Origin: an uncultured Prevotellaceae bacterium
Lineage (GTDB): Bacteria > Bacteroidota > Bacteroidia > Bacteroidales > Bacteroidaceae
NCBI GenBank assembly: GCA_947169245.1
Contig: CAMVPA010000004.1
Location: forward strand, 1 to 64,000
Direction of reading: 5' to 3'
DNA length: 64,000 nt
The notes below the pieces were generated by a model. The model had not been told where the DNA came from, made no database searches, and was given only the letters and a program-made list of their open reading frames with translations. Positions 1-64,000 of this stretch are shown here, one piece after another (positions within the stretch are counted from its first letter, which is position 1; each line of letters starts with the position of its first letter). The translations under genes were made by a program, and so were the position numbers.

Positions 1-1560
1 TTCAGGCATTCTCAAACGAACATTAATCAATTCCGATTTTTATCGGACAGCAATAATTATAAATTGAAAAAAGTGACCATCGAGCTCGAAGATGAACAAC
101 AATGGCATTTTATTTTAATAAACAAAGATGACAGAGTTGGAGTGGCCAATAAGAATGGAAACATTATTATATCTCCACGCTTCAACAAATTGCTTTACGT
201 TCCAGAGCTTACCGCTGGATATAGTACTTTCAAGGCATCTAAAGACGCTGTCACGGATTTGACGGTTTATCATCCTGCAAGAATAGCACACTTTGAGGGA
301 CGTTCTTTTTACTTTAAGAACCAATATGATTCTGAAAGGAACAGATGCGAAGTGGGATTGGAAAAATACTGCATCATGGATATGTCAGGAAAAGTGTTAT
401 GTGATGAAATGGACTACATAATGACCAGCTTTCCTGGTTATTACGGAATTGGTGTTTACTCTTTACCAGATTGGCAACAAGAAGCACATTTGTCGAATCC
501 ATTAAAAAACCGTCTTGTGGGACTGATGACATCAACAGGAGAAATTCTTTTAGAACCCATTTATGATGAGATATCTCTAACAAGAGACCTTTGTCATTTT
601 GTGCGCACGATTGATGGCGTTAAAAAAGAAGGTGCATTCCTGTTGAATACACCAAATGAAATACTTCCTGCCATCTTTCATAAATGCAATTACAAAGACG
701 GGAAATGGATGGTTATGAACAATCAAAACGATTCTTGGGCAGAATTCCATCCGTCACAATCAGCATTATCAAAGACAGTAGAATACAGAGACGATGGTGA
801 ACGTTATTATGAGCAAGGAAAATATGATGATGTAATAAAATTCTATGCAGAAAAAGGAATAGATGCTGCTTGGGCAAAATTCTTCACTGGAAAAGCTTTT
901 CAGCAAAAAGCTGAAAGTGAAATGGATGTCGCAAGAAACTTTTGGGGAGATGCAACATTTCATAGTAAAACAGAAATACCATTTATCGACTGGGATATGA
1001 TTAAGTCACAATATGAAGTAGCAAAATTACTATTTGAGCAGTATTTAAATGAAGACAGCACTTATTATGAGCAAGCTAAGAAAGGTATTTCCTATTGCGA
1101 TGATGAGATTTTCTCCATTAGCCATGAAATTCCTCAGAAACAATTCCAAAAGACCATCCAACGAGTTCAGCAGGAAGCTGCAGAACGCAAACAAAGAAAT
1201 CTCGAGAGACAACAAAGGCAGGCAGCCATAGCAAACAGTATTATTACTGGTTTTATTGGTAGTATCATGGGGCGTTATGGAGGTAACCAGACTTCCTCAA
1301 AAGCGTCTTCGTCATCTTCAAGTACAACACAAACTGTCAGTAGTTCATCAAGCGATATAAGTTCGTCCTCAACAATTTCGTCAACCCCTCAAAAGAAGAA
1401 ATGTAGAGTTTGCAATGGTACGGGACGAGAACCGCATGAAACCTATTTGGGAAGTTCATCTGATGGTAAGAAGAAATGGTGTGGTGATTGCGGTAAAGAA
1501 GTTTACGTAGGCCATTCTCATAAGACTTGTAGCTTATGCCATGGATCTGGATTATATTAA
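1..1560 (+). CDS. WG-repeat-like protein with C-terminal DnaJ-type CxxCxGxG zinc-binding motifs (5' partial)
   Basis: ORF 64-1560 stays open in frame back to base 1 (FRHSQTNINQFRFLSDSNNYKLKK...), so the true start lies outside the window; WG-like N-term (VGVANKNGNIIISPRF), Ser-rich linker, CRVCNGTG...CSLCHGSG. Confidence 0.75.
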   Translation, partial: FRHSQTNINQFRFLSDSNNYKLKKVTIELEDEQQWHFILINKDDRVGVANKNGNIIISPRFNKLLYVPELTAGYSTFKASKDAVTDLTVYHPARIAHFEGRSFYFKNQYDSERNRCEVGLEKYCIMDMSGKVLCDEMDYIMTSFPGYYGIGVYSLPDWQQEAHLSNPLKNRLVGLMTSTGEILLEPIYDEISLTRDLCHFVRTIDGVKKEGAFLLNTPNEILPAIFHKCNYKDGKWMVMNNQNDSWAEFHPSQSALSKTVEYRDDGERYYEQGKYDDVIKFYAEKGIDAAWAKFFTGKAFQQKAESEMDVARNFWGDATFHSKTEIPFIDWDMIKSQYEVAKLLFEQYLNEDSTYYEQAKKGISYCDDEIFSISHEIPQKQFQKTIQRVQQEAAERKQRNLERQQRQAAIANSIITGFIGSIMGRYGGNQTSSKASSSSSSTTQTVSSSSSDISSSSTISSTPQKKKCRVCNGTGREPHETYLGSSSDGKKKWCGDCGKEVYVGHSHKTCSLCHGSGLY

Positions 1561-1752
1561 GTAAGTGACTCAATACTTTCAGAAGGTGTCATTTATTGGA
1601 CGTCTACAGAGTATAATGCAGAAGAGGCTGTAACCATACGATTCAACAGCAATTTTGGAGCAGATGTTTGGCATTACGAAAAAGACACCATCAGCATAAA
1701 GATGGCCAGTGGCAGAAAAAAGATGAGCGCCAGGGCCTTCTATGCGTTTTAG
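1561..1752 (+). pseudogene. C-terminal remnant of a Fibrobacter-major/FISUMP-like surface domain
   Basis: Same frame directly after the stop at 1560: VSDSILSEGVIYWTSTEYNAEEAVTIRFNSN...SARAFYAF*; WTSTE...RAF pattern resembles FISUMP domain ends; no start codon. Confidence 0.45.
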
Positions 1753-1797
1753 CAATTGAAGATGTGCACCATCATAGAAGTTCCCACTATCCAAACA

Positions 1798-1838
1798 AAC
1801 GCCCCGGCTCACAGTTTCCGAGTCGGGGCGTTTTGAGC
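1798..1838. terminator. GC-rich hairpin, probable rho-independent terminator
   Basis: AAACGCCCCGGCTC...GAGTCGGGGCGTTTT inverted repeat. Confidence 0.7.
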
Positions 1839-1972
1839 AGTCATGAGTTCTCTGTGGTCGAAGGTGAGGTTGTCGGTGTAGCCGAATTGGCGAGAGAGAT
1901 CGAGGATATATTCATGTTTCAGTATATCTCTAAACTCTATCTCGTTCATCGTTATTTGATAGAATTGTTATG

Positions 1973-3544
1973 TCAATTCTTATCTGATTGTAATTCGTTC
2001 AACAGTTTCAGCACTTCTAATCCCAACTCTGTCAGAAGGTATTTCTGCAGGGGGTGACGGGGATTGTCTGGGTGGGTATTTTTTATAAGATTTGCAGCCA
2101 ATACCGGATTAATAACTTTTCTCACAAAAGATCTTCTTGAGGTTGCAGAAAGTGTAATCATTATTTCAGAAAGAGAAGTTTCTTTCTCGCAAACACGCAA
2201 AACTGCGCATAGTTGCTTGGGCAATATTTGCGCAAGATCTGGAAAATTCTTGGCAAACTTATTTATAACCTCTTGATTATCAATAGGCATGAAATCCTCT
2301 TTAACTTGGGCAAGCTTGGGCAAGTTCATCTCGTTAGGTTCTCTGACCACAACGCTGAAGGCCGTCAGATAGTTGACATTAAACTCCGCTACAGGGCTAT
2401 TGTTTTCCTTCATTAGTTCCTGCACATCACCCACTCCATGATTAAACATATTCACATAATTCAGCGTCTTCATCATCCCTGCCACTACGCTGTTGCGATA
2501 GTCGTTCACGTGCGGAAAATTCTCGGGTCGCGCCTGTCCGTAGAGGCCGCCAGGATTCATAATTTCGATGTAGTTATCATACTGATACAGACGCGTTGGC
2601 ATGTTCGCCTGATAATCGCGGTGCATCACGGCGTTCATCATCAGCTCGCGCAGGGCCTTATAAGGATAGTTCACCACATCCTTCTCGCGCAGGATGCTGA
2701 TAGGAACAGGGCGTTTGGTAATAATGCCGTCACGGATGAAGTTCTCCAGTTCCGGCAGAATCTTATACAGGCACCCCTCAAATCTCCGTTCGTTCAGAAT
2801 TGCTCCGCCGTTGGTACTACCCTTGAAATGCACATACTGGATGTAAGCTCCCGGCATGAAGTACTTTGAATTCCGTCCAAACATAATCAATGCTGCGAAT
2901 GTCGGACAATCCCACTGCATATTGAACAGGTGCAGCGAAGCCAGCTGCTCCTTCAGCGGTCGCTTGTCGTTAGCCAGCGTTTCCTCATCGATGGCCTTTG
3001 GCATATATTCCCTAACAATGGTATCCACGTCAATATCGTCCAACTTTGCTTCCCGGCAGGGGCGAGTGTCGAACGTAGGCAGGCTTGCAGCACAACGCTC
3101 TACCAGTATTCGCTCCTCTTCTGCACTGGCTATGTCGCGACGAGACCCTATGCGGATAAACGTACGACCACGATAGCGAACTGGCGTATCGAACGATGGA
3201 GTCACCTCTACCACCAGCACGTCACCTTCCTCTGTCACTACTTTCTCTGTGCTCATCACCGGCAGCGGCAGGATGTTTCCGTCGGAGCGGATACCGCTGA
3301 TCTTCTTCATCAGCGCATCATCCACCTTCAACCCATCTATCTGTCCGTTGTTCTTCACGCCTATCAGCAGATAACCTTTCTTCCGCGAGCCAGGCATGTC
3401 ATTGGCAAAGGCGCATATCGCCTCTTGGAACTTATCCATGTCACCCGTCGAGGTCGTCAGCTCGATGCGGTAGTTCTCATTGGTTGCTATGATCTCACGT
3501 AATTCTTCTTGCGTCATATCCGTAGTCTTAAATTCTTGGGACAA
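1973..3544 (-). CDS. AlbA_2/Schlafen-like ATP-binding DNA-binding protein
   Basis: 523 aa; N-term ENYRIELTTSTGDMDKFQEAICAFAND..., KKGYLLIGVKNNGQIDG, C-terminal ALRELMMNAVMHRDY. Confidence 0.8.
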   Translation of the reverse strand: MSQEFKTTDMTQEELREIIATNENYRIELTTSTGDMDKFQEAICAFANDMPGSRKKGYLLIGVKNNGQIDGLKVDDALMKKISGIRSDGNILPLPVMSTEKVVTEEGDVLVVEVTPSFDTPVRYRGRTFIRIGSRRDIASAEEERILVERCAASLPTFDTRPCREAKLDDIDVDTIVREYMPKAIDEETLANDKRPLKEQLASLHLFNMQWDCPTFAALIMFGRNSKYFMPGAYIQYVHFKGSTNGGAILNERRFEGCLYKILPELENFIRDGIITKRPVPISILREKDVVNYPYKALRELMMNAVMHRDYQANMPTRLYQYDNYIEIMNPGGLYGQARPENFPHVNDYRNSVVAGMMKTLNYVNMFNHGVGDVQELMKENNSPVAEFNVNYLTAFSVVVREPNEMNLPKLAQVKEDFMPIDNQEVINKFAKNFPDLAQILPKQLCAVLRVCEKETSLSEIMITLSATSRRSFVRKVINPVLAANLIKNTHPDNPRHPLQKYLLTELGLEVLKLLNELQSDKN

Positions 3545-3620
3545 AAGTAATGAAAATATTTGTAAGTACCAAATTTCGGAGCAGCGAATTCAAAGCGTAG
3601 ATTCTCACAAAAACAAAATA

Positions 3621-5126
3621 TCACATTAACGGTTTTGAAAGTTCCACCTGTGTCTTCGGCCAGTTGACGAGATAGAGTTGCTGGGTGGCGCGGGTGAAGG
3701 CGGTGTAGAGCCAGTGGTAGTATTCGGGGGTGAGCATGTCGTCGGTCATGTAGCCCTGGTCAACGTAGACATGTGCCCACTGGCCGCCTTGCGCCTTGTG
3801 GCAGGTGACTGCGTAGGCAAACTTCACCTGCAGGGCGTTGTAGTAGCGGTCTTCCTTGAGTTTTTTCAGTCGGTCGGCCTTGCGGGGAATGTCGGCGTAG
3901 TCAGCCATCACGCGTTCGAAGAGCTGCTGTTGCTGCTCGCCAGTGAGTGCGGGTGCCTCGCTGGTAAGGGTGTCGAGGAGTACGGTGGCGGTAAGCTCGA
4001 AGTCGTCGTAGTCGGGGAACGTCATGGTGACATCGGCAAAGCGGAAGCCATGCTGTTCATGAACGTTACGGACGCGCTGGACGACAGCGATGTCGCCGTT
4101 GGCGATGAAGGAGTTCTCTATCCAATGATAGTTGTTCTTCACAATCATGAGACGGTCGCCGCGACAGAGTTCATCCTCGCGGTCGAGGATGGTGCGGCGG
4201 ATGCCCTCATTGTAGATGTTCGCCCGCTTGTTGCTACGGGTAACGACGATGGTGTCGTCGAGGCCCGCACGACTGTAGCTGGTAGCGAGCTGCTCAATGA
4301 GCTCGTCGCCAGGGACGACGCGGATGTCGGAGAAGCCATTGACTCTTATCGAGGGTACGGGGGGGCGGGGGTACGGGGGGGCGAGGGCACCTTGCACGCC
4401 ACTCAATTCAGCCTCCGAACTATTCTCGCACCCACGTGCCCCCGTCCCCCCGTACCTTCGAATACGCGTGGCGTTAAACAGGATTCCCGACTCGGCGGCC
4501 TGACGGAGCACCTCATTGAGGGTAGCCTCGTAGACGTGGAGGTCATAGCCACGGAGACAGGCGGCACTGAGGGCAGGGCTCTCCGTCTCACCCACGGGCG
4601 GCAGCTGGGCATGGTCGCCGATGAGAAGCAGGCGACAGCGTTGACCGCCGTAGACGAACTGCAGAAGATCATCGAGCAGACCGCTTCCACCGAAGGACTC
4701 GCTGCCGCTGAGACTAACCATCGAGGCCTCATCGACAATGAAGAGAGTGTCTTGGGCTACGTTGTAGTTTAGCGAAAAACCGCCCTCCAAGGACTTCTGG
4801 CGGTAGATGCGCCGGTGGATGGTGTAGGCGGGCTGTCCGGCATACAGCGAAAAGACCTTGGCGGCACGTCCCGTCGGGGCCATCAGCACCATTTTCTGGT
4901 GCAGAGCCATCATGGCACGCACAATGGCAGCAGCAAGTGTCGTTTTACCAGTACCAGCGGCACCACGCAGGATCATGACCGATGGCTGATGAGTCAAGGG
5001 TGATGATTGAGGGGAAGTAGAAGAGGCGAAAAAGTCGGCAAACACACCGATTGCCTGCTCCTGTTCCACCGTCGGAGGAAAGCCAAAAGCCTGTCGGATA
5101 TGATATTTTAACTCATCAGTTACCAT
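3621..5126 (-). CDS. RecD-like AAA ATPase / helicase (ATP-dependent exodeoxyribonuclease-like)
   Basis: Walker A GAAGTGKTT, DEASM, VTCHKAQGGQWAHVYVD, YTAFTRAT; contains an in-frame repeat insertion near 4350-4462. Confidence 0.88.
   Translation of the reverse strand: MVTDELKYHIRQAFGFPPTVEQEQAIGVFADFFASSTSPQSSPLTHQPSVMILRGAAGTGKTTLAAAIVRAMMALHQKMVLMAPTGRAAKVFSLYAGQPAYTIHRRIYRQKSLEGGFSLNYNVAQDTLFIVDEASMVSLSGSESFGGSGLLDDLLQFVYGGQRCRLLLIGDHAQLPPVGETESPALSAACLRGYDLHVYEATLNEVLRQAAESGILFNATRIRRYGGTGARGCENSSEAELSGVQGALAPPYPRPPVPSIRVNGFSDIRVVPGDELIEQLATSYSRAGLDDTIVVTRSNKRANIYNEGIRRTILDREDELCRGDRLMIVKNNYHWIENSFIANGDIAVVQRVRNVHEQHGFRFADVTMTFPDYDDFELTATVLLDTLTSEAPALTGEQQQQLFERVMADYADIPRKADRLKKLKEDRYYNALQVKFAYAVTCHKAQGGQWAHVYVDQGYMTDDMLTPEYYHWLYTAFTRATQQLYLVNWPKTQVELSKPLM
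4351..4462 (-). repeat. Family-1 core-plus-arms repeat inside recD-like gene
   Basis: Core CACCTTGCACGCCACTCAATTCAGCCTCCGAACTATTCTC with G/C-rich complementary arms. Confidence 0.85.
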
Positions 5127-5139
5127 TGATTACAAATAA

Positions 5140-5162
5140 TATTTGTACCTTTGCAGCCGCAA
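5140..5162 (-). promoter_or_regulatory. Probable Bacteroidota-type promoter region between divergent genes
   Basis: Duplicated GCAAAGATACGAAAAG / GCAAAGTTACGAAAAG (reverse-strand TAnnTTTGC) at 5158-5180 and 5243-5260. Confidence 0.35.
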
Positions 5163-5281
5163 AGATACGAAAAGTTGAGTGCAAAACAAAGAAACTCGTT
5201 TCTTTTTTTGCCGAAACGGAGTATCTTCGCCATCTTTGATGGCAAAGTTACGAAAAGACGAAAGCAGAACAAAAAAACTGA

Positions 5282-5380
5282 ATGAGAGTCACAAACCGAC
5301 AGATAAATATCGTTCTGGTGCTGACAGCCGCCGCTCTGCTGGCCGTCTGCATTGCCAGCGTGCTGTCGGCGGTTGAGTGA
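5282..5380 (+). CDS. Small single-TM peptide (32 aa)
   Basis: MRVTNRQINIVLVLTAAALLAVCIASVLSAVE*; hydrophobic helix directly upstream of DUF3822 gene. Confidence 0.45.
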   Translation: MRVTNRQINIVLVLTAAALLAVCIASVLSAVE

Positions 5381-5403
5381 AAAGCGACGGTGATTAGAGA
5401 TAT

Positions 5404-6222
5404 ATGGAAGAAGCAGGAACCAACAGAACAAGACAGCGACTGACCATCCGCATCAGCCGTAACAGTCTGTCGTTCGCGGCCATCGACACGAGTGCCGAGG
5501 CCGAGAACCCCATTTCCTTCGAGCCATGCGCGGTAAAGAACGGCATCTCAATGGCGGCCAACCTGCGCGAGGCTTTCAAGGGAGCCGAGCTGCCGGCCAT
5601 CGGCATGACCAAGGCTCGGGTGCTGGTCGATGCTCCGGTGCTGATGACCCCCGTGGAGCTGTTTGACGAGCACACCATGGCGATGACCTACCATCATGCC
5701 TATCCGCATACGGAACAGGAGGCTGTGCTCTACAACGTACTGCCCGACCTGAACGCCGTCGCCGTCTTCGCCATCAACCGCGACCTGAAGATGGTCATCG
5801 ACGACCACTTCGACGATGTACAGTTCATTGCAGCGCTGACACCCGTCTGGCGCCACCTGCACCAACGCTCGTTCACCGGCCAGCGGAACAAGCTGTTCGG
5901 CTACTTCCATGACCAGAAGGTGGACATCTTCGCCTTCCGACAGAACCGTTTCAAGTTCTGCAACCAGTTTGACACCAACCACGCCCACGACGCCCTCTAC
6001 TTCCTGCTCTACGTCTGGAAGCAGCTCATGCTCGACCCCAGACAGGACGAGATGCACCTGGTAGGCGACATACCCGACCGGGAGCAACTGACAGAAGAGC
6101 TGAAGAAATATATCCAGAAGGCTTACGTCATCAACCCGTCGGCCGACTTCAACCGTGCACCGGCAACACAGATCAACGGTATGCCCTACGACCTGATGAC
6201 GCTGTTCACGAAGGGACGGTGA
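5404..6222 (+). CDS. DUF3822 family protein
   Basis: 272 aa, located immediately before rsmD as commonly seen in Bacteroidota. Confidence 0.75.
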   Translation: MEEAGTNRTRQRLTIRISRNSLSFAAIDTSAEAENPISFEPCAVKNGISMAANLREAFKGAELPAIGMTKARVLVDAPVLMTPVELFDEHTMAMTYHHAYPHTEQEAVLYNVLPDLNAVAVFAINRDLKMVIDDHFDDVQFIAALTPVWRHLHQRSFTGQRNKLFGYFHDQKVDIFAFRQNRFKFCNQFDTNHAHDALYFLLYVWKQLMLDPRQDEMHLVGDIPDREQLTEELKKYIQKAYVINPSADFNRAPATQINGMPYDLMTLFTKGR

Positions 6223-6284
6223 GTGGTGAAAGGTGATGGGTGATGGGTGAGAGGTGATGGATAATGGGTGAAGGGAGAATAGAT

Positions 6285-6950
6285 ATGAGGATCATAACGG
6301 GAAAATATAAGGGACGGCACTTCGACGTGCCACGCACGTTCAAGGCGAGGCCCACGACGGACTTCGCCAAGGAGAACATCTTCAACGTGCTGACGGGCTA
6401 CCTCGACTTCGAGGGCGCCACAGCCCTCGACCTCTTCTCGGGAACCGGCAGCATTACGCTGGAGCTACTGTCGCGAGGCTGCAGCCGTGTCATCAGCGTT
6501 GAGCAAGACCGCGACCACCACCGTTTCATCTGCGACTGTCTGAAGAAGCTGAACACCTCCCCCGCCCCCTCCAAAGGAGGGGAGGCGTTGGCACAACCAA
6601 AAGCAGATTCCGTCAGGTCCTCCTCCCCCTCGGGGAGGTCGGGAGAGGTTGTTCTGCCTCTCCGTGCTGATGCTTTCCGCTTCATCAAGAGCTGCAAGCA
6701 GCAGTTTGACTTCATCTTTGCCGACCCGCCCTATGCCCTCAAGGAGCTGCCCACGATTCCGCAGCTCATCTTCGACCACCACCTGCTGACGGACGACGGT
6801 GTCTTTGTCTTCGAGCACGGCAAGGACCACGACTTCAGCGCCATGCCGCAGTTTGTGGAGCACCGCAGCTACGGCAGTGTGAATTTCTCGATTTTCAGGA
6901 GAGAAGGAGCAAGGAGTGAAGGAGTAAGTAAAGAAGGAGAGGAAGAGTAA
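6285..6950 (+). CDS. rsmD: 16S rRNA (guanine966-N2)-methyltransferase RsmD, with internal repeat insertion
   Basis: MRIITGKYKGR...TTDFAKENIFNVL, DLFSGTGSITLELLSRG, FADPPYAL; ATG at 6285 in frame within the 6264 ORF. Confidence 0.92.
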   Translation: MRIITGKYKGRHFDVPRTFKARPTTDFAKENIFNVLTGYLDFEGATALDLFSGTGSITLELLSRGCSRVISVEQDRDHHRFICDCLKKLNTSPAPSKGGEALAQPKADSVRSSSPSGRSGEVVLPLRADAFRFIKSCKQQFDFIFADPPYALKELPTIPQLIFDHHLLTDDGVFVFEHGKDHDFSAMPQFVEHRSYGSVNFSIFRREGARSEGVSKEGEEE

Positions 6951-6989
6951 GGAGAAAGATAAAAGAGAATTATTAATCAAACCAATAAC

Positions 6990-9900
6990 ATGTTATCATT
7001 ATTACTTTCAACTATTCTGGTCATCAACGAACTGATGACATCCAACGCGGGGGCTGTTGCTAACGGAGAGCCCGTCTTAAGCCCTGCCTACAACTTCGAC
7101 AGCTGGATCGAAGTGTACAATCCTGGCGACCAAGCCGTGAACCTGGCAGGAATGTACTTGAGTAACGACGAACAGAACCTGAAGCTCTGGCAGATGCCCA
7201 GCAACATGGGTAGCGTGCCCGCCAAGGGATACAAGGTCATTTGGCTGGGTTCCAACGATATCAAACTTGGAAGCAAAGCGGACGCTATCGGTCTGAAACA
7301 GGCACCGTTCAAGCTCGACTGCGACGGTGGCACCATCTACCTGAGCGACAAAAACGGCAAGCTCGTATTCAGCCAGGCTTACCCTGCCGGCAAGAGTCGC
7401 ACATCATGGGCGCGCAAGACTGTAGACGGCGACGAGTGGGGATGGACTGCCGACGCCACACCCGGCGAGAGCAACGCTGGAGCCGTATTTGCAGAGGAGC
7501 GTCTCGATGCCCCCGTTGTCAGTCAGGGCAGCACAGTGTTCAACGGTACGCTCAACGTGAAGGTCGCCATTCCCGATGGTGCCACGCTGATGTATACTAC
7601 CGATGGCAGTCTGCCGCTACCGCCCGACCCCGAGGCTCCCGAGCTTCCCTGGATAGAGCAAGTGAACAACGGCAACTGCGAAGGCACTAATGCCAGCAAC
7701 CTCCTCAGCAAGAACGGCGAGAGCACCAGCATTGTGAAGAAAATTACCGCCGGCGCCGGCGTCAACGGCACACGCGGCATCAAGGTTCACGCCGTGGCCA
7801 ACGCCACCAAAGCGTCGCAAACACAGTTCTATGTCTATACCCCCAACTACACTTGGAAGACGGACGACCACTTCCGCTTCCGCATGAAGGTGCGCGCCGA
7901 CAAGGCCGCCCGAATCACCGCCATAGCCCAGAAGAAGTATGGCGAGGACATCGGCAACGGTGTCAGCATGCTGGCAGGCTCTTACGATGTCACCACCGAG
8001 TGGCAGGAGATTGTCTTCGAGGGCACCCTCTCTGCCGAACAAGCCGGCGAAGAGCAGAGCGGCGGTAGCTGGGGATGGGGCTGGGGATGGCCCACCACGA
8101 GCTACACTCTGAAGACCATTGCCTTCAACCTGAACGAAGATAAGAAGCTGGAGAACAACTACTACTTCGACGAGATTTCGTGGGAGTCGCTGCCCGACGG
8201 CTATGTCGAAGACCCCAACAAGGAGAGCAAGGACGGTGTCTTCACCATCGCCTCGACCACTAACCTGACGTTCCGTCTGTTCAAGGACGGCTTCCTGCCC
8301 AGCGTTCCCGTGACACGCTCGTACATCAAGACCTCGAGCAAGTACACGTTGCCCGTCATCTCGATTGTGGGCGACAAGAGATACTTCACTGACCCGAAAT
8401 ACGGCTTCGACTGCGACGGCGACGGCACCAACGGAAAGACCGGCAACGGCCAGAACTCCAAGAAGAACTACAACCAGGACTGGGACCGCCCCGTGAACTT
8501 CAGCTATCTGAGCCCTGAGGGCGAAATGCTGTTCAACCAGGATGTCAACATCAAGGTATCGGGCGGTTGGACCCGTGCCCAGAACTTCCGCTCGTTCAAG
8601 CTGAAGGCCAGTAAGATTTTCGACGGCCAGAACCGCTTCGACTACTCGTTCTTCCCGCAGAAGCCCTACATCCGCAGCAAGACGTTGCTGGTGCGCAACG
8701 GCGGTAACGACATGTACACCCATCAGGCACGCTTCATGGATCCCGCCTTGGAGACCATCATCCAGCGCTCGGGCATCGATGTCGACGTGCAGTCGTACGT
8801 ACCCGTTATAGAATATGTGAACGGCCAGCTGCGCGGCGTGCTGAACCTGCGCGAGCCCAACAACGACGACTTCGCCTATGCCAACTGGGCCTACGACGAC
8901 GAGGAGATCGATGCCTTCGAGAACCTTGAGATAAAGAATGGCGACGACGTCGTCATCAACCGCATCTTCGAGCTCGGCAAGCAAATCAATGAGGAGGGAG
9001 CCTACGAGGAGCTGAAGACACTGCTCGACATCGACGAGTTCACGCGCTACATGGCCATCACCATGTTCCTCGACAACGACGACTGGCCCAACAACAACAT
9101 GAAGGCCTACCGTAGCCGCAACGACGGCCGCTACCGCTTCGTCAGCTTCGACCTCGACTACGCCTTCGCCCTGCGAGGCTTCAACACCGACAAGTATAAC
9201 GGCGTCGACGACCCCTTCACCTATTTCCTCCGTTTCAAGGACGCCAGCACCGTCAGCGGTGAAGCCAACAAGAACCGCGAGGTGGTGCGCCTGCTGCTGA
9301 ACCTCATGGGTCACGACGAATTCCGCCGTAAGTTCATCGACACCTTCTGTCTGGTGGCAGGCAGCGTCTTCGAGCCTACCCGTGCCGGCAAGATTGTCGA
9401 CGAACTGCTGAACAACGTAAAACCCATGTGCGACCTCATGAAGCAGCAGGGCATCAACGACGGACATAATCCGCAGAATTCAGCACAGAAAATCAAGGAC
9501 AAGCTGAAGGACCGCGCTAAGAACATGACCGACTGCTTGCAGAAGAAGTTCTCCTATGCCAAGCTTACCGGTGTCACACGCCAGTCGGTCACGCTCAGCA
9601 CCAATGCCGACGGCGCCCGCCTGTTCGTCAATGGCCTCGAGGTGCCCTACGCCGACTTCAAGGGCTACCTCTTCGCTCCCGTCACTCTGCGTGCCGAGGC
9701 TCCTGCCGGCTACCGTTTCACGGGCTGGAAGAAGGGTAGCGACATCATCAGCACAGACACTGAGATGAGCCTGCCCAGCGGCACCGTCAGCCTGACGGCC
9801 ACATTCGTCAAGCTCAGCGACGGCGACCTCGCCGCCCAGGGCATCACCCCCGTACGCATCAACGAGGTGAGCGCCGACGACGGCATCTACGTCAACGACT

Positions 9901-10469
9901 ACTTCAAGCGCAAGGACTGGGTGGAGCTCTACAACACCACCAATAAAGATATCGACGTCGAGGGCATGTACCTGAGCGACAATCCCGACAAGCCGAAGAA
10001 GTACCAGATTACGGGAACTTCTGCATCAGCTACCGGCACTGCGGTCTCCACCACGATTCCCGCCCATGGCTACCTCGTCGTCTGGTGCGACAAGGAGAGC
10101 TCGCTCTCCCAGCTCCACGCCTCGTTCAAGTTGGCCAACGAAGGCGGCGAGATACTGTTGACGGCTGCCGACGAGTCGTGGACCGACCACTTCACCTATG
10201 CCGCCCACACGTCCGACCAGACCGTCGGCCGATATCCCGACGGCAGCAACCAAGTATACGTCATGAACGTGCCGACCATCGAGAAGGCCAATATCTTCTC
10301 GAGCTACGCCGTCAACGTTGAGCAGCCTCTCGTTACAGACATCAGCGACATGATGGCCAGTCGTCCTATCAGCGACGACCGCATCTACAACCTCAAGGGT
10401 CAGGCCGTGCAGGGCACCTTGGCACCCGGCGTCTATATCAGGAACGGACGTAAGGTCGTGATTAGGTAA
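6990..10469 (+). CDS. CotH-kinase family surface protein with two lamin-tail domains and C-terminal T9SS-like motif
   Basis: INELMTSN...WIEVYNPG and RINEVSADD...WVELYNTTNKDIDVEGMYLSD; CotH core NMKAYRSRNDGRYRFVSFDLDYAF; ends IYNLKGQAVQGTLAPGVYIRNGRKVVIR. Confidence 0.85.
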   Translation: MLSLLLSTILVINELMTSNAGAVANGEPVLSPAYNFDSWIEVYNPGDQAVNLAGMYLSNDEQNLKLWQMPSNMGSVPAKGYKVIWLGSNDIKLGSKADAIGLKQAPFKLDCDGGTIYLSDKNGKLVFSQAYPAGKSRTSWARKTVDGDEWGWTADATPGESNAGAVFAEERLDAPVVSQGSTVFNGTLNVKVAIPDGATLMYTTDGSLPLPPDPEAPELPWIEQVNNGNCEGTNASNLLSKNGESTSIVKKITAGAGVNGTRGIKVHAVANATKASQTQFYVYTPNYTWKTDDHFRFRMKVRADKAARITAIAQKKYGEDIGNGVSMLAGSYDVTTEWQEIVFEGTLSAEQAGEEQSGGSWGWGWGWPTTSYTLKTIAFNLNEDKKLENNYYFDEISWESLPDGYVEDPNKESKDGVFTIASTTNLTFRLFKDGFLPSVPVTRSYIKTSSKYTLPVISIVGDKRYFTDPKYGFDCDGDGTNGKTGNGQNSKKNYNQDWDRPVNFSYLSPEGEMLFNQDVNIKVSGGWTRAQNFRSFKLKASKIFDGQNRFDYSFFPQKPYIRSKTLLVRNGGNDMYTHQARFMDPALETIIQRSGIDVDVQSYVPVIEYVNGQLRGVLNLREPNNDDFAYANWAYDDEEIDAFENLEIKNGDDVVINRIFELGKQINEEGAYEELKTLLDIDEFTRYMAITMFLDNDDWPNNNMKAYRSRNDGRYRFVSFDLDYAFALRGFNTDKYNGVDDPFTYFLRFKDASTVSGEANKNREVVRLLLNLMGHDEFRRKFIDTFCLVAGSVFEPTRAGKIVDELLNNVKPMCDLMKQQGINDGHNPQNSAQKIKDKLKDRAKNMTDCLQKKFSYAKLTGVTRQSVTLSTNADGARLFVNGLEVPYADFKGYLFAPVTLRAEAPAGYRFTGWKKGSDIISTDTEMSLPSGTVSLTATFVKLSDGDLAAQGITPVRINEVSADDGIYVNDYFKRKDWVELYNTTNKDIDVEGMYLSDNPDKPKKYQITGTSASATGTAVSTTIPAHGYLVVWCDKESSLSQLHASFKLANEGGEILLTAADESWTDHFTYAAHTSDQTVGRYPDGSNQVYVMNVPTIEKANIFSSYAVNVEQPLVTDISDMMASRPISDDRIYNLKGQAVQGTLAPGVYIRNGRKVVIR

Positions 10470-10631
10470 CATCATCATTGTTTTTATTCTCTTTTTGTGG
10501 AGACTGCAACTTTTTGGCAGCCTCAGTACGTCTAATAGACAAAAGAACGAAAAAAATTGGCGTCAGGTGTAATAAAACAGCGAGGCCAGGCATCTAAAGA
10601 GTAAAAGCAACAGATTAAAAACCCCACAACA

Positions 10632-11180
10632 ATGAAAATGTTAGTATTTGCAATCCTGATGTGCGTAGCCGCCATGAGCGCCAAGGCACAAGTCCTCACC
10701 TCCGAGACTGTCAACAATGTCTACGAAGAAGTGTCAAACAAGTCAAACAGCGAGTTCGCCTTCAATGCCGTGAAGACTGGCAAGGACATCACCGCCATGT
10801 TTGTCTATAAGAAGGAGCTCGGCAGCAAGGGCATGCTGACCCTGAAGCCTCATCGGAAACATGAGTATGCTTACGCAGCCGACGGCATGCTGACCAGTCG
10901 CACCGATTATCGCTGGTCTGACAGCCAGAAAGACTGGATCTGCGCCGCACGCTACGACTATTCCCTTGCCAACGGCGAATACTGTACAGAGTACAGCCGT
11001 TACAACCAGGCAACCAACAGCTTCGAGAAGCCCGTGGAAAAGATGGTTTACTCGCTCATGCCCTATGACGGTGTCGACTTCATCAGCTACTACCTCCGCA
11101 ACAATCCGGCCTCCAACTACCAGCTGGTTAGCGAGACATTAGTAAAGAACGTTCAGTATGAGCTGATTGCCGAGAAATAA
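10632..11180 (+). CDS. DUF3836-type secreted protein
   Basis: 182 aa with signal peptide MKMLVFAILMCVAAMSAKAQ; YEEVSNKSNSEFAFNAVKTGK. Confidence 0.6.
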   Translation: MKMLVFAILMCVAAMSAKAQVLTSETVNNVYEEVSNKSNSEFAFNAVKTGKDITAMFVYKKELGSKGMLTLKPHRKHEYAYAADGMLTSRTDYRWSDSQKDWICAARYDYSLANGEYCTEYSRYNQATNSFEKPVEKMVYSLMPYDGVDFISYYLRNNPASNYQLVSETLVKNVQYELIAEK

Positions 11181-11213
11181 CAGTTTCTTCCGAATTCTAC
11201 ATCTTAAAAAGTT

Positions 11214-11250
11214 AAATGGCGACTCCTTCACAGGAATCGCCACTTTTTTT
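11214..11250 (+). terminator. Rho-independent terminator
   Basis: ATGGCGACTCCTTCACAGGAATCGCCACTTTTTTT. Confidence 0.75.
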
Positions 11251-11355
11251 CATTACTTCACGTTTTATTGTTTTTGTTTTCATCACATGAACTTCAGAAA
11301 GTTGAATTATATGAAAATTCGTGGCTCATTCGTGATAATTCGTGTTCAAAATAAA

Positions 11356-12519
11356 TTATAGACTTGCAATCAGAATCTCCTTAATGTCCTGCTCTGTCAG
11401 GGGAGCGTATGCATTCTCCAAGCCTTCGTTGACGGCGATGTGGTGCGCCATCTCATTGAGGCGGCTGTCGTCGATACCGACCTCACGCAGATGCATGGGG
11501 ATGTTGATGCTCTCGAAGAACTTGTAGGTGGCGTCGATGGCCTTCTCGGCAATCTCCTGCTTGGGCAGCGAAGCGTCAATGCCGAAGACGTTGATGCCGT
11601 ACTTCACGAAGCGGTCGATGGTGCGGTCGCTCAGGATATGTTTCATCCAACGGGGCGTGATGATGGCCAGACCCTCGCCGTGGGTGATGTCATAGTAGGC
11701 AGAGAGGGCGTGCTCGATGCCGTGACAGGGCCAGCCTGACTGGCTGTTGCCGAGGGCCAGAATGCCGTTGCAACCGTAGGTGCAGGCAAGCATCATCTCG
11801 GCACGGGCGGTATAGTCCTCGGGGTTCTCCAGACACTTGCGGCCATTCTCCATCAGGCTGCGCAGCATCGACTCGCAGAAGCCGTCGTTGAGCAGCGTCG
11901 AGTCAGCCACGAAGTACTGTTCCATCGTGTGGTTCATCGCATCGGCAATGCCTGCGGCGGTCTGCTTCTTCGACACGGTGAAAGTATATACGGGGTCGAG
12001 AATCGAAACGGCAGGGAACAGATGCGGGTCGAGATAACCGATCTTGTCGTTGGTCTCGGTGCGCGATATAACGCCTCCGCAGTCGTACTCCGAGCCTGTA
12101 GCGGCAAGGGTGATGATATCGACGATGGGCAGGGCGGCCTGCGCCTTCACCTTATAAGAAATCAAATCCCAGGGGTCGCCGTCGTACTTGGCTCCTGCAG
12201 CAATGGCCTTCGAGCAGTCGAGCACGGAGCCGCCACCCACAGCCAGGATAACGTCAATGTTGTGCTCCTTGCAGAGGCATACACCATCGAGTACCGAGGG
12301 GTCATATTTTGGGTTAGGCTGAATGCCGGAGAGTTCCACAATCTCGTAGCCCTTCAGCAGTTCCTTCACGCGGTCGTAGAGACCAATCTTTTTAATACTT
12401 CCGCCACCATAAGTGAGGAGGATTCTCTTTCCAAACTGCGCCATGACGCTGGGCAGCTTCACAATCGACTCCTTGCCAAAAATGAGGCGAGTCGGGGTCA
12501 TGTAATCAAAGTTCTGCAT
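11356..12519 (-). CDS. Iron-containing alcohol dehydrogenase
   Basis: 387 aa; RILLTYGGGSIKKIGLYD, AVGGGSVLDCSKAIAAG, HGIEHALSAYYDITHGEGLA. Confidence 0.92.
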   Translation of the reverse strand: MQNFDYMTPTRLIFGKESIVKLPSVMAQFGKRILLTYGGGSIKKIGLYDRVKELLKGYEIVELSGIQPNPKYDPSVLDGVCLCKEHNIDVILAVGGGSVLDCSKAIAAGAKYDGDPWDLISYKVKAQAALPIVDIITLAATGSEYDCGGVISRTETNDKIGYLDPHLFPAVSILDPVYTFTVSKKQTAAGIADAMNHTMEQYFVADSTLLNDGFCESMLRSLMENGRKCLENPEDYTARAEMMLACTYGCNGILALGNSQSGWPCHGIEHALSAYYDITHGEGLAIITPRWMKHILSDRTIDRFVKYGINVFGIDASLPKQEIAEKAIDATYKFFESINIPMHLREVGIDDSRLNEMAHHIAVNEGLENAYAPLTEQDIKEILIASL

Positions 12520-12565
12520 AAAACAATGTACTATTTGACGATTTACAATTTATTATGCGACTGGA

Positions 12566-13201
12566 CTATTTACTCCCCTCGCCCCTTGGTGAGGGGCTGG
12601 GGGTGAGGCTCCTAAGCCATTTTTCAACCTTTGCCTTACCACTGCGCACCTCGTGACCGTAGATGCTGAAACCCTTAGTGACATTAGCACCTGCGAAGGC
12701 GGCTTTCACGTCCTCCACACAATTGGCCAGACCAGAGCCTTCATGTGTTGTAAAGGGAATAACGGTCTTGCCCTTCAAGTCGCCTCCATGTTTCTTGAAG
12801 AAGGTGAACATCACCTGCGGATAGGTGCCCCACCACACGGGTCCACCGATGAAAATGGTGTCGTACTGGCTCATATCCACGTCACCCTCATACTCAGGTA
12901 GTTCGCCGTTCTTAGCCTCTTCCTTTGCCAGATTAATCAGCGGCGTATAGGCCATGCCGTCGTACTTGTGCGTGACGATTTCAAATTGCTCTGCACCTGT
13001 CAACTCTGTGATGTAGTCGGCCACAATCTTTGTGTTACCCACCTCAATGTTCCCTACTGTGTAGTTGTCTCCCGCATGAGAGAAGAACACTACCAAACTT
13101 TTTCCATTCTCTGCCATAACTTTCTCTTGCTTAGCGCCGCCGTTGCATGCCGTTGATGCAAGCAGTACTACTGCGGCTGTGATGATACTTTTGATATTCA
13201 T
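12566..13201 (-). CDS. Flavodoxin (secreted/lipoprotein-like) with repeat-derived C-terminus
   Basis: MNIKSIITAAVVLLASTACNGG; LVVFFSHAGDNYTVG; start moved to 13201 because the ORF-track N-term is repeat-like (AQASLALHSLNR). Confidence 0.85.
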   Translation of the reverse strand: MNIKSIITAAVVLLASTACNGGAKQEKVMAENGKSLVVFFSHAGDNYTVGNIEVGNTKIVADYITELTGAEQFEIVTHKYDGMAYTPLINLAKEEAKNGELPEYEGDVDMSQYDTIFIGGPVWWGTYPQVMFTFFKKHGGDLKGKTVIPFTTHEGSGLANCVEDVKAAFAGANVTKGFSIYGHEVRSGKAKVEKWLRSLTPSPSPRGEGSK

Positions 13202-13444
13202 TTTAGTTTGTTTAGGTGCAATGATGCGATTAAGCGAGTGCAGAGCCAAGCTAGCTTGAGCTATGCCGAGCGTGAGCATCTTCGCGGCGTGATTCAGAAT
13301 CACGCCGCGAAGTTACGATGATTTTTTAATACTACGGTTTCACAAAAAGCGTCACAATTTTCACTTTTTGCAGAAAAAGTGATTTAGCGAGTGCTATGAT
13401 GCTTGTCTCAATGGCCAAGCATTAGCATTTTCGGCATTTCTGTC

Positions 13445-13497
13445 AATAAAAACAGGGGAGCAGCATCCACTGACGCTACTCCCTTGTTATTCTGCAC
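13445..13497 (-). terminator. Terminator downstream of the 13504-13815 gene
   Basis: Minus strand AAGGGAGTAGCGTCAGTGGATGCTGCTCCCCTGTTTTTATT. Confidence 0.6.
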
Positions 13498-13503
13498 TCA
13501 TTA

Positions 13504-13815
13504 TTATCGTTTGTCGGGGATGCCATAGTCTGGCCAGCGCTCCTGCGGATAGTAGCCTTTCAGGGTTTTCTTCGACTCGGCGTATGAGGCTTTGACGAGG
13601 GTCATCAGGTCGTTCATCTTCTTTACCTTGGGAGTTAGCTCCTCGCGCAGACGGTCCACTTCGGCATTGGCTTCTGAGAGCAGTGCCACGGTCTTTTCCA
13701 TCTGGTCGATTTCGTTGTTGGAGACACCACGCTCGCCCATCTCTCTCACGTGTCGGCGCAGCCCCTCGATGAGGTTGCGACTCTTCTCAATCTGAATTTC
13801 TGTTGTCTTTGACAT
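13504..13815 (-). CDS. Small coiled-coil hypothetical protein
   Basis: 103 aa, charged helical composition, own terminator. Confidence 0.65.
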   Translation of the reverse strand: MSKTTEIQIEKSRNLIEGLRRHVREMGERGVSNNEIDQMEKTVALLSEANAEVDRLREELTPKVKKMNDLMTLVKASYAESKKTLKGYYPQERWPDYGIPDKR

Positions 13816-14068
13816 AATGCTTGAAAATTAAGTTATTATTGATACTTCTGTATCCCTTTTTTCTCTTGCAAAATTAACAAAAAAAGTCGATTTTACGAAC
13901 GCTACGGAGCGTCACTTTTGGGATTTTTTAAGATGCAGAAATGGCTTTTTTTAAAAGATTTTTGCTTACCTTTGCGGCCGATTTTGAACAATTACTCTAT
14001 AGCTTGGTAGAGCTGACGCTCGGCAACGCCGCTTGCTACTGAAAGGGCGCAAGAACTCCACAGATTTT

Positions 14069-15244
14069 ATGGAACAGATTAACGTCTCTAAGAAGGTGAC
14101 GGCTACCATCCTGTCGATGTCGCTGCTCACCGTGATGGCCGGAGCCGCCATCGCCCCCGCGCTGGGCATCATCAAGGCTCATTTCAGCGAGGCCAACGGT
14201 CTGCTGGTGCAACTTATAGTCAGTATGCCCGCGCTGCTGATTATCGTGACAAACCTCTTTTTCCTCGCCATTAGCCGACGGCTGCGAACGCGTGCCATCG
14301 TCACCACGGGGCTGCTGCTCTATGTGGCGGCTGGGGCTGGGTGCTTCTTCGTCGATGACATCCACGTGCTCCTCGTGATGCGGGCGCTGCTGGGCATCAG
14401 CGTCGGACTCATCATGCCACTCTCCACGGGGCTGCTGGCCTACTATTTCCCGCCCGAGAAACAGGCGAGGCTGATGGGACTCTCGGCGGCGATGAACCAG
14501 ATGGGCGGCGTGGTGGCAACACTCCTGGCGGGGCTGCTGGCAACCATCGAGTGGAACTATGCCTTCCTCGTCTATCTCATGGGGCTGATTGCCGTGGTGA
14601 TGGTGTGGCTGTGGCTTCCCGACGAGCAACTCGGCTCAGCCAACAAACGCGGCATTCCGTTCCAGCCCCGACAGTTGCTGAAGTTCCATCCATCGGTCGT
14701 GGGTATGCTCCTGCTGATGATGATATTCTTCATCTTCCCCACCAACTTCGCCATCATCTCCCGCCAGCAGACGACACTCTCTACCGAGGCCGTCACGATG
14801 ATAATGGTAGGACTCGACGTCGTGGCGTTCTTCGTCGGGCTGGTATTCGGTTCGCTGATGCACACGTTCCGCCAGCCCATCAAGTATTTTGCCCCGCTCT
14901 TCTTCCTGCTTGGCTATGCCGCCTATCTCGTTCCCTCCGTCGTGATGATTCTCGTCGGCTCCGTCTTCATCGGCATTGCCAACGGCGTGGGCGTACCCTA
15001 TCTGAACACCATCGCCAGCATCAAGGGAGGCCGCAACTCCGCCACCACCGTCATGCCCCTGCTCTCCGCAGCCCTCTATCTGGGCCAGTTCCTTTCGCCC
15101 CTTATCGTCATGCCGCTGTCTCGTCTTTTGTTCGGCACCGACCTGACCGCTCCTTACAAAGTCGGCATCCTGCTCTGCCTCGTCTTCCTCGTACAAGTAT
15201 GGTCAACCCGCCACTTCCAGAGCCTGCCACCCCAAGATGTTTAG
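14069..15244 (+). CDS. MFS transporter
   Basis: About 12 hydrophobic segments; FLAISRRLRTRA, MGLSAAMNQMGGVVATLLAGLLA; start MEQINVSKK chosen over 14033. Confidence 0.88.
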   Translation: MEQINVSKKVTATILSMSLLTVMAGAAIAPALGIIKAHFSEANGLLVQLIVSMPALLIIVTNLFFLAISRRLRTRAIVTTGLLLYVAAGAGCFFVDDIHVLLVMRALLGISVGLIMPLSTGLLAYYFPPEKQARLMGLSAAMNQMGGVVATLLAGLLATIEWNYAFLVYLMGLIAVVMVWLWLPDEQLGSANKRGIPFQPRQLLKFHPSVVGMLLLMMIFFIFPTNFAIISRQQTTLSTEAVTMIMVGLDVVAFFVGLVFGSLMHTFRQPIKYFAPLFFLLGYAAYLVPSVVMILVGSVFIGIANGVGVPYLNTIASIKGGRNSATTVMPLLSAALYLGQFLSPLIVMPLSRLLFGTDLTAPYKVGILLCLVFLVQVWSTRHFQSLPPQDV

Positions 15245-15268
15245 GTTGCGGCTGACATTAACATCATT

Positions 15269-15310
15269 GCGGGGAGCCGCGCCGACATTCCGTCGGCCAC
15301 GGCTCCCCGC
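15269..15310 (+). terminator. Strong rho-independent-like hairpin after MFS gene
   Basis: GCGGGGAGCCGCGCCGACATTCCGTCGGCCACGGCTCCCCGC near-perfect palindrome. Confidence 0.75.
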
Positions 15311-15589
15311 CCTTCATTTCTCCACATTATTCTATCATACAGGCCGTCCGTCGTGGCGGTCTTTTTTGGCAATTATATCTTTTGGGGTCACTTTGTGTTT
15401 TTTGTGAGAAATCTTTTGTAACTTTGCACCGTAAAACAATGCGTAGGTAGGCTGCACCTCAACATAGAACAAGCTCTATGTATTCGGTTTGTACTACCTT
15501 TGCAGCCAGTAAACAAACATGAATCACGGTTCTGATGATCTACTTTTTAAACATAGAAGAATAAGGAACAAAAACGTCATAGAAGAGAT

Positions 15590-16618
15590 ATGGCAAATGA
15601 ATTAGAGAAGAACAACGGTGAGATTATCATCTACCAGTCGGAGGATGGTAAGATAAGGATCGATGTCAGGTTGGAGGAGAAAACGGTATGGCTGACACAG
15701 GAACAGATTGCTCAACTGTACGGTAAGGGCAGAACAACGATAACAGAGCATATATCAAACATCTTCAAGGAGGGAGAATTGGAGAAAGAAAAGGTATGTC
15801 GGAAAATCCGACATACCACTCAGCATGGTGCAGTAGAAGGGAAAACACAGAATCAAGAAGTCACACTCTATAACCTTGATGTCATCATTTCCGTTGGCTA
15901 CCGTGTGAAGTCTATCGTGGGTACACGTTTCCGCCAGTGGGCCACGGAGCGACTGGCAGAATATATCATCAAGGGCTTCACGATGGACGATGAACGGCTG
16001 AAGAATCTTGGCGGTGGCGGCTACTGGAAGGAGCTCTTGGACCGCATCCGTGACATCCGTTCTTCCGAGAAGGTGATGTATAGGCAAGTGCTCGACCTCT
16101 ATGCAACGAGCGTTGACTACGACCCCCGCACAGAAACTTCTAAGTTGTTCTTCAAGATGGTGCAGAACAAGCTGCACTATGCTGCTCACGGGCATACGGC
16201 AGCAGAAGTAATATACGATAGGGCAGATGCCGAGAAACCTTTTATGGGATTGACCTCGTTCAAAGGAGAGCTGCCTTGTATTAACGACATCAAGATTGCC
16301 AAAAACTATCTGACAGCAGATGAACTGAAGATTCTGAACAATCTCGTTTCTGGATACTTCGACTTCGCAGAAACTCAGGCTCTTCGTCATCGTCCGATGT
16401 ATATGGAGGACTATGTGCGACAGTTGGACAATATCCTTTCTGCCAATGGCGAAGAGCTGCTGGTCGGTGCCGGTACCGTTTCCCATGAAGAAGCTATGGA
16501 TAAGGCGTTGGCGGAATACAGAAAGTTCCAAGTGAAGACGTTGTCGCCCGTAGAGCAGGCTTACTTGGAGTCAATCAAGATGATTGAGAATAAGGCCAAG
16601 AAAAGGGGAAATAGGTAA
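15590..16618 (+). CDS. RhuM family (virulence RhuM-like) protein
   Basis: GEIIIYQSEDGKIRIDVRLEEKTVWLTQEQIAQLYGKGRTTITEHISNIFKEGEL...YNLDVIISVGYRVKS. Confidence 0.92.
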   Translation: MANELEKNNGEIIIYQSEDGKIRIDVRLEEKTVWLTQEQIAQLYGKGRTTITEHISNIFKEGELEKEKVCRKIRHTTQHGAVEGKTQNQEVTLYNLDVIISVGYRVKSIVGTRFRQWATERLAEYIIKGFTMDDERLKNLGGGGYWKELLDRIRDIRSSEKVMYRQVLDLYATSVDYDPRTETSKLFFKMVQNKLHYAAHGHTAAEVIYDRADAEKPFMGLTSFKGELPCINDIKIAKNYLTADELKILNNLVSGYFDFAETQALRHRPMYMEDYVRQLDNILSANGEELLVGAGTVSHEEAMDKALAEYRKFQVKTLSPVEQAYLESIKMIENKAKKRGNR

Positions 16619-16625
16619 AAAGCCC

Positions 16626-17438
16626 ATGATAGATTTCATATATTCCACCGACTTCCTGGCGATGAATGCGCCTGAGTTGAGTGACACTTGTATGCACCTG
16701 CTCTGCACGGCTGGCGAGGGCAGCTTTGTGTTCAATGAGCGGTGCTATCATATCGTGAAGAACGATCTGGTGGTGATACCCTATCCTGCCCGTGTCAGCA
16801 ACATTGCGGCTCACGCTGATATGCAAGTGGAGTGGTTTGCCGCCGACTATAAGTTCCTGCAGAACCTGCTGCCATCCAACAACTACAGCATCGGTGGAAG
16901 TATCTCATTGAATCAGGATCCAGTCATCAAACTCACAGACGAGCAGGCCAGCCATCTGCTTGCCGACTTCCACAGACTCCGTGACCGCATGGGCGACCGC
17001 CATCTGCTTTTCGTCCACGAATTGATGGGAAGCCTCTGCCTGACTATGATGTATGACATCTTCGAGGCTCATGCCCAGCGTGATGCTTCTGACACCCACA
17101 GCGACCGCACGGCCTATATCGTGAAACAGCTAATGGCACTGCTCGCGACCGGCATCAGCCGCACAGAGCGCGACGTAAGTTATTATGCCGAGCGTCTGAA
17201 CGTGTCGCCCAAGTACCTCTCTGCCACCGTCAAGCGTGTGACGGGCCACAGCGTCACCTCTTACATCGACCGTCACACCGTGCCCATACTGAAAGACTAT
17301 CTGAATGACGAATGCCTGTCGCTCACCCAGATAGCCGAACGGATGAATTTCGCATCCCTCTCTTACTTCAGCCGCTACTGCACCAAGCACCTTGGCCAGT
17401 CACCCAGCGAGTACCGCCAGAGCCTTCAGCCGAAGTAA
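16626..17438 (+). CDS. AraC-family transcriptional regulator
   Basis: C-terminal double HTH: YYAERLNVSPKYLSATVKRVTGHSVTSYID...LTQIAERMNFASLSYFSRYCTKHLGQSPSEYR; start set at 16626. Confidence 0.9.
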   Translation: MIDFIYSTDFLAMNAPELSDTCMHLLCTAGEGSFVFNERCYHIVKNDLVVIPYPARVSNIAAHADMQVEWFAADYKFLQNLLPSNNYSIGGSISLNQDPVIKLTDEQASHLLADFHRLRDRMGDRHLLFVHELMGSLCLTMMYDIFEAHAQRDASDTHSDRTAYIVKQLMALLATGISRTERDVSYYAERLNVSPKYLSATVKRVTGHSVTSYIDRHTVPILKDYLNDECLSLTQIAERMNFASLSYFSRYCTKHLGQSPSEYRQSLQPK

Positions 17439-17459
17439 AAGACAACTCATAAATCTCTC

Positions 17460-18177
17460 CTATTTCAGCAGTCTTTCTGGCAGTGTAGGCATAGCTCCGT
17501 TCTGGGTGCAGACGAAGGCAGAGACTTCGACGGCCTTCTTGTGGGCCTCCTGCACGGGCTTGCCGTTGATGATAGCAGCACAGAAAGAACCGGTGAAGGA
17601 ATCGCCAGCACCTACGGTGTCGGTCACCTCAACCTTCGGCGTATCCTGGAAGGAAGTAAGCCCGTCGTCGGTAAACACATACGAGCCATTCGTGCCACAA
17701 GTCAGAACGAGCATCTTCAGATGGTATTCGTTCAGGATTTTCTCACATGCGCTTCGCATGTCAAGTCCCTCATAGCCATACATGCGGTTGATGACCACCA
17801 ACTCCTCGTCATTTATCTTCAGGATGTTACAGCGCTTCAACGACTCTTCGATGACATCCTTGGTATAGAACTGTTGGCGAAGGTTGATATCGAATTTCTT
17901 CAGGCAGTCGGCGGGTGTGTCGTCCAGGAACTGACGGATGGTTGCCCAAGAGGTCATGAAGCGCTGAGCCAAAGAGCCGAAGCAGACGGCACGGCAGTTT
18001 TTGGCAATGGCAGCAATCTCTGGGGTATAGGGGATGTTGTCCCACGCCACGTTCTCTTTGATTTCATAAGCCGGAATGCCATCGCCCGTAAGCGTCACCT
18101 GTACTGTACCTCTTACCTTCGGGGAGTACGTTCCACAGGACTTCGCCGAGTCCTACTACATAACGTTTCTGATTCAT
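17460..18177 (-). pseudogene. PfkB-family carbohydrate (fructo)kinase, internal deletion plus frameshift
   Basis: ATG at 18177 gives MNQKRYVVGLGEVLWNVLPEGK then runs out of frame; body resumes at VTLTGDGIPAYEIKENVAWDNIPYTPE...DTVGAGDSFTGSF; the segment expected between (GGAPANF...TGT) is absent. Confidence 0.8.
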
Positions 18178-18293
18178 TGTTTATGCGGTTTTAAGTTGTT
18201 TGATATACGTAAAGAAAGGACGCAAGAACCGTCCCCCGATTACTCGAGTGATCACAGAACCGTCCCTCGATTACTTTCAAAGGTACGTGAAAG

Positions 18294-19850
18294 CTACATC
18301 AGCGGCGAAAGCATGCGGATAAGCGACTCGCAGAGGCGCACGAGGAAGCGGGGGCGGATGCGTTCAGACAGAGAAGAGAGCGCCACCGAGGAAGCTTCGT
18401 CGTCGATGAATATCTGCTTCATGCGCGTGGCCACCTCCTCGCCATACATGAAGATGTTGGCCTCGAAGTTGTTTTCGAACGAACGGAAGTCGACGTTCGC
18501 AGAGCCGCAGGTACAGACAGAGTCGTCGCAGACCATCAGCTTAGAGTGCAGGAAGCCGACCGTGTAGAGACTGACACTGATACCTGCCTGCTGGGCCTCA
18601 CGCAGATAGCTGCGGGCAGCCCACTCCACAAACCAGGAGTCGTTACGTATGGGCACCAACAGGCGCACGTCGACACCCGATGCCGCTGCCGTTTTCAGGG
18701 CAAAGAACACTGGTTCGGTGGGCAGGAAGTAGGGTGTTTCGATATAGACGTACTTCCTGGCACCCAGAATGATACGTACGTAGCCCTGCATAATCTCGGG
18801 CTGCGGCACGACAGGACTGCTGGTGACGGTCTGGAGCAAAGCAAACAACCCACCCCCAGCCCCTCCCGAACGGGAGGGGGGATTTAACGCCCCATCACCC
18901 TGTCTCTGCTCTTGAAGGAAGTCAGACTCCCCTCCCACACGGGAGGGGTCGGGGGTGGGTTTGGGAGATGGGTAGTAGTTCTTACCACTGACAAGTGAGC
19001 GGTCGACAAAGTACCAGTCTATCAGGAAGGCACGCTGCAGGGAGTAGACACCCGTACCACTGACGCGCACCATCGTGTCGCGCCAAGGCGCTCTCCTACT
19101 CTCCTTCTCTCCTTTTCTCCTTCCCTCCTTTACTCCTTTCACATATCGCTCTGCGATATTCATTCCTCCGATGTAGCCCACGCTGCCGTCGATGACAACG
19201 AGCTTGCGGTGGTTGCGGTAGTTCACCTTGCTGGTGAACGAGGGGAAGCGGACGGGCAGGAAGGGCGACACCTCAATGCCCTCCTCGCGCAGACGCTCGA
19301 AGAAGCGGTTCTTGACGCTCCAGCAGCCCACGTCGTCGTAGATGAGCCGCACCTCCACCCCACTCCGCGCCTTGGCTATCAGGGCATCGCTGACAAGACG
19401 TCCCAGCGGGTCGTCCTCGATGATGTACATGTCGATGTGGACGTGGTGACGAGCCTGGGCAATGTCGCGCAACAACGCTGGGAAGAACTGATAGCCGTCG
19501 GTCATCAGCTCCACGGCGCTGTCCTTGAACGGCAACGAGAAGCTCTCACCGATGAAGAGATCTATCAACGACTTGTGCTGCTCGGGCAGTCGCAAGTCCT
19601 GCTGTTCGACGAAACCCAGCATCGAGCGCTTCGACAACTGGTCGAGCTGTCGCTGACTGACGAGTCGCTCCCTGCGCGTGTTGACACCAAAGAACAGATA
19701 GAGCACAATGCCCGCCACGGGTACGAACCAGATGACCAGTGCCCACGCCATCGTCTTGGCCGGCTGGCGGTTGTCCATCACTACATGTACCACGACTATC
19801 GCAGCAATGATGTAGTAGAGGATGGCGAGTATGAGGTTCAGACTGGGCAT
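18294..19850 (-). CDS. cls: Cardiolipin synthase (PLD family) with two in-frame repeat insertions
   Basis: Two HxK(x4)D motifs: NYRNHRKLVVID and LHSKLMVCDD; N-terminal TM pair. Confidence 0.92.
   Translation of the reverse strand: MPSLNLILAILYYIIAAIVVVHVVMDNRQPAKTMAWALVIWFVPVAGIVLYLFFGVNTRRERLVSQRQLDQLSKRSMLGFVEQQDLRLPEQHKSLIDLFIGESFSLPFKDSAVELMTDGYQFFPALLRDIAQARHHVHIDMYIIEDDPLGRLVSDALIAKARSGVEVRLIYDDVGCWSVKNRFFERLREEGIEVSPFLPVRFPSFTSKVNYRNHRKLVVIDGSVGYIGGMNIAERYVKGVKEGRRKGEKESRRAPWRDTMVRVSGTGVYSLQRAFLIDWYFVDRSLVSGKNYYPSPKPTPDPSRVGGESDFLQEQRQGDGALNPPSRSGGAGGGLFALLQTVTSSPVVPQPEIMQGYVRIILGARKYVYIETPYFLPTEPVFFALKTAAASGVDVRLLVPIRNDSWFVEWAARSYLREAQQAGISVSLYTVGFLHSKLMVCDDSVCTCGSANVDFRSFENNFEANIFMYGEEVATRMKQIFIDDEASSVALSSLSERIRPRFLVRLCESLIRMLSPLM
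18847..18962 (-). repeat. Family-2 116-bp repeat inside cls
   Basis: AACCCACCCCCAGCCCCTCCCGAACGGGAGGGG...core...CCCCTCCCACACGGGAGGGGTCGGGGGTGGGTT; about 6 differences from the queE copy. Confidence 0.93.
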
Positions 19851-19911
19851 TGTTTCTGGGTGGTGGGGTTGGGTGATGGGTGGTGGGTGATGGGTAGTTA
19901 GTGATGGGTGG

Positions 19912-20634
19912 CTACTTGAAGCCTACGAGCTTGTGGGTCTGTAGCGAGAGGCGCCACTGGGGGTGGGCCTTGATGTAGTCGACACACCTATTTATTATAA
20001 GCGCGTTACGCTCGGCATCGCCCGTGTCGCAGGGTTGGAGGTAGAGCCTCCCCCCGGCCCCCTCCAACTGGAGGGGGAGCTGAGCCGTCTGTTGCGGCAC
20101 ATCCTCTTCCGTAGTAAACACCACCTTCAGTTCATCGGGCATTCTCCCCCTCCAGTTGGAGGGGGTTAGGGGGAGGCTCCCTTTCGGCGACACCGTCAGC
20201 CAGTCGAGGTTCTGGGGAGCGGGACGGGTGCCGTTGCTCTCCATCGCCACCTCAAAGCCGTGCTGGTGCAGCAGGTCGACGAATGTCTCGTCCACCTGGA
20301 GCGTGGGCTCGCCACCAGTGAGGACGACTAACCCACCCCCAGCCCCTCCCGAACGGGAGGGGAGATTTAACGTCCCATCACCCTGTCTCTGCTCTTGAAG
20401 GGATTCAGACTCCCCTCCCACACGGGAGGGGCTGGGGGTGGGTTGGAAGGCTTGCGTTCTGATTTCTGCAACAATCTCCTCGGCCGTCATCTCACGGTAC
20501 TCGTCGAAGTCAGTGTCGCAGAACGGACAGCGCAGGTTACAGCCCGCGAAGCGTACGAACACAGCCGCACGTCCCGTGTTGTAGCCCTCGCCCTGCAAGG
20601 AGTAGAAAATATCGTTAATGCGAAATACCTTCAT
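19912..20634 (-). CDS. queE: 7-carboxy-7-deazaguanine synthase QueE with three in-frame repeat insertions
   Basis: INDIFYSLQGEGYNTGRAAVFVRFAGCNLRCPFCDTDF; LTGGEPTLQVDE; YLQPC...WRLSLQTHKLVGFK. Confidence 0.92.
   Translation of the reverse strand: MKVFRINDIFYSLQGEGYNTGRAAVFVRFAGCNLRCPFCDTDFDEYREMTAEEIVAEIRTQAFQPTPSPSRVGGESESLQEQRQGDGTLNLPSRSGGAGGGLVVLTGGEPTLQVDETFVDLLHQHGFEVAMESNGTRPAPQNLDWLTVSPKGSLPLTPSNWRGRMPDELKVVFTTEEDVPQQTAQLPLQLEGAGGRLYLQPCDTGDAERNALIINRCVDYIKAHPQWRLSLQTHKLVGFK
20330..20445 (-). repeat. Family-2 116-bp repeat inside queE
   Basis: Nearly identical to 18847-18962, including the unpaired core. Confidence 0.93.
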
Positions 20635-20689
20635 AACGTCAGCAAACTATTCAGCAATAATAGCGGTAGCAAACTCTACACTCTACGTT

Positions 20690-21025
20690 CTACACTTCGT
20701 ACGTCGCCACGTTTCCCTCGCACTCCTGCACGGTGGCCTTGTAGCAGTGGGGCACACGCTCCACCACCCATCGGGCCAGGTTCTCGGCCGTGGGATTGAA
20801 GGGCAGCACGTCGTTCAGCACCTGATGGTCGAGAGGCTCCTTCACGAGTCGCTTAATCTCGCTGAAGTCGATGACCATGCCGTTGCGGTCGAGTTGCTCC
20901 GACTTGCAGTAGACGATGATAATCCAGTTATGACCGTGTACATGCGTACACTTACTCTCATAGTCGAGGTCGAGCCTGTGGCAGGCCGAAATCTCAATAC
21001 GTTTCTCAATGTAATACATAGACAT
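20690..21025 (-). CDS. queD: 6-carboxytetrahydropterin synthase QueD
   Basis: EISACHRLDLDYESKCTHVHGHNWIIIVYC; DHQVLND; adjacent to queE. Confidence 0.93.
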   Translation of the reverse strand: MSMYYIEKRIEISACHRLDLDYESKCTHVHGHNWIIIVYCKSEQLDRNGMVIDFSEIKRLVKEPLDHQVLNDVLPFNPTAENLARWVVERVPHCYKATVQECEGNVATYEV

Positions 21026-21033
21026 TTTACGTT

Positions 21034-23148
21034 TTAGACAATGATCTCGCGACCCAGCTTCTTGGCCAGTGCTTCGCAGAGCTCCTTGGTTTCCTTATGT
21101 TCTTGTAACAGTTGCATCATCTGTTCCTTACTCAGTCCGGGGGTGCGCAGTTCCTGGACGATAGTCTTCAGACGCACCTCGACCAGATTCAGACGGTAGG
21201 TCATCACCAGCTGTTCCACACGCTGGCGCAGTGACCCCTCACGCTCAGCCACAACGAAGCGGCCGCTCAGCTGGTGACGGTCGACGGACAGTTGTGTGGC
21301 CAGATGGCTCACCTCGATATCGGGGTGGTTGGTGAAGTAGCTCATGGTGTGGAAGCTCGCCTCGCCACTATGGGCGACAGCCTCTGCCAGTATCTGGTTG
21401 TAGAGCGGATTCGAGAACGTCAGCCCGTCCTGGCCCAGGTCGTAGTCAACGTACTGCGCCACGTTGAACGAGATGGTCTGCCCGTCCTCCGTCTCAATGT
21501 TGTCGTAGATAATCTCTTCGCCATGACGCACCACCTCACGGATGAGAAGGGTCTCGATGGAGTTGTTGGTGGAAATTCGGGGGGCGGGGGTTGCTCGAGG
21601 TTCGAGGTGCGAGGTTAGCTTATCGTCAGCGTTGAGCCCCGATTCCGCGCTATAACTATTCTCGTGCCCACGTACCTCCGTACCACCGTACTCCCGACTT
21701 TCACGAGCCCTCTCTTTCTCCTTCTCCTCCAAATCCTTACGGATATACCCGTTCATCGACTCCATAAGCGTCTGCTCCTTCAGTCCCAGACGGGCAGAGA
21801 GTTCAGTGAGATAGGTGGAACGCAGGATGGTGTCAGGGATGACCGCTATGCTGCGGACGATGCCGCTGATGCCTTCCGAGCGCTTCACGGGGTCGTTGAC
21901 GCCCTCCACCGTCAGCCGTGTCTTAAAGGCGATGAAGTCCTGCTGGTTCTCGTCGATATAGCGTCGCAGCTCCTCCGTCGAGTGCTTGCGTGCGAAGGAG
22001 TCGGGATCGTCGCCGTCGGGCAGTAGCAACACCTTGATGTTCATACCCTCCTGCAGCAGCATGTCCGTTCCGCGCATGGCAGCATGGATGCCGGCCTCGT
22101 CGCCGTCGTAGAGCAGTGTGATGTTCTGCGTGAACCGGCGCAGCATCTTGATCTGATAGATGGAGAGCGCCGTGCCCGAGTTGGCCACCACGTTCTCGAT
22201 GCCTGCCTGGTGCATGGCGATGACGTCGGTATAGCCCTCGACCATGAAGACGCGGTCTTCCTTCACGATAGCCTTCTTAGCCTGATAGATACCGTAGAGC
22301 TCGCGCTCCTTGTGGTAGATGTCAGAGTCGGGCGAGTTGACGTACTTCTGCGCCACACCCTTCGTCCGTGCATCCAGCACACGTCCGCCGAAGGCCACCA
22401 CCTTGCCTGATACGTTCAGCCAAGGGAAGATGGCACGACCGCTGTATCTGTCTACCAATCGAGGTGCGAGGTGCGAGGTGCGAGGTGCGAGGTCACCTTG
22501 CACGCCACTCGAATCGGCCTCCGAACTATTCTCGGACCTCGTACCTCGCACCTCGTACCTCGAACTATCTTCGTACCCCCGTTCGTAGCACAGTCCCGTC
22601 TTCACCAGGAACTCGGCCTTGTATCCTGCCTTCTGTGCCGCCTGTGCCAGTGCGTCGCGCTTCTGCGGCGCATAGCCCAACTGGAACTTCTCGATGATGT
22701 CGTCGCGGATGCCGCGGCTGCGGAAGTACTGTTTGCCGATAGCCAGACCGTCGGGGTCGTTCTTCAAGGTGTTGTGGAACCAGTCCTTGGCCCACTCGTT
22801 GACGATGAACATCGACTCGCGCTCGTTCTGCTCACGCCGCTCGTCGTCGGTCATCTCCTTCTCCAGAATCTCGATGTTGTACTTACGGGCCAGCCAGCGC
22901 AGGGCCTCGGGGTAGGTTATCTGCTCGTGCTCCATCAGGAAACCGGCTGGCGAGCCACCCTTGCCGCACACGAAGCAGTGACAGATATTCTTGGCTGGCG
23001 ACACCATGAACGATGGGTTGCGGTCGTCGTGGAACGGACACAAGCCCTTATAGTTCACGCCGCTCTTACGAAGCGTCACGAACTCGCCCACCACGTCGAC
23101 AATCTGCGCCGCGTCGAGAATCTTGTCTACTGTCGCCCTGTCAATCAT
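21034..23148 (-). CDS. dnaG: DNA primase DnaG with two in-frame repeat insertions
   Basis: MIDRATVDKILDAAQIVDVVGEFVTLRKSGVNYKGLCPFHDDRNPSFMVSPAKNICHCFVCGKGG; TOPRIM VFMVEGYTDVIAMHQAG. Confidence 0.95.
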   Translation of the reverse strand: MIDRATVDKILDAAQIVDVVGEFVTLRKSGVNYKGLCPFHDDRNPSFMVSPAKNICHCFVCGKGGSPAGFLMEHEQITYPEALRWLARKYNIEILEKEMTDDERREQNERESMFIVNEWAKDWFHNTLKNDPDGLAIGKQYFRSRGIRDDIIEKFQLGYAPQKRDALAQAAQKAGYKAEFLVKTGLCYERGYEDSSRYEVRGTRSENSSEADSSGVQGDLAPRTSHLAPRLVDRYSGRAIFPWLNVSGKVVAFGGRVLDARTKGVAQKYVNSPDSDIYHKERELYGIYQAKKAIVKEDRVFMVEGYTDVIAMHQAGIENVVANSGTALSIYQIKMLRRFTQNITLLYDGDEAGIHAAMRGTDMLLQEGMNIKVLLLPDGDDPDSFARKHSTEELRRYIDENQQDFIAFKTRLTVEGVNDPVKRSEGISGIVRSIAVIPDTILRSTYLTELSARLGLKEQTLMESMNGYIRKDLEEKEKERARESREYGGTEVRGHENSYSAESGLNADDKLTSHLEPRATPAPRISTNNSIETLLIREVVRHGEEIIYDNIETEDGQTISFNVAQYVDYDLGQDGLTFSNPLYNQILAEAVAHSGEASFHTMSYFTNHPDIEVSHLATQLSVDRHQLSGRFVVAEREGSLRQRVEQLVMTYRLNLVEVRLKTIVQELRTPGLSKEQMMQLLQEHKETKELCEALAKKLGREIIV
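21578..21700 (-). repeat. Diverged family-1-like repeat inside dnaG (copy 2)
   Basis: Arms GGGGGGCGGGGG...GAGGTTCGAGGTGCGAGGTT / AACTATTCTCGTGCCCACGTACCTCCGTACCACCGTACTCCC; different centre. Confidence 0.75.
22459..22575 (-). repeat. Family-1 repeat inside dnaG (copy 1)
   Basis: Core CACCTTGCACGCCACTCGAATCGGCCTCCGAACTATTCTC flanked by GAGGTGCGAGGT.../...ACCTCGCACCTC. Confidence 0.9.
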
Positions 23149-23275
23149 TCTGGCAGCAAAAGTACAAAAAAAACTCCGAAGCGCCAAACGCTTCGGGGGA
23201 TAACTTTCGAGATTGCTCCTAAAAGTAGTCAGCCCAAACGGTCACGGCAACCGTTTGAGCTGATTTTGCACGGAT

Positions 23276-23550
23276 TCACTTCACGGTTTTCCTGCCGTTT
23301 ACAACGAATACCCCCTTTCGCATGGTGCGAGGATTCACGCTGCGCCCCTGCAGATTGTAATAGTTCCCCTCGCCCTGAGAGAGGTCAGGGGTGAGGCTGT
23401 CGACGCCAGCGCCCCCGGCCACGACAGTCAGCCTGTACTCCGCCTTCACGGCCTCGTAGCAGTTCTGGGTCTCAGGACCGATGGCGGTGATGACGGCCTC
23501 GCCCGGGTCACCTGCATAACCACGTGGGATTAACCGAAAATTTTGACCAA
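23276..23550 (-). pseudogene. C-terminal remnant of a secreted T9SS-type protein
   Basis: Minus-strand frame without start: ...FRLIPRGYAGDPGEAVITAIGPETQNCYEAVKAEYRLTVVAGGAGVDSLTPDLSQGEGNYYNLQGRSVNPRTMRKGVFVVNGRKTVK*. Confidence 0.6.
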
Positions 23551-24987
23551 TCTGAAAATGAAGAATTAGCCCACAAAGCCAGGATTCTCCTGAATCAAAA
23601 CCGTCCCCTTGATTCCGCCAAGGCCTGTGTCGAAGAGGCGCTGCCCTACATCAAAGACGAGATGCAGTTCGACGATGCCAGCACCATCTATATGGCGGCC
23701 TGCGAGGTGGCGATGGCCGAGAAGCAGTGGCAGAAGGCGCTCGACTACGCCCTGAGGAGCGTTCATCCTGACTCGACGGCCACCTACGCCGACAAGGGCG
23801 GCTACATGCTGCTGGCCGAAATCTACACGGAGCTGGGACAGAAGGGGAAGGCTCGCGCATACATGAATAAGGTGTACGACATGATGAACCGCTACGCCAC
23901 CGACCACTACCAGAGCGGCCTGTCACAGATGGAAGTGCTCTACGAGACACGCCAGAAGGAAGCGCAGATAGCACAGCTGGCCCGCGAGCGGCGGCAGCAC
24001 CTGTGGGTGATAGGTGTTGGGTGTTTGGTGTTGGTGGTCACTGTGCTATTGCTCTTCTACTTCCAGCTGGCCCACCGTCGGCAGAAGGCGCTGCTGGCCG
24101 CGAAGGTGGCATTGGAGACGGAGACGAAGGAGCGCCGCATCCTGGCCCGCGACCTACACGACGGCCTGGGCGGCATGCTGTCACTGCTCAGAATAAGGAG
24201 CCTCACCCCCGACCCCTCTCCAAAGGGCGAGGGGAGTGAGTACATAAAGCTGCTTGACAACATCATTGTCGAACTGCGGCGCATGGCCCACCACTTGATG
24301 CCTGAGGAACTGCTGAAGAACGGACTGGTGTCGGCACTCAACGACTTCGCCGTCAGCGTACCCGGCGCCACCTTCCAGTTTATTCAAGCAGAAGGGGTGA
24401 CAGCTCCCCTCTCCAGTCGGAGAGGGGTTAGGGGTGAGGCTCTGGAACTCACGCTCTACCGCTGTGCCTACGAGCTGGTGAACAACGCCCTGAAGCACGC
24501 CGAAGCCTCCCACATCAATATCCAACTGATGCTTGATATATCAATGCCAGGGGGCAGCGGCATTAACTTCTGCCAGCAGGTGGTCAGCGACTTTCCGAGA
24601 ATGAAAATCCTGGCCATCACCATTCACGACGAGTACAGCGTCATTCAGCGCATGCTCGACAGCGGTGCCCACGGCTACGTACTGAAGAGTGCATCTGTGC
24701 AGGAACTGCTCGACGCCATCACTGCCGTCTACCAAGGCGAACGCTACATCAGCCATGAGGTGGAGGACATCATCCGTCAAGGTGAGAGCAAGGCGGTGGT
24801 ACTGACAACAGTAGAGAGAAGCATCCTTCGCCTGATTTGCGAAGGGCACACCAATCCGGAAATTGCCGTCAAACTGAGCCTCAGCACCGAGACCGTCAAC
24901 TGGTACCGTAAACGCCTGCTGACCAAGTTCGGTGCCAAAAACGCCGTCGGGTTAGTGACGCTTGCAATAAAAGAGCGACTGCTATAA
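23524..24987 (+). pseudogene. Chimeric/collapsed two-component gene: TPR + HisKA_3 histidine kinase fused to the C-terminal part of a NarL/LuxR response regulator
   Basis: DLHDGLGGMLSLL...YELVNNALKHAEASHINIQLML then directly DISMPGGSGINFCQQVV...KSASVQELLDAI...LRLICEGHTNPEIAVKLSLSTETVNWYRKRLL; kinase G-boxes and first half of receiver missing. Confidence 0.65.
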
Positions 24988-24995
24988 GCCGATGT

Positions 24996-26780
24996 TTACT
25001 TCAGGTACTTTGACAGTTCCGAGCCTATGTCACGCAGTCCCTTGGCAAAACTCTGGGCGTTCATCTGTGCACCAAGCTTCGAGGTGTGGGTGTGGTCCTG
25101 CTTGAAGTACTTGTCGCCGGCTTTCTGCTTGATGGCAGCAATCTTGGCTTTGGCCTTCTCCTTGTCCTGAGGCAACTGCTTGACACTGAACTTCTTGTCG
25201 AGGAAGTCGGCCGAGATATTGTGCAGGTCGACGAAGGCAACGCCCGTCTGCTCCACCACCTCGCGATACCAACGGCCGTAGGAGTCGTCGCGACGCTCCA
25301 CCTTGCCGCCAGGCCACTCGTTGCGCGGGGTCAGCGAGACGAGGATGGGCGTGGCACCCTTCTCGCGGCAATCGTCAATCATCTTGCGGAGATACCAGCC
25401 AAAGCTGTAGACCACCTCGTACTGGCCGTTGTCGAGCTTATAGACGTGACAGGTGTCCTGAGTGCCGGGAATGACGCCACGGGCCTTCGCATCGGCGATG
25501 GGGCAGATGTCGTTATGGCCGAACTCAATGGTGACGTAGTCGCCGGGCTGCAGCGAGTTGTACACTTTCTCCCACAGTCCCTCTTTAATAAAGGTACGCG
25601 TGGAGCGTCCTGCCCGTGCAGCGTTGACCAGGGTGATGCGCTTTTCGTCGAACACCGTCTGCGCCTGCGAGGCCCAGCCCCACATGCCGTCGTTGTCCTT
25701 ATCGGCGTTCTTCACCGTAGAGTCGCCCGTGAAATAGACCACTGGTTTCTTGCGAGGTGCGAGGTACGAGGTGCGAGGTGCGAGGTCACCTCGCACGCCA
25801 CTCGACTTTGCCTCCGAACTATTCTCATACCTCGACAGTTCCACGTTCTGCATCATGGCCTGCAACGTCTGCAACTGAGGGTTCTTGCTGTAGTAGAGTC
25901 CCTCGGCAGCACTGCGGGCGTTCATCTCGGCACCAAACTTCGAGGTGTGTATCTTGTCGCCCAAGAAGTGGTACTGCTGCTTCCAGCGGCTGTAGGAGTC
26001 GAGCTTCGCACCGCTCATTTCGTTCAGGTCGACGAAGGGCACACCCTCCGTAGCAGCAACGTAGGCCGCCCACTCCGTCTGGGGCTTGCGCACAATCTTG
26101 CCCTTGGCGTCGAAGGCGTCGCGCGGCGTCAGCGACATCAGTATGGGGTTGGCTCCACGGGCGCGCGTCTCCTTTATATACAGGCGCAGGTAGTGTCCGT
26201 AACTGTAGACGGTGTCCTGACGTTGCGTGCGCTGGTTGAAGCCCACGTAGCAGGTGTCCTCGTCGACACCGGGGATGACGGCGCGGGCTCGTTTCGCGTC
26301 GAAGAAGTCGCCATTGTCGTTATGGCCGATGGAGATGACCACCCAGTCGCCGGGCTCCAAGGCATTGCGGACGGCAGGCCACAGGTCGGTATAGAAGGTG
26401 CGTGTAGACATGCCGCCAAGCGCCTGGTTCTCGACGGTGATCTTCGCGGCGTTGAAGTACTGTGGGAAGTAGTAGCCCCAGCCCCACTGTCCGTTGTTGC
26501 CATTACCCAGCGTGCCATTGCGCATCGTCGAGTTGCCCACAAGGAAGAGCACGGGGTTCATGTCCTTACGAGTGGAGCCTGGCTTGGGGCGCGACATCAG
26601 CGCCTTGCCGATGCTGTCGGGCGTGTTGTCAACCACCTTGTTGACATCCTCGATGGGGTCGGGCAGGTTGTCGAATCCCTGTGCCCTTACTGCTGAAAGA
26701 GGAGACAGGAGAGTGGAGAGTGTTGAGGCAACAGGAAGGAGGAATGTAGAAAATGCAATAAGTAGTAGTTTTGTTTTCAT
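24996..26780 (-). CDS. Rhamnogalacturonan acetylesterase-like protein, tandem SGNH hydrolase domains
   Basis: Two copies of G(N/D)STMRN/TVKN...GHND...HTSKFGA/HTSKLGA; repeat insertion in the inter-domain linker. Confidence 0.88.
   Translation of the reverse strand: MKTKLLLIAFSTFLLPVASTLSTLLSPLSAVRAQGFDNLPDPIEDVNKVVDNTPDSIGKALMSRPKPGSTRKDMNPVLFLVGNSTMRNGTLGNGNNGQWGWGYYFPQYFNAAKITVENQALGGMSTRTFYTDLWPAVRNALEPGDWVVISIGHNDNGDFFDAKRARAVIPGVDEDTCYVGFNQRTQRQDTVYSYGHYLRLYIKETRARGANPILMSLTPRDAFDAKGKIVRKPQTEWAAYVAATEGVPFVDLNEMSGAKLDSYSRWKQQYHFLGDKIHTSKFGAEMNARSAAEGLYYSKNPQLQTLQAMMQNVELSRYENSSEAKSSGVRGDLAPRTSYLAPRKKPVVYFTGDSTVKNADKDNDGMWGWASQAQTVFDEKRITLVNAARAGRSTRTFIKEGLWEKVYNSLQPGDYVTIEFGHNDICPIADAKARGVIPGTQDTCHVYKLDNGQYEVVYSFGWYLRKMIDDCREKGATPILVSLTPRNEWPGGKVERRDDSYGRWYREVVEQTGVAFVDLHNISADFLDKKFSVKQLPQDKEKAKAKIAAIKQKAGDKYFKQDHTHTSKLGAQMNAQSFAKGLRDIGSELSKYLK
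25752..25836 (-). repeat. Family-1 repeat in SGNH esterase linker
   Basis: GAGGTGCGAGGTACGAGGTGCGAGGTGCGAGGTCACCTCGCACGCCACTCGACTTTGCCTCCGAACTATTCTC. Confidence 0.88.
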
Positions 26781-26916
26781 CGCAGTTGTTGTGTTATCGT
26801 TTTGGCTGCAAAGGTACGAATAAACGAGGAAAAAGCCAAATTAATTTGTCTTTTTCCGTTTTTTTACTTATATTTGCACGCTGAAATTAACGCAAGCCAT
26901 AAAACCAACGTGAAAT

Positions 26917-28278
26917 ATGCTAAAACTATTATTACGACTCTGGGCCGACCAGAAACGAAGGAACTTCAAATGGGGTAAGCTCTTCGGACAGCTCTACTTC
27001 TTCGGACTGTTTCTGGTAATCAGCATCATCGTCACCTTTGCCGTACATGAGGAGGTAGGCGATCTTGACAACGTGGCGAAGGTTGTCAGCATCATTGCTG
27101 TCAGTATTATCGTGCCCGACTTTCTGCACAAACTGCTGATGAAGCACGATGAGACGGTGATGGACCACTACCTGAAGAGCAAGCCCATTCCCGACCGGGC
27201 GTGGAACAGATTCCTGCTCGTGGGCAACCTCGTGAACTATTGGAACTGGGCTATTCCCTTGCTGATGCTGCCCTTCTGTCTGCTGTTCATGGATTGGGCG
27301 GACGCACTGCTGTCGTTCCTTCTGTTGGCGGCCGTCTCAATGGTCGGTGGCGTGGCCATCACCGCTTTCCGTCGAGCCAAAGGCTGGACGAACAAGTGGC
27401 CTGTATTGATGGGAATGGTGATATGGCTCATCATGGCCTTCGTCTACTCGCTGACAGCAATCATCCTGCCGTGGGGTGTTCACATCATTGGGTTCTTCCT
27501 GCTGTGTGCCGGCGGCATTGCCGTGTTCTACAACTACCTTTGCGACCTGCGTCGCTACGGCGAGGAGAAGGCAAAGAAAAGCCGCCTGTTCCTCTCGGGG
27601 CAGTCATCGCTGTTCTCGATGGAGTACATCAGCGTACTGCGCTCCAAGCGCCTACGTATAGGAGTGCTCCTGCTACCGATGATATTCGTGTTCAACAGCT
27701 ACACGCAGATTCCTCAGGGTCTTGGTCCTATGTTTTACATGATGCTGATGTTTGCCATCTTCGCACCGTCGATGATGCTGAGTCAGTGGGTCTTCGGCAT
27801 CGAAGGCAACTACTTCGACGGTCTGTGGACGAAACCCATCGACATCCGTACCATCCTCACGAACAAGTACTGGTTCTATGCCATACTAAACATCATCCCT
27901 ACCATACTGGTGCTGCCCATCATCTGGATGAGCGACCTGTCGCCCTGGGTGTTACCTGTCACCTGGCTCTTTACGGTCGGACTGGGTAATCTGGTAGAGA
28001 TGCCCACGGCCCTGATATCGTCGAGGGTGGAGTTGTTCCAGTCGGCCTTCTTCAACTACCAGGGTGCCTCGATGGCCGTCAACATGTACAGCTTCTTCGT
28101 CCTCATTCCCTTGGCAGTCTACGTGCTCTGCATGTGGCTGCTGCCCCTGAACATCGCGCTCATCGTGCTGGCTGCCATAGGCATCGTCGGCATAGCCCTG
28201 CACCAGGTGGTCATCGGCTGGATAGCCCGCAGGTATGAGGCGAACAGGTACAAGAACTTTGAGAGATATAGGAGTTAA
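26917..28278 (+). CDS. DUF5687 family membrane protein (ABC exporter permease-like)
   Basis: 453 aa polytopic, directly upstream of an ABC ATPase. Confidence 0.75.
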   Translation: MLKLLLRLWADQKRRNFKWGKLFGQLYFFGLFLVISIIVTFAVHEEVGDLDNVAKVVSIIAVSIIVPDFLHKLLMKHDETVMDHYLKSKPIPDRAWNRFLLVGNLVNYWNWAIPLLMLPFCLLFMDWADALLSFLLLAAVSMVGGVAITAFRRAKGWTNKWPVLMGMVIWLIMAFVYSLTAIILPWGVHIIGFFLLCAGGIAVFYNYLCDLRRYGEEKAKKSRLFLSGQSSLFSMEYISVLRSKRLRIGVLLLPMIFVFNSYTQIPQGLGPMFYMMLMFAIFAPSMMLSQWVFGIEGNYFDGLWTKPIDIRTILTNKYWFYAILNIIPTILVLPIIWMSDLSPWVLPVTWLFTVGLGNLVEMPTALISSRVELFQSAFFNYQGASMAVNMYSFFVLIPLAVYVLCMWLLPLNIALIVLAAIGIVGIALHQVVIGWIARRYEANRYKNFERYRS

Positions 28279-28334
28279 GGAGTTAAGGAGTTAAGAAGTT
28301 AAGAAGTTAAGAAGTTAAGGAGTTAAGGAGTTAA
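28271..28334. repeat. 8-bp tandem repeat (RRAGTTAA) x8
   Basis: ggagttaa x3, gaagttaa x3, ggagttaa x2 between two CDS. Confidence 0.9.
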
Positions 28335-28339
28335 GAATT

Positions 28340-29050
28340 ATGGAAATCAAGATACAAAACCTCGTCAAGCAGTATGGTAAGAACACCGTACTCAACATTC
28401 CCGAACTGACCATTGGCTCGGGCGAACTCATAGGACTGGTGGGAAATAACGGCGCCGGCAAAACCACGCTGATGCGACTTATCCTCGACCTCATTGAGGC
28501 GACAGAAGGCCACGTGGAGGTTGATGGCCTCCTTGTCACCGAAGACACTACGTGGAAACAGCATACCGGCTCGTTCATCGACGGCCACTTCCTCATCGAC
28601 TACTACACGCCTGAGGAGTACTTCGGATTTATTGCACAGGTCTACCAGTTGACCAAGGACACTCTCGACAACCGCCTGGAGGCATACCGTCCGCTGATGC
28701 ACGACGAGATTCTGGGCACGAAGAAGTACCTGCGGCAGTTCTCTGAGGGAAACCGCCAGAAGATTGGCATCATCGGCGCCATGCTCATCAACCCCAAGGT
28801 GCTGATTCTCGATGAGCCGTTCAACTACCTTGACCCCACGTCGCAGATTACCGTTGCCAAACTCATCCGCCAGATGAACGAGCAGTTGGGCACCACCGTC
28901 ATCATCTCCAGCCACAACCTGAGCTTCGTCTCAGAGATTTCAACACGCATCCTGCTATTGGAGAAAGGTGTGGTCATCAAGGACTTGCCCAACCATGACG
29001 GCAGTGCCACAAAGGAGTTGGAAGACTACTTTAATACTGTTGAGCAGTAA
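28340..29050 (+). CDS. ABC transporter ATP-binding protein
   Basis: Walker A GNNGAGKTT, Walker B VLILDEPFNYLDP; signature-like FSEGNRQK. Confidence 0.92.
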   Translation: MEIKIQNLVKQYGKNTVLNIPELTIGSGELIGLVGNNGAGKTTLMRLILDLIEATEGHVEVDGLLVTEDTTWKQHTGSFIDGHFLIDYYTPEEYFGFIAQVYQLTKDTLDNRLEAYRPLMHDEILGTKKYLRQFSEGNRQKIGIIGAMLINPKVLILDEPFNYLDPTSQITVAKLIRQMNEQLGTTVIISSHNLSFVSEISTRILLLEKGVVIKDLPNHDGSATKELEDYFNTVEQ

Positions 29051-29191
29051 GACTCCCCATGGCTTTATTGCACCAATCAGCCAGAATGTTAGCATTTTGG
29101 CTGATATTTTTTTGATTTTTCTTGGAGAAGTGCATCAAAAAGCGTATCTTTGCAGCGCAGAAACAATCTAACTATATCAAAATAATTGCTT

Positions 29192-31771
29192 ATGAAAAAC
29201 TGTACACTTAAAAGAACAATGGCTCTTGTGGCCGTTATCCTTACCACGGTTGGAGTGAAGGCAGCCGACTTTGTTGTCGACGGAATTTCCTACAACATTA
29301 CCGACAAGAACGGCAAGATTGTCGCCGTCGTTGCAGGCTCTACAAAGTACACGGGCAACGTCACCATCCCAGGCACCGTTACCAACAACGGAACGACGTA
29401 CACGGTGAAAGCCATCGGCTCGTACGCATTCCAGAACTGTAAAGACCTGACAAGTGTGAGCATCGAGAACAGCATCGAGAACATTAACAACCGTGCTTTT
29501 CAAGGATGTAACAACCTTTCTGAGTTTACATGGACTAACAGCATCCGCTCTATTGAAGACTACGCTTTCGACGGGTGTACTCGTCTGGCAAACGTCACAC
29601 TAAGCAGTGCACTCAGATCAATAGGTGCAGGTGCGTTTGAGAACTGTAGTGGCATGACAAAGCTCACCATCAATGAAGGTTGTACCGTAATAGCAGGATT
29701 CGTAAACTGTACAAAACTAACTTCTCTCAACATCCCGAACAGTGTTACTTCTATTGGCAGCTCAGCATTCAGTGGCTGTAAAGCACTGACCAGCGCCACC
29801 ATCGGCGACGGGCTGAAAACCATACCTGCCTACTGCTTCCAAAACTGCACATCGTTAGAATCGGTACACATCGGAAAGAAGGTGGAGAATATTAACAATC
29901 GCGCCTTCCAGAATTGCAATAGTTTGTCAGATATCAACTGGACAGACAATATCCGCTATATGGGCGACTACGCATTCAATAATTGTACACGTCTGACACG
30001 CGTAACGCTGAGTGCTGTCCTTGAAACGATGGATGCCGGTGTGTTCGAGGATTGCACAGGCATCACCTCTCTTACCATCCATGAAGGCTGTGCAGTCATC
30101 GGCAGTACGGCATTTATTGGCTGTACCAAACTTACTACTGTCAACATTCCCAACAGTGTAACGGCGATGGGAGGTTCAGCCTTTGCAGGTTGTAAAGCAC
30201 TGACCAGCGCCACCATCGGCGACGGGCTGAAAAGCATACCTGCCTACTGCTTCCAAAACTGCACATCGTTAGAATCGGTACACATCGGAAAGAAGGTGGA
30301 GAATATTAACAATCGCGCCTTCCAGAATTGCAATAGTTTGTCAGATGTCAACTGGACAGACAACATCCGCTATATGGGCGACTACGCATTCAATGCATGC
30401 ACTCGTCTGACAAACGTCACGCTGAGTGCTGCCCTTGAGTCGATGGACGGTGGTGTGTTTGAGAACTGCACTGGCATCACAACGCTCACCATCCATGATG
30501 GTTGCGCCGTCATTGCAGGCTCGTCATTCAGCGGATGTACTAAACTTACTTCTGTTAGCATACCTAACAGCGTCACGTCAATGGGTGGTTCAGCCTTTGC
30601 TGGCTGTAAAGCACTGACCAGCGCCACCATCGGCGACGGGCTGAAAACCATACCTGCCTACTGCTTCCAAAACTGCACATCGTTAGAATCGGTACACATC
30701 GGAAAGAAGGTGGAGAATATTAACAATCGCGCCTTCCAGAGCTGCAGCAACTTAGCCGAAATTAACTGGACGGACAACATCCGTTTTTTGGGTGATTATG
30801 CATTTAACAATTGTACACGTCTGACACGAGTTGTCCTGAGCAGTGTACTTGAGAATATGGACACTGGTGTGTTCGAGAACTGCACTGGCATCACAACGCT
30901 CACCATCCATGATGGTTGCGCCGTCATTGCAGGCTCGTCATTCAGCGGATGTACTAAACTTACTTCTGTTAGCATACCTAACAGCGTCACGTCAATGGGT
31001 GGTTCAGCCTTTGCTGGCTGTAAAGCACTGACCAGCGCCACCATCGGCGACGGGATGAAGGCTGTTCCAAGCTATTGCTTCCAGAACTGCACCCAGCTCT
31101 CCACGCTCAAGCTGGGCAAGAAGGTGTCAGCTCTGAACAACCGCTGCCTGCAGTATTGCCCAAACATTAAGACCATCACGATCTACAACAATGAGACACC
31201 TTCAGTAGGCGAGTATGTCTTCGACAACTACAACGCTACCCTCTACGTCCCTGCAGCAGCCGTCAACGACTACAAGGCTCACGCCACATGGAAGAAGTTC
31301 GCACAGATTCTGCCCATCGTCGAGAACCTGTACCTGATTATTGCGCAGTCGGAGAGTGGCCGCGTGATGATGCCTGTCACGAAGGGAATGAACTATGCTG
31401 TTGTCATCGAGGCCGAAGAGGGTTGGAAGGTGAACAGCGTGACCTACAACGGCACAGACGTTACAGAGCAGTTGGAGAACGGCGTCTTCACCACACCCGC
31501 CATGTATGAGAGCGGCGAGCTGCGCGTGGCCTACGAGTCGGCCACCGACGCCATCAGCGCACGCACCGTCAGCAACGTCAGAGTCTACGGACAGAGCGGC
31601 AACATCGTGGTAAGGAACGTGGAGGCTGGCGACATCGTCAACGTCTACACCACCGACGGCAAGCTCGTCAGCACGACCCCCGCCAACGGCAGCGAACTGC
31701 AGATTGGCGTCAACTCCGGTGCCGTCTACATCGTCAAAGCAGGCAACAAGACACTGAAGATTGCCATGTAA
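29192..31771 (+). CDS. BspA-like leucine-rich repeat (LRR_5) surface protein with C-terminal sorting-type motif
   Basis: Repeated SVTSIGSSAFSGCKALTSATIGDG units; C-term NVYTTDGKLVSTTPANGSELQIGVNSGAVYIVKAGNKTLKIAM. Confidence 0.9.
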   Translation: MKNCTLKRTMALVAVILTTVGVKAADFVVDGISYNITDKNGKIVAVVAGSTKYTGNVTIPGTVTNNGTTYTVKAIGSYAFQNCKDLTSVSIENSIENINNRAFQGCNNLSEFTWTNSIRSIEDYAFDGCTRLANVTLSSALRSIGAGAFENCSGMTKLTINEGCTVIAGFVNCTKLTSLNIPNSVTSIGSSAFSGCKALTSATIGDGLKTIPAYCFQNCTSLESVHIGKKVENINNRAFQNCNSLSDINWTDNIRYMGDYAFNNCTRLTRVTLSAVLETMDAGVFEDCTGITSLTIHEGCAVIGSTAFIGCTKLTTVNIPNSVTAMGGSAFAGCKALTSATIGDGLKSIPAYCFQNCTSLESVHIGKKVENINNRAFQNCNSLSDVNWTDNIRYMGDYAFNACTRLTNVTLSAALESMDGGVFENCTGITTLTIHDGCAVIAGSSFSGCTKLTSVSIPNSVTSMGGSAFAGCKALTSATIGDGLKTIPAYCFQNCTSLESVHIGKKVENINNRAFQSCSNLAEINWTDNIRFLGDYAFNNCTRLTRVVLSSVLENMDTGVFENCTGITTLTIHDGCAVIAGSSFSGCTKLTSVSIPNSVTSMGGSAFAGCKALTSATIGDGMKAVPSYCFQNCTQLSTLKLGKKVSALNNRCLQYCPNIKTITIYNNETPSVGEYVFDNYNATLYVPAAAVNDYKAHATWKKFAQILPIVENLYLIIAQSESGRVMMPVTKGMNYAVVIEAEEGWKVNSVTYNGTDVTEQLENGVFTTPAMYESGELRVAYESATDAISARTVSNVRVYGQSGNIVVRNVEAGDIVNVYTTDGKLVSTTPANGSELQIGVNSGAVYIVKAGNKTLKIAM
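29765..31105 (+). repeat. Intragenic 414-bp (138-aa) direct repeats in LRR gene
   Basis: TGTAAAGCACTGACCAGCGCCACCATCGGCGACGGG at 29777, 30191, 30605 and 31019, exactly 414 bp apart; about 135 bp identical or nearly identical in the first three. Confidence 0.92.
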
Positions 31772-31796
31772 TCGTTCAGAGGAGAGGCTCTTCTAT

Positions 31797-31846
31797 TGCA
31801 CAAAATCCGCCCTTGTGTGCACAAAAGGGGCGGATTTTGTGCTTTT
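31797..31846 (+). terminator. Rho-independent terminator after LRR gene
   Basis: GCACAAAATCCGCCCTTGTGTGCACAAAAGGGGCGGATTTTGTGCTTTTT. Confidence 0.85.
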
Positions 31847-31868
31847 TATTTGGCTGTGTGCGCAAAAA

Positions 31869-31882
31869 GTAGTACCTTTGCA
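31869..31882 (+). promoter_or_regulatory. Bacteroidota-type promoter upstream of etfBA
   Basis: AGTAGTACCTTTGCACC (TAnnTTTG). Confidence 0.5.
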
Positions 31883-31909
31883 CCCGCTTTTCGAGACAGA
31901 ATAGCATTT

Positions 31910-32009
31910 AAAGACAGAGTAACAGAATAGCAATAAAGACAGAGTAACAGAATAGCAATAAAGACAGAGTAACAGAACAACATATAAAGACAGAGTAACA
32001 TAATAACAT
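31910..32009 (+). repeat. 25-bp tandem repeat x4 in the etfB leader
   Basis: AAAGACAGAGTAACAGAATAGCAAT x2 followed by two diverged copies. Confidence 0.85.
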
Positions 32010-32019
32010 ATTATTTTTT

Positions 32020-32904
32020 ATGGCATTAAAAATTGTTGTGCTGGCCAAGCAAGTGCCAGACACCCGTAACGTGGGTAAGGACGCCATGACTGCCGAAGGC
32101 ACCGTGAACCGTGCCGCCCTACCCGCCATCTTCAACCCCGAAGATTTGAACGCCCTGGAGCAGGCCCTTCGTCTGAAGGAGCAGAATCCGGGCTCTACAG
32201 TAGGAATCCTCACGATGGGTCCTCCACGTGCAGGTGAAATCATCCGTCAGGGACTTTATCGTGGTGCTGATACGGGCTGGCTCTTGACCGACCGCCTGTT
32301 TGCCGGCGCCGACACCCTCGCCACCAGCTACGCCCTCGCCACCGCCATCAAGAAGATTGGCGACGTAGACATCGTCATCGGTGGTCGTCAGGCTATCGAC
32401 GGTGATACCGCTCAGGTAGGCCCTCAGGTGGCTCAGAAGCTGGGTCTCAATCAGGTGACCTATGTAGAGGAAGTTAATGAAGTTAAAGAAGTTAATGGAG
32501 TTAAGAAGGTGACGTTGAAGCGTGTCATCGACGGTGGCGTGGAGACCGTAGAGGCTCCGCTGCCCGTGGTGATTACCGTTAACGGAAGCGCAGCCCCCTG
32601 CCGTCCACAGAACGCCAAACTGGTGATGAAGTACAAGCGCGCTACCTGTCCTATGGAGCGTCCCGCTGAGGGTACTGCCTACGACAACCTCTATGAGGAG
32701 CGTCCTTATCTGACGCTGAACCAGTGGAGCGTGGCCGATGTTGATGGCGACGTAAACCAGTGTGGTCTTGCAGGCTCACCTACGAAGGTGAAGGCTATCA
32801 AGAACATCGTGTTCCAGGCTAAGGAGTCGAAAACTTTGACGGCTTCTGATGCTGATATTGAGGGTATGATCAAAGAATTGTTGGAAGAAAAGATTATTGG
32901 ATAA
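32020..32904 (+). CDS. etfB: Electron transfer flavoprotein beta subunit, with in-frame 9-bp repeat insertion
   Basis: LKIVVLAKQVPDTRNVG; IVIGGRQAIDGDTAQVGPQVA; followed by etfA. Confidence 0.93.
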   Translation: MALKIVVLAKQVPDTRNVGKDAMTAEGTVNRAALPAIFNPEDLNALEQALRLKEQNPGSTVGILTMGPPRAGEIIRQGLYRGADTGWLLTDRLFAGADTLATSYALATAIKKIGDVDIVIGGRQAIDGDTAQVGPQVAQKLGLNQVTYVEEVNEVKEVNGVKKVTLKRVIDGGVETVEAPLPVVITVNGSAAPCRPQNAKLVMKYKRATCPMERPAEGTAYDNLYEERPYLTLNQWSVADVDGDVNQCGLAGSPTKVKAIKNIVFQAKESKTLTASDADIEGMIKELLEEKIIG

Positions 32905-32910
32905 CGAGAT

Positions 32911-33936
32911 ATGGCTAACAACGTATTTGTATATTGCGAAATAGAAGGTACTCAGGTACAGGAAGTATCTCAGGAGCTGCTGACCAAGGGTCGCAAGCTC
33001 GCCAATACGCTGGGTGTTGAGCTCCACGCTGTTGTTGCCGGTACAGACATCAAGGGCAAGGTAGAGGACCAGATTCTGCCTTACGGTGTCGACAAGCTGT
33101 TTGTGTTTGATGCCAAGGATCTGTTCCCCTACACCTCAGCACCTCATACCGACATTCTGGTTAACCTCTTCAAGGAGGAACAGCCTCAGATCTGTCTGAT
33201 GGGTGCTACCGTGATAGGTCGTGACTTAGGTCCTCGTGTATCGTCATCGCTGACCTCTGGTCTGACGGCTGATTGCACAGAGTTGGAGATTGGCCCGTAT
33301 GAGGATAAGAAAGAGGGTAAGGTCTATGAGAACCTGCTCTATCAGATTCGTCCTGCCTTCGGTGGTAACATCGTGGCTACCATCGTGAATCCCGACCATC
33401 GTCCTCAGATGGCTACCGTCCGTAGCGGCGTGATGCAGAAGGCTATCTACGAGGGCGAGTGCAAGAAGGAGGTTGTATATCCTGAGGTTTCTAAGTACGT
33501 CAGCCCCGAGGCCTTCGTCGTGAAGGTGCTCGACCACCACGTAGAGGCTGCCAAGCATAACCTGAAGGGCGCGCCCATCGTTGTTGCCGGTGGTTACGGT
33601 ATGGGTTCGAAGGAGAACTTCGACATGCTGTTCCAGCTCGCCAAAGTATTGCACGGTGAGGTCGGTGGTTCTCGTGCCGCTGTCGATGCTGGCTGGTTGG
33701 ACCACGACCGTCAGATTGGCCAGACGGGTGTCACCGTTCATCCCAAGGTGTATATTGCCTGTGGTATCTCCGGACAGATTCAGCACATCGCCGGTATGCA
33801 GGACTCAGGTATCATCATCAGCATTAACAGTGATCCTGATGCGCCCATCAACCGCATCGCCGACTACGTCATCGTTGGCACCGTTGAGGAGGTTGTTCCC
33901 AAGCTCATTAAGTATTATAAGCAGAACTCGAAGTAA
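32911..33936 (+). CDS. etfA: Electron transfer flavoprotein alpha subunit
   Basis: VVAGGYGMGSKENFDMLFQLA; GASRAAVDAGW-like; IACGISGQIQHIAGM. Confidence 0.95.
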   Translation: MANNVFVYCEIEGTQVQEVSQELLTKGRKLANTLGVELHAVVAGTDIKGKVEDQILPYGVDKLFVFDAKDLFPYTSAPHTDILVNLFKEEQPQICLMGATVIGRDLGPRVSSSLTSGLTADCTELEIGPYEDKKEGKVYENLLYQIRPAFGGNIVATIVNPDHRPQMATVRSGVMQKAIYEGECKKEVVYPEVSKYVSPEAFVVKVLDHHVEAAKHNLKGAPIVVAGGYGMGSKENFDMLFQLAKVLHGEVGGSRAAVDAGWLDHDRQIGQTGVTVHPKVYIACGISGQIQHIAGMQDSGIIISINSDPDAPINRIADYVIVGTVEEVVPKLIKYYKQNSK

Positions 33937-33937
33937 A

Positions 33938-34114
33938 ATGAAGAAACAATTTCTGTTCATGCTACTGTATGCCGCTCTTGTCGTTGCGTCCGTTTGGTTG
34001 TCGCTCGACCCGAATAAGGCAACATGGAGAAGAGTCCTCAATGAGGTGATTGCAATCTATTTCTCCATTGCTTTCTACAGGGTATGGATAAACTTGGATA
34101 AAGAAAAAGAATAA
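33938..34114 (+). CDS. Small membrane protein (58 aa) between etfA and acyl-CoA dehydrogenase
   Basis: MKKQFLFMLLYAALVVASVWLSLDPNKATWRRVLNEVIAIYFSIAFYRVWINLDKEKE*; two TM-like segments; the longer track ORF 33581-34114 is another name for the same stop but overlaps etfA. Confidence 0.65.
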   Translation: MKKQFLFMLLYAALVVASVWLSLDPNKATWRRVLNEVIAIYFSIAFYRVWINLDKEKE

Positions 34115-34116
34115 TT

Positions 34117-35829
34117 ATGGCAAACTATTATAGCGATCATCCTGAGATCGGGTTCTACTTGAACCACCCCCTGATGGCTCGTATCGTTGAGCTGAAAGAA
34201 AAGGGTTTCGCTGATGCGAAAGAATATGACTACGCTCCCGTTGACCTGGGCGATGCCATCGAGAACTACAAGCAGATTCTCGACATCACCGGCGACGTGG
34301 CTGCCAACATCATCGAGCCTAACTCTGAGAGCGTTGACCTGGAAGGTCCACACCTCGAGAACGGCCGTATGATCTACGCCTCTAAGACTTACGAGAACCT
34401 CGACGCCACCCGTAAGGCTGGTCTGTGGGGTGTATCAATGCCTCGTCGTTATGGCGGTCTGAACCTGCCTAACGCAGTATTCTCTATGCTCTCTGAGATG
34501 ATTTCGGCTGCTGATGCCGGTTTCCAGAACATCTGGAGCCTCCAGAGCTGTATCGATACGCTCTATGAGTTCGGCTCCGAGGAGCAGCGTCAGAAGTATA
34601 TCCCCCGCGTCTGCGCCGGTGAGGGCATGTCTATGGACCTCACGGAGCCAGATGCCGGTTCCGACCTGCAGCGCGTGATGCTGAAGGCCACCTTCGACGA
34701 GAAAGAGAACTGTTGGCGTCTGAATGGTGTGAAGCGTTTCATCACCAACGGTGACTCTGACATCCACCTCGTACTGGCCCGTTCTGAGGAAGGCACCAAG
34801 GACGGACGTGGTCTGTCGATGTTCATCTACGACAAGCGCCAGGGCGGCGTCAACGTGCGCCACATCGAGCACAAGCTGGGTATCCACGGTTCACCTACCT
34901 GTGAGCTGACTTATAAGAACGCTAAGGCAGAGCTTTGCGGCTCTACCCGTCTGGGACTTATCAAGTACGTGATGGCGCTGATGAACGGTGCCCGTCTTGG
35001 TATCGCCGCACAGTCGGTAGGTGTTGAGCAGGAGGCTTACAACGAGGCTCTGGCCTATGCCCGCGAGCGTCAGCAGTTTGGTGACAAGATCATCAACTTC
35101 CCCGCCGTCTACGACATGCTCTCGCGCATGAAGGCCAAGCTCGACGCCGGCCGTGCGCTGCTCTACGAGACAGCCTGCTACGTCGACGTCTACAAGTGCC
35201 TCGAGGACATTGCCCGCGACCGTGCCCTCACCGCCGAGGAGAAGCAGGAGCTCAAGAAGTACCAGCGCCTGGCCGACGCCTTCACACCGCTGGCCAAGGG
35301 CATGAACTCCGAGTACGCCAACCAGAACGCCTACGACGCCATCAGCATCCACGGTGGTTCGGGCTTCATCATGGAGTACAAGAGCCAGCGCCTCTATCGC
35401 GATGCCCGTATCTTCTCTATCTACGAGGGTACGACGCAGCTGCAGGTTGTTGCAGCCATCCGCTACATCACCAATGGCACGATGCTGAACAACATCAAGG
35501 AGATGATCGACGGTATGGAGTGTCTCGACACCCTGAAGCCTATGGGCGACCGTCTGCTGGCTCTCGTGAAGATCTATGAGGAAGCCCTCGCTAAGGTGAA
35601 GTCTCTCGACAGCCAGGAGGCTCACGACTTCCTCGCTCGCCGTCTGTACAACATGACTGCCGAACTCGTGATGTCGATCCTCATCCTCCGCGATGCCACA
35701 AAGGCTCCAGAGCTCTTCGAGAAGAGTGCCAACGTGTACGTACGCATGGCTACCGAGGACATCATGGGCCACGCTGCATATATCGACAGGTTCAAGGTGG
35801 AAGACCTCGATAACTTCAAAGCAGAATAG
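34117..35829 (+). CDS. Acyl-CoA dehydrogenase
   Basis: MDLTEPDAGSDLQRVMLKA; IHGGSGFIMEYKSQRLYRDARIFSIYEGTTQLQ. Confidence 0.94.
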   Translation: MANYYSDHPEIGFYLNHPLMARIVELKEKGFADAKEYDYAPVDLGDAIENYKQILDITGDVAANIIEPNSESVDLEGPHLENGRMIYASKTYENLDATRKAGLWGVSMPRRYGGLNLPNAVFSMLSEMISAADAGFQNIWSLQSCIDTLYEFGSEEQRQKYIPRVCAGEGMSMDLTEPDAGSDLQRVMLKATFDEKENCWRLNGVKRFITNGDSDIHLVLARSEEGTKDGRGLSMFIYDKRQGGVNVRHIEHKLGIHGSPTCELTYKNAKAELCGSTRLGLIKYVMALMNGARLGIAAQSVGVEQEAYNEALAYARERQQFGDKIINFPAVYDMLSRMKAKLDAGRALLYETACYVDVYKCLEDIARDRALTAEEKQELKKYQRLADAFTPLAKGMNSEYANQNAYDAISIHGGSGFIMEYKSQRLYRDARIFSIYEGTTQLQVVAAIRYITNGTMLNNIKEMIDGMECLDTLKPMGDRLLALVKIYEEALAKVKSLDSQEAHDFLARRLYNMTAELVMSILILRDATKAPELFEKSANVYVRMATEDIMGHAAYIDRFKVEDLDNFKAE

Positions 35830-35834
35830 ACCTT

Positions 35835-36935
35835 ATGAGACAACTCATTACAGTGATGCTGATGCTGGCGGCGATGCTTCCGGCATCAGCCCAGCGTATT
35901 CAGACAGTAGATGAAAAAGGCGAGCCTGTGCCCTACGTGTCGGTGCTTACTACCGACGCACAACTCATCGGCATCACCGACTTCAACGGCGTGATAGACG
36001 ACGTGAAGGGTGCCGACATCATCACCGTCAGCCACGTAGCCTATAAGCCGAATCTCTACAAGGTGAACGGCAAGAGCGGACGCATCACCCTTATAGAGGC
36101 AGACTTCGGACTGCCTGAGGTCACCGTCACCAGGAAGCCGATAGTATATGCACAGACCTACTACCGGCTGTATTTGTATGAAGACAGTCTGGGCATCATC
36201 TACTACCGCTCCGGGCTCACCGACAACTCCTACGACCGCACGAAGAAGAAACTCAGTGCCGACACGCGCCACACCTCGAAGGCTATCAAGGGCATTATCA
36301 AGACGCTGTTCAACATGGCCATAGGGAAAGAGATTGACCGTAGCTCTCGCCTGAAGATGCAGAAGATTGAGAACATGATTATAAATCGAAACAAGATCAT
36401 CGGGGCAAAGCTCGTACAGGAGGGGCCCGACAAGAAGCGCATAATCAGTAACAAGGGAACCACACTGGGCTATGTCACCGACAACCGAGAGACAGGTCTG
36501 CGCCGTATCTCTTATGAGGCGACGACAGCCTCACGCCTGCGACTGGAAGCCGAAGGCAAGACCAAGGAGCTGGCCAAGCGCAAGAAGAACGACAGCGAGA
36601 TAGGCGACAAGAAGGTTGAGACTAACTACTTCGTCTACCGTATCGACGACGACGGCAACTACTCGCCCGAGGACATGATGATGCAACAAACCAACATCAG
36701 CTGGGATAAGGAGAAGGACGGGCGCACGTCGCACCGCATCTTCGCCATCGAGGTATACAACACCGATCGTGCCTACGTCACCAAGGACGAGCTGAAGCAG
36801 CTGAAGAAGGACAACCGGATGAACATGACCTATGACAACATCCGCCAGTTTGAGAAGACTCATAAGATCCCTGCACTGCTGCCAGCCGTGCAGAAACGCC
36901 TTAACGAACTATGGAGGGGCGACAGTGATGACTGA
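35835..36935 (+). CDS. Secreted protein with carboxypeptidase-regulatory-like N-terminal domain
   Basis: Signal peptide MRQLITVMLMLAAMLPASAQ; IQTVDEKGEPVPYVSVLTTDAQLIGITDFNGVI. Confidence 0.7.
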   Translation: MRQLITVMLMLAAMLPASAQRIQTVDEKGEPVPYVSVLTTDAQLIGITDFNGVIDDVKGADIITVSHVAYKPNLYKVNGKSGRITLIEADFGLPEVTVTRKPIVYAQTYYRLYLYEDSLGIIYYRSGLTDNSYDRTKKKLSADTRHTSKAIKGIIKTLFNMAIGKEIDRSSRLKMQKIENMIINRNKIIGAKLVQEGPDKKRIISNKGTTLGYVTDNRETGLRRISYEATTASRLRLEAEGKTKELAKRKKNDSEIGDKKVETNYFVYRIDDDGNYSPEDMMMQQTNISWDKEKDGRTSHRIFAIEVYNTDRAYVTKDELKQLKKDNRMNMTYDNIRQFEKTHKIPALLPAVQKRLNELWRGDSDD

Positions 36936-37413
36936 CCAGGAGCTTGACACCCGTGTGGCACGGGCGGTAGACTATTTCATGCAGGGGTATGGCTGCTGCC
37001 AGAGCGTGGTGGCTGCCTTTGCCGACATCTACGGCCTCGACGAGACGATGGCGAAGAAGATTGCAGCAGGCTTTGGTGGGGGCGTTGGTCGTCTGAGGAT
37101 GATGTGCGGAGCCGTGTCGGGTATTGTGATGCTCGTGGGTCTCGACTGTGGTCAGACGGAGGGTAGCGACCGCGAGGGCAAATCCGCCTGCTACAAGGTG
37201 GTGCAGGAGTTGCTGGCTAAGTCGAAGGGAGAGAACGGCAGTCTGATCTGTGCCGAGATCTTAGGTATCAAGGGCTACGAGAAGGCCAAGAACAGCTACG
37301 TCGCCTCTGCCCGTACAGCCGAGTACTACAAGAGTCGCCCCTGCGCCGCCAAGGTCGAGAGTGCAGCGAGAATCTTTGCCAATTATCTGAAGGACAAACA
37401 GAATCCCGTATGA
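36928..37413 (+). CDS. C-GCAxxG-C-C family protein
   Basis: GYGCCQSVVAAFADIYGLDETMAKKIAAGFGGGVGRLRMMCGAVSGIVMLVGLDCG; overlaps the upstream stop codon. Confidence 0.85.
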   Translation: MTDQELDTRVARAVDYFMQGYGCCQSVVAAFADIYGLDETMAKKIAAGFGGGVGRLRMMCGAVSGIVMLVGLDCGQTEGSDREGKSACYKVVQELLAKSKGENGSLICAEILGIKGYEKAKNSYVASARTAEYYKSRPCAAKVESAARIFANYLKDKQNPV

Positions 37414-37934
37414 ACGAGACAAAGGAAGAGAAATACCGCCTGTTGGTGGAGCAAGTTAAGACGCTGATTGAGGGCGAGACAGACGAGGTGGCAGTGATGG
37501 CCAACGTCTGTGCCGCCATTCACGAGACAATGGGCTTTTTCTGGACGGGCTTCTATCGAGTCAAGGCCAAGGCCGGTTCCGGTGAAGAGGAACTGGTGCT
37601 GGGGCCGTTTCAGGGACCTGTGGCCTGCATGCACATCGGCTACGGTCGCGGCGTCTGCGGTACGGCGTGGAAACAGCGCCAGACTATTGTGGTGCCCGAC
37701 GTAGAGCAGTTTCCCGGTCACATTGCCTGCAGTAGCCTGTCGCGCTCCGAAATCGTCGTCCCCGTCTTTTCTGTTGACGGTAAAGTGCTGGCCGTCCTCG
37801 ACATCGACAGCAAAGAACTCGCTACCTTCGACGATACTGACCGCCAGCACTTAGAGACTATCATCGCCATCCTCCAGGACCACCTCCAGGACCACCTCCC
37901 ATACTGTTTCCACCCGAGTAAGACGAAAGACTGA
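37410..37934 (+). CDS. GAF-domain free methionine-(R)-sulfoxide reductase-like protein
   Basis: FWTGFYRV...GPVACMHIGYGRGVCGTAWKQRQTIVVPDVEQFPGHIACSS...SEIVVPVF; conserved Cys pattern of fRMsr. Confidence 0.88.
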   Translation: MNETKEEKYRLLVEQVKTLIEGETDEVAVMANVCAAIHETMGFFWTGFYRVKAKAGSGEEELVLGPFQGPVACMHIGYGRGVCGTAWKQRQTIVVPDVEQFPGHIACSSLSRSEIVVPVFSVDGKVLAVLDIDSKELATFDDTDRQHLETIIAILQDHLQDHLPYCFHPSKTKD

Positions 37935-39618
37935 CACTGGAGCCACCACTGACGGTGCACCCTGTAATGCCAAGGCCGCCGAAGTAGGATGTGCCGCCGC
38001 TGATGCTGACACCGGACTGTAATGTAGGCTGCGAGACACTCGAGACAACGAGGCCAGAGCCGCCGCTCGACGGAGTCTGAAATGCAAAAGTATTGTTGCC
38101 AACATTCAACGCATACCAGGTGTTAGCACTCCACGACGAGGCCTGATAACACGACTGCGTCAGACTGGAACCGTTCTCCAGACCTCCCACGGCGACGATG
38201 TTACCACCCTCGACATAGAGTTTATAACCACCCTCGGTGTTGGCGTCGATAGCCACTTCGGGCGAGCCAGAGCAGATAGCATAGACCGTACCACCCTTGA
38301 TGTAGCAATTGCCATTGGCGTCCAGTCCGTCATTATGCTGTCCGTGGGCATAGACATAGCCACCGCTGATGGTCATCGTACTCTTCGAGTTGACGGCATC
38401 GTCGTAAGCATAACAGGCTATTTCGCCACCCGTTATACTAAGCTCTTTCTTCGTCTCAATACCCTCGCCGTTGGTACCACTGGTACGTACCCATATGCAA
38501 CCGCTGCTGACAGTGATATTGCCGTCGGCTTTGATGCCCTTGGGCGACGATGTATCGTTATTGCTCCTGTACTGACTGCCAGTGGTGATGACGTAGACGC
38601 TGCCGCCGCTGAACGTGGCCTCGCCGTCGGCACTGATGCCCTTGCCGCCCGAGCCGGTGCTCTTCAGGCGGAGCTCGCCGCCGCTGACGGTCAGTGTCGA
38701 GTCGGTCTTGATGCCGGCAGCGCCCTTGGCCTGACGCTCGTCGCTGTCGTAGGTGCCGCCGCCTGTAGTGAGCACGGTGGTGCGCCCGCCGGTCACGACG
38801 ATGTGGCTCTCGCTGTTGATGCCCTTGGCCGCTGCTGCCGATACTTCGACGTTCAGGATGCCGCCGTTGATGAAGACGCCGTCGTTGGCCTTGATGCCGT
38901 GGTTGGCTGTTGACTTCACGTAGATGTTGTTGCCCTTGTTGAACACGATGTAGTCGGCCGAGTGTATGCCGTTGTTGGTGTTGCCGGTGACGCTCAGCGT
39001 GCCGCTGCCGTTGAAGAGCAGCTTGCCTTTGCAGTAGAGTGCTCCCTTCTGGGTGCCGCCGGTGCCGTCGGCCAGGGTGTTGGTGGTGCCGTCGGCCAGG
39101 ATGACGAAGGCGCGCTTGCTGCTGAGCAGGTTGAGCGCAGCCGAGTCGGGGTTGGTGATGCTGGCGCCGTTGAGTTTCACGGCGTACTTCTTGTCGCCCA
39201 GCACGGTCAGCGAGCCGTTTGTGGTTGTGCCTCTCACTACATAGCACACTTTTTTCACCTCGCCGTGGTTCGCTGTCACGTGACTGCCGCTGACTGTCAC
39301 CTCTACGCCGTTCTCGGTCTTGGACACGGGGTTGGACATGTCGATGCTTACCTCTGTCGTAAACTCGTTGTTCTCCAGCGCATCCTCCTCGTCGGGCAGG
39401 TACTCGGCGGCTGTTGTCGTGGGCTCTGCCGTTGTCTTGTCTATCTCAATGTCGAACGTGGCCAGCTCGCCCGTTGTGGCCGAACTGCCGCCTGACATGT
39501 TACCACCATTATTCCAGCCGTTGTCGGCATTGTAGTCCTCGAACGGGTCATCCGCCGAGCAGCAAGTCATTACGGCTATCACTGCCACAAGCACAGAAAA
39601 ACTCAGTATCTTCTTCAT
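37861..39618 (-). CDS. Carbohydrate-binding domain-containing (DUF4353-like) lipoprotein with Gly-rich C-terminus
   Basis: MKKILSFSVLVAVIAVMTCCSADDPF; repeated (G/A)I..DG.(I/F)..GG motifs; start moved to 39618. Confidence 0.8.
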   Translation of the reverse strand: MKKILSFSVLVAVIAVMTCCSADDPFEDYNADNGWNNGGNMSGGSSATTGELATFDIEIDKTTAEPTTTAAEYLPDEEDALENNEFTTEVSIDMSNPVSKTENGVEVTVSGSHVTANHGEVKKVCYVVRGTTTNGSLTVLGDKKYAVKLNGASITNPDSAALNLLSSKRAFVILADGTTNTLADGTGGTQKGALYCKGKLLFNGSGTLSVTGNTNNGIHSADYIVFNKGNNIYVKSTANHGIKANDGVFINGGILNVEVSAAAAKGINSESHIVVTGGRTTVLTTGGGTYDSDERQAKGAAGIKTDSTLTVSGGELRLKSTGSGGKGISADGEATFSGGSVYVITTGSQYRSNNDTSSPKGIKADGNITVSSGCIWVRTSGTNGEGIETKKELSITGGEIACYAYDDAVNSKSTMTISGGYVYAHGQHNDGLDANGNCYIKGGTVYAICSGSPEVAIDANTEGGYKLYVEGGNIVAVGGLENGSSLTQSCYQASSWSANTWYALNVGNNTFAFQTPSSGGSGLVVSSVSQPTLQSGVSISGGTSYFGGLGITGCTVSGGSSVSLSSYSGGNSMGGGPGGGPGGWR

Positions 39619-39761
39619 AATCGCTGTCGTTTTAGTAGTTACGTTGCTCATTTTTGTCCTTACAGTTCTTTATTTCGTGTACAAAAGTACGTGTTTCGCC
39701 CAGACTGCCAAAATTTATTCAGCGAACGGCAGGAATCGTTCAACGAATTCTCCCTTCCATA

Positions 39762-40718
39762 CTATAGGAAGAGCATTACCAACAGCGGGATGGTGACCAT
39801 CGAGAAGAGGGTGGTGATGAATGTGGTCTCGGTGATTGTCGTCGTGTCCTTCTCGTACTTCAGGCAGAGGATGGTGCCGTAGGTGGCTACGGGCATGGCG
39901 ATGACGACGGTGTTGATGTTGACCACCAACTCTGAAAAACCGAGGTTCCTAGTGAGGTAGTAGACGCCCAGCGGCAGCAGGACGAGCCGCAGGGCGGTGG
40001 TCAGGTAGACTGTCATGTTGCCCATGAGTGCACGCAGCGGCAACTGCGACATCGAGGAGCCGATGATGAGCAGGGCGGCGGGCACGGTGATGTTGCCGAC
40101 CATGGTCAGCGGCTGGCTCACGAAGGCGGGAATATCCTTGATTTCGAGGGCCACGATGAGCATGGTCATGTAGGCGGCGAGCATGGGCGTGGAGTAGAGC
40201 ACCTTCTTCTGGAACCGATGTCTCTCGTACTCTCTCGTCTCCACGTCGTCGAGCCTGCGTGTACCCATAACGCCATCACCGCCTCCCGTAATCAGCATGG
40301 TGCCGACGGTGAAGACGGCAAAGGTGTTGACGACGTTAAGCACAGCCGCGTAGAAGATGGCCTCGTGGCCGAAGATGGAGGCGACGACGGGATAGCCCAT
40401 GAAACCTACGTTGCCGAACATCAGGGCGAAGCCGACGGGGCCCTCGTCGTCGCGCCGCTTCGTCAGATAGCGCGGCAGCAGGAAGGCGACGGTCGTCAGC
40501 ACGGCGTAGGTGATGACGCTGATGAGCAGCAGGGGCAGGATGAAACGGCGGTCGGGCAGCTCGCCCGTCATCGACGACGACAGGATGAGCGCCGGACAGG
40601 TGATGTTGATGACCAGTCGCGACAGCCGACGGTCGAAGTCGCCACCCAGATAGCCGAGGCGGCCGGCAACGTAGCCGAGAACCACCACGACGAACAACGT
40701 GATCATGACTGTTATCAT
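39762..40718 (-). CDS. AEC family (auxin efflux carrier-like) transporter
   Basis: LSRLVINITCPALILSSSM; FGNVGFMGYPVVASIFG; TVVIAMPVATYGTILC. Confidence 0.9.
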   Translation of the reverse strand: MITVMITLFVVVVLGYVAGRLGYLGGDFDRRLSRLVINITCPALILSSSMTGELPDRRFILPLLLISVITYAVLTTVAFLLPRYLTKRRDDEGPVGFALMFGNVGFMGYPVVASIFGHEAIFYAAVLNVVNTFAVFTVGTMLITGGGDGVMGTRRLDDVETREYERHRFQKKVLYSTPMLAAYMTMLIVALEIKDIPAFVSQPLTMVGNITVPAALLIIGSSMSQLPLRALMGNMTVYLTTALRLVLLPLGVYYLTRNLGFSELVVNINTVVIAMPVATYGTILCLKYEKDTTTITETTFITTLFSMVTIPLLVMLFL

Positions 40719-40729
40719 ACGCAGAATCT

Positions 40730-40785
40730 ACGCAGCGGGGCGGTTCCGCTGTGTTATTTACGCAGCGGGGCGGTTCCGCTGTGTA
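40730..40785. repeat. Duplicated hairpin-like repeat ACGCAGCGGGGCGGTTCCGCTGTG x2
   Basis: Copies at about 40730-40753 and 40760-40783, the second inside the purN 3' end. Confidence 0.85.
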
Positions 40786-41353
40786 ATTCGTTAAGCACCT
40801 GTTCGACAACCTGCGGGAAGTGCTTCATCTCCAGCTCGTGCTCCTTCCCGGCAATGTCGTCGACCGTGTCGTCGGGCGACAGCGCCACCTTATATTGTGC
40901 TATGATCTCGCCGCCGTCGCAGACGGGCGTCACCCAGTGAACGGTCATGCCCGTCTCCGGCTCGCCGGCGGCCTTGACGGCCTCGTGGACGTGGTGGCCC
41001 CACATGCCCTTGCCGCCATACTTGGGCAGCAGCGCGGGATGGAGGTTGACCATGCGACGGGGGAAGGCGTCGATGAGGAAGTCGGGGATGAGCGGCAGGA
41101 AGCCCGCCAGCACGATGAAGCGGATGTCGTACTGCCGGAGCAGCGGCATCATCACCGTCTCGTCGTTCAGCTCGGCCTTGGTGACAACAGCCGTGGGCAC
41201 GCCCAGGTTCTTGGCACGCACCAGAGCATAGGCATCGGGTTTGTTACTCACGACAAGGGCACAGTTCACGCGGTCGGAACCGCTGAAGTAGCGTATCAGA
41301 TTCTCGCAGTTACTGCCACTACCCGACACAAAGATAGCGATATTCGTTTTCAT
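40754..41353 (-). CDS. purN: Phosphoribosylglycinamide formyltransferase PurN
   Basis: NIAIFVSGSGSNCENLIRYF; VNLHPALLPKYGGKGMWGHHVHEAVKAAGEPETGMTVHWV. Confidence 0.92.
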   Translation of the reverse strand: MKTNIAIFVSGSGSNCENLIRYFSGSDRVNCALVVSNKPDAYALVRAKNLGVPTAVVTKAELNDETVMMPLLRQYDIRFIVLAGFLPLIPDFLIDAFPRRMVNLHPALLPKYGGKGMWGHHVHEAVKAAGEPETGMTVHWVTPVCDGGEIIAQYKVALSPDDTVDDIAGKEHELEMKHFPQVVEQVLNELHSGTAPLRK

Positions 41354-41380
41354 GACGTTCACATTTTGGCTGCAAAGGTA

Positions 41381-42595
41381 CTAATTTTCGCCGACATTCG
41401 CCGCCTTTGAGGCAAAAAAGTGGCGATGCACCTCCTCAAGCAGCATCTCTACCAGTCGCGGAACGCCGTAGTTGTCGATGTCGTCCTCACGAATCCAGAA
41501 GTAGTCATCAGGCAACGTCGGCCGCTTGTCAGTCTCCAGCAGGTAGAAGTCGGCGTAGATGATGCGGTGGGTGAGGACGTGCTTGACGTTTCGGCGCAGC
41601 AAAACTGCACCGTGCTCTGGCTCTTGTTCCTTACCTCTCGCCTCTAACCTCTCACCTCTAACCTCTAACCTCTCGCCTCTAACCTCTAACCTCTCGCCTC
41701 CAACCTCTAACAACACCGGCTCATAGAGCCCCTGCCAGATGTCGCCAGCAGGCCGGCGATGGATGGCCGTCATGCCCTGACACCTTATATATACGTACGT
41801 GAGACGGCGCTCCTTGACCTTCAGGGTCTTGAGTTTCACAGGCAGTTCGCCCACCCTACCCTCGCGGAAGGCCACGCAGCTCTCCATCAGCGGGCAGGCC
41901 TCGCAACGGGGAGACTGCGGCGTACACTGGATGGCGCCGAAGTCCATCATGGCCTGGTTGTAAGTCCCCATCATCCTCCCCCGACTGGGGGAGGTTTCTT
42001 CTTCAAGGGAGGTTTCTTCTTCAGGGGAGGTTTCTTCTTCAAGGGAGGTTTCAAAAGCCGCCCCCAGCTGGGGGAGCTGGGAGGAGGCTAAGCTCTGTGC
42101 CAGCGCCGCGAACTCACGCTTGCCCTCAGTGGTGTTGATGGGCGTCGCGATGCCGAAGTGGCGGCTGAGCACGCGGTAGACGTTGCCGTCGACGACGGCG
42201 GCGGGCAGTCCGAAGGCGATGCTGCCGATGGCGGCGGCCGTATAGTCGCCCACGCCCTTCAGCCGGCGGAGCCCCTCGATGGTGTCGGGGAAGCCGCCGC
42301 GCTCCACCACCTGACGGGCGGCAGCATGCAGGTTGCGGGCCCGGCTGTAGTAGCCCAGCCCCTGCCACTCGCGCAGCACCTCGTCCTCGGAGGCGGCAGC
42401 AAGGTCGCCGACCGTCGGCCACCGGCGCATGAAGCGCTCCCAGTATGCCCAGCCCTGCTTGACCTGCGTCTGCTGCAGGATAATCTCGCTGAGCCAAATG
42501 GCGTAGGGGTCCCTGGTGCCGCGCCATGGCAGCTCGCGTCCGTTCTCACGGAACCAGTCGAGCAGCGTCGTTGTAAAGTAGTGGGAATCTTTCAC
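41381..42595 (-). CDS. mutY: A/G-specific adenine glycosylase MutY with two in-frame repeat insertions
   Basis: WFRENGRELPWRGTRDPYAIWLSEIILQQTQV; LKGVGDYTAAAIGSIAFGLP; FeS cluster CTPQSPRCEACPLMESC. Confidence 0.94.
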   Translation of the reverse strand: MKDSHYFTTTLLDWFRENGRELPWRGTRDPYAIWLSEIILQQTQVKQGWAYWERFMRRWPTVGDLAAASEDEVLREWQGLGYYSRARNLHAAARQVVERGGFPDTIEGLRRLKGVGDYTAAAIGSIAFGLPAAVVDGNVYRVLSRHFGIATPINTTEGKREFAALAQSLASSQLPQLGAAFETSLEEETSPEEETSLEEETSPSRGRMMGTYNQAMMDFGAIQCTPQSPRCEACPLMESCVAFREGRVGELPVKLKTLKVKERRLTYVYIRCQGMTAIHRRPAGDIWQGLYEPVLLEVGGERLEVRGERLEVRGERLEARGKEQEPEHGAVLLRRNVKHVLTHRIIYADFYLLETDKRPTLPDDYFWIREDDIDNYGVPRLVEMLLEEVHRHFFASKAANVGEN

Positions 42596-44019
42596 TTCTT
42601 TTCGCCCTCAAAGGGATAGTTCTCCGACGGTGTGCGCATCTGCCACATCCGTTCGTCAAGTTCTTTCACCAACTGCGGATAGTCGGCAGCCAGGTTGTGC
42701 TCCTCACACGGGTCTTCGCTGATGCGGTAGAGCTCCAGCGGCGCCCCCTTCTTCACCGTCACCGCCTTCCACTCGCCGTGGCGGATGGCACGCTGCTTGC
42801 CGGGGAACTCCCAGTAGAGGTAACGGCTGTCGGTGTCGGCCTCGCCCCCGAAGAACAGCGGCGAGATGTCCATACCGTCGGTCTTCTGCGGCAGTCCCTT
42901 CCGGGAGCCCGTCAGGGCGGCCAGCGTGGGCATGAAGTCGGCAAAGTAGACGATGTTCGCAATCTGTCGTGCCGGCACGCGTCCCGGTTGGTTGACGATG
43001 AGCGGCACGCGGATGCCACCCTCGTAGAGCTGTCCCTTGCGACCTTTCAGTCCGGCGCCGCAGTTCAGCTCCTTCAGCGGTGCCATGACCGCAGCCCCGT
43101 TGTCGGAGGCAAAGATGACGATGGTGTTCTCCCTCAGTCCCAGGGCGTCGAGCGTGCCCAAAAGGCGACCGATGTTGTAGTCCATGTGTGTGACGAGCGC
43201 CGCATAGCGCTTGGTGTTGGCCGACCAGTCGCCGTGTTCGTCATACCACGACGTGTCGTCGATGTTGTAGGGCTCGTGGGGAGCGTCGTAGCCCAGAAAC
43301 AGGAAGAACGGGTTGTTCTTGTTGCGGTGGATGAACGCAATGGCGTCATCCGTCGAAATCTCGGTGTTGTGACGCACGTGGGCGTCGTGTTCGTTCTCCT
43401 TGATGTTGATGAGCGAGTCGCCGTGCAGGCGGTAGTAGGGGTAGTAGTAGGGTGCATTCGAGTGGACGGTGGCAATGGTCCAGCCGTAGAACTCGTCGAA
43501 GCCGCGATGGTTGGGTGCCGCCTGCGTATCGTAGCCGTCGAGGTGCCACTTGTTCACCAGACAGGTGCGGTAGCCGGCAGTACCGACTACGGTGGCCAGC
43601 GTGGTGTCGCAGGGCAGCAGGTTGGCACGGCGCACGATGGTGGTGTCGCCCTTGGGGTTGATCTTCAGTCCCGTCCGCCCGCCGGCATAGCACTGGTTGT
43701 CGCGAATACGGGCATTGCCGCTGTTGCGCCCCGTCATCAGCGAGCAGCGCGACGGCGAGCTGATGCCGCTGCCGGCATAAGCCTGCGTGAAGCTGGTGCC
43801 CGTACGTGCCAGACGGTCGATGTTCGGCGTCTGGATGTACTTGTTGCCGTAGCACGCAAGGTCGCCGTAGCCCATGTCGTCGGCCAGGATAAAGACCACG
43901 TTCGGGCGCTCCGGCGTCGCCTGCTGCGCCGCCGTCTGCTGCGCCGCCGTCTGCTGCGCTGCTGCCTGCTGTGCTGCTGCCAGTCCTGTGGCAGCAATCA
44001 AGTATCCCTTAATCTTCAT
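42592..44019 (-). CDS. Arylsulfatase-type sulfatase (Ser-type active-site motif)
   Basis: RPNVVFILADDMGYGDLACYGN; GISSPSRCSLMTGR; signal peptide carries tandem AAQQT. Confidence 0.9.
   Translation of the reverse strand: MKIKGYLIAATGLAAAQQAAAQQTAAQQTAAQQATPERPNVVFILADDMGYGDLACYGNKYIQTPNIDRLARTGTSFTQAYAGSGISSPSRCSLMTGRNSGNARIRDNQCYAGGRTGLKINPKGDTTIVRRANLLPCDTTLATVVGTAGYRTCLVNKWHLDGYDTQAAPNHRGFDEFYGWTIATVHSNAPYYYPYYRLHGDSLINIKENEHDAHVRHNTEISTDDAIAFIHRNKNNPFFLFLGYDAPHEPYNIDDTSWYDEHGDWSANTKRYAALVTHMDYNIGRLLGTLDALGLRENTIVIFASDNGAAVMAPLKELNCGAGLKGRKGQLYEGGIRVPLIVNQPGRVPARQIANIVYFADFMPTLAALTGSRKGLPQKTDGMDISPLFFGGEADTDSRYLYWEFPGKQRAIRHGEWKAVTVKKGAPLELYRISEDPCEEHNLAADYPQLVKELDERMWQMRTPSENYPFEGEKK
43916..43985 (-). 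repeat. 15-bp in-frame tandem repeat (AAQQT) in sulfatase signal-peptide region
   Basis: LAAAQQAAAQQTAAQQTAAQQAT. Confidence 0.85.
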
Positions 44020-44030
44020 TCCTCATTCCT

Positions 44031-44098
44031 CTCACCTCTTCTTACAGCTTTCCCTGGTCGCCAACTCACCTCTTCTTACAGCTTTCCCTGGTCGCCAA
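44031..44098. repeat. 34-bp tandem duplication at the serB 3' end
   Basis: CTCACCTCTTCTTACAGCTTTCCCTGGTCGCCAA x2. Confidence 0.92.
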
Positions 44099-45320
44099 GA
44101 TAGCTGTCCTTGAACCCGAGGAAGTAGAGCACACCGTCCAGTCCGATGGTGTTGATACTCTGCTTGGCGGTGGCCACCACACGGGGCTTGGCGTGGAAGG
44201 CGATGCCCAGTCCGGCCTCCGAAATCATCGGCAGGTCATTGGCGCCGTCGCCCACGGCGATGGTCTGCGCGAGGTTCACCTTCTCCACCTGTGCGATGAG
44301 CTTCAGCAGCTCGGCCTTGCGGTGGCCGTCCACTATCTCGCCCACATAGCGACCCGTCAGCTTGCCGTCCTCGCCAATCTCCAGCTCGTTGGCATAGACG
44401 TAGTCGATGCCGTAGCGGCGCTGCAGATACTCGCCGAAGTAGGTGAAACCGCCCGAGAGGATGGCTATCTTGTAGCCGCAGGTCTTCAGTATCGACATCA
44501 GGCGGTCGGCACCCTCGGTGATGGGCAGGTGCTCGGCAATGTCCTGCATCACACTGACGTCCAGCCCTTTCAGCAGGGCCACACGACGGGTGAAGCTCTC
44601 CTTGAAGTCTATCTCGCCACGCATGGCACTCTCGGTGATGGCACGGACCTCGGCACCCACGCCGTTGCGCTCGGCCAGCTCGTCGATGCACTCCGTCTGG
44701 ATGAGCGTCGAGTCCATATCGAAACAGATGAGGCGGCGCATGCGGCGGAACATGTCGTCCTTCTGGAACGAGAAGTCCATCTCCATCTCGGCAGCCAGCT
44801 TCATCAGCTTCGACTGCATCTCCTGACGGTCATGCGGCTCGCCGCGCAGCGAGAACTGTATGCAGGCACGGGTGTGCGTGGCAGGGTTCTTGATGCTCTT
44901 ACGACCCGTCAGTCGCAGGATGGAGTCGATGTTCAGTCCCTGGTCGGCGATGATGCGCGTGGCGGCCTCTATCTGACGGGCCTCCAGCTGACGCCCCAGC
45001 ACCATCAGTATGTAGCGGTTCTTGCCCTGATGGCCCACCCAGTCCTCGTACTCGTCGTCGCCGATGGGCGAGAAACCGATGTTCACGCCCAGCTCCGTCG
45101 CCTTGAACAGCAGCTCCTTCATCACCTGGCCGGAGTGCGTCTCGTCCATGCGGATGAGGATGCCCAGCGACAGTGTCGAGTGGATGTCTGCCTGGCCGAT
45201 GTCCAGTATCTGTGCGTCGTACTTCGCCAGTATTCCCATGACGGATGCCGTCAGTCCCGGGCGGTCCTGACCCGTGATGCGCACCAGTATCTGCTCTTCC
45301 TTATTCCTTGTCTGTTCCAT
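44076..45320 (-). CDS. serB: Phosphoserine phosphatase SerB with N-terminal ACT domain
   Basis: QILVRITGQDRPGLTASVMGIL; LICFDMDSTLIQTECIDELAE; AVGDGANDLPMISEAGLGIAFHAKP; start set at 45320 (upstream track extension is repeat). Confidence 0.93.
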   Translation of the reverse strand: MEQTRNKEEQILVRITGQDRPGLTASVMGILAKYDAQILDIGQADIHSTLSLGILIRMDETHSGQVMKELLFKATELGVNIGFSPIGDDEYEDWVGHQGKNRYILMVLGRQLEARQIEAATRIIADQGLNIDSILRLTGRKSIKNPATHTRACIQFSLRGEPHDRQEMQSKLMKLAAEMEMDFSFQKDDMFRRMRRLICFDMDSTLIQTECIDELAERNGVGAEVRAITESAMRGEIDFKESFTRRVALLKGLDVSVMQDIAEHLPITEGADRLMSILKTCGYKIAILSGGFTYFGEYLQRRYGIDYVYANELEIGEDGKLTGRYVGEIVDGHRKAELLKLIAQVEKVNLAQTIAVGDGANDLPMISEAGLGIAFHAKPRVVATAKQSINTIGLDGVLYFLGFKDSYLGDQGKL

Positions 45321-45393
45321 AGTCTCACTTTCTGTCGCCGCAAAGTTACACATTTTTTTCGAAACAGCACACAAAACTCCAAGAAAAACTATC

Positions 45394-45519
45394 GACTTCT
45401 CCGGCGGCCCCACAGACTTCTCCGGCGGCCCCCCAGACTTCTCCGGCGGCCCCCCAGACTTCCACGGCGGCCCCGCAGATTTGTCCCACGGCCTGGGACA
45501 TTTCCACGGCGGCCCTGCA
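45394..45519. repeat. 21-bp GC-rich tandem repeat (GACTTCTCCGGCGGCCCCCCA) with degenerate copies
   Basis: Four clear units then diverged GATTTGTCCCACGG.../TTCCACGGCGGCCC units. Confidence 0.88.
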
Positions 45520-45598
45520 GGCTCAAGTGCCGGAACAGGTGCGGGAACGGCGCGCCGGCGAAGGCGCCGGACGCCAGCGCCGCTACGCACGCGCGCGC

Positions 45599-45712
45599 AT
45601 ATATAGTAGTCAAAGGCCAAAACAAATTGCACTTCCTGCACCTCTTGCACTTAGACGAGGTGCAAGAAGTGCGGGAAGTGCAGGGCGTTTCCGTGTTTAC
45701 CTACTATATAGG
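45599..45712. repeat. Nested inverted repeat upstream of serB
   Basis: ATATATAGTAG...CTACTATATAG enclosing TGCACTTCCTGCACCTCTTGCAC/GAGGTGCAAGAAGTGCGGGAAGTGCA. Confidence 0.8.
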
Positions 45713-45802
45713 GCTTCTTCGACTCTCGCGCAGAGCCGCAGAGTTCACGGAGTCTGGATTGTGGCTTTACTCTGCGGAACTCTGCGACTCTGCGCGAGAA
45801 GC
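45713..45802. repeat. Long inverted repeat of CGCAGAG-type units
   Basis: GCTTCTTCGACTCTCGCGCAGAGCCGCAGAGTTCACGGAGT / ACTCTGCGGAACTCTGCGACTCTGCGCGAGAAGC. Confidence 0.85.
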
Positions 45803-45828
45803 CAGCAACCGAAAGTTGAGATAATCAT

Positions 45829-46728
45829 TTACACGAGGTGGCTGATGAGCTCTTCGCGGTCGCCGGGCAGCATGTCGATGACGGGAATCTCGACCATCGT
45901 GTAGCAGCCGGGCTGCAGGCGCATGGAGGCACGGGCAACGTTGACAAGCACCTGACCGGTGAGGGCGGGGTTGTTGATGCTCATGTTGAACTCCAGGCGC
46001 TGGTTCTGCGTCTTGCCGCTGACACCCTTGCGCACGAGGTGTACGCCGTGGCCCATGTCGCGGACGTCGTCGACGCTCTCCACCTGGAACACGTGCGTCT
46101 CGTCGTTGGCGAAGTAGGGGTCGGCCTTGATGGCGGCAGTGACGTCCTCCAGCTTGGCACCGTCCTCAAGCTCCACGTAGACCATGCGGCGATGGATGCC
46201 CTCGCCGAGGGGGATGGTCATCGACAGGGCGTTCTTGACACCGGCCTTCGAGCGCACGCAGACGCTGTGGCCCATCGACATGCCGGGGCCGAAGTTGGTG
46301 TACGAGAGACCCTTCGGAGCGAGGCTCTGCATGAGGGTGCGGACAATGGAGTCAGACCCCGGGTCCCATCCTGCGGCAATGACGCTGACAGTCTTCGTCT
46401 CCTTATTGATAGGCATAAGGGCACTACGATAGTCGAGTATCGAGGTGTGTATGTCGAACGAGTCGACGGTGTTGATGCCCAAGGGCAGAATCTGCTTGGC
46501 GTACTCTTCGCACGAGCGTGTGGGTGTGGCGAGGATGGCTACGTCGACATCCTTCAGTTCGCGGATGTCCTTCACCACCTCATAGGGTGCCAGTTCGGCA
46601 GGCTTGTCGGCAGCGCCGTTGCGGCGCACGATACCTGCCACTTCGAAGTCGGGAGCAGCCTCCAGTGCCTGGAGCGCATACTTTCCAATGTTGCCGTAAC
46701 CTACGACGGCGGCTCTGATTTTCTTCAT
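45829..46728 (-). CDS. ddh: meso-diaminopimelate dehydrogenase
   Basis: IRAAVVGYGNIGKYALQALEAAPDFEVAGIVRR; AAGWDPGSDSIVRTLMQSLAPKGLSYTNFGPGMSMGHS. Confidence 0.92.
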   Translation of the reverse strand: MKKIRAAVVGYGNIGKYALQALEAAPDFEVAGIVRRNGAADKPAELAPYEVVKDIRELKDVDVAILATPTRSCEEYAKQILPLGINTVDSFDIHTSILDYRSALMPINKETKTVSVIAAGWDPGSDSIVRTLMQSLAPKGLSYTNFGPGMSMGHSVCVRSKAGVKNALSMTIPLGEGIHRRMVYVELEDGAKLEDVTAAIKADPYFANDETHVFQVESVDDVRDMGHGVHLVRKGVSGKTQNQRLEFNMSINNPALTGQVLVNVARASMRLQPGCYTMVEIPVIDMLPGDREELISHLV

Positions 46729-46918
46729 TATCTTTTTACCTTTTGTTGGTTATTTCAGAAATTCGGCTGCAAAAGTACACAAAAAGAACGAAACGAGCAA
46801 CAAAATGAAAGAAAAATATCGGTTTTTCTTTTAAGCACTGACATTCTGCCATGTTGTCCGCACAATAAAATGACATCTGGACACGTTATTATCCTGTATA
46901 TACACCAAAAAGAAACTT

Positions 46919-47545
46919 ATGATCGAATACATCAAAGGCGAGCTCACCGAGCTGACCCCGGCCTTGGCAACGATTGAGGCCGCCGGCGTGGGCTACGGAC
47001 TGAACATATCGCTCAACACCTACAGCGCTCTGCAGGGCATCAAGCCATCACCTAACACCCATCACCCAATAGCCAAGCTCTACGTCTACGAGTCCATCCG
47101 CGAAGATGCCCACGTGCTCTACGGCTTCTATCATAAAAAGGAGCGCGAGATGTTCGAGTTGCTCATCACCGTCAGCGGCGTCGGTGCCAACACAGCCCGC
47201 ATGATGCTCTCGGGCATGAGTGTCAGCGAGCTCTGCAACGCCATCTCGACGGGCAACGCCCGCCTCATCCAGGGCATCAAGGGCATCGGCAAGATGACCG
47301 CTCAGCGCATCATCGTCGACCTGAGGGACAAGATTGTGGCCCTGGGCATTGCCGACGAGATACCTGCCGGCGGCAGCGTGGCGGCCCCCGTGAACAACGC
47401 CGTGCGCGACGAGGCCGTGGCCGCCCTTACCATGCTGGGATTCTCGCCCGCCCCGACACAGAAGGTCGTTGTGCAGATTCTTCAGGAGCAGCCCACCCTA
47501 CCCGTTGAGCAGGTGGTGAAGCTGGCGCTGAAGCAGATCAAGTAG
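46919..47545 (+). CDS. ruvA: Holliday junction branch migration protein RuvA, with small in-frame insertion
   Basis: [71 protein letters not shown]. Confidence 0.94.
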
Positions 47546-47699
47546 CCTCACGCGCTCCACAGTCAGACAAACGCCTTGCCATCTCGTTGAGGTCCATCAA
47601 GCACGTATGGAATGGCAGAGGTGCGAAGGAGGAAGGAGGGTCTTGCCTTTATTTTAGGCCGAATTGCGTTAATCTTCCAAAATCGCTTCGCTTTTACAA

Positions 47700-47805
47700 G
47701 CTTTTTTCGTAACTTTGGCTACGCCGAACTTACTCTGCACTCAGAAAAGCTCAAATATTTTTGGCTTTTCCTTCGTTTTTTCGTAACTTTGCAGCCAAAC
47801 ACGAA
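47700..47805 (+). promoter_or_regulatory. Two Bacteroidota-type promoter motifs upstream of GH28 gene
   Basis: TTTTTTCGTAACTTTGGC and TTTTTTCGTAACTTTGCAGCC. Confidence 0.5.
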
Positions 47806-47818
47806 AAAACAGCCACGC

Positions 47819-49234
47819 ATGAAACGTATTGCACTCTTGTTGTTCTGCATAACAGCCCTCGTCAGCAGTCGGGCCGCCAACTACAAACAGTACTACGACG
47901 ACCTGCCCACACCCGTCAAAGCGGTGGAGCCCTTCACGGTTCCTGAACGTACTGTCAGTCTGCCGGCATTCGGCGGTGTGGCGGATGGCGTAACGCTGAA
48001 CACCGAGGCTTTCAGCAAGGCCATTGCAGTGCTGTCGAAGCAAGGCGGCGGCCGCCTCATCGTGCCTGAGGGTGTGTGGCTCACGGGACCCATCGTGCTG
48101 AAGGACAATATCGAACTGCACCTGAACCGCGGCGCCATCATCTACTTCACGCCCGACAAGCGTCTCTACCTGACGCCTGAGGGAAGGTCGAAGCGCGCCA
48201 ACCCCTGCATCAGTGCCTCGAAGTGCCGCAACATTGCCATCACCGGCGAAGGCGTGATTGACGGCAACGGCCAGCAGTGGCGCCCCGTGAAGCGCAGCAA
48301 GATGAGCGACGTGGAGTGGAACCTATATCTCGACATGGGCGGACAGGTGACGGAGAAGGGAGACCTGTGGTATCCGTGGCAGATGAAGAACGGCTATCCC
48401 GACATTGCCACTGACGCCAAGACGCAGGAAAGCATGCGCAACGACCTGTTCCGCATTGAGCAGTGCGAGAACGTGCTGCTGCAGGGTGTGACCTTCCAGA
48501 ACTCGCCACGCTTCCACGTTCATCCCTGCTACTCGCGCAACATCATCATAGACGGCATCACCGTACGCTGTCCGTGGAACGTCCAGAACGGCGACGGCAT
48601 TGACCTGAGCGACTGTCACCAGGCGCTCATCGTGCGCTCGACGGTCGACGTCGGCGACGACGGCATCTGCATGAAGAGCGGTTCGCAGAAGAAGAACTGG
48701 GACGTGTGGGGCTGTCAGGACATCGTGATCGAGGACAACACCGTGTTCCACGCCCACGGCGGCTTCGTGCTGGGCAGTGAGACCATCGGTGGCGTGCGCG
48801 ACATGGTGGTGCGCCACAACCGCTTCCTCGGCACCGACGTGGGCCTGCGCTTCAAGAGCGGCGTTGGCCGCGGCGGCAAGACGGAGCGCATGTTCATCAG
48901 CGACATCATGATGACCGACATCAAGGACGAGGCCATCTCGTTCCAATGTGACTACGTGAACCGTGCTGCCGGAGACAACGGCAAGGAGCCTATCATCACC
49001 GAGGAGATGCGCCGCCTGGCACCACAGTTCCAGGACATCCACATCCAGAACGTCGTCTGCCGAGGCTGCCACACGGGCATCAAGGCCGGCGGTATTCCTG
49101 AGCTGGACTGCGTGAAGGACATCGACATCAGCGACTGCTCCATCGTCTACAACACGACGGCGAAGAACATAGACGAGAGCACCGCCAAACTGCGGCTGAC
49201 GCGCGTCACCCTGACACCGTCGAAGGCACAATAA
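47819..49234 (+). CDS. Glycoside hydrolase family 28 (polygalacturonase-like)
   Basis: MKRIALLLFCITALVSSRA; NGDGIDLSDCHQALIVRSTVDVGDDGICMKSG; start set at 47819. Confidence 0.9.
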   Translation: MKRIALLLFCITALVSSRAANYKQYYDDLPTPVKAVEPFTVPERTVSLPAFGGVADGVTLNTEAFSKAIAVLSKQGGGRLIVPEGVWLTGPIVLKDNIELHLNRGAIIYFTPDKRLYLTPEGRSKRANPCISASKCRNIAITGEGVIDGNGQQWRPVKRSKMSDVEWNLYLDMGGQVTEKGDLWYPWQMKNGYPDIATDAKTQESMRNDLFRIEQCENVLLQGVTFQNSPRFHVHPCYSRNIIIDGITVRCPWNVQNGDGIDLSDCHQALIVRSTVDVGDDGICMKSGSQKKNWDVWGCQDIVIEDNTVFHAHGGFVLGSETIGGVRDMVVRHNRFLGTDVGLRFKSGVGRGGKTERMFISDIMMTDIKDEAISFQCDYVNRAAGDNGKEPIITEEMRRLAPQFQDIHIQNVVCRGCHTGIKAGGIPELDCVKDIDISDCSIVYNTTAKNIDESTAKLRLTRVTLTPSKAQ

Positions 49235-49258
49235 GAAGCGAATAACTAAAAACCAGAT

Positions 49259-52000
49259 ATGGACGACGAAATAAAAGACACCCAACTGCCGGAATCAGCG
49301 GAAAGCCCGGCGACAACGGACACTGGGGAAGCCCACTCCGACTATAAACCTGTCAACCGCTTCGACGCAGCGGTCGTACACCACCTCTCGGGCATGTACC
49401 AGAGCTGGTTTCTGGACTACGCCTCATACGTCATTCTGGAACGTGCCGTACCCAACATCGAGGACGGCTTCAAGCCCGTGCAACGACGCATCATGCACTC
49501 CATGAAACGCATGGACGACGGACGCTACAACAAGGTGGCGAACATCGTGGGACACACCATGCAGTTCCACCCTCACGGCGACGCCAGCATAGGCGACGCC
49601 CTGGTGCAGCTGGGACAGAAAGACCTGCTGATAGACACGCAGGGAAACTGGGGAAACATATTGACGGGCGACCGCGCCGCAGCCCCGCGATACATCGAGG
49701 CACGCCTGTCGAAGTTTGCACTTGACTGTGTCTTCAACCCGAAGACCACGGAGTGGCAGCTCAGCTACGACGGCCGCAACAAGGAGCCCATCTCCCTGCC
49801 CGTGAAGTTCCCACTGCTGCTGGCACAGGGTGCCGAGGGCATTGCCGTGGGATTGTCGTCGAAAATCCTGCCCCACAACTTCTGCGAGATATGCGACGCC
49901 GCTGTCAGCTACCTCCACGACGAGCCCTTCCAGCTCTACCCCGACTTCCAGACGGGCGGCAGCATCGACGTGTCGAAGTACAACGACGGCCAGCGCGGCG
50001 GCGTCCTGAAGGTGAGGGCAAAGATTGAGAAACTCGACCAGAAGACGCTCGTCATACGCGACCTGCCCTACTCCAAGACCGTGGAGAGCCTCATCGAGAG
50101 CATCAAGAAGGCTATTGAGAAAGGTAAGATCAAAGCCAAGCGTGTGGACGACCTGACATCGGCACAGGTAGAGATACAGATACACCTGATGCCCGGCGTG
50201 TCATCGGACAAGACGCTCGACGCCCTCTATGCCTTCACCGACTGCGAGATCAATATCTCGCCGAACTGCTGCGTCATCAGCGACCAGAAACCACAGTTCC
50301 TCACCGTCAGCGACGTGCTGCGCCACAGCGTAGAGCGCACGAAGGACCTGATACGCCAGGAGCTGGAGATACGCAAGGGCGAACTGCTGGAGCAGCTGCA
50401 CTTCTGCTCGCTGGAGAAGATCTTCATCGAGGAGCGCATCTACAAGGACAAGAAGTTCGAGCAGGCGCCAACCATCGACGCCGTCTGCGAACATATTGAC
50501 GAACGGCTGACACCCTACTACCCGCAGATGGTGCGCGAGGTGACGAAGGACGACATCCTGAAACTGCTGGAAATCAAGATGCAGCGCATCCTGAAGTTCA
50601 ACAAGGACAAGGCCGACGAGCTGATGGCACGCATCAAGGCCGAGATTGACGAGATAGACCGCGACCTGGCCAACATGATTGAGGTGACGGCCTCGTGGTT
50701 TATGTTCCTCAAGGACAAGTACGGCAAGGACCACCCGCGCCTGACGGAGATACGCAACTTCGACACCATCGAAGCCACAAAGGTGGCCGAGGCCAACCAG
50801 AAGCTCTACATCAACCGCACGGACGGATTCATCGGCACAGGACTGAAGAAGGACGAGTACGTGTGCAACTGCTCTGACATCGACGACATCATCATCTTCT
50901 ACCGCGACGGCAAGTACAAGGTGGTACGCGTGGCCGAGAAGCTGTTCGTAGGCAAGAACGTGCTCTACCTGCAGGTGTTCAAGAAGAACGACTCACGCAC
51001 CATCTACAACGCTGTCTACCGCGACGGCAAGAAAGGTCCCTGCTTCATCAAGCGCTTCAACGTGACCTCGATGACCCGCGACAAGGAGTATGACCTGACA
51101 CAGGGCACGCCGGGCTCGAAGGTGATGTACTTCACCGCCAACCCCAACGGCGAGGCCGAGATTATCAAGGTGACGCTGGAGCCAAACCCAAAGCTGAAGA
51201 AGATATTCGTGGACAAGGACTTCTCGGAGGTGCTCATCAAGGGACGCGCCTCGAAGGGTAACCTGCTGACGAAGATGCCCGTACATCGCATCGGACTGAA
51301 GAGCCACGGACACTCCACGCTCGGCGGGCGCAAGGTGTGGTACGACCCCGACGTGAACCGTCTGAACTACGACGAGCACGGCCGACTGCTGGGCGAGTTC
51401 TACGACGACGACCAGATTCTCGTGGTGCTCGACAACGGCGACTTCTACCTGACGAGCTTCGACGTGAACAACCACTACGAGGCCAACATCCTGCGTATCG
51501 AGAAGTGGGAGCAGGACAAGGTGTGGAGCGCCGTCCTCTGGGATGCCGACAACCAGGGCTACCCCTACGTGAAGCGATTCCTCATGGAAGCCACGAAGCG
51601 CAAGCAGAACTTCCTGGGCGAGAACCAGCTGTCGAAGCTCATCCTGCTGACCGACCAGGTATACCCGCGCCTGCAGGTTGTCTATGGCGGCAACGACGAG
51701 TTCCGCGGAAGCGAGGAGATAGACGTCGAACAGTTCATCACGGTCAAGGGCTTCAAAGCCAAGGGCAAGCGACTCACCACCTACCAGACGGAGAGCATCA
51801 CCGAGCTGGAGCCGACACGCTTCCCAGAGCCGCCGGAGGAATCTGAAGAGACAGAAGACACAGAGCCGCAGGAAGAACAGGAACTACCTGAAAACCAGGA
51901 GGCACCAGAAGCACTGGACATCCCTGTAATCCCGGAGCCCCCTCTCCCACACGACCTAACAGCCCAACAGACGAGCCTATTCACAGATGAAGACTTTTAG
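49259..52000 (+). CDS. parC: DNA topoisomerase IV subunit A-like (GyrA/ParC family)
   Basis: YASYVILERAVPNIEDGFKPVQRRIMHSMKRMDDGRYNKVANIVGHTMQFHPHGDASIGDALVQLGQ; ORF overlaps next gene by 14 bp. Confidence 0.88.
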   Translation: MDDEIKDTQLPESAESPATTDTGEAHSDYKPVNRFDAAVVHHLSGMYQSWFLDYASYVILERAVPNIEDGFKPVQRRIMHSMKRMDDGRYNKVANIVGHTMQFHPHGDASIGDALVQLGQKDLLIDTQGNWGNILTGDRAAAPRYIEARLSKFALDCVFNPKTTEWQLSYDGRNKEPISLPVKFPLLLAQGAEGIAVGLSSKILPHNFCEICDAAVSYLHDEPFQLYPDFQTGGSIDVSKYNDGQRGGVLKVRAKIEKLDQKTLVIRDLPYSKTVESLIESIKKAIEKGKIKAKRVDDLTSAQVEIQIHLMPGVSSDKTLDALYAFTDCEINISPNCCVISDQKPQFLTVSDVLRHSVERTKDLIRQELEIRKGELLEQLHFCSLEKIFIEERIYKDKKFEQAPTIDAVCEHIDERLTPYYPQMVREVTKDDILKLLEIKMQRILKFNKDKADELMARIKAEIDEIDRDLANMIEVTASWFMFLKDKYGKDHPRLTEIRNFDTIEATKVAEANQKLYINRTDGFIGTGLKKDEYVCNCSDIDDIIIFYRDGKYKVVRVAEKLFVGKNVLYLQVFKKNDSRTIYNAVYRDGKKGPCFIKRFNVTSMTRDKEYDLTQGTPGSKVMYFTANPNGEAEIIKVTLEPNPKLKKIFVDKDFSEVLIKGRASKGNLLTKMPVHRIGLKSHGHSTLGGRKVWYDPDVNRLNYDEHGRLLGEFYDDDQILVVLDNGDFYLTSFDVNNHYEANILRIEKWEQDKVWSAVLWDADNQGYPYVKRFLMEATKRKQNFLGENQLSKLILLTDQVYPRLQVVYGGNDEFRGSEEIDVEQFITVKGFKAKGKRLTTYQTESITELEPTRFPEPPEESEETEDTEPQEEQELPENQEAPEALDIPVIPEPPLPHDLTAQQTSLFTDEDF

Positions 52001-52766
52001 CATAGCACTACTGCTGACAGCAGCCACTACACTGAGCGCCCAGACGGTGAACACATCGGTCTGGCAGATTGGTGCGGGACCTACATACATCCTCGACACC
52101 TTCCTGTCGCAGGAGAAATTCAGCGGCTCGGGCCTGACGCTGCTGAACACCACGGAACGGCAGCGCGACGACAAGCGATGGTGTACCATCATGGAGCATG
52201 AGCTGAACATGGCCACGGCCGACGACCGATCAGGCAAACGAGAAGAACTACAAGCCAGTTATACCGCCTTCGGAGGTGCCCTGCACAACTGGCAGCATGG
52301 CAAGCTGCAGCTTCAGGCCGGCGCTGTTGCAGCGCTCGATCTGGGTGTCATCTACAACACCAGCAACAGCAACAACCCCGCTCAGGGCCGGTTCTCGCTG
52401 CAACTCATGCCGACAGGCACAGCAGCCTACAACCTGAAACTGTGGCGCCGGCCGCTCAAGCTGCGCTACGAAGTACAACTGCCGTTAGCCGGTGTGATGT
52501 TCAGCCCCAACTACGGACAGTCGTACTACGAGATTTTCTCCTTAGGCGACTACGACAACAACATCGTACAGACGACCTTCGTCACGGCTCCCAACATGCG
52601 TCAACAGCTGTCGGCCGATTACCTCGTCGGCAAGAATCTGACACTGAGGCTAGGCTATCTGGGACACTACCAGCAGGCAAAAGTTAACAACTTGAAGTCG
52701 CACATCTACAACCATCGACTGATGATTGGTATCGTGCGCCGATTCTCTATCATACCACGCCCATGA
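51987..52766 (+). CDS. DUF3316-like secreted protein
   Basis: Signal peptide MKTFSIALLLTAATTLSAQ; GAGPTYILDTFLSQEKFSGSGLTLLN. Confidence 0.6.
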   Translation: MKTFSIALLLTAATTLSAQTVNTSVWQIGAGPTYILDTFLSQEKFSGSGLTLLNTTERQRDDKRWCTIMEHELNMATADDRSGKREELQASYTAFGGALHNWQHGKLQLQAGAVAALDLGVIYNTSNSNNPAQGRFSLQLMPTGTAAYNLKLWRRPLKLRYEVQLPLAGVMFSPNYGQSYYEIFSLGDYDNNIVQTTFVTAPNMRQQLSADYLVGKNLTLRLGYLGHYQQAKVNNLKSHIYNHRLMIGIVRRFSIIPRP

Positions 52767-53821
52767 ACACCACCATACAAGCAAGACACCGACTACCACA
52801 CTGGTTGAGCTGCGCTGTCCACTCGCTCTGCTGCGGCATTGCTGCAGCGCTACTCCTCACTGCCTGCGTCGACGAAGACGATTACCCCGACACACCGCAG
52901 GGCAACTTCGAGGCACTCTGGCAGATCATCGACCAGCACTACTGCTTCCTTGACTACAAACAGCACGAGATAGGATTGGACTGGCAGCAAGTTTATAATA
53001 AATATAAGGTACGCGTGAACAACGACATGAGCAACTACCAGCTCTTCGAGGTGCTCGCCGACATGCTCTCGGAACTGCGCGACGGCCATGTCAACATGAC
53101 GGCAGCTCACGACTATGCACGCAACTGGTCGTGGTTTGAGGACTATCCCACCAACTACAGCGACTCGCTGGAGCGCATCTATATGGGCCGCGACTACAAG
53201 ATTGCGGCAGGAGTGGACTACCGCATACTCGATGACAACATAGGCTACATACGCTATGAGTCGTTCCAGCAGGGCGTCGGCGAAGGCAACATGAACGAAA
53301 TGCTGACAGAACTGCTCACCTGCACGGGCATTATCATCGACATCAGAAACAACGGTGGCGGCGACCTGACCAACGCCAATAGCTTTGCTGCACGTTTTGC
53401 CAACGAGAAGACACTCGTAGGCTACATACAACACAAGACGGGCAAGGGACACAGTGACTTCTCGGAAATGAAACCCCGATACCTGGAACCGTCGAACCAG
53501 CTACGCTGGCAAAAGCCCATCTGCGTGCTCACCAACCGCCATGTCTATTCCGCTGCCAACGAGTTCACGCTCTACATGAAGTCGTTGCCTAACGTCAAAC
53601 TGGTGGGCGACCATACTGGCGGCGGCTCGGGCATGCCCTTCAGCTCGTCGCTGCCTAACGGCTGGTCGGTGCGCTTCTCGGCCGTACCGATGTACGACAC
53701 GCAGCGCAATCCAACAGAATTCGGCATTGAGCCCGACTATCGGGTCGACATGACTGAAGAGGACTTCAGGAGAGGAAAGGATACGATTATCGAGTTTGCG
53801 CGCCAGTTGTTAACAAAATAA
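52763..53821 (+). CDS. S41 family peptidase
   Basis: NIGYIRYESFQQGVG...CTGIIIDIRNNGGGDLTNA; CVLTNRHVYSAANEFTLYMKSLPNVKLVGDHTGGGSGMP. Confidence 0.88.
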   Translation: MNTTIQARHRLPHWLSCAVHSLCCGIAAALLLTACVDEDDYPDTPQGNFEALWQIIDQHYCFLDYKQHEIGLDWQQVYNKYKVRVNNDMSNYQLFEVLADMLSELRDGHVNMTAAHDYARNWSWFEDYPTNYSDSLERIYMGRDYKIAAGVDYRILDDNIGYIRYESFQQGVGEGNMNEMLTELLTCTGIIIDIRNNGGGDLTNANSFAARFANEKTLVGYIQHKTGKGHSDFSEMKPRYLEPSNQLRWQKPICVLTNRHVYSAANEFTLYMKSLPNVKLVGDHTGGGSGMPFSSSLPNGWSVRFSAVPMYDTQRNPTEFGIEPDYRVDMTEEDFRRGKDTIIEFARQLLTK

Positions 53822-53919
53822 AAAAACGTACTGCGTGAGCAAAAATTTCTCATTTCTTATCACTCATTTCTCATTTTTTTAGTACCTTTGCACCCGCAAA
53901 TGACAACAGAGCCTGTTTT

Positions 53920-54001
53920 GCGCCTGTGGCGGAATTGGTAGACGCGCTAGACTTAGGATCTAGTTTCTTCCGAAGTGCAGGTTCGAGTCCTGTCAGGCGC
54001 A
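53920..54001 (+). tRNA. tRNA-Leu (anticodon TAG)
   Basis: GCGCCTG/CAGGCGC acceptor, GGCGGAATTGGTAGACGC D-arm, CTAGA-CTTAGGA-TCTAG anticodon arm, GGTTCGAGTCC T-arm. Confidence 0.95.
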
Positions 54002-54010
54002 CAAAGACAA

Positions 54011-54084
54011 GTCGGCATAGCTCAGCTGGTTAGAGTATCACCTTGACATGGTGGGGGTCCTTGGTTCGAATCCAAGTGTCGACA
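54011..54084 (+). tRNA. tRNA-Val (anticodon GAC)
   Basis: GTCGGCA/TGTCGAC acceptor, TAGCTCAGCTGGTTAGAGTA, TCACC-TTGACAT-GGTGG, TTGGTTCGAATCCAA. Confidence 0.93.
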
Positions 54085-54088
54085 CAAA

Positions 54089-54120
54089 GAAAAGCGAAGT
54101 CCTCGGACTTCGCTTTTTCG
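54089..54120 (+). terminator. Terminator after tRNA pair
   Basis: AAAGCGAAGTCCTCGGACTTCGCTTTTTCG. Confidence 0.85.
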
Positions 54121-54139
54121 TTGTCGACTCACTCTCTGC

Positions 54140-54613
54140 TTACTCGCGACGCTCCGTAGAATAGCGCACGGTGACCGTGGGCGAGTAAGTGTTCAACAAT
54201 GTCAGCAGGACGGTGCCTTTGTCGTTCTGGAACGTGGCCTCCTTGTGCAGGTCGCCATGCTTACCCATGTTAGGCCAGCCAAACTCCTTCTCGAAACTGT
54301 CGTGCAGCGACTGCCACAAGTTGGAAGTCGAGTCATTGTACGTAGCCGTGTAGTTCTCCAGAATGTCGAGGATCGTGTCGTTCTGATGATAGACAGCCAC
54401 GGTGAAATTATGAGCCAGGGTGTCGGTCAGCACGTAGCGGTCATCATACTGCGTGGTGTCCAACCAGAGGTTCGGCAGCTTCTGCTGCAGAGAGTCAACC
54501 ATCGACTTAGCCGACATGCCCATAGTCATGCCGCGATAGTCAATATACCCGCGCTCACTTGAGCAAGCGCACATCAGACACAGAGCCGTAAAGGCCATCA
54601 TGAGTTTCTTCAT
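54140..54613 (-). CDS. Small lipoprotein-like hypothetical protein
   Basis: MKKLMMAFTALCLMCACSSERGYIDYRG lipobox; 157 aa. Confidence 0.65.
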   Translation of the reverse strand: MKKLMMAFTALCLMCACSSERGYIDYRGMTMGMSAKSMVDSLQQKLPNLWLDTTQYDDRYVLTDTLAHNFTVAVYHQNDTILDILENYTATYNDSTSNLWQSLHDSFEKEFGWPNMGKHGDLHKEATFQNDKGTVLLTLLNTYSPTVTVRYSTERRE

Positions 54614-54761
54614 AACAATTACAGTTTAGGTGGGCACTATACCCGCTGCAAAGTTACAAAAAACTCGTTAACCAGCAAGCGTTTTTCAGAACATTAACGT
54701 ATCGCCGCATGGAAAGTTGAAGAAAATTGTGTATCTTTGCAGCCAAAAGAATGACTACGTC

Positions 54762-55520
54762 ATGAAAAGGACTACATTGCTACTAACAGGACTGCTGATG
54801 GCCATTGCCATGCAGGCCGCTACCGCAACTGATACTATTACTGTACGCATCAAAGGCATGCGCTGTGAGGAATGTGCACACAAAGTGAACACAGTGCTGC
54901 ACAAGTTGAATGGCGTGAAAAGCATTGACTACAACTTGGAACGACGCACGGCAACCATTGCCTACGACAAGGTACTGACGTGTCGCGACACCATCGAGGC
55001 ACGGCTGGCTGCCACCGGCCGCTACAAGGCATCGGCCTATAGTAAGGACGAGGTGATACGCCGTGGCATGGGACTGCAGATGAGCGACATGCACTGTCAG
55101 AAGTGTGCCGACCGCATCACGAAACGACTGGAGCAGATAGAGGGCGTCGACAGTCTTGCACCAAAGGTGGACAAGCAATACGTCTTCGTGCGCTACGACG
55201 CCAACCGTACCAACAAGGACATCATCCGCCAGGCACTGGCAGACCTGGGCTTTACCCCAGTGAACTACTACACGAGCACGGACATCAGCTTTGCCTACTT
55301 CCTGATTCCAAAGGAGGCGGCCAACGACGAGACCATTGATACAGTCCTTGCGCTGGACGGTGTCGACGATGCCAACGTCAACGCGAAACGCGGATCGCTG
55401 GCCATCACCTACATCAACACCGAGACAAGCACGGAGAAGCTGCAGGAACAGCTGAAGGCCGAAGGCATCGATGCTACCCTGCCGCCTGCCCACGAGTGTA
55501 AGGAAGAGAAACAACAGTAA
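54762..55520 (+). CDS. Secreted multi-HMA (heavy-metal-associated) domain protein
   Basis: Signal peptide, then GMRCEECAHKVNTVLHKLNGVKSIDYN and DMHCQKCADRITKRLEQIEGVDSL; a third HMA-like fold region without CxxC; start set at 54762. Confidence 0.85.
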   Translation: MKRTTLLLTGLLMAIAMQAATATDTITVRIKGMRCEECAHKVNTVLHKLNGVKSIDYNLERRTATIAYDKVLTCRDTIEARLAATGRYKASAYSKDEVIRRGMGLQMSDMHCQKCADRITKRLEQIEGVDSLAPKVDKQYVFVRYDANRTNKDIIRQALADLGFTPVNYYTSTDISFAYFLIPKEAANDETIDTVLALDGVDDANVNAKRGSLAITYINTETSTEKLQEQLKAEGIDATLPPAHECKEEKQQ

Positions 55521-55524
55521 GCCT

Positions 55525-58230
55525 ATGCGACAACTACTACTGATACTCGCCATGGCATGCTGCACAGCAGTCTCGGCGAAGAACTACAGCATTAGCCTGA
55601 CCATTACGGAACAGGACACGCAGGAGGCTGTCGTCATGGGCAACATCAGCCTGAAGCCGGCAGGCATCCTCGCCGTCACCGACGCCGACGGCAAAGCCCT
55701 CATCCAGAACGTTCCCGAGGGCGAATACACACTGACCATCACGTATGTGGGCTATGAGACCATCAGCCGCCGAGTCAGGGTCGACCGCGACCTGACAATG
55801 AACCTGAAGATGACACCCACGTCGCTGGCCCTGAAGGAGGTGACGGTGACGGCAAAGACCCGTGAGAGCGGTGCCTCGACAAGCAGCGTCATCGGCCGAC
55901 AGGCCATTGACCACCTGCAGGCCACCTCACTGGCCGACGTCATGCAACTGATTCCCGGACAGCTCATCGACCGTCCTGACCTGACGCAGCAACAGGGTCT
56001 GCAGCTACGCACATTACAGAACAACTCGACGATGGCCTTCGGCACAAGCATCGTGGTCGACGGCATGCCGATGTCGAACAACGGCAATGTGGGCCAAGGC
56101 ACTTTCACAGGCTCGGCTTTCGCGGGCACCGACCTCAGACAGGTAAGTGCTGACAACATCGAAGAGGTGGAGGTCATACGTGGCATCCCCTCGGCCGAAT
56201 ATGGCGACCTGACCAGCGGCCTCGTCGTGGTACACTCGAAGGTTGGCGTGACGCCATGGCAGGCAAAGGCGAAAATCAATCCCGGCCTGCAGAATTACAG
56301 CTTAGGCAAGGGTCTGAGGCTGGGTAAGGGAGGTGTCGTCAATGCCAACATCGACTACGCCAAGGCATGGGGCGACCCACGACAGAAGACCCGCTCGTTC
56401 GACCGCTATACGGCCAACATGGGCTGGGGCTACGACATCAGCCGCAAGTGGCACACCGACACAAAGCTGCGTTTCATGCAGGCCAAGGACTGGACGGGTA
56501 ACGACCCTGACGCCATCCAGGACGGGACCGAGAACCGCTCTACGAACACCAACTTCGGACTGACACACAACGGCAAGCTGCAGATGGACCTGCCACTGAT
56601 GCGCTCACTGAAATACACCATTGGCCTCAGCCTGTCGAAAGCCGATACCAAGAACACGAGCTATGTTGCCGTGAGCAGCGGACTGCTGCCCATACTGACC
56701 GCTATGGAGACGGGCTACTACAGCGTGCCCTGGAAGACGACGTCGTATCTGGCAACAGGACGGACGGAGAGCCGACCGGGCAACGTCTTCCTGAAGGTGA
56801 CCGACGACTTCTTCATGCGTAAGGGCAAGACGGTGCAGAGCTTCAAACTTGGCGTAGACTACCACTACGACTGGAACAACGGCAAGGGCTACTATAACGA
56901 AATCGACACGCTGCCCTACCGTCCGAACGCCAACGGTCGTCCCCGTGCTTTCAGCGACATTCCCGGACTGCATCAGCTGTCGGTCTTCGCCGAGGACCAG
57001 TTCACGTATAATATTAATAAGGTGAACCGCCTGCGCGTGAACTTCGGTCTGCGCTTCACGTCACTGCAGCCCTTCAGCGACCTGGCCACCACGGCACTGT
57101 CGCCACGACTGAACATGGCCTTCACGGTGACGAAGTGGCTCGACCTGCGAGGAGGCATCGGCATGAACTCGAAGACGCCCGGCCTGAACCACCTCTATCC
57201 TGACAAGAAATACATCGACGACGTCGTGGGCAGTTACACGCTGAGCGATCCTGCCGCCTACTACGTACACACCGAGGTGTACGACGTGCAGCGCTCGAAG
57301 GGTCTGAAGAACGCGACGACGACAAAGGTGGAAGCGGGCATCGACATCAAACTGCCCAAGAACCGCAAGATCAGCGTGCTGGCCTATCAGGACCGTACGC
57401 CCAACGGCTTCGAGGTGGCCTCCGACTACTTCACATACACCTACAACTACTTCGGCGAGGGCAATAGGCCAGCCATCGTCAACGGACAGCCCGACTTCAC
57501 GACGGGCTACACAGAGCAGTTCACCTGCTTCGCCACGACGGGACAGCTGGAGAACACCAACAAGACCATCAACCGCGGTGTGGAGTTCGACTTCGACCTG
57601 GGCGAGATTCGTCCGCTGCGCACCACCCTCTTCTTCAGCGGTGCGTGGAACGAGACGAAGACCGACTGGAGCACGCGCATGAACAACACTGCCGTGCCCG
57701 CTTCACTGCTCAGTGGAACAAAATATGTCGGCAAGGGCATCTCGCCCGTCCGCATCGTCTACCCATCGGGACTGGACTACACGCGCCTGCGCCGGTTCAT
57801 CAACACCCTGCGCGCCGTCACCCACATACCACAGCTGAACATGGTAGCCTCGTTCACGGGACAGGTTATCTGGCATAACTCCACCTGGAGCTACACGGCC
57901 GACAAGGACCCGATAGGCTGGATTACGAGCGACCTGCAGTACCACGACATCAATTCGGCAGAGTACATCGTCTTCGATGGCGGACAGATAGCCACCAACG
58001 ACGAAAAGCTGAAGCTGCGCTACACTGACAACGAGCCGACGAAGAACCCCGTGACATGGAACCTGTCGGCACGACTGACGAAGGAATTTGACAAGATGGG
58101 CGCTTTGTCGCTCTTTGTAGACAACTGTCTCTTCTACGAGCCCTACCTGAAAGGCAATAACACCACGACGCTGTCGCAGCGCAACACAGGCAAGTTTGCC
58201 TTCGGCGCTGAACTCTCCATTAATCTGTAA
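55525..58230 (+). CDS. TonB-dependent outer membrane receptor with carboxypeptidase-regulatory-like N-term
   Basis: EAVVMGNISLKPAGILAVTDADGKALIQNVPEGEYTLTITYVGYE; plug TSSVIGRQAIDHLQATSLADVMQLIPG; start set at 55525. Confidence 0.9.
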   Translation: MRQLLLILAMACCTAVSAKNYSISLTITEQDTQEAVVMGNISLKPAGILAVTDADGKALIQNVPEGEYTLTITYVGYETISRRVRVDRDLTMNLKMTPTSLALKEVTVTAKTRESGASTSSVIGRQAIDHLQATSLADVMQLIPGQLIDRPDLTQQQGLQLRTLQNNSTMAFGTSIVVDGMPMSNNGNVGQGTFTGSAFAGTDLRQVSADNIEEVEVIRGIPSAEYGDLTSGLVVVHSKVGVTPWQAKAKINPGLQNYSLGKGLRLGKGGVVNANIDYAKAWGDPRQKTRSFDRYTANMGWGYDISRKWHTDTKLRFMQAKDWTGNDPDAIQDGTENRSTNTNFGLTHNGKLQMDLPLMRSLKYTIGLSLSKADTKNTSYVAVSSGLLPILTAMETGYYSVPWKTTSYLATGRTESRPGNVFLKVTDDFFMRKGKTVQSFKLGVDYHYDWNNGKGYYNEIDTLPYRPNANGRPRAFSDIPGLHQLSVFAEDQFTYNINKVNRLRVNFGLRFTSLQPFSDLATTALSPRLNMAFTVTKWLDLRGGIGMNSKTPGLNHLYPDKKYIDDVVGSYTLSDPAAYYVHTEVYDVQRSKGLKNATTTKVEAGIDIKLPKNRKISVLAYQDRTPNGFEVASDYFTYTYNYFGEGNRPAIVNGQPDFTTGYTEQFTCFATTGQLENTNKTINRGVEFDFDLGEIRPLRTTLFFSGAWNETKTDWSTRMNNTAVPASLLSGTKYVGKGISPVRIVYPSGLDYTRLRRFINTLRAVTHIPQLNMVASFTGQVIWHNSTWSYTADKDPIGWITSDLQYHDINSAEYIVFDGGQIATNDEKLKLRYTDNEPTKNPVTWNLSARLTKEFDKMGALSLFVDNCLFYEPYLKGNNTTTLSQRNTGKFAFGAELSINL

Positions 58231-58236
58231 AGCAAT

Positions 58237-59448
58237 ATGAAGAAGATACTATTCACCTTGGCAACACTGCTGTCGCTGGCATCGTGCATCGACTACAACG
58301 ATGCCACCACGGAAATAACGGCCCGCGTACAGCTGGCGATGCCGGCAGAGTTCGTCAACGGCACTGACCTGGCAGGCCACACCATCACGATGCAGCAGGG
58401 CAGCACGCTGCTGACGGCGACCACCGACGAGGACGGCGTGGCGACATTTGCCAATCTCATCCCCGACGTCTACGACATCAGCTGCTCGTGGGAGCTGACA
58501 GCCGACCAGTACCATGCACTGACAGGCGACGAGCAGGTGGTCAGCGGCTGCACCGTCAGCGGTTCGCTGAACAGCCACCTCATCCGTGAGGAGCAGACCA
58601 TCGAACTCGGCACAAACCTCAGCATCAACCGCGACATCATCATCGGCAAGATATACTACGCCGGCTCGAAGGACAACAACAACCGCAGCTACATGCCAGG
58701 CAAGTACATTGAGCTCTACAACCAGAGCAACAATGCCGTTGACGTCAGCGGACTATACATCGGACTCGTCGAGGCAGAGAGCACGCAAGCCTATACGCTG
58801 GAGAACCTGCACGAGGCCTTTGCCGACACGGTGGTGCTGGTGAAGCAGGTGTTCCGTATTCCTGCCGACGTACCCTTCATGGTACAGCCCGGCGCTACGG
58901 TGCTCATTGTGAACAGCGCCACGGACCACCGTAACAACAACGACATGGAGAACGACCTGAGCGATGCCGACTTTGAGGCAAAAGATGCCACTGGCAAGAC
59001 GCAGAACAACCCTGACGTGCCTGCGCTGGAGCTCATCTACACGATGTACCCCAGTGTCTCGAACATGAATCTCGTGCAGAGCGGCCCCTGCTCCGTAGTC
59101 ATCTTCCGCACCGACGACGACATAGCGACGTGGGCCACGACCTACCCCTACGGCAAAACCTCCGGCAACCAGTGGAAACTGCTGCCCAAGCGCCACATCA
59201 TTGACGGCGTGGAGGTGCTGCGCAACAAGAACACGGGCATTGACGTGAGCTCCAAGCGCCTCTACAGCGAGATAGATGCCGGCTATACGAACATCGAAGC
59301 CATCTCGGGCTACACCGGAGAGGTCGTCTACCGCCGCACCAGCGACAAACGGGGTGACGACGGCCACAAGATTCTCATCGACACCAACAACTCGAGCAAC
59401 GACTTCCAGGTCTCCAAAACGATAAAACCGCGCGAATATGACGAATAA
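58237..59448 (+). CDS. DUF4876-type lipoprotein (paralogue 1)
   Basis: MKKILFTLATLLSLASCIDYNDATTE lipobox; GKIYYAGSKDNNNRSYMPGKYIELYNQSNNAVDVSGLYIGLVE. Confidence 0.75.
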   Translation: MKKILFTLATLLSLASCIDYNDATTEITARVQLAMPAEFVNGTDLAGHTITMQQGSTLLTATTDEDGVATFANLIPDVYDISCSWELTADQYHALTGDEQVVSGCTVSGSLNSHLIREEQTIELGTNLSINRDIIIGKIYYAGSKDNNNRSYMPGKYIELYNQSNNAVDVSGLYIGLVEAESTQAYTLENLHEAFADTVVLVKQVFRIPADVPFMVQPGATVLIVNSATDHRNNNDMENDLSDADFEAKDATGKTQNNPDVPALELIYTMYPSVSNMNLVQSGPCSVVIFRTDDDIATWATTYPYGKTSGNQWKLLPKRHIIDGVEVLRNKNTGIDVSSKRLYSEIDAGYTNIEAISGYTGEVVYRRTSDKRGDDGHKILIDTNNSSNDFQVSKTIKPREYDE

Positions 59449-60979
59449 GTTCCGCACATTGGCCTTATTGGCCCTATTAGCCCCATTGGGCCTATTCGCC
59501 CCATTGGCCGCATTAGCCCAAGAAGGCAGCTACCGCCACGCCGACGCCACGCAGCTGTGGCGCCTGTCGGGCAACGCTGCCGGACTGGCGCTCGACAGCA
59601 GCGCCAACCGTGGCTATGCGCAGTTTGAACTGCAACACCGCGAGGGCGACTATCACCGTGTACAGGAGGGCGGACAGCGTAACCAGCTTCAGTTCTACAC
59701 GGAGCGCTACCAGCAGATTAACCCCCTGCTCGTGAGCTACGGCTCGTTCCGTTTCAATATGGACCACACCAAAGGCCGAGCCTGGTGTGACGTCATGCGG
59801 CCCTACAACAGCAACCCGTTCTTCTCGGGCAGCAGTGTCAGTGGCAAGTACGACACCCAGCAGTTCGACCTCACCGCCGCCGTGGGAACCCGGCAGATGT
59901 GGGGCTTCACGGGTGGTCTGCGCCTGGACTACAGCGTAGGCGACCTGAGTCGTCTGCGCGACCCGCGCTCCCGCTCTGAGCTGCTCGACTACAAGCTGGC
60001 ACCATCGCTGACCTACAGCACGGGGAGCCACACTGTGGGTATTGCCGGCCACTACAACCGCCGTAAGGAGAAGATACCCAGCATGACCACCGTCCAGCAA
60101 GACCCTGACCTGAAGTACTACCTCATGACAGGTATGGAGCAGGCCACGGGTACCACCGGCGGCTACAGCGGTTACAACCGCGAGTGGGTGGACCACCGCT
60201 TCGGTGCAGAACTGACCTACGGCTACAACAACGGCGCCTTAAAGAGCCTCAGCAGCGTCACCATAGAACGCGGCTCGGAGGACGTGCTTGGCACGTATAA
60301 GTATGAGCCGGGCCACTACATGAGCTACCGCTACGGGCTCACCTCCCACAACCGTATAGATTTGCACCAGATAGACTTCGCCGTCGGCTACGAGCAGGCC
60401 TACGCCGACGAATACCGCCAACAGCTTGTACAAGAGCGCGATGCCGAGAAAGGCTATACCAGCTACTGGTACGAGACGCTTATCACCTTCAAGAAGCGCT
60501 ACCAGGTGAAACAGCTCAACGCAGAGCTCCACTACCGCTACAACATGTACTTGCATATCGGTTGTACCCCCGACAGCTATTTCGGAATAAAAGCCGCTCT
60601 GAACCAGGCAGAAAACAAACACCTGCTGCCGACATCAAGCCTCGAGTACACTCATCTCGACCTAACCGGCGAGGGCGGCACATCGCTGCTGTTTGAACAT
60701 CTTTGGATTGACGCCAAGGCCGGCTACCACATCGCTTCGAAAGCCGACCTGCAGCTGGCCGACGCCACCACCGACTATGCCATCCAAGTGCTGCTGCCCG
60801 ACATGCAGTACTACGATGCCAACTACTGGCGCGGTCATCTCTCCCTGACCTACCAGTTCCCGCTGTCGCTGAAGGGCAAGCGCACCACCGCCTTCGTCCG
60901 TGCCTACGGCGACTACCTCAGTGCCGACCACGGCCTCAACGGCTCTACCGTCGGTCTCTCCTTCGGACTATTCAACTAA
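59438..60979 (+). CDS. DUF6850-type outer-membrane beta-barrel protein
   Basis: 513 aa, signal peptide, alternating beta-strand composition, ends SADHGLNGSTVGLSFGLFN. Confidence 0.65.
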   Translation: MTNKFRTLALLALLAPLGLFAPLAALAQEGSYRHADATQLWRLSGNAAGLALDSSANRGYAQFELQHREGDYHRVQEGGQRNQLQFYTERYQQINPLLVSYGSFRFNMDHTKGRAWCDVMRPYNSNPFFSGSSVSGKYDTQQFDLTAAVGTRQMWGFTGGLRLDYSVGDLSRLRDPRSRSELLDYKLAPSLTYSTGSHTVGIAGHYNRRKEKIPSMTTVQQDPDLKYYLMTGMEQATGTTGGYSGYNREWVDHRFGAELTYGYNNGALKSLSSVTIERGSEDVLGTYKYEPGHYMSYRYGLTSHNRIDLHQIDFAVGYEQAYADEYRQQLVQERDAEKGYTSYWYETLITFKKRYQVKQLNAELHYRYNMYLHIGCTPDSYFGIKAALNQAENKHLLPTSSLEYTHLDLTGEGGTSLLFEHLWIDAKAGYHIASKADLQLADATTDYAIQVLLPDMQYYDANYWRGHLSLTYQFPLSLKGKRTTAFVRAYGDYLSADHGLNGSTVGLSFGLFN

Positions 60980-61005
60980 ATACTAACTTATAAAAAGAAA
61001 CACTT

Positions 61006-62577
61006 ATGAGAATAACTACTCCACTGAAAGCGCTGGCCATCGCTGCCGGCCTGTTACTGACCGCTAACGCTGCAGAAGCCAAGCTTGTGAAGCCAAGCAC
61101 CTACGCCAACGATGTCGTCATCGGCAAGGTTTACTACGCTGGCGCCAAGGACAATGGCAACAAGAACTACCTCAATGGCAGATACATTGAGCTCTACAAC
61201 ATCTCGACAGACACGCTCGACATCTCAGGCATGTACATCGGTCTCGTTGAGAGCGACGCAAAGGCCAGTGCATGGACTGCAGAACGACTGACTGAAGCCC
61301 ACAAGGACTCCGTAGCACTGAAGCAGCTGTTCCGTATTCCAGCCAACGCCAAGATGGATCCCTACAGTAGCATCGTCATCGTTAACAGCGCCATCGACCA
61401 CTCGGCCAACGGCGAGAACTTCCCCAATTTGACTGACGCCGACTTCGAGGCCAAGGATGCCTCTGGCAAGACGCAGAACAACCCCGAAGTGCCTGCGCTC
61501 GAACTGGTCTACACAGCCTTCGACGCCATTTCTAACATGAATTTGGCTCAAGGCGGTGCTTGTGCCGTAGTGTTGCTGACACAGGACACCAAGACCGACG
61601 ATTTGACAAAGACCTTTGCCTACGGCAAGGAGAAGGGTTCTGTATATGTGCTGCTGCCGAAGAGCAAGGTGATCGACGGCGTGGAAATCGTCAAGATGGG
61701 TGAAGCTGAGGAAGGAATACTGCGTCTTGACAATAGCCTGGACGCCGGTAACATCGCCATCACCTCCAAGACGGGCTACAACGGTGAGGTCGTCTACCGT
61801 AAGACCGCATTCGTCGTAGGCGGCAAGGCCGCTCTCTTCGACACGAACAACTCGACCGTCGACTTCGCTGTGTCAACGACCATCCAGCCCCGCCAGTATG
61901 ACAGCGAGGCCAGCGGTCTGACGGCACAGAGCATCACCATCCCCGAAAGCGGCTATCTGGCCATCAACATTGACAAACCATTCTTCGGACCGAAGGACAT
62001 GCTCTTCTGCTTTGTCAACGCCAGCAACAACGACGCCACCACCGACCTCAAGTACACGGAGATTCCCGGCGACAGCACGCTGCTGCTGAAGGGCGACTGG
62101 ATTGCCATCGCCAAGCCCGGCACATACGACCTGCAGCTGTCGGCTTCACAGGGTGTGATGAAGAGTCGCTCGTCTATCCAGTCGTGGAGCGACGAGGACA
62201 CCAAGACCATGAAGCAGACCAACCGCCGCTACTACAAGTTCTTGAATACAACAGGTAAGGTTGGCTTCCAGCGCGTGCCTGCTACAGCCGAAGGAAACTA
62301 CAACGTGGCCGACTGTACTGACGGTAACCGTCTGATTGTCACCATCACCGATGCCATCGGCGCCCGCATCTTTGCTGCTAACGGTGCAGCAAGCTGGGAC
62401 GAACTCGAGTTCATTCCCTGGCACGGTGCAACGCCAGAGCAAGCTGCTGCCAGCGTACAGGGCATCACGGTACAGCCCATCAGCAACGGAGCCATCTACG
62501 ACCTGCAGGGTCGTCGCGTCGTTAAACCTTTGAAGGGTATTTACGTCAAAGATGGTAAGAAGATGATTATCAAATAA
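61006..62577 (+). CDS. DUF4876-type secreted protein (paralogue 2) with C-terminal sorting-type motif
   Basis: GKVYYAGAKDNGNKNYLNGRYIELYNISTDTLDISGMYIGLVES; C-term IYDLQGRRVVKPLKGIYVKDGKKMIIK. Confidence 0.78.
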   Translation: MRITTPLKALAIAAGLLLTANAAEAKLVKPSTYANDVVIGKVYYAGAKDNGNKNYLNGRYIELYNISTDTLDISGMYIGLVESDAKASAWTAERLTEAHKDSVALKQLFRIPANAKMDPYSSIVIVNSAIDHSANGENFPNLTDADFEAKDASGKTQNNPEVPALELVYTAFDAISNMNLAQGGACAVVLLTQDTKTDDLTKTFAYGKEKGSVYVLLPKSKVIDGVEIVKMGEAEEGILRLDNSLDAGNIAITSKTGYNGEVVYRKTAFVVGGKAALFDTNNSTVDFAVSTTIQPRQYDSEASGLTAQSITIPESGYLAINIDKPFFGPKDMLFCFVNASNNDATTDLKYTEIPGDSTLLLKGDWIAIAKPGTYDLQLSASQGVMKSRSSIQSWSDEDTKTMKQTNRRYYKFLNTTGKVGFQRVPATAEGNYNVADCTDGNRLIVTITDAIGARIFAANGAASWDELEFIPWHGATPEQAAASVQGITVQPISNGAIYDLQGRRVVKPLKGIYVKDGKKMIIK

Positions 62578-62583
62578 ACGAAA

Positions 62584-62982
62584 ATGAAGAAAATAATACT
62601 TGGCGGACTGGCGCTCATCGCGCTGGCCGCAACACTACAGAGTGCCCTGCCTAAGGGCGATGACATCATCACGAAGGAGGATGGCATGACCGTTGTCAAC
62701 ACCACAGAGTTGGGTAAGGATGTCGTCGGCTATGTCGCCACCACACCCCTGAAAATCTACATTCAGAAGAATAAGGTGGTGAAGGTCGAGGCACTGAAGA
62801 ATCAGGAGACGCCCAAGTACTTCGTGAAAGTGAAGAAGCAACTGCTGGACAAGTGGAATGACAAGAAGGTGAGCGAGGCCGCCAAGATGAAGGTCGACGG
62901 CGTCACCGGCGCCACGTTCTCGTCGGACGCTGTCATCAAGAACGTCCAACTGGGACTGGAATACTACCAGAAGAACAAGTAA
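62584..62982 (+). CDS. FMN-binding domain protein (NosR/RnfG-type flavinylation motif)
   Basis: 132 aa; KMKVDGVTGATFSSDAVIKNVQLGLEYYQKNK carries DGxTGATxSS. Confidence 0.8.
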   Translation: MKKIILGGLALIALAATLQSALPKGDDIITKEDGMTVVNTTELGKDVVGYVATTPLKIYIQKNKVVKVEALKNQETPKYFVKVKKQLLDKWNDKKVSEAAKMKVDGVTGATFSSDAVIKNVQLGLEYYQKNK

Positions 62983-63020
62983 TAAGAAAAGCCCTCGCGA
63001 TTGCGGGGGCTTTCTTATTA
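62981..63020 (+). terminator. Terminator after FMN-binding gene
   Basis: AATAAGAAAAGCCCTCGCGATTGCGGGGGCTTTCTTATT. Confidence 0.85.
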
Positions 63021-63034
63021 TTCACTAATTGTAT

Positions 63035-64000
63035 TTACTTTACATTTCCCACCTTGATGAGATACTCTCCGATTTGTACGGCGTTGAGGGCAGCGCCCTT
63101 ACGAATCTGGTCGCCAGAAAGCCAGAACGTCAGGCCATTCTCATCGCTCAGATCCTTACGCACACGACCCACAAAGACATCGTCCTTGCCTGCCGTCTCG
63201 AGCGGCATGGGATAGACGAGGTTGGCGGGATCGTCGACGAGCGTACAGCCGGGAGCGGCGGCAATAGCCTGCTGTGCCTCCTCGACGCTGATGGGACGCT
63301 CAGTCTCAATCCAGACACTCTCGGAATGGCTGCGCAGCGACGAGACACGTACGCACATGGCCGAGCACTTAGCGTCGGTATGCATGATTTTCTGCGTCTC
63401 GTTGAACATCTTCATCTCCTCCTTCGTGTAGCCGTTGGGCTGGAAGACGTCAATCTGGGGAATGACATTGTAAGCCAGCTGGTGGGGGAACTTCTTGACG
63501 GTCTTCACCTCGCCTGTCTCGACCATCTCCTTATACTGCTGCTGCAACTCGGCCATGGCGGCAGCACCGGCCCCCGAGGCACTCTGATAAGAGGCGACAT
63601 GGATGCGCTTGATGTGGCTCAGCTGCTCTAAGGGCTGCAGCACGACAACCATCATGATGGTCGTGCAGTTGGGATTGGCAATGATGCCGCGCGGACGGTT
63701 CAGCGCATCGGCGGCGTTGCACTCGGGAACCACCAAGGGTACGTCGGCGTCCATACGGAAAGCCGAGCTATTGTCAATCATCACGCAGCCGTACTTCGTG
63801 ATGTCGGCAGCAAACTCCCTCGACGTGCCGGCACCGGCCGATGTGAAGGCGATATCGATGTCCTTGAAATCGTCGTTATGCTGGAGCAGCTTCACTGTCA
63901 GCTCCTTTCCACGGAAGGTATACTTAGTGCCAGCCGAGCGCTCAGAGCCGAAAAGCACAAGTTCGTCCATCGGAAAATTTCTCTCATCAAGCAGGCGCAG
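63035..64000 (-). CDS. asd: Aspartate-semialdehyde dehydrogenase (5' end outside window)
   Basis: [40 protein letters not shown]; reading frame stays open past 63970 ([24 protein letters not shown]). Confidence 0.93.

Follow-up and report, generated by a model that had tools for sequence, protein, structure and literature searches.

Palindromic units that reside in frame within functional proteins have been described as Rickettsia palindromic elements (RPE) and as intragenic REPs (PMC3733652), and some REP superfamilies, such as the CGTC REPs, have no known transposase (PMC3733652). The EDxHD enzymes, meanwhile, are established homing endonucleases (PMC3943268), and one paper assigns DUF559 to the EDxHD homing family (PMC9403480). 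In the open-access PMC literature, where absence is no proof of novelty, we found no paper that linked DUF559 or COG2852 to REP repeats. How in-frame palindromic elements spread through proteins is so far unexplained, and a small endonuclease gene with the same ends, as described below, offers a testable candidate for the engine behind it.

Paired hairpin units in cls and queE

The window analyzed here is a 64,000-nt stretch of the genome of an uncultured Prevotellaceae bacterium (G000). A sequence-only reading of it had reported two near-identical 116-bp elements at 18847-18962 and 20330-20445, each with outer arms and two inner mini-hairpins, and both read in frame on the minus strand. Our results bear this out. 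The copies differ at 7 of 116 bp, the last difference falling on the final base and thus leaving 6 in 115, and a repeat search returned them at 95% identity over 115 nt. The outer arms are AACCCACCCCC/GGGGGTGGGTT and the mini-hairpins CCCCTCCCGAACGGGAGGGG/CCCCTCCCACACGGGAGGGG, while the host open reading frames encode PLD domains in the case of cls and a radical SAM domain in that of queE, with PTPSPSRVGGES as a predicted insert-encoded peptide in Cls or QueE. The features are as follows.

18294-19850, minus strand: cls-type open reading frame (PLD domains), host of copy 1
18847-18962, no strand assigned: element copy 1 in cls; minimal arm-to-arm unit 18848-18960, 113 bp
18847-18857, plus strand: copy 1 left outer arm, AACCCACCCCC; inverted partner at 18951-18961
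18860-18879, plus strand: copy 1 left mini-hairpin, CCCCTCCCGAACGGGAGGGG
18880-18928, plus strand: copy 1 spacer, 49 nt, common to copy 2 only; its edges carry the family's inner motif
18929-18948, plus strand: copy 1 right mini-hairpin, CCCCTCCCACACGGGAGGGG
18951-18961, plus strand: copy 1 right outer arm, GGGGGTGGGTT
19912-20634, minus strand: queE-type open reading frame (radical SAM), host of copy 2
20044-20079, plus strand: lone REP in queE, from a different family; arms similar to those of the DUF559 gene at G000:C29 (L136)
20144-20179, plus strand: inverted partner of the 20044-20079 REP; the pair brackets native QueE codons
20330-20445, no strand assigned: element copy 2 in queE; minimal unit 20331-20443, 113 bp
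20330-20340, plus strand: copy 2 left outer arm, AACCCACCCCC
20343-20362, plus strand: copy 2 left mini-hairpin
20363-20411, plus strand: copy 2 spacer, 49 nt
20412-20431, plus strand: copy 2 right mini-hairpin
20434-20444, plus strand: copy 2 right outer arm, GGGGGTGGGTT

The match does not extend past the element edges, since the flanks of the two copies (20-100 nt) show 24-35% identity, which is background. A segmental duplication extending past 116 bp, one of two outcomes that the sequence-only reading had named as fatal to its claim, was ruled out because these flanks are unrelated. When folded as DNA, the two copies gave z-scores of -9.9 and -5.1 against shuffles. Their minimum-energy fold is one long stem rather than the three-way junction that had been envisaged, with the two mini-hairpins forming an alternative fold, and an Rfam search of 18600-20700 returned no match.

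The elements are far from confined to this pair, and so the second such outcome, a lack of further copies in the genome, does not apply either. BLAST of the element against its own assembly (2.93 Mb in 85 contigs, 75% complete, metagenome-type) gave 78 matches, and a census of the match places and the regions fetched around them, in which weakly matching arms may be missed, counted approximately 61 arms and at least 21 convergent pairs, with a further pair at C2:81838 seen in BLAST. Single units also occur, as do units of 44 bp built on one shared hairpin (in mfd on C27 and in gcvT on C3). Conserved across the family are the outer arm ACCCACCCCC, the mini-hairpin CCCCTCCC-NNNN-GGGAGGGG, and an inner motif of approximately AGYYTRRA. 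The conserved center that had been described, by contrast, is common to the cls and queE copies alone, and the spacer varies in sequence and length elsewhere in the genome. Because the neighboring pairs at C2:81838 and C2:83371 have their own 37-nt spacer in common, short units must have undergone copying or conversion between nearby sites. Together, the many copies, the empty sites in relatives, and the in-frame residence support a discrete family, in keeping with the general element design that had been suggested.

Other repeats are present in the window. Inverted REP arms (GAGCCTCACCCCC...) at 24198-24236 and 24404-24442 stand 167 nt apart in a histidine-kinase-type open reading frame, with native kinase sequence between them. 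A further repeat family, characterized by the heptamer arms AGGTGCG and a common core (CACCTTGCACGCCACTC...CCTCCGAACTATTCTC), occupies 4354-4435, 22460-22563, and 25753-25834 and is probably the one called family 1 in the earlier reading. Approximately four tandem copies of a 414-bp unit span 29461-31092, possibly a repetitive protein gene, and short tandem arrays of 7-8-nt units (one of 21 nt) lie at 28251-28352, 41620-41718, and 45394-45519.

Residence in open frames

Among the 21 convergent pairs, 16 lie in open frames that continue for 90 nt or more to either side. Twelve of those 16, and the C2:81838 pair with them, use one reading frame, PTPxPSRxGGE...PSRxGGxGGG, and the lengths of the pairs in that frame are 44, 101, or 113 bp, all of which are 2 modulo 3. 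The queE element is absent from relatives; relative to G022, it represents a net gain of 111 bp, or 37 codons, with approximately 5 nt of host sequence missing. Empty sites in relatives, which had been proposed as a check, were thus found, and no target-site duplication was seen in a comparison where the nearest relative is only ~83% identical and the junctions are approximate. At nine further orthologous sites, the length differences between G000 and G022 are multiples of 3 in eight, and several of these sites hold quite different repeat arrays in G022. In relatives, the cls site corresponds to a hypervariable linker, which in several of them carries heptamer-like arrays. More broadly, heptamer and octamer arrays fill the same cls and queE linkers in other species (L143, L140, L141, L159, and others), constituting a second kind of in-frame filler.

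Several of the same sites carry unrelated repeat arrays in relatives, so the in-frame pattern is explained in part by survival in permissive linkers. One could go further and suppose that no dedicated enzyme is involved, such that hairpin repeats arise and turn over in permissive linkers through replication slippage, template switching, and gene conversion, with only the in-frame versions surviving. The different arrays found in the same linkers across species fit such a process, as do the common spacers of neighboring copies, which local conversion would give, and the two queE loops around PDELKVVF, which in the window contain the REPs at 20044-20079 and 20144-20179 and where species-specific inserts are mutually complementary as a set across 16 species (observed mean score of 23.9, versus a maximum of 22.1 in 20,000 permutations). 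In these loops, the sequence changes but the complementarity persists, pointing to turnover of such repeats with the hairpin as template. As an account of the family itself, however, we consider an enzyme-free origin unlikely, as ~61 dispersed copies with one arm sequence need a copying process, and as it predicts neither the same ends on an intact nuclease gene nor clean empty sites upstream of ispF, both of which we observed.

A DUF559 gene between the same ends

In the same genome, at C10:8357-8834, a DUF559 open reading frame at ispF is bracketed by the family's arms and inner edges, and a DUF559 open reading frame lies inside the same arms and inner edges at ispF in the relative G083. Of 60 genomes, these two have the most REPs of the family, and the two closest nucleases of that lineage are found in them as well. 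The genus has a conserved gene order upstream of ispF, and the site was found in three states. Specifically, it is occupied by the nuclease unit and its arms in G000, G083, G130, G139, G068, and G077; it is decayed in G116, where the element's start codon and 3' arm are kept and the nuclease is gone, and G065, G153, and G086 have a single hairpin with the native start intact; and it is empty in G091 and G127. Given these occupied, decayed, and empty states, the nuclease unit behaves as an insertion.

The remnant in G116, an element-derived start and 3' arm, is what would be expected if the short units were relics alone, marking former DUF559 sites from which the nuclease gene was deleted and being themselves immobile; the inner edges of the short units also match those of the nuclease element. 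Nevertheless, the 49-nt spacer shared by cls and queE and the 37-nt spacer shared by C2:81838 and C2:83371 indicate that short units were copied or converted, and many short copies have fixed lengths (101, 113), such that we regard this explanation as very improbable.

The association between the nuclease and hairpin ends extends well beyond ispF. DUF559 genes were found in 18 of 22 genomes of the genus, and inverted flanking arms with a score of at least 15 were found at 23 of 30 fetched genus loci, versus 0 of 58 offset positions at the same loci. These offset controls replaced a comparison of matched and mismatched arms at the genus loci, which had little discriminating power because arms are generally alike between loci. 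Among 80 named Bacteroidota DUF559 loci taken from a genome-wide scan, 62 of the 79 scorable ones reached the same threshold (controls, 1/128), and 9 of 13 sampled loci passed in a plasmid collection, from Alphaproteobacteria, Deinococcus, and Cyanobacteria. A Neisseria locus from that collection has weak inverted ends, while loci of E. coli, Methylobacterium, and Photobacterium have similar hairpins on one side only, as judged by eye. In the E. coli record L299 of the plasmid collection, for example, the similar-looking GC-rich hairpin repeat CACCCTCACCCCAACCCTCTCCCTGAAAGGGCGAGGGGG follows the DUF559 gene, downstream of 1121, and has no counterpart on the other side. A strict hairpin regular expression, required on both sides, was matched at 29/76 and 17/30 DUF559 loci and at none of the offset controls. 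Against the association, G027 has a family-A match and no DUF559 match (its assembly is incomplete), and no cognate nuclease was established for G023, G026, and G075, the assemblies of G023 and G075 being incomplete.

The layout of the family is that of a REP doublet, and so classical REPINs mobilized by RAYT, an HUH Y1 transposase, were weighed as its source, with DUF559 as a passenger or as a gene that landed between REPs. Y1-type genes are present in the host genome (L028, L029) and in most relatives, and Bacteroidetes RAYT subclasses with atypical flanking structures have been described (PMC6006769). The host's own genes, at L028 1255-2598 (G000:C9) and L029 1192-1917 (G000:C38), are Y1-type (HUH) transposase-like open reading frames in which repetitive inserts separate the HUH motif from the tyrosine motif. 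However, the strict hairpin expression detected the family's hairpin type on either side of 0 of 31 Y1 loci in the sampled genomes, several of which carry their own, different REPs, and no family arm lies near L028 or L029, with the nearest on C9 ~9 kb off in this incomplete assembly. Thus, the DUF559 and Y1 systems are separate in these genomes, and the Y1 genes of the host and its relatives, which carry other REPs or none, were rejected as a RAYT partner for the family. Moreover, a passenger is not expected at nearly every DUF559 locus across phyla, and we consider mobilization by RAYT improbable.

Many DUF559 elements, too, reside in frame. In a set of 76 loci, 30 are fused in frame to a host protein on both sides and 15 on the downstream side only, and in 26 of the 76 the element brings a new ATG of its own, whose frame continues across the 3' arm into the gene downstream. 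Pfam places DUF559 inside LeuRS, ValRS, IleRS, MetH, and RecG and ahead of IspF and guanylate kinase, and detected no intein domain in eight fused or nested DUF559 open reading frames. In two distant LeuRS, the editing-domain profile is interrupted at the same point, with the match resuming at position 20 (L182) and position 21 (L200). The nuclease lineages track the target gene more closely than expected, with 27 changes on the tree, whereas 300 shuffles within host family never gave fewer than 36; the sampling followed similarity to one lineage, and the target counts thus represent a nonrandom sample. This lineage-target match limits vertical inheritance within families, which can explain part of it.

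The nuclease itself resembles known homing enzymes. Profile searches matched PDB 3hrl (NGO0050; E = 3.9e-34) and 3r3p, the catalytic domain of I-Bth0305I (E = 3.6e-7), and the predicted DUF559 structure (pLDDT 87.8) aligned with TM scores of 0.70 to 3hrl and 0.66 to 3r3p (by query length), with Vsr being weaker. The Vsr/EDxHD-type catalytic domain is accordingly a feature of the DUF559 relative and not of the 116-bp units. A defense-system reading of DUF559 was also considered and set aside, as the PADLOC matches were weak only, one of them being to a homing endonuclease model.

Proposed mode of spread and comparison with described systems

On this evidence, the 116-bp units are probably nonautonomous, translation-tolerant derivatives of a homing-like DUF559 endonuclease element, and we infer that the nuclease mobilizes them. 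Each end comprises an outer arm, a mini-hairpin, and a short inner motif (~40 nt in all), and the two ends are inverted around a variable spacer; the full-length relative carries the same ends around the DUF559 (Vsr/EDxHD homing-endonuclease-like) gene at the start of ispF. In the model we propose, the nuclease would cut target DNA, and a hairpin-ended unit would be copied into the gap during repair of the break; the nuclease element would be copied in cis, and the short derivatives would be mobilized in trans. Copies inside genes could survive where the palindrome can be read through in a usable frame and has a frame-preserving length, so that the host protein would gain a tolerated linker of ~15-40 aa or, alternatively, an element-supplied start codon.

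More tentatively, it is possible that these loci represent a widespread class of bacterial mobile element, in which a Vsr-like DUF559 gene within inverted REP-type hairpin ends spreads by homing-like break repair, without intron, intein, or transposase, resides in frame in conserved genes, and feeds short in-frame palindromes, thereby being the missing engine for orphan GC-rich REPs. The nuclease-plus-REP element thus stands a fair chance of being a separate class. If true, this would be a homing-type strategy that needs no splicing, the insert simply being translated, and it would suggest a role for DUF559, a family of "unknown function." Annotation is affected as well, in that nuclease inserts occur in conserved enzymes, LeuRS and RecG among them.

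Each of the described systems shares some of these features. Like REPINs and BIMEs, the family has two short inverted palindromes around a spacer, able to form a long hairpin, in many copies per genome, and a longer gene-bearing relative with the same ends. Unlike REPINs with RAYT, it has no GTAG or CGTC tag at the hairpin foot, its arms being CCCACCCCC/GGGGGTGGG; it lies mostly in frame inside genes (16/21 pairs), whereas REPINs are mainly extragenic; and it has no Y1/RAYT partner with its ends, the gene with those ends being the DUF559 endonuclease. For these three reasons, we do not file it under the RAYT REPINs. MITEs are likewise short gene-less units whose inverted termini are common to a longer gene-bearing relative, but here no DDE-type transposase partner was identified, and no target-site duplication was seen against a nearest relative ~83% identical.

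The EDxHD/Vsr-like homing endonucleases, exemplified by I-Bth0305I, share the nuclease fold and profile, as well as fixed sites in conserved genes that are empty in relatives. They differ in that no intron or intein was found around the DUF559 element, which is instead hairpin-ended, is translated in frame or supplies a start codon, and has short gene-less derivatives. Free-standing homing endonucleases exist, and so a missing intron or intein is not disqualifying. Finally, the in-frame insertion of the family in otherwise intact protein genes is like that of RPE, a likeness of residence; RPE come from another phylum and probably differ in sequence, and the family described here has a nuclease-bearing full-length relative.

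Follow-up and report, generated by a model that had tools for sequence, protein, structure and literature searches.

The analysed stretch of DNA, which spans 64,000 nucleotides and is here termed the window, carries a confirmed six-gene cell-surface uptake operon of rumen Prevotella. On balance, we lean towards reading this operon as a Prevotella variant of the iron/haem-starvation system composed of a TonB-dependent receptor (TBDR), DUF4876 and DUF6850, with flavin-driven release and HMA-based metal handling in the periplasm. The trio core is already known, though its function is unexplained, and the HMA and FMN_bind pair is a lineage-specific variant of it. The pairing of HMA with a predicted flavinylated protein is suggestive of a reductive branch of the system, with a metal chaperone, in rumen Prevotella. 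Seen as a trio with its barrel and an exchangeable processing slot, scattered 'hypothetical' genes become one testable system.

Architecture of the operon

All six open reading frames (6/6) are intact and lie on the + strand, in the order HMA / TBDR / DUF4876a / DUF6850 / DUF4876b / FMN_bind. The features are as follows:

54732..54739, +: Bacteroidota-type -7 promoter box TATCTTTG (pattern TAnnTTTG), upstream of HMA
54762..55520, +: secreted HMA protein, 252 aa (Pfam HMA)
55525..58230, +: TonB-dependent receptor, 901 aa (Pfam)
58237..59448, +: DUF4876a, predicted surface lipoprotein (Pfam)
59438..60979, +: DUF6850, predicted 18-stranded outer-membrane beta-barrel (Pfam and AlphaFold)
61006..62577, +: DUF4876b, secreted paralogue without a lipobox (Pfam and AlphaFold)
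62584..62982, +: FMN_bind single-domain protein, 132 aa, with a signal peptide (Pfam)
62988..63013, +: terminator-like hairpin at the end of the operon, located between FMN_bind and the convergent asd

Successive genes are separated by 4 and 6 nt, an 11-nt overlap (DUF4876a/DUF6850), 26 nt and 6 nt. The earlier note's description of six co-directional, close-packed genes ending in a terminator thus holds, as does its family naming, each gene having a Pfam match. Terminator-type hairpin sites in the region as a whole show no excess over shuffles. The TBDR start was placed at the in-frame ATG that gives a signal peptide, the longest reading frame beginning at 55471.

The TBDR, DUF4876 and DUF6850 genes are adjacent and co-directional, as in relatives. 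Beyond the trio, the genes differ by lineage and include peptidases, a dihaem peroxidase or ChaN, with HMA and/or FMN_bind in Prevotella; ChaN haem-binding or CCP_MauG genes mark other trio contexts. Co-occurrence, on which the earlier note had made its reading depend, is borne out for the receptor by recurrence of the trio throughout Bacteroidota, and HMA and FMN_bind behave as lineage-specific accessories: of the genus's 142 DUF6850 loci, HMA accompanies 38 and FMN_bind 20. Within 10 kb of DUF6850 lie 36/50 HMA matches (about 0.5 expected), the two families co-occurring by genome as 45/4/54/97 (Fisher 1e-12), and FMN_bind is near DUF6850 in 20/109 cases (about 0.5-0.6 expected). Because the trio recurs across the phylum and both accessories sit near DUF6850 far above expectation, the grouping is not due to chance.

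Sequence and homology place the TBDR and a predicted 18-stranded DUF6850 barrel in the outer membrane. The receptor has a CarboxypepD_reg-like N-terminal domain and a Plug (Pfam 1.2e-13), and siderophore-receptor models match it in the plug region only. DUF6850 (Pfam E 1.5e-87) is modelled by AlphaFold as an 18-stranded barrel (pLDDT 92.9, pTM 0.87), for which Foldseek returns TBDR, FadL and AlgE barrels at TM about 0.3-0.4. Beside the TBDR there is no SusD-family lipoprotein; the DUF4876 lipoprotein has a lamin-tail region and no SusD match in Pfam. A SusCD nutrient-uptake system was ruled out on the lack of SusD.

Both DUF4876 proteins match their family (Pfam E 1.3e-26 and 3.4e-22) and carry its DTNNSxxDF signature, as DTNNSSNDF and DTNNSTVDF; the pattern D[TLW]N[ND]SxxD[FM] is matched by 94/98 relatives. 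No stretch of the first DUF4876 alignment (A1) was conserved enough for a collection scan, and a subset (A3) was usable. DUF4876a, comprising carboxypeptidase-regulatory-like, lamin-tail-like and DUF4876 regions, very probably resides at the cell surface, to judge from its lipobox LASC and the acidic residues after the cysteine (CIDYND), which are of the surface-export type. A lipobox is found in 80/98 DUF4876 relatives, 59 of them acidic after the cysteine. The only PDB sequence match of DUF4876a (4q1z, E 7.9e-12), the Bacteroides thetaiotaomicron protein BT_1938, is also the best fold match of DUF4876b (E 7.7e-14; AlphaFold pLDDT 84.9), with which it shares 19% identity, whilst lacking the C-terminal extension of DUF4876b. 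To our knowledge, 4Q1Z has no ligand or function assigned. The extra C-terminal domain of DUF4876b ends in ...YDLQGRRVVKPLKGIYVKDGKKMIIK and is sorting-signal-like. This tail resembles Prevotella sorting tails, though no NCBIfam type IX sorting-domain model matches DUF4876b, and its assignment as type IX secretion cargo was set aside for want of a model match.

Iron starvation and the palindromic operator

The link of the DUF4876/TBDR family to iron and haem starvation is well supported. Upon iron depletion, DUF4876/TBDR operons are induced 21-214x in Porphyromonas gingivalis and 37-128x in B. thetaiotaomicron (PMC10434189), and a comparison of hemin availability gave a log2 fold change of -5.4 for a P. 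gingivalis DUF4876 gene (PMC10470040). Among Bacteroidota genes, these operons are some of the most strongly induced when iron is short; in the papers found, no function is assigned to them and no ligand is given for any DUF4876 system. BT1938, the protein with the solved structure, is itself one of the homologues that show strong induction when iron is depleted or hemin is limiting. The family is consequently less obscure than the 'poorly characterised' set of the earlier note, given that homologues are known to be iron- or haem-repressed and that a DUF4876 crystal structure exists (4Q1Z). By extension, the operon of the window strain may also be regulated by iron.

The nearest known counterparts are the loci PG1019-PG1022 of P. 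gingivalis and BT3625-BT3633 and BT1933-BT1939 of B. thetaiotaomicron, which, like the window, combine one or more DUF4876 proteins with a TBDR in one locus; the published homologues are induced when iron or hemin is low, in most cases strongly (PMC10434189). Additional genes are PepSY, ABC and fimbrillin at BT3625-33 and one for a HEAT-repeat protein at BT1933-39, whereas HMA and FMN_bind, present in the window operon, are named at none of these loci (PMC10434189). HmuY-HmuR haem uptake shares the logic of a surface lipoprotein with a TBDR and, in Prevotella (L281), the operator described below; in contrast, the window operon has neither a HmuY fold nor a CobN-like partner, and DUF4876 has no Pfam relation to HmuY.

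At many Prevotella DUF4876 operons, the -7 box is preceded, at a distance of exactly 40 bp, by a palindrome, ATACCTA-N4-TAGGTATTG. At this fixed -40 offset, it is found in 31/53 DUF4876-operon promoters compared with 11/400 others, and several of the 11 belong to DUF4876-operon TBDRs with a mis-called partner gene. Scans of five genomes returned 73 operator sites, while the reversed pattern gave 9. Genes headed by the operator include HmuY-TBDR-CobN, flavodoxin-MMPL, imelysin with a dihaem oxidoreductase, hemerythrin-GerE and TetR-ABC, with PepSY genes in the same sequence stretch as an operator site; the set is that of the published iron stimulon. The operator thus appears to mark an iron-starvation regulon in Prevotella. 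It is new here, no description of it occurring in the papers found; the 2023 iron-stimulon paper states that how the regulation works at the molecular level is unclear, and the words 'motif' and 'palindrome' are absent from its text. The element provides a concrete handle on how Bacteroidota control iron genes.

Sister operons that begin with HMA carry the operator in 8/14 cases (scores 10-13/16, P about 3e-9), and at the window promoter it is absent from the expected 54692-54711 (score 2/16 at the fixed -40 offset). The earlier proposal that a metal complex is captured at the surface gains support at the level of the family, through published transcriptomes and an operator shared with iron genes, but not from the window promoter.

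The HMA and FMN_bind proteins

The HMA protein is predicted from its sequence to be exported and matches Pfam HMA over three stretches (E 4.8e-32). Two domains bear CxxC motifs (GMRCEECAHK and DMHCQKCADR), as previously noted, and to these a third, cysteine-free HMA domain must now be added. The C-terminus, PPAHECKE, contains an HxC that is conserved among relatives and is present or absent together with the second CxxC. The protein shares the GMxCxxC domain of CopZ/HMA copper chaperones, exceeds the curated cut-off of the copper ion binding model TIGR00003 (84.1 bits against 62) and matches HMA domains of copper ATPases in the PDB. An iron-carrying HMA protein is not known to us. No copper ATPase or efflux partner was present among the neighbours scanned in the window or in relatives.

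The FMN_bind protein (Pfam E 2.8e-13; PDB match 8p2b) is predicted to be an exported carrier that ApbE would flavinylate. The flavinylation motif reported earlier is intact as DGVTGAT, the form D-x-x-[S/T]-G-A-[S/T] is present in all FMN_bind relatives examined, and the same genome encodes an ApbE with an N-terminal anchor (E 1.3e-80). Flavinylation has already been tied to iron assimilation, in systems with PepSY or P19 that share an extracytosolic FMN_bind with the ApbE motif and metal uptake genes; the window operon, in contrast, has no PepSY, P19, FTR1 or VIT1 gene, and HMA is unmentioned in that work (PMC8238504). Among the papers searched, none joined flavinylation, FMN-binding, Bacteroides and TonB. 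Assignment of the protein as an Rnf part was rejected, only the FMN domain matching, far below the RnfG cut-off.

Proposed mechanism and alternatives

In the reading that we lean towards, DUF4876a, and the secreted DUF4876b, would capture an iron- or haem-containing ligand at the surface and hand it to the TBDR for import powered by TonB, with DUF6850 as a putative auxiliary barrel of the surface complex. The variable genes would process the ligand in the periplasm, a slot that peptidases, a dihaem peroxidase or ChaN fill in other lineages. Here, the anchored ApbE would attach FMN to the FMN_bind protein, which could then deliver electrons for metal release, and the HMA protein, with its two CxxC motifs and C-terminal HxC, may bind the metal once it is freed or protect the pathway against thiophilic metals. 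Both the reductive step and the metal of the HMA protein are conjectural. Counted against this reading were the promoter without operator, HMA domains that fit copper models best, the lack of a membrane electron donor in the operon and the commonness of FMN_bind outside it.

A rather unlikely alternative is that the operon serves copper (or zinc) acquisition or detoxification, with HMA as a CopZ-like periplasmic chaperone, the TBDR moving a copper complex in or out and FMN_bind reducing Cu(II) to Cu(I). The copper-model and copper ATPase matches, the coupling of HxC to the second CxxC and the missing iron-type operator would all suit it. However, the widespread form of the trio is HMA-free and iron/haem-responsive, the operator is retained in many operons led by HMA, among them L063 (13/16), whose single-domain HMA is unrelated, and the annotated neighbours yielded neither a P-type ATPase nor a CusAB-type pump. 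A plain copper operon was rejected on the iron response of the family. Scavenging of host, plant or microbial (metallo)proteins or peptides, in which the metal link would be indirect via iron-rich prey, as in FusA/FusC, is distinctly improbable. M16 proteins (FusC/PqqL) partner protein-importing TBDRs elsewhere, and the variable slot is peptidase-rich, with M16 in 11/32 loci and Met-zincin with S46 and HEAT-repeat proteins in others; M16 is nevertheless mostly missing from HMA/FMN-bearing operons, the window operon has no peptidase, and no M16 peptidase occurs among the genes around it, on which ground a Fus/PqqL import system was rejected for the window.

It is also doubtful that FMN_bind, and perhaps HMA, is a bystander, with FMN_bind as a general periplasmic flavin carrier lying between asd and a system of TBDR-DUF4876-DUF6850-DUF4876b. 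FMN_bind of the same family is common outside the operon (146/200 genomes in the genus) and in one genome (G022, L213) stands beside asd without the system, so its place in the operon could partly reflect neighbourhood; DUF4876 systems are often found near asd, and in a small tree (12 short rows, many minus-strand loci left out) linked and unlinked copies did not fall into separate groups. Set against this, linked copies lie downstream of DUF6850 in several flanking contexts (L055/L103, L212, L067, L086), at the excess over expectation given above, and the window copy has a 6-nt gap and a shared terminator.

A bolder extension, which we hold to be unlikely, makes the HMA-FMN_bind form a distinct flavin-driven reductive metal-acquisition machine at the surface of Bacteroidota, within an undescribed iron-starvation regulon headed by ATACCTA-N4-TAGGTATTG, a class II-like element. 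The window operon would have left this control and may have shifted metal. The element would perhaps be read by the hemerythrin-GerE (CdhR-like) protein, whose own gene it heads. A similar element, ATCACTAAAAGTGGGTATTG, occurs in some genomes without the hemerythrin-GerE protein, which mildly disfavours that protein as the reader; in the phylum-wide comparison of operator and protein, few relatives in the sample had the latter.

Operon organisation and the recurring core

The co-directional set of six genes described in the earlier note is borne out by closer inspection, as all six ORFs are intact and closely spaced (gaps of 4, 6, -11, 26 and 6 nt) and the Pfam families match: HMA (three stretches), a TonB-dependent receptor (TBDR) with a carboxypeptidase-regulatory-like N-terminus followed by the plug, DUF4876 (DUF4876a), DUF6850, a second DUF4876 (DUF4876b) and FMN_bind. 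Judged by its nearest named relatives, the window comes from a rumen Prevotella lineage. The operon is flanked by the following features:

54732-54739, -7 box TATCTTTG, preceding the operon start
62988-63013, hairpin at the operon end, convergent with asd
63035-64000, asd, adjoining the operon

Upstream, at 53920-54090, lie two sequences that by eye resemble tRNAs, one Leu-like and the other Val-like. Among relatives, asd is a repeated neighbour of DUF4876-system genes in differing arrangements (loci L100, L102, L104, L106, L107, L110, L213, L223 and L233); at L213 it is adjoined by FMN_bind, with the DUF4876 system absent.

Across 32 relatives' loci and 80 named loci (from Prevotella, Segatella, Bacteroides, Sphingobacterium, Pedobacter, Flavobacterium, Hymenobacter and others), TBDR-DUF4876-DUF6850 recurs as a core. 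Outside this core the gene content differs between loci and includes DUF4876b, HMA, FMN_bind, M16 peptidase, Met-zincin with S46 peptidase, CCP_MauG dihaem peroxidase, HEAT-repeat proteins, ChaN and a secreted protein of 366-391 aa; some loci carry FecR upstream. The association of DUF4876/DUF6850 with TBDR, HMA and FMN_bind genes proposed earlier is upheld, the TBDR being the core partner and HMA and FMN_bind lineage-specific accessories. Across 200 genomes of the genus, DUF6850 is no more than 10 kb away from 36 of 50 HMA matches and, among the matches listed, lies near 20 of 109 FMN_bind proteins (including most of the closest matches), against a chance expectation by position alone of ~0.5 each. 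DUF6850 is present in 45/49 genomes with HMA versus 54/151 without (Fisher, 1e-12). The core system is already known and iron-regulated; new, as far as this analysis shows, are the HMA/FMN variant, the slot of exchangeable genes and the promoter element.

Iron response and a promoter element

Iron depletion induces DUF4876/TBDR loci (PG1019-22, 20.8-214.5-fold; BT3625-33, 37-128-fold; BT1933-39, 3.5-7.4-fold; PMC10434189), and the log2 fold change of a P. gingivalis DUF4876 gene (-5.42) is among the strongest in a hemin-availability comparison (PMC10470040). Many DUF4876 operons carry the palindrome ATACCTA-N4-TAGGTATTG exactly 40 bp upstream of the -7 box, TAnnTTTG. It occupies this offset in 31/53 DUF4876-operon promoters versus 11/400 other promoters of the same loci, although the P value of 1e-24 is optimistic because the consensus was derived from those very promoters. 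Independently of that value, a scan of five Prevotella genomes found the element 73 times versus 9 for the reversed pattern. Genes behind it include:

L281, HmuY-TBDR-CobN
L279 (own genome, the window's assembly), flavodoxin-MMPL
L277 (own genome, C13:46500-57500), imelysin and dihaem oxidoreductase, with divergent hemerythrin-GerE
L284, TetR-ABC
L290, CbiX

These are published iron-stimulon classes, and the element with TAnnTTTG probably marks a Prevotella regulon for iron starvation. A candidate regulator is the hemerythrin-GerE protein, whose own gene has the element upstream. With conventional placement of the -7 box, the palindrome centre would by simple arithmetic fall at about -41, the position of class II activators. 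A related element, ATCACTAAAAGTGGGTATTG, recurs in three genomes (G365, G291 and G244, of the same class) with identical spacing to TAnnTTTG.

The operator score, out of 16, is 10-13 in 8 of 14 sister operons that open with HMA but 2 at the -40 offset of the window promoter; taken as a class, the HMA-FMN form therefore falls under the regulon, but the window strain's copy has lost or altered this control. For the window operon, this absent operator is what weakens the iron reading most.

Proposed mechanism and its rivals

Most likely, DUF4876 would capture a ligand at the cell surface and the TBDR import it, with DUF6850 as an auxiliary barrel and processing following in the periplasm; predicted localisation and family regulation are the grounds for capture and import. 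The lipobox of DUF4876a and the acidic residues after it (CIDYND) resemble the export signal shown for Bacteroides surface lipoproteins (PMC6222051); among 98 relatives, a lipobox is present in 80 and acidic residues directly follow it in 59. A DUF4876 structure is solved (4Q1Z, BT_1938), and lamin-tail immunoglobulin folds rank next among the fold matches. DUF4876b is an exported protein that lacks a lipobox and has an additional C-terminal domain (model pLDDT 84.9). The high-confidence model of DUF6850 is a barrel (pLDDT 92.9; 18 long strands counted) that bears only a loose resemblance to TBDR, FadL and AlgE barrels (TM 0.3-0.4).

In this scheme flavinylated FMN_bind would act as electron donor and HMA as metal binder, the ligand, the reduction and the HMA cargo being inferences. 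Rival explanations are that the system instead handles copper or scavenges protein, or that FMN_bind is a bystander. The HMA protein is exported, with CxxC in domains 1 and 2, no cysteines in domain 3 and a C-terminal PxHxC. As the second CxxC and the HxC disappear together in five relatives (L084, L086, L087, L235 and L236; in this comparison the L075 sequence stops close to a contig end), they may form one joint metal site. The HMA protein at L063 (3043-4750) has a single domain and a Cys/His-rich tail and differs from that of the window; it lies behind the operator and directly upstream of DUF4876-TBDR-DUF6850, an association that probably arose independently.

The DGVTGAT of the window FMN_bind agrees with the ApbE flavinylation motif, D-x-x-[S/T]-G-A-[S/T] (PMC12052999). 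The own genome encodes a single ApbE, whose N-terminus bears a membrane anchor, and no second FMN_bind protein was found in this 75% complete assembly. Elsewhere, relatives close to the window FMN_bind occur as fusions with NapH-like polyferredoxin membrane parts (at L207-L211, judged by sequence, and at L218), one transmembrane electron route described for flavinylated proteins (PMC8238504).
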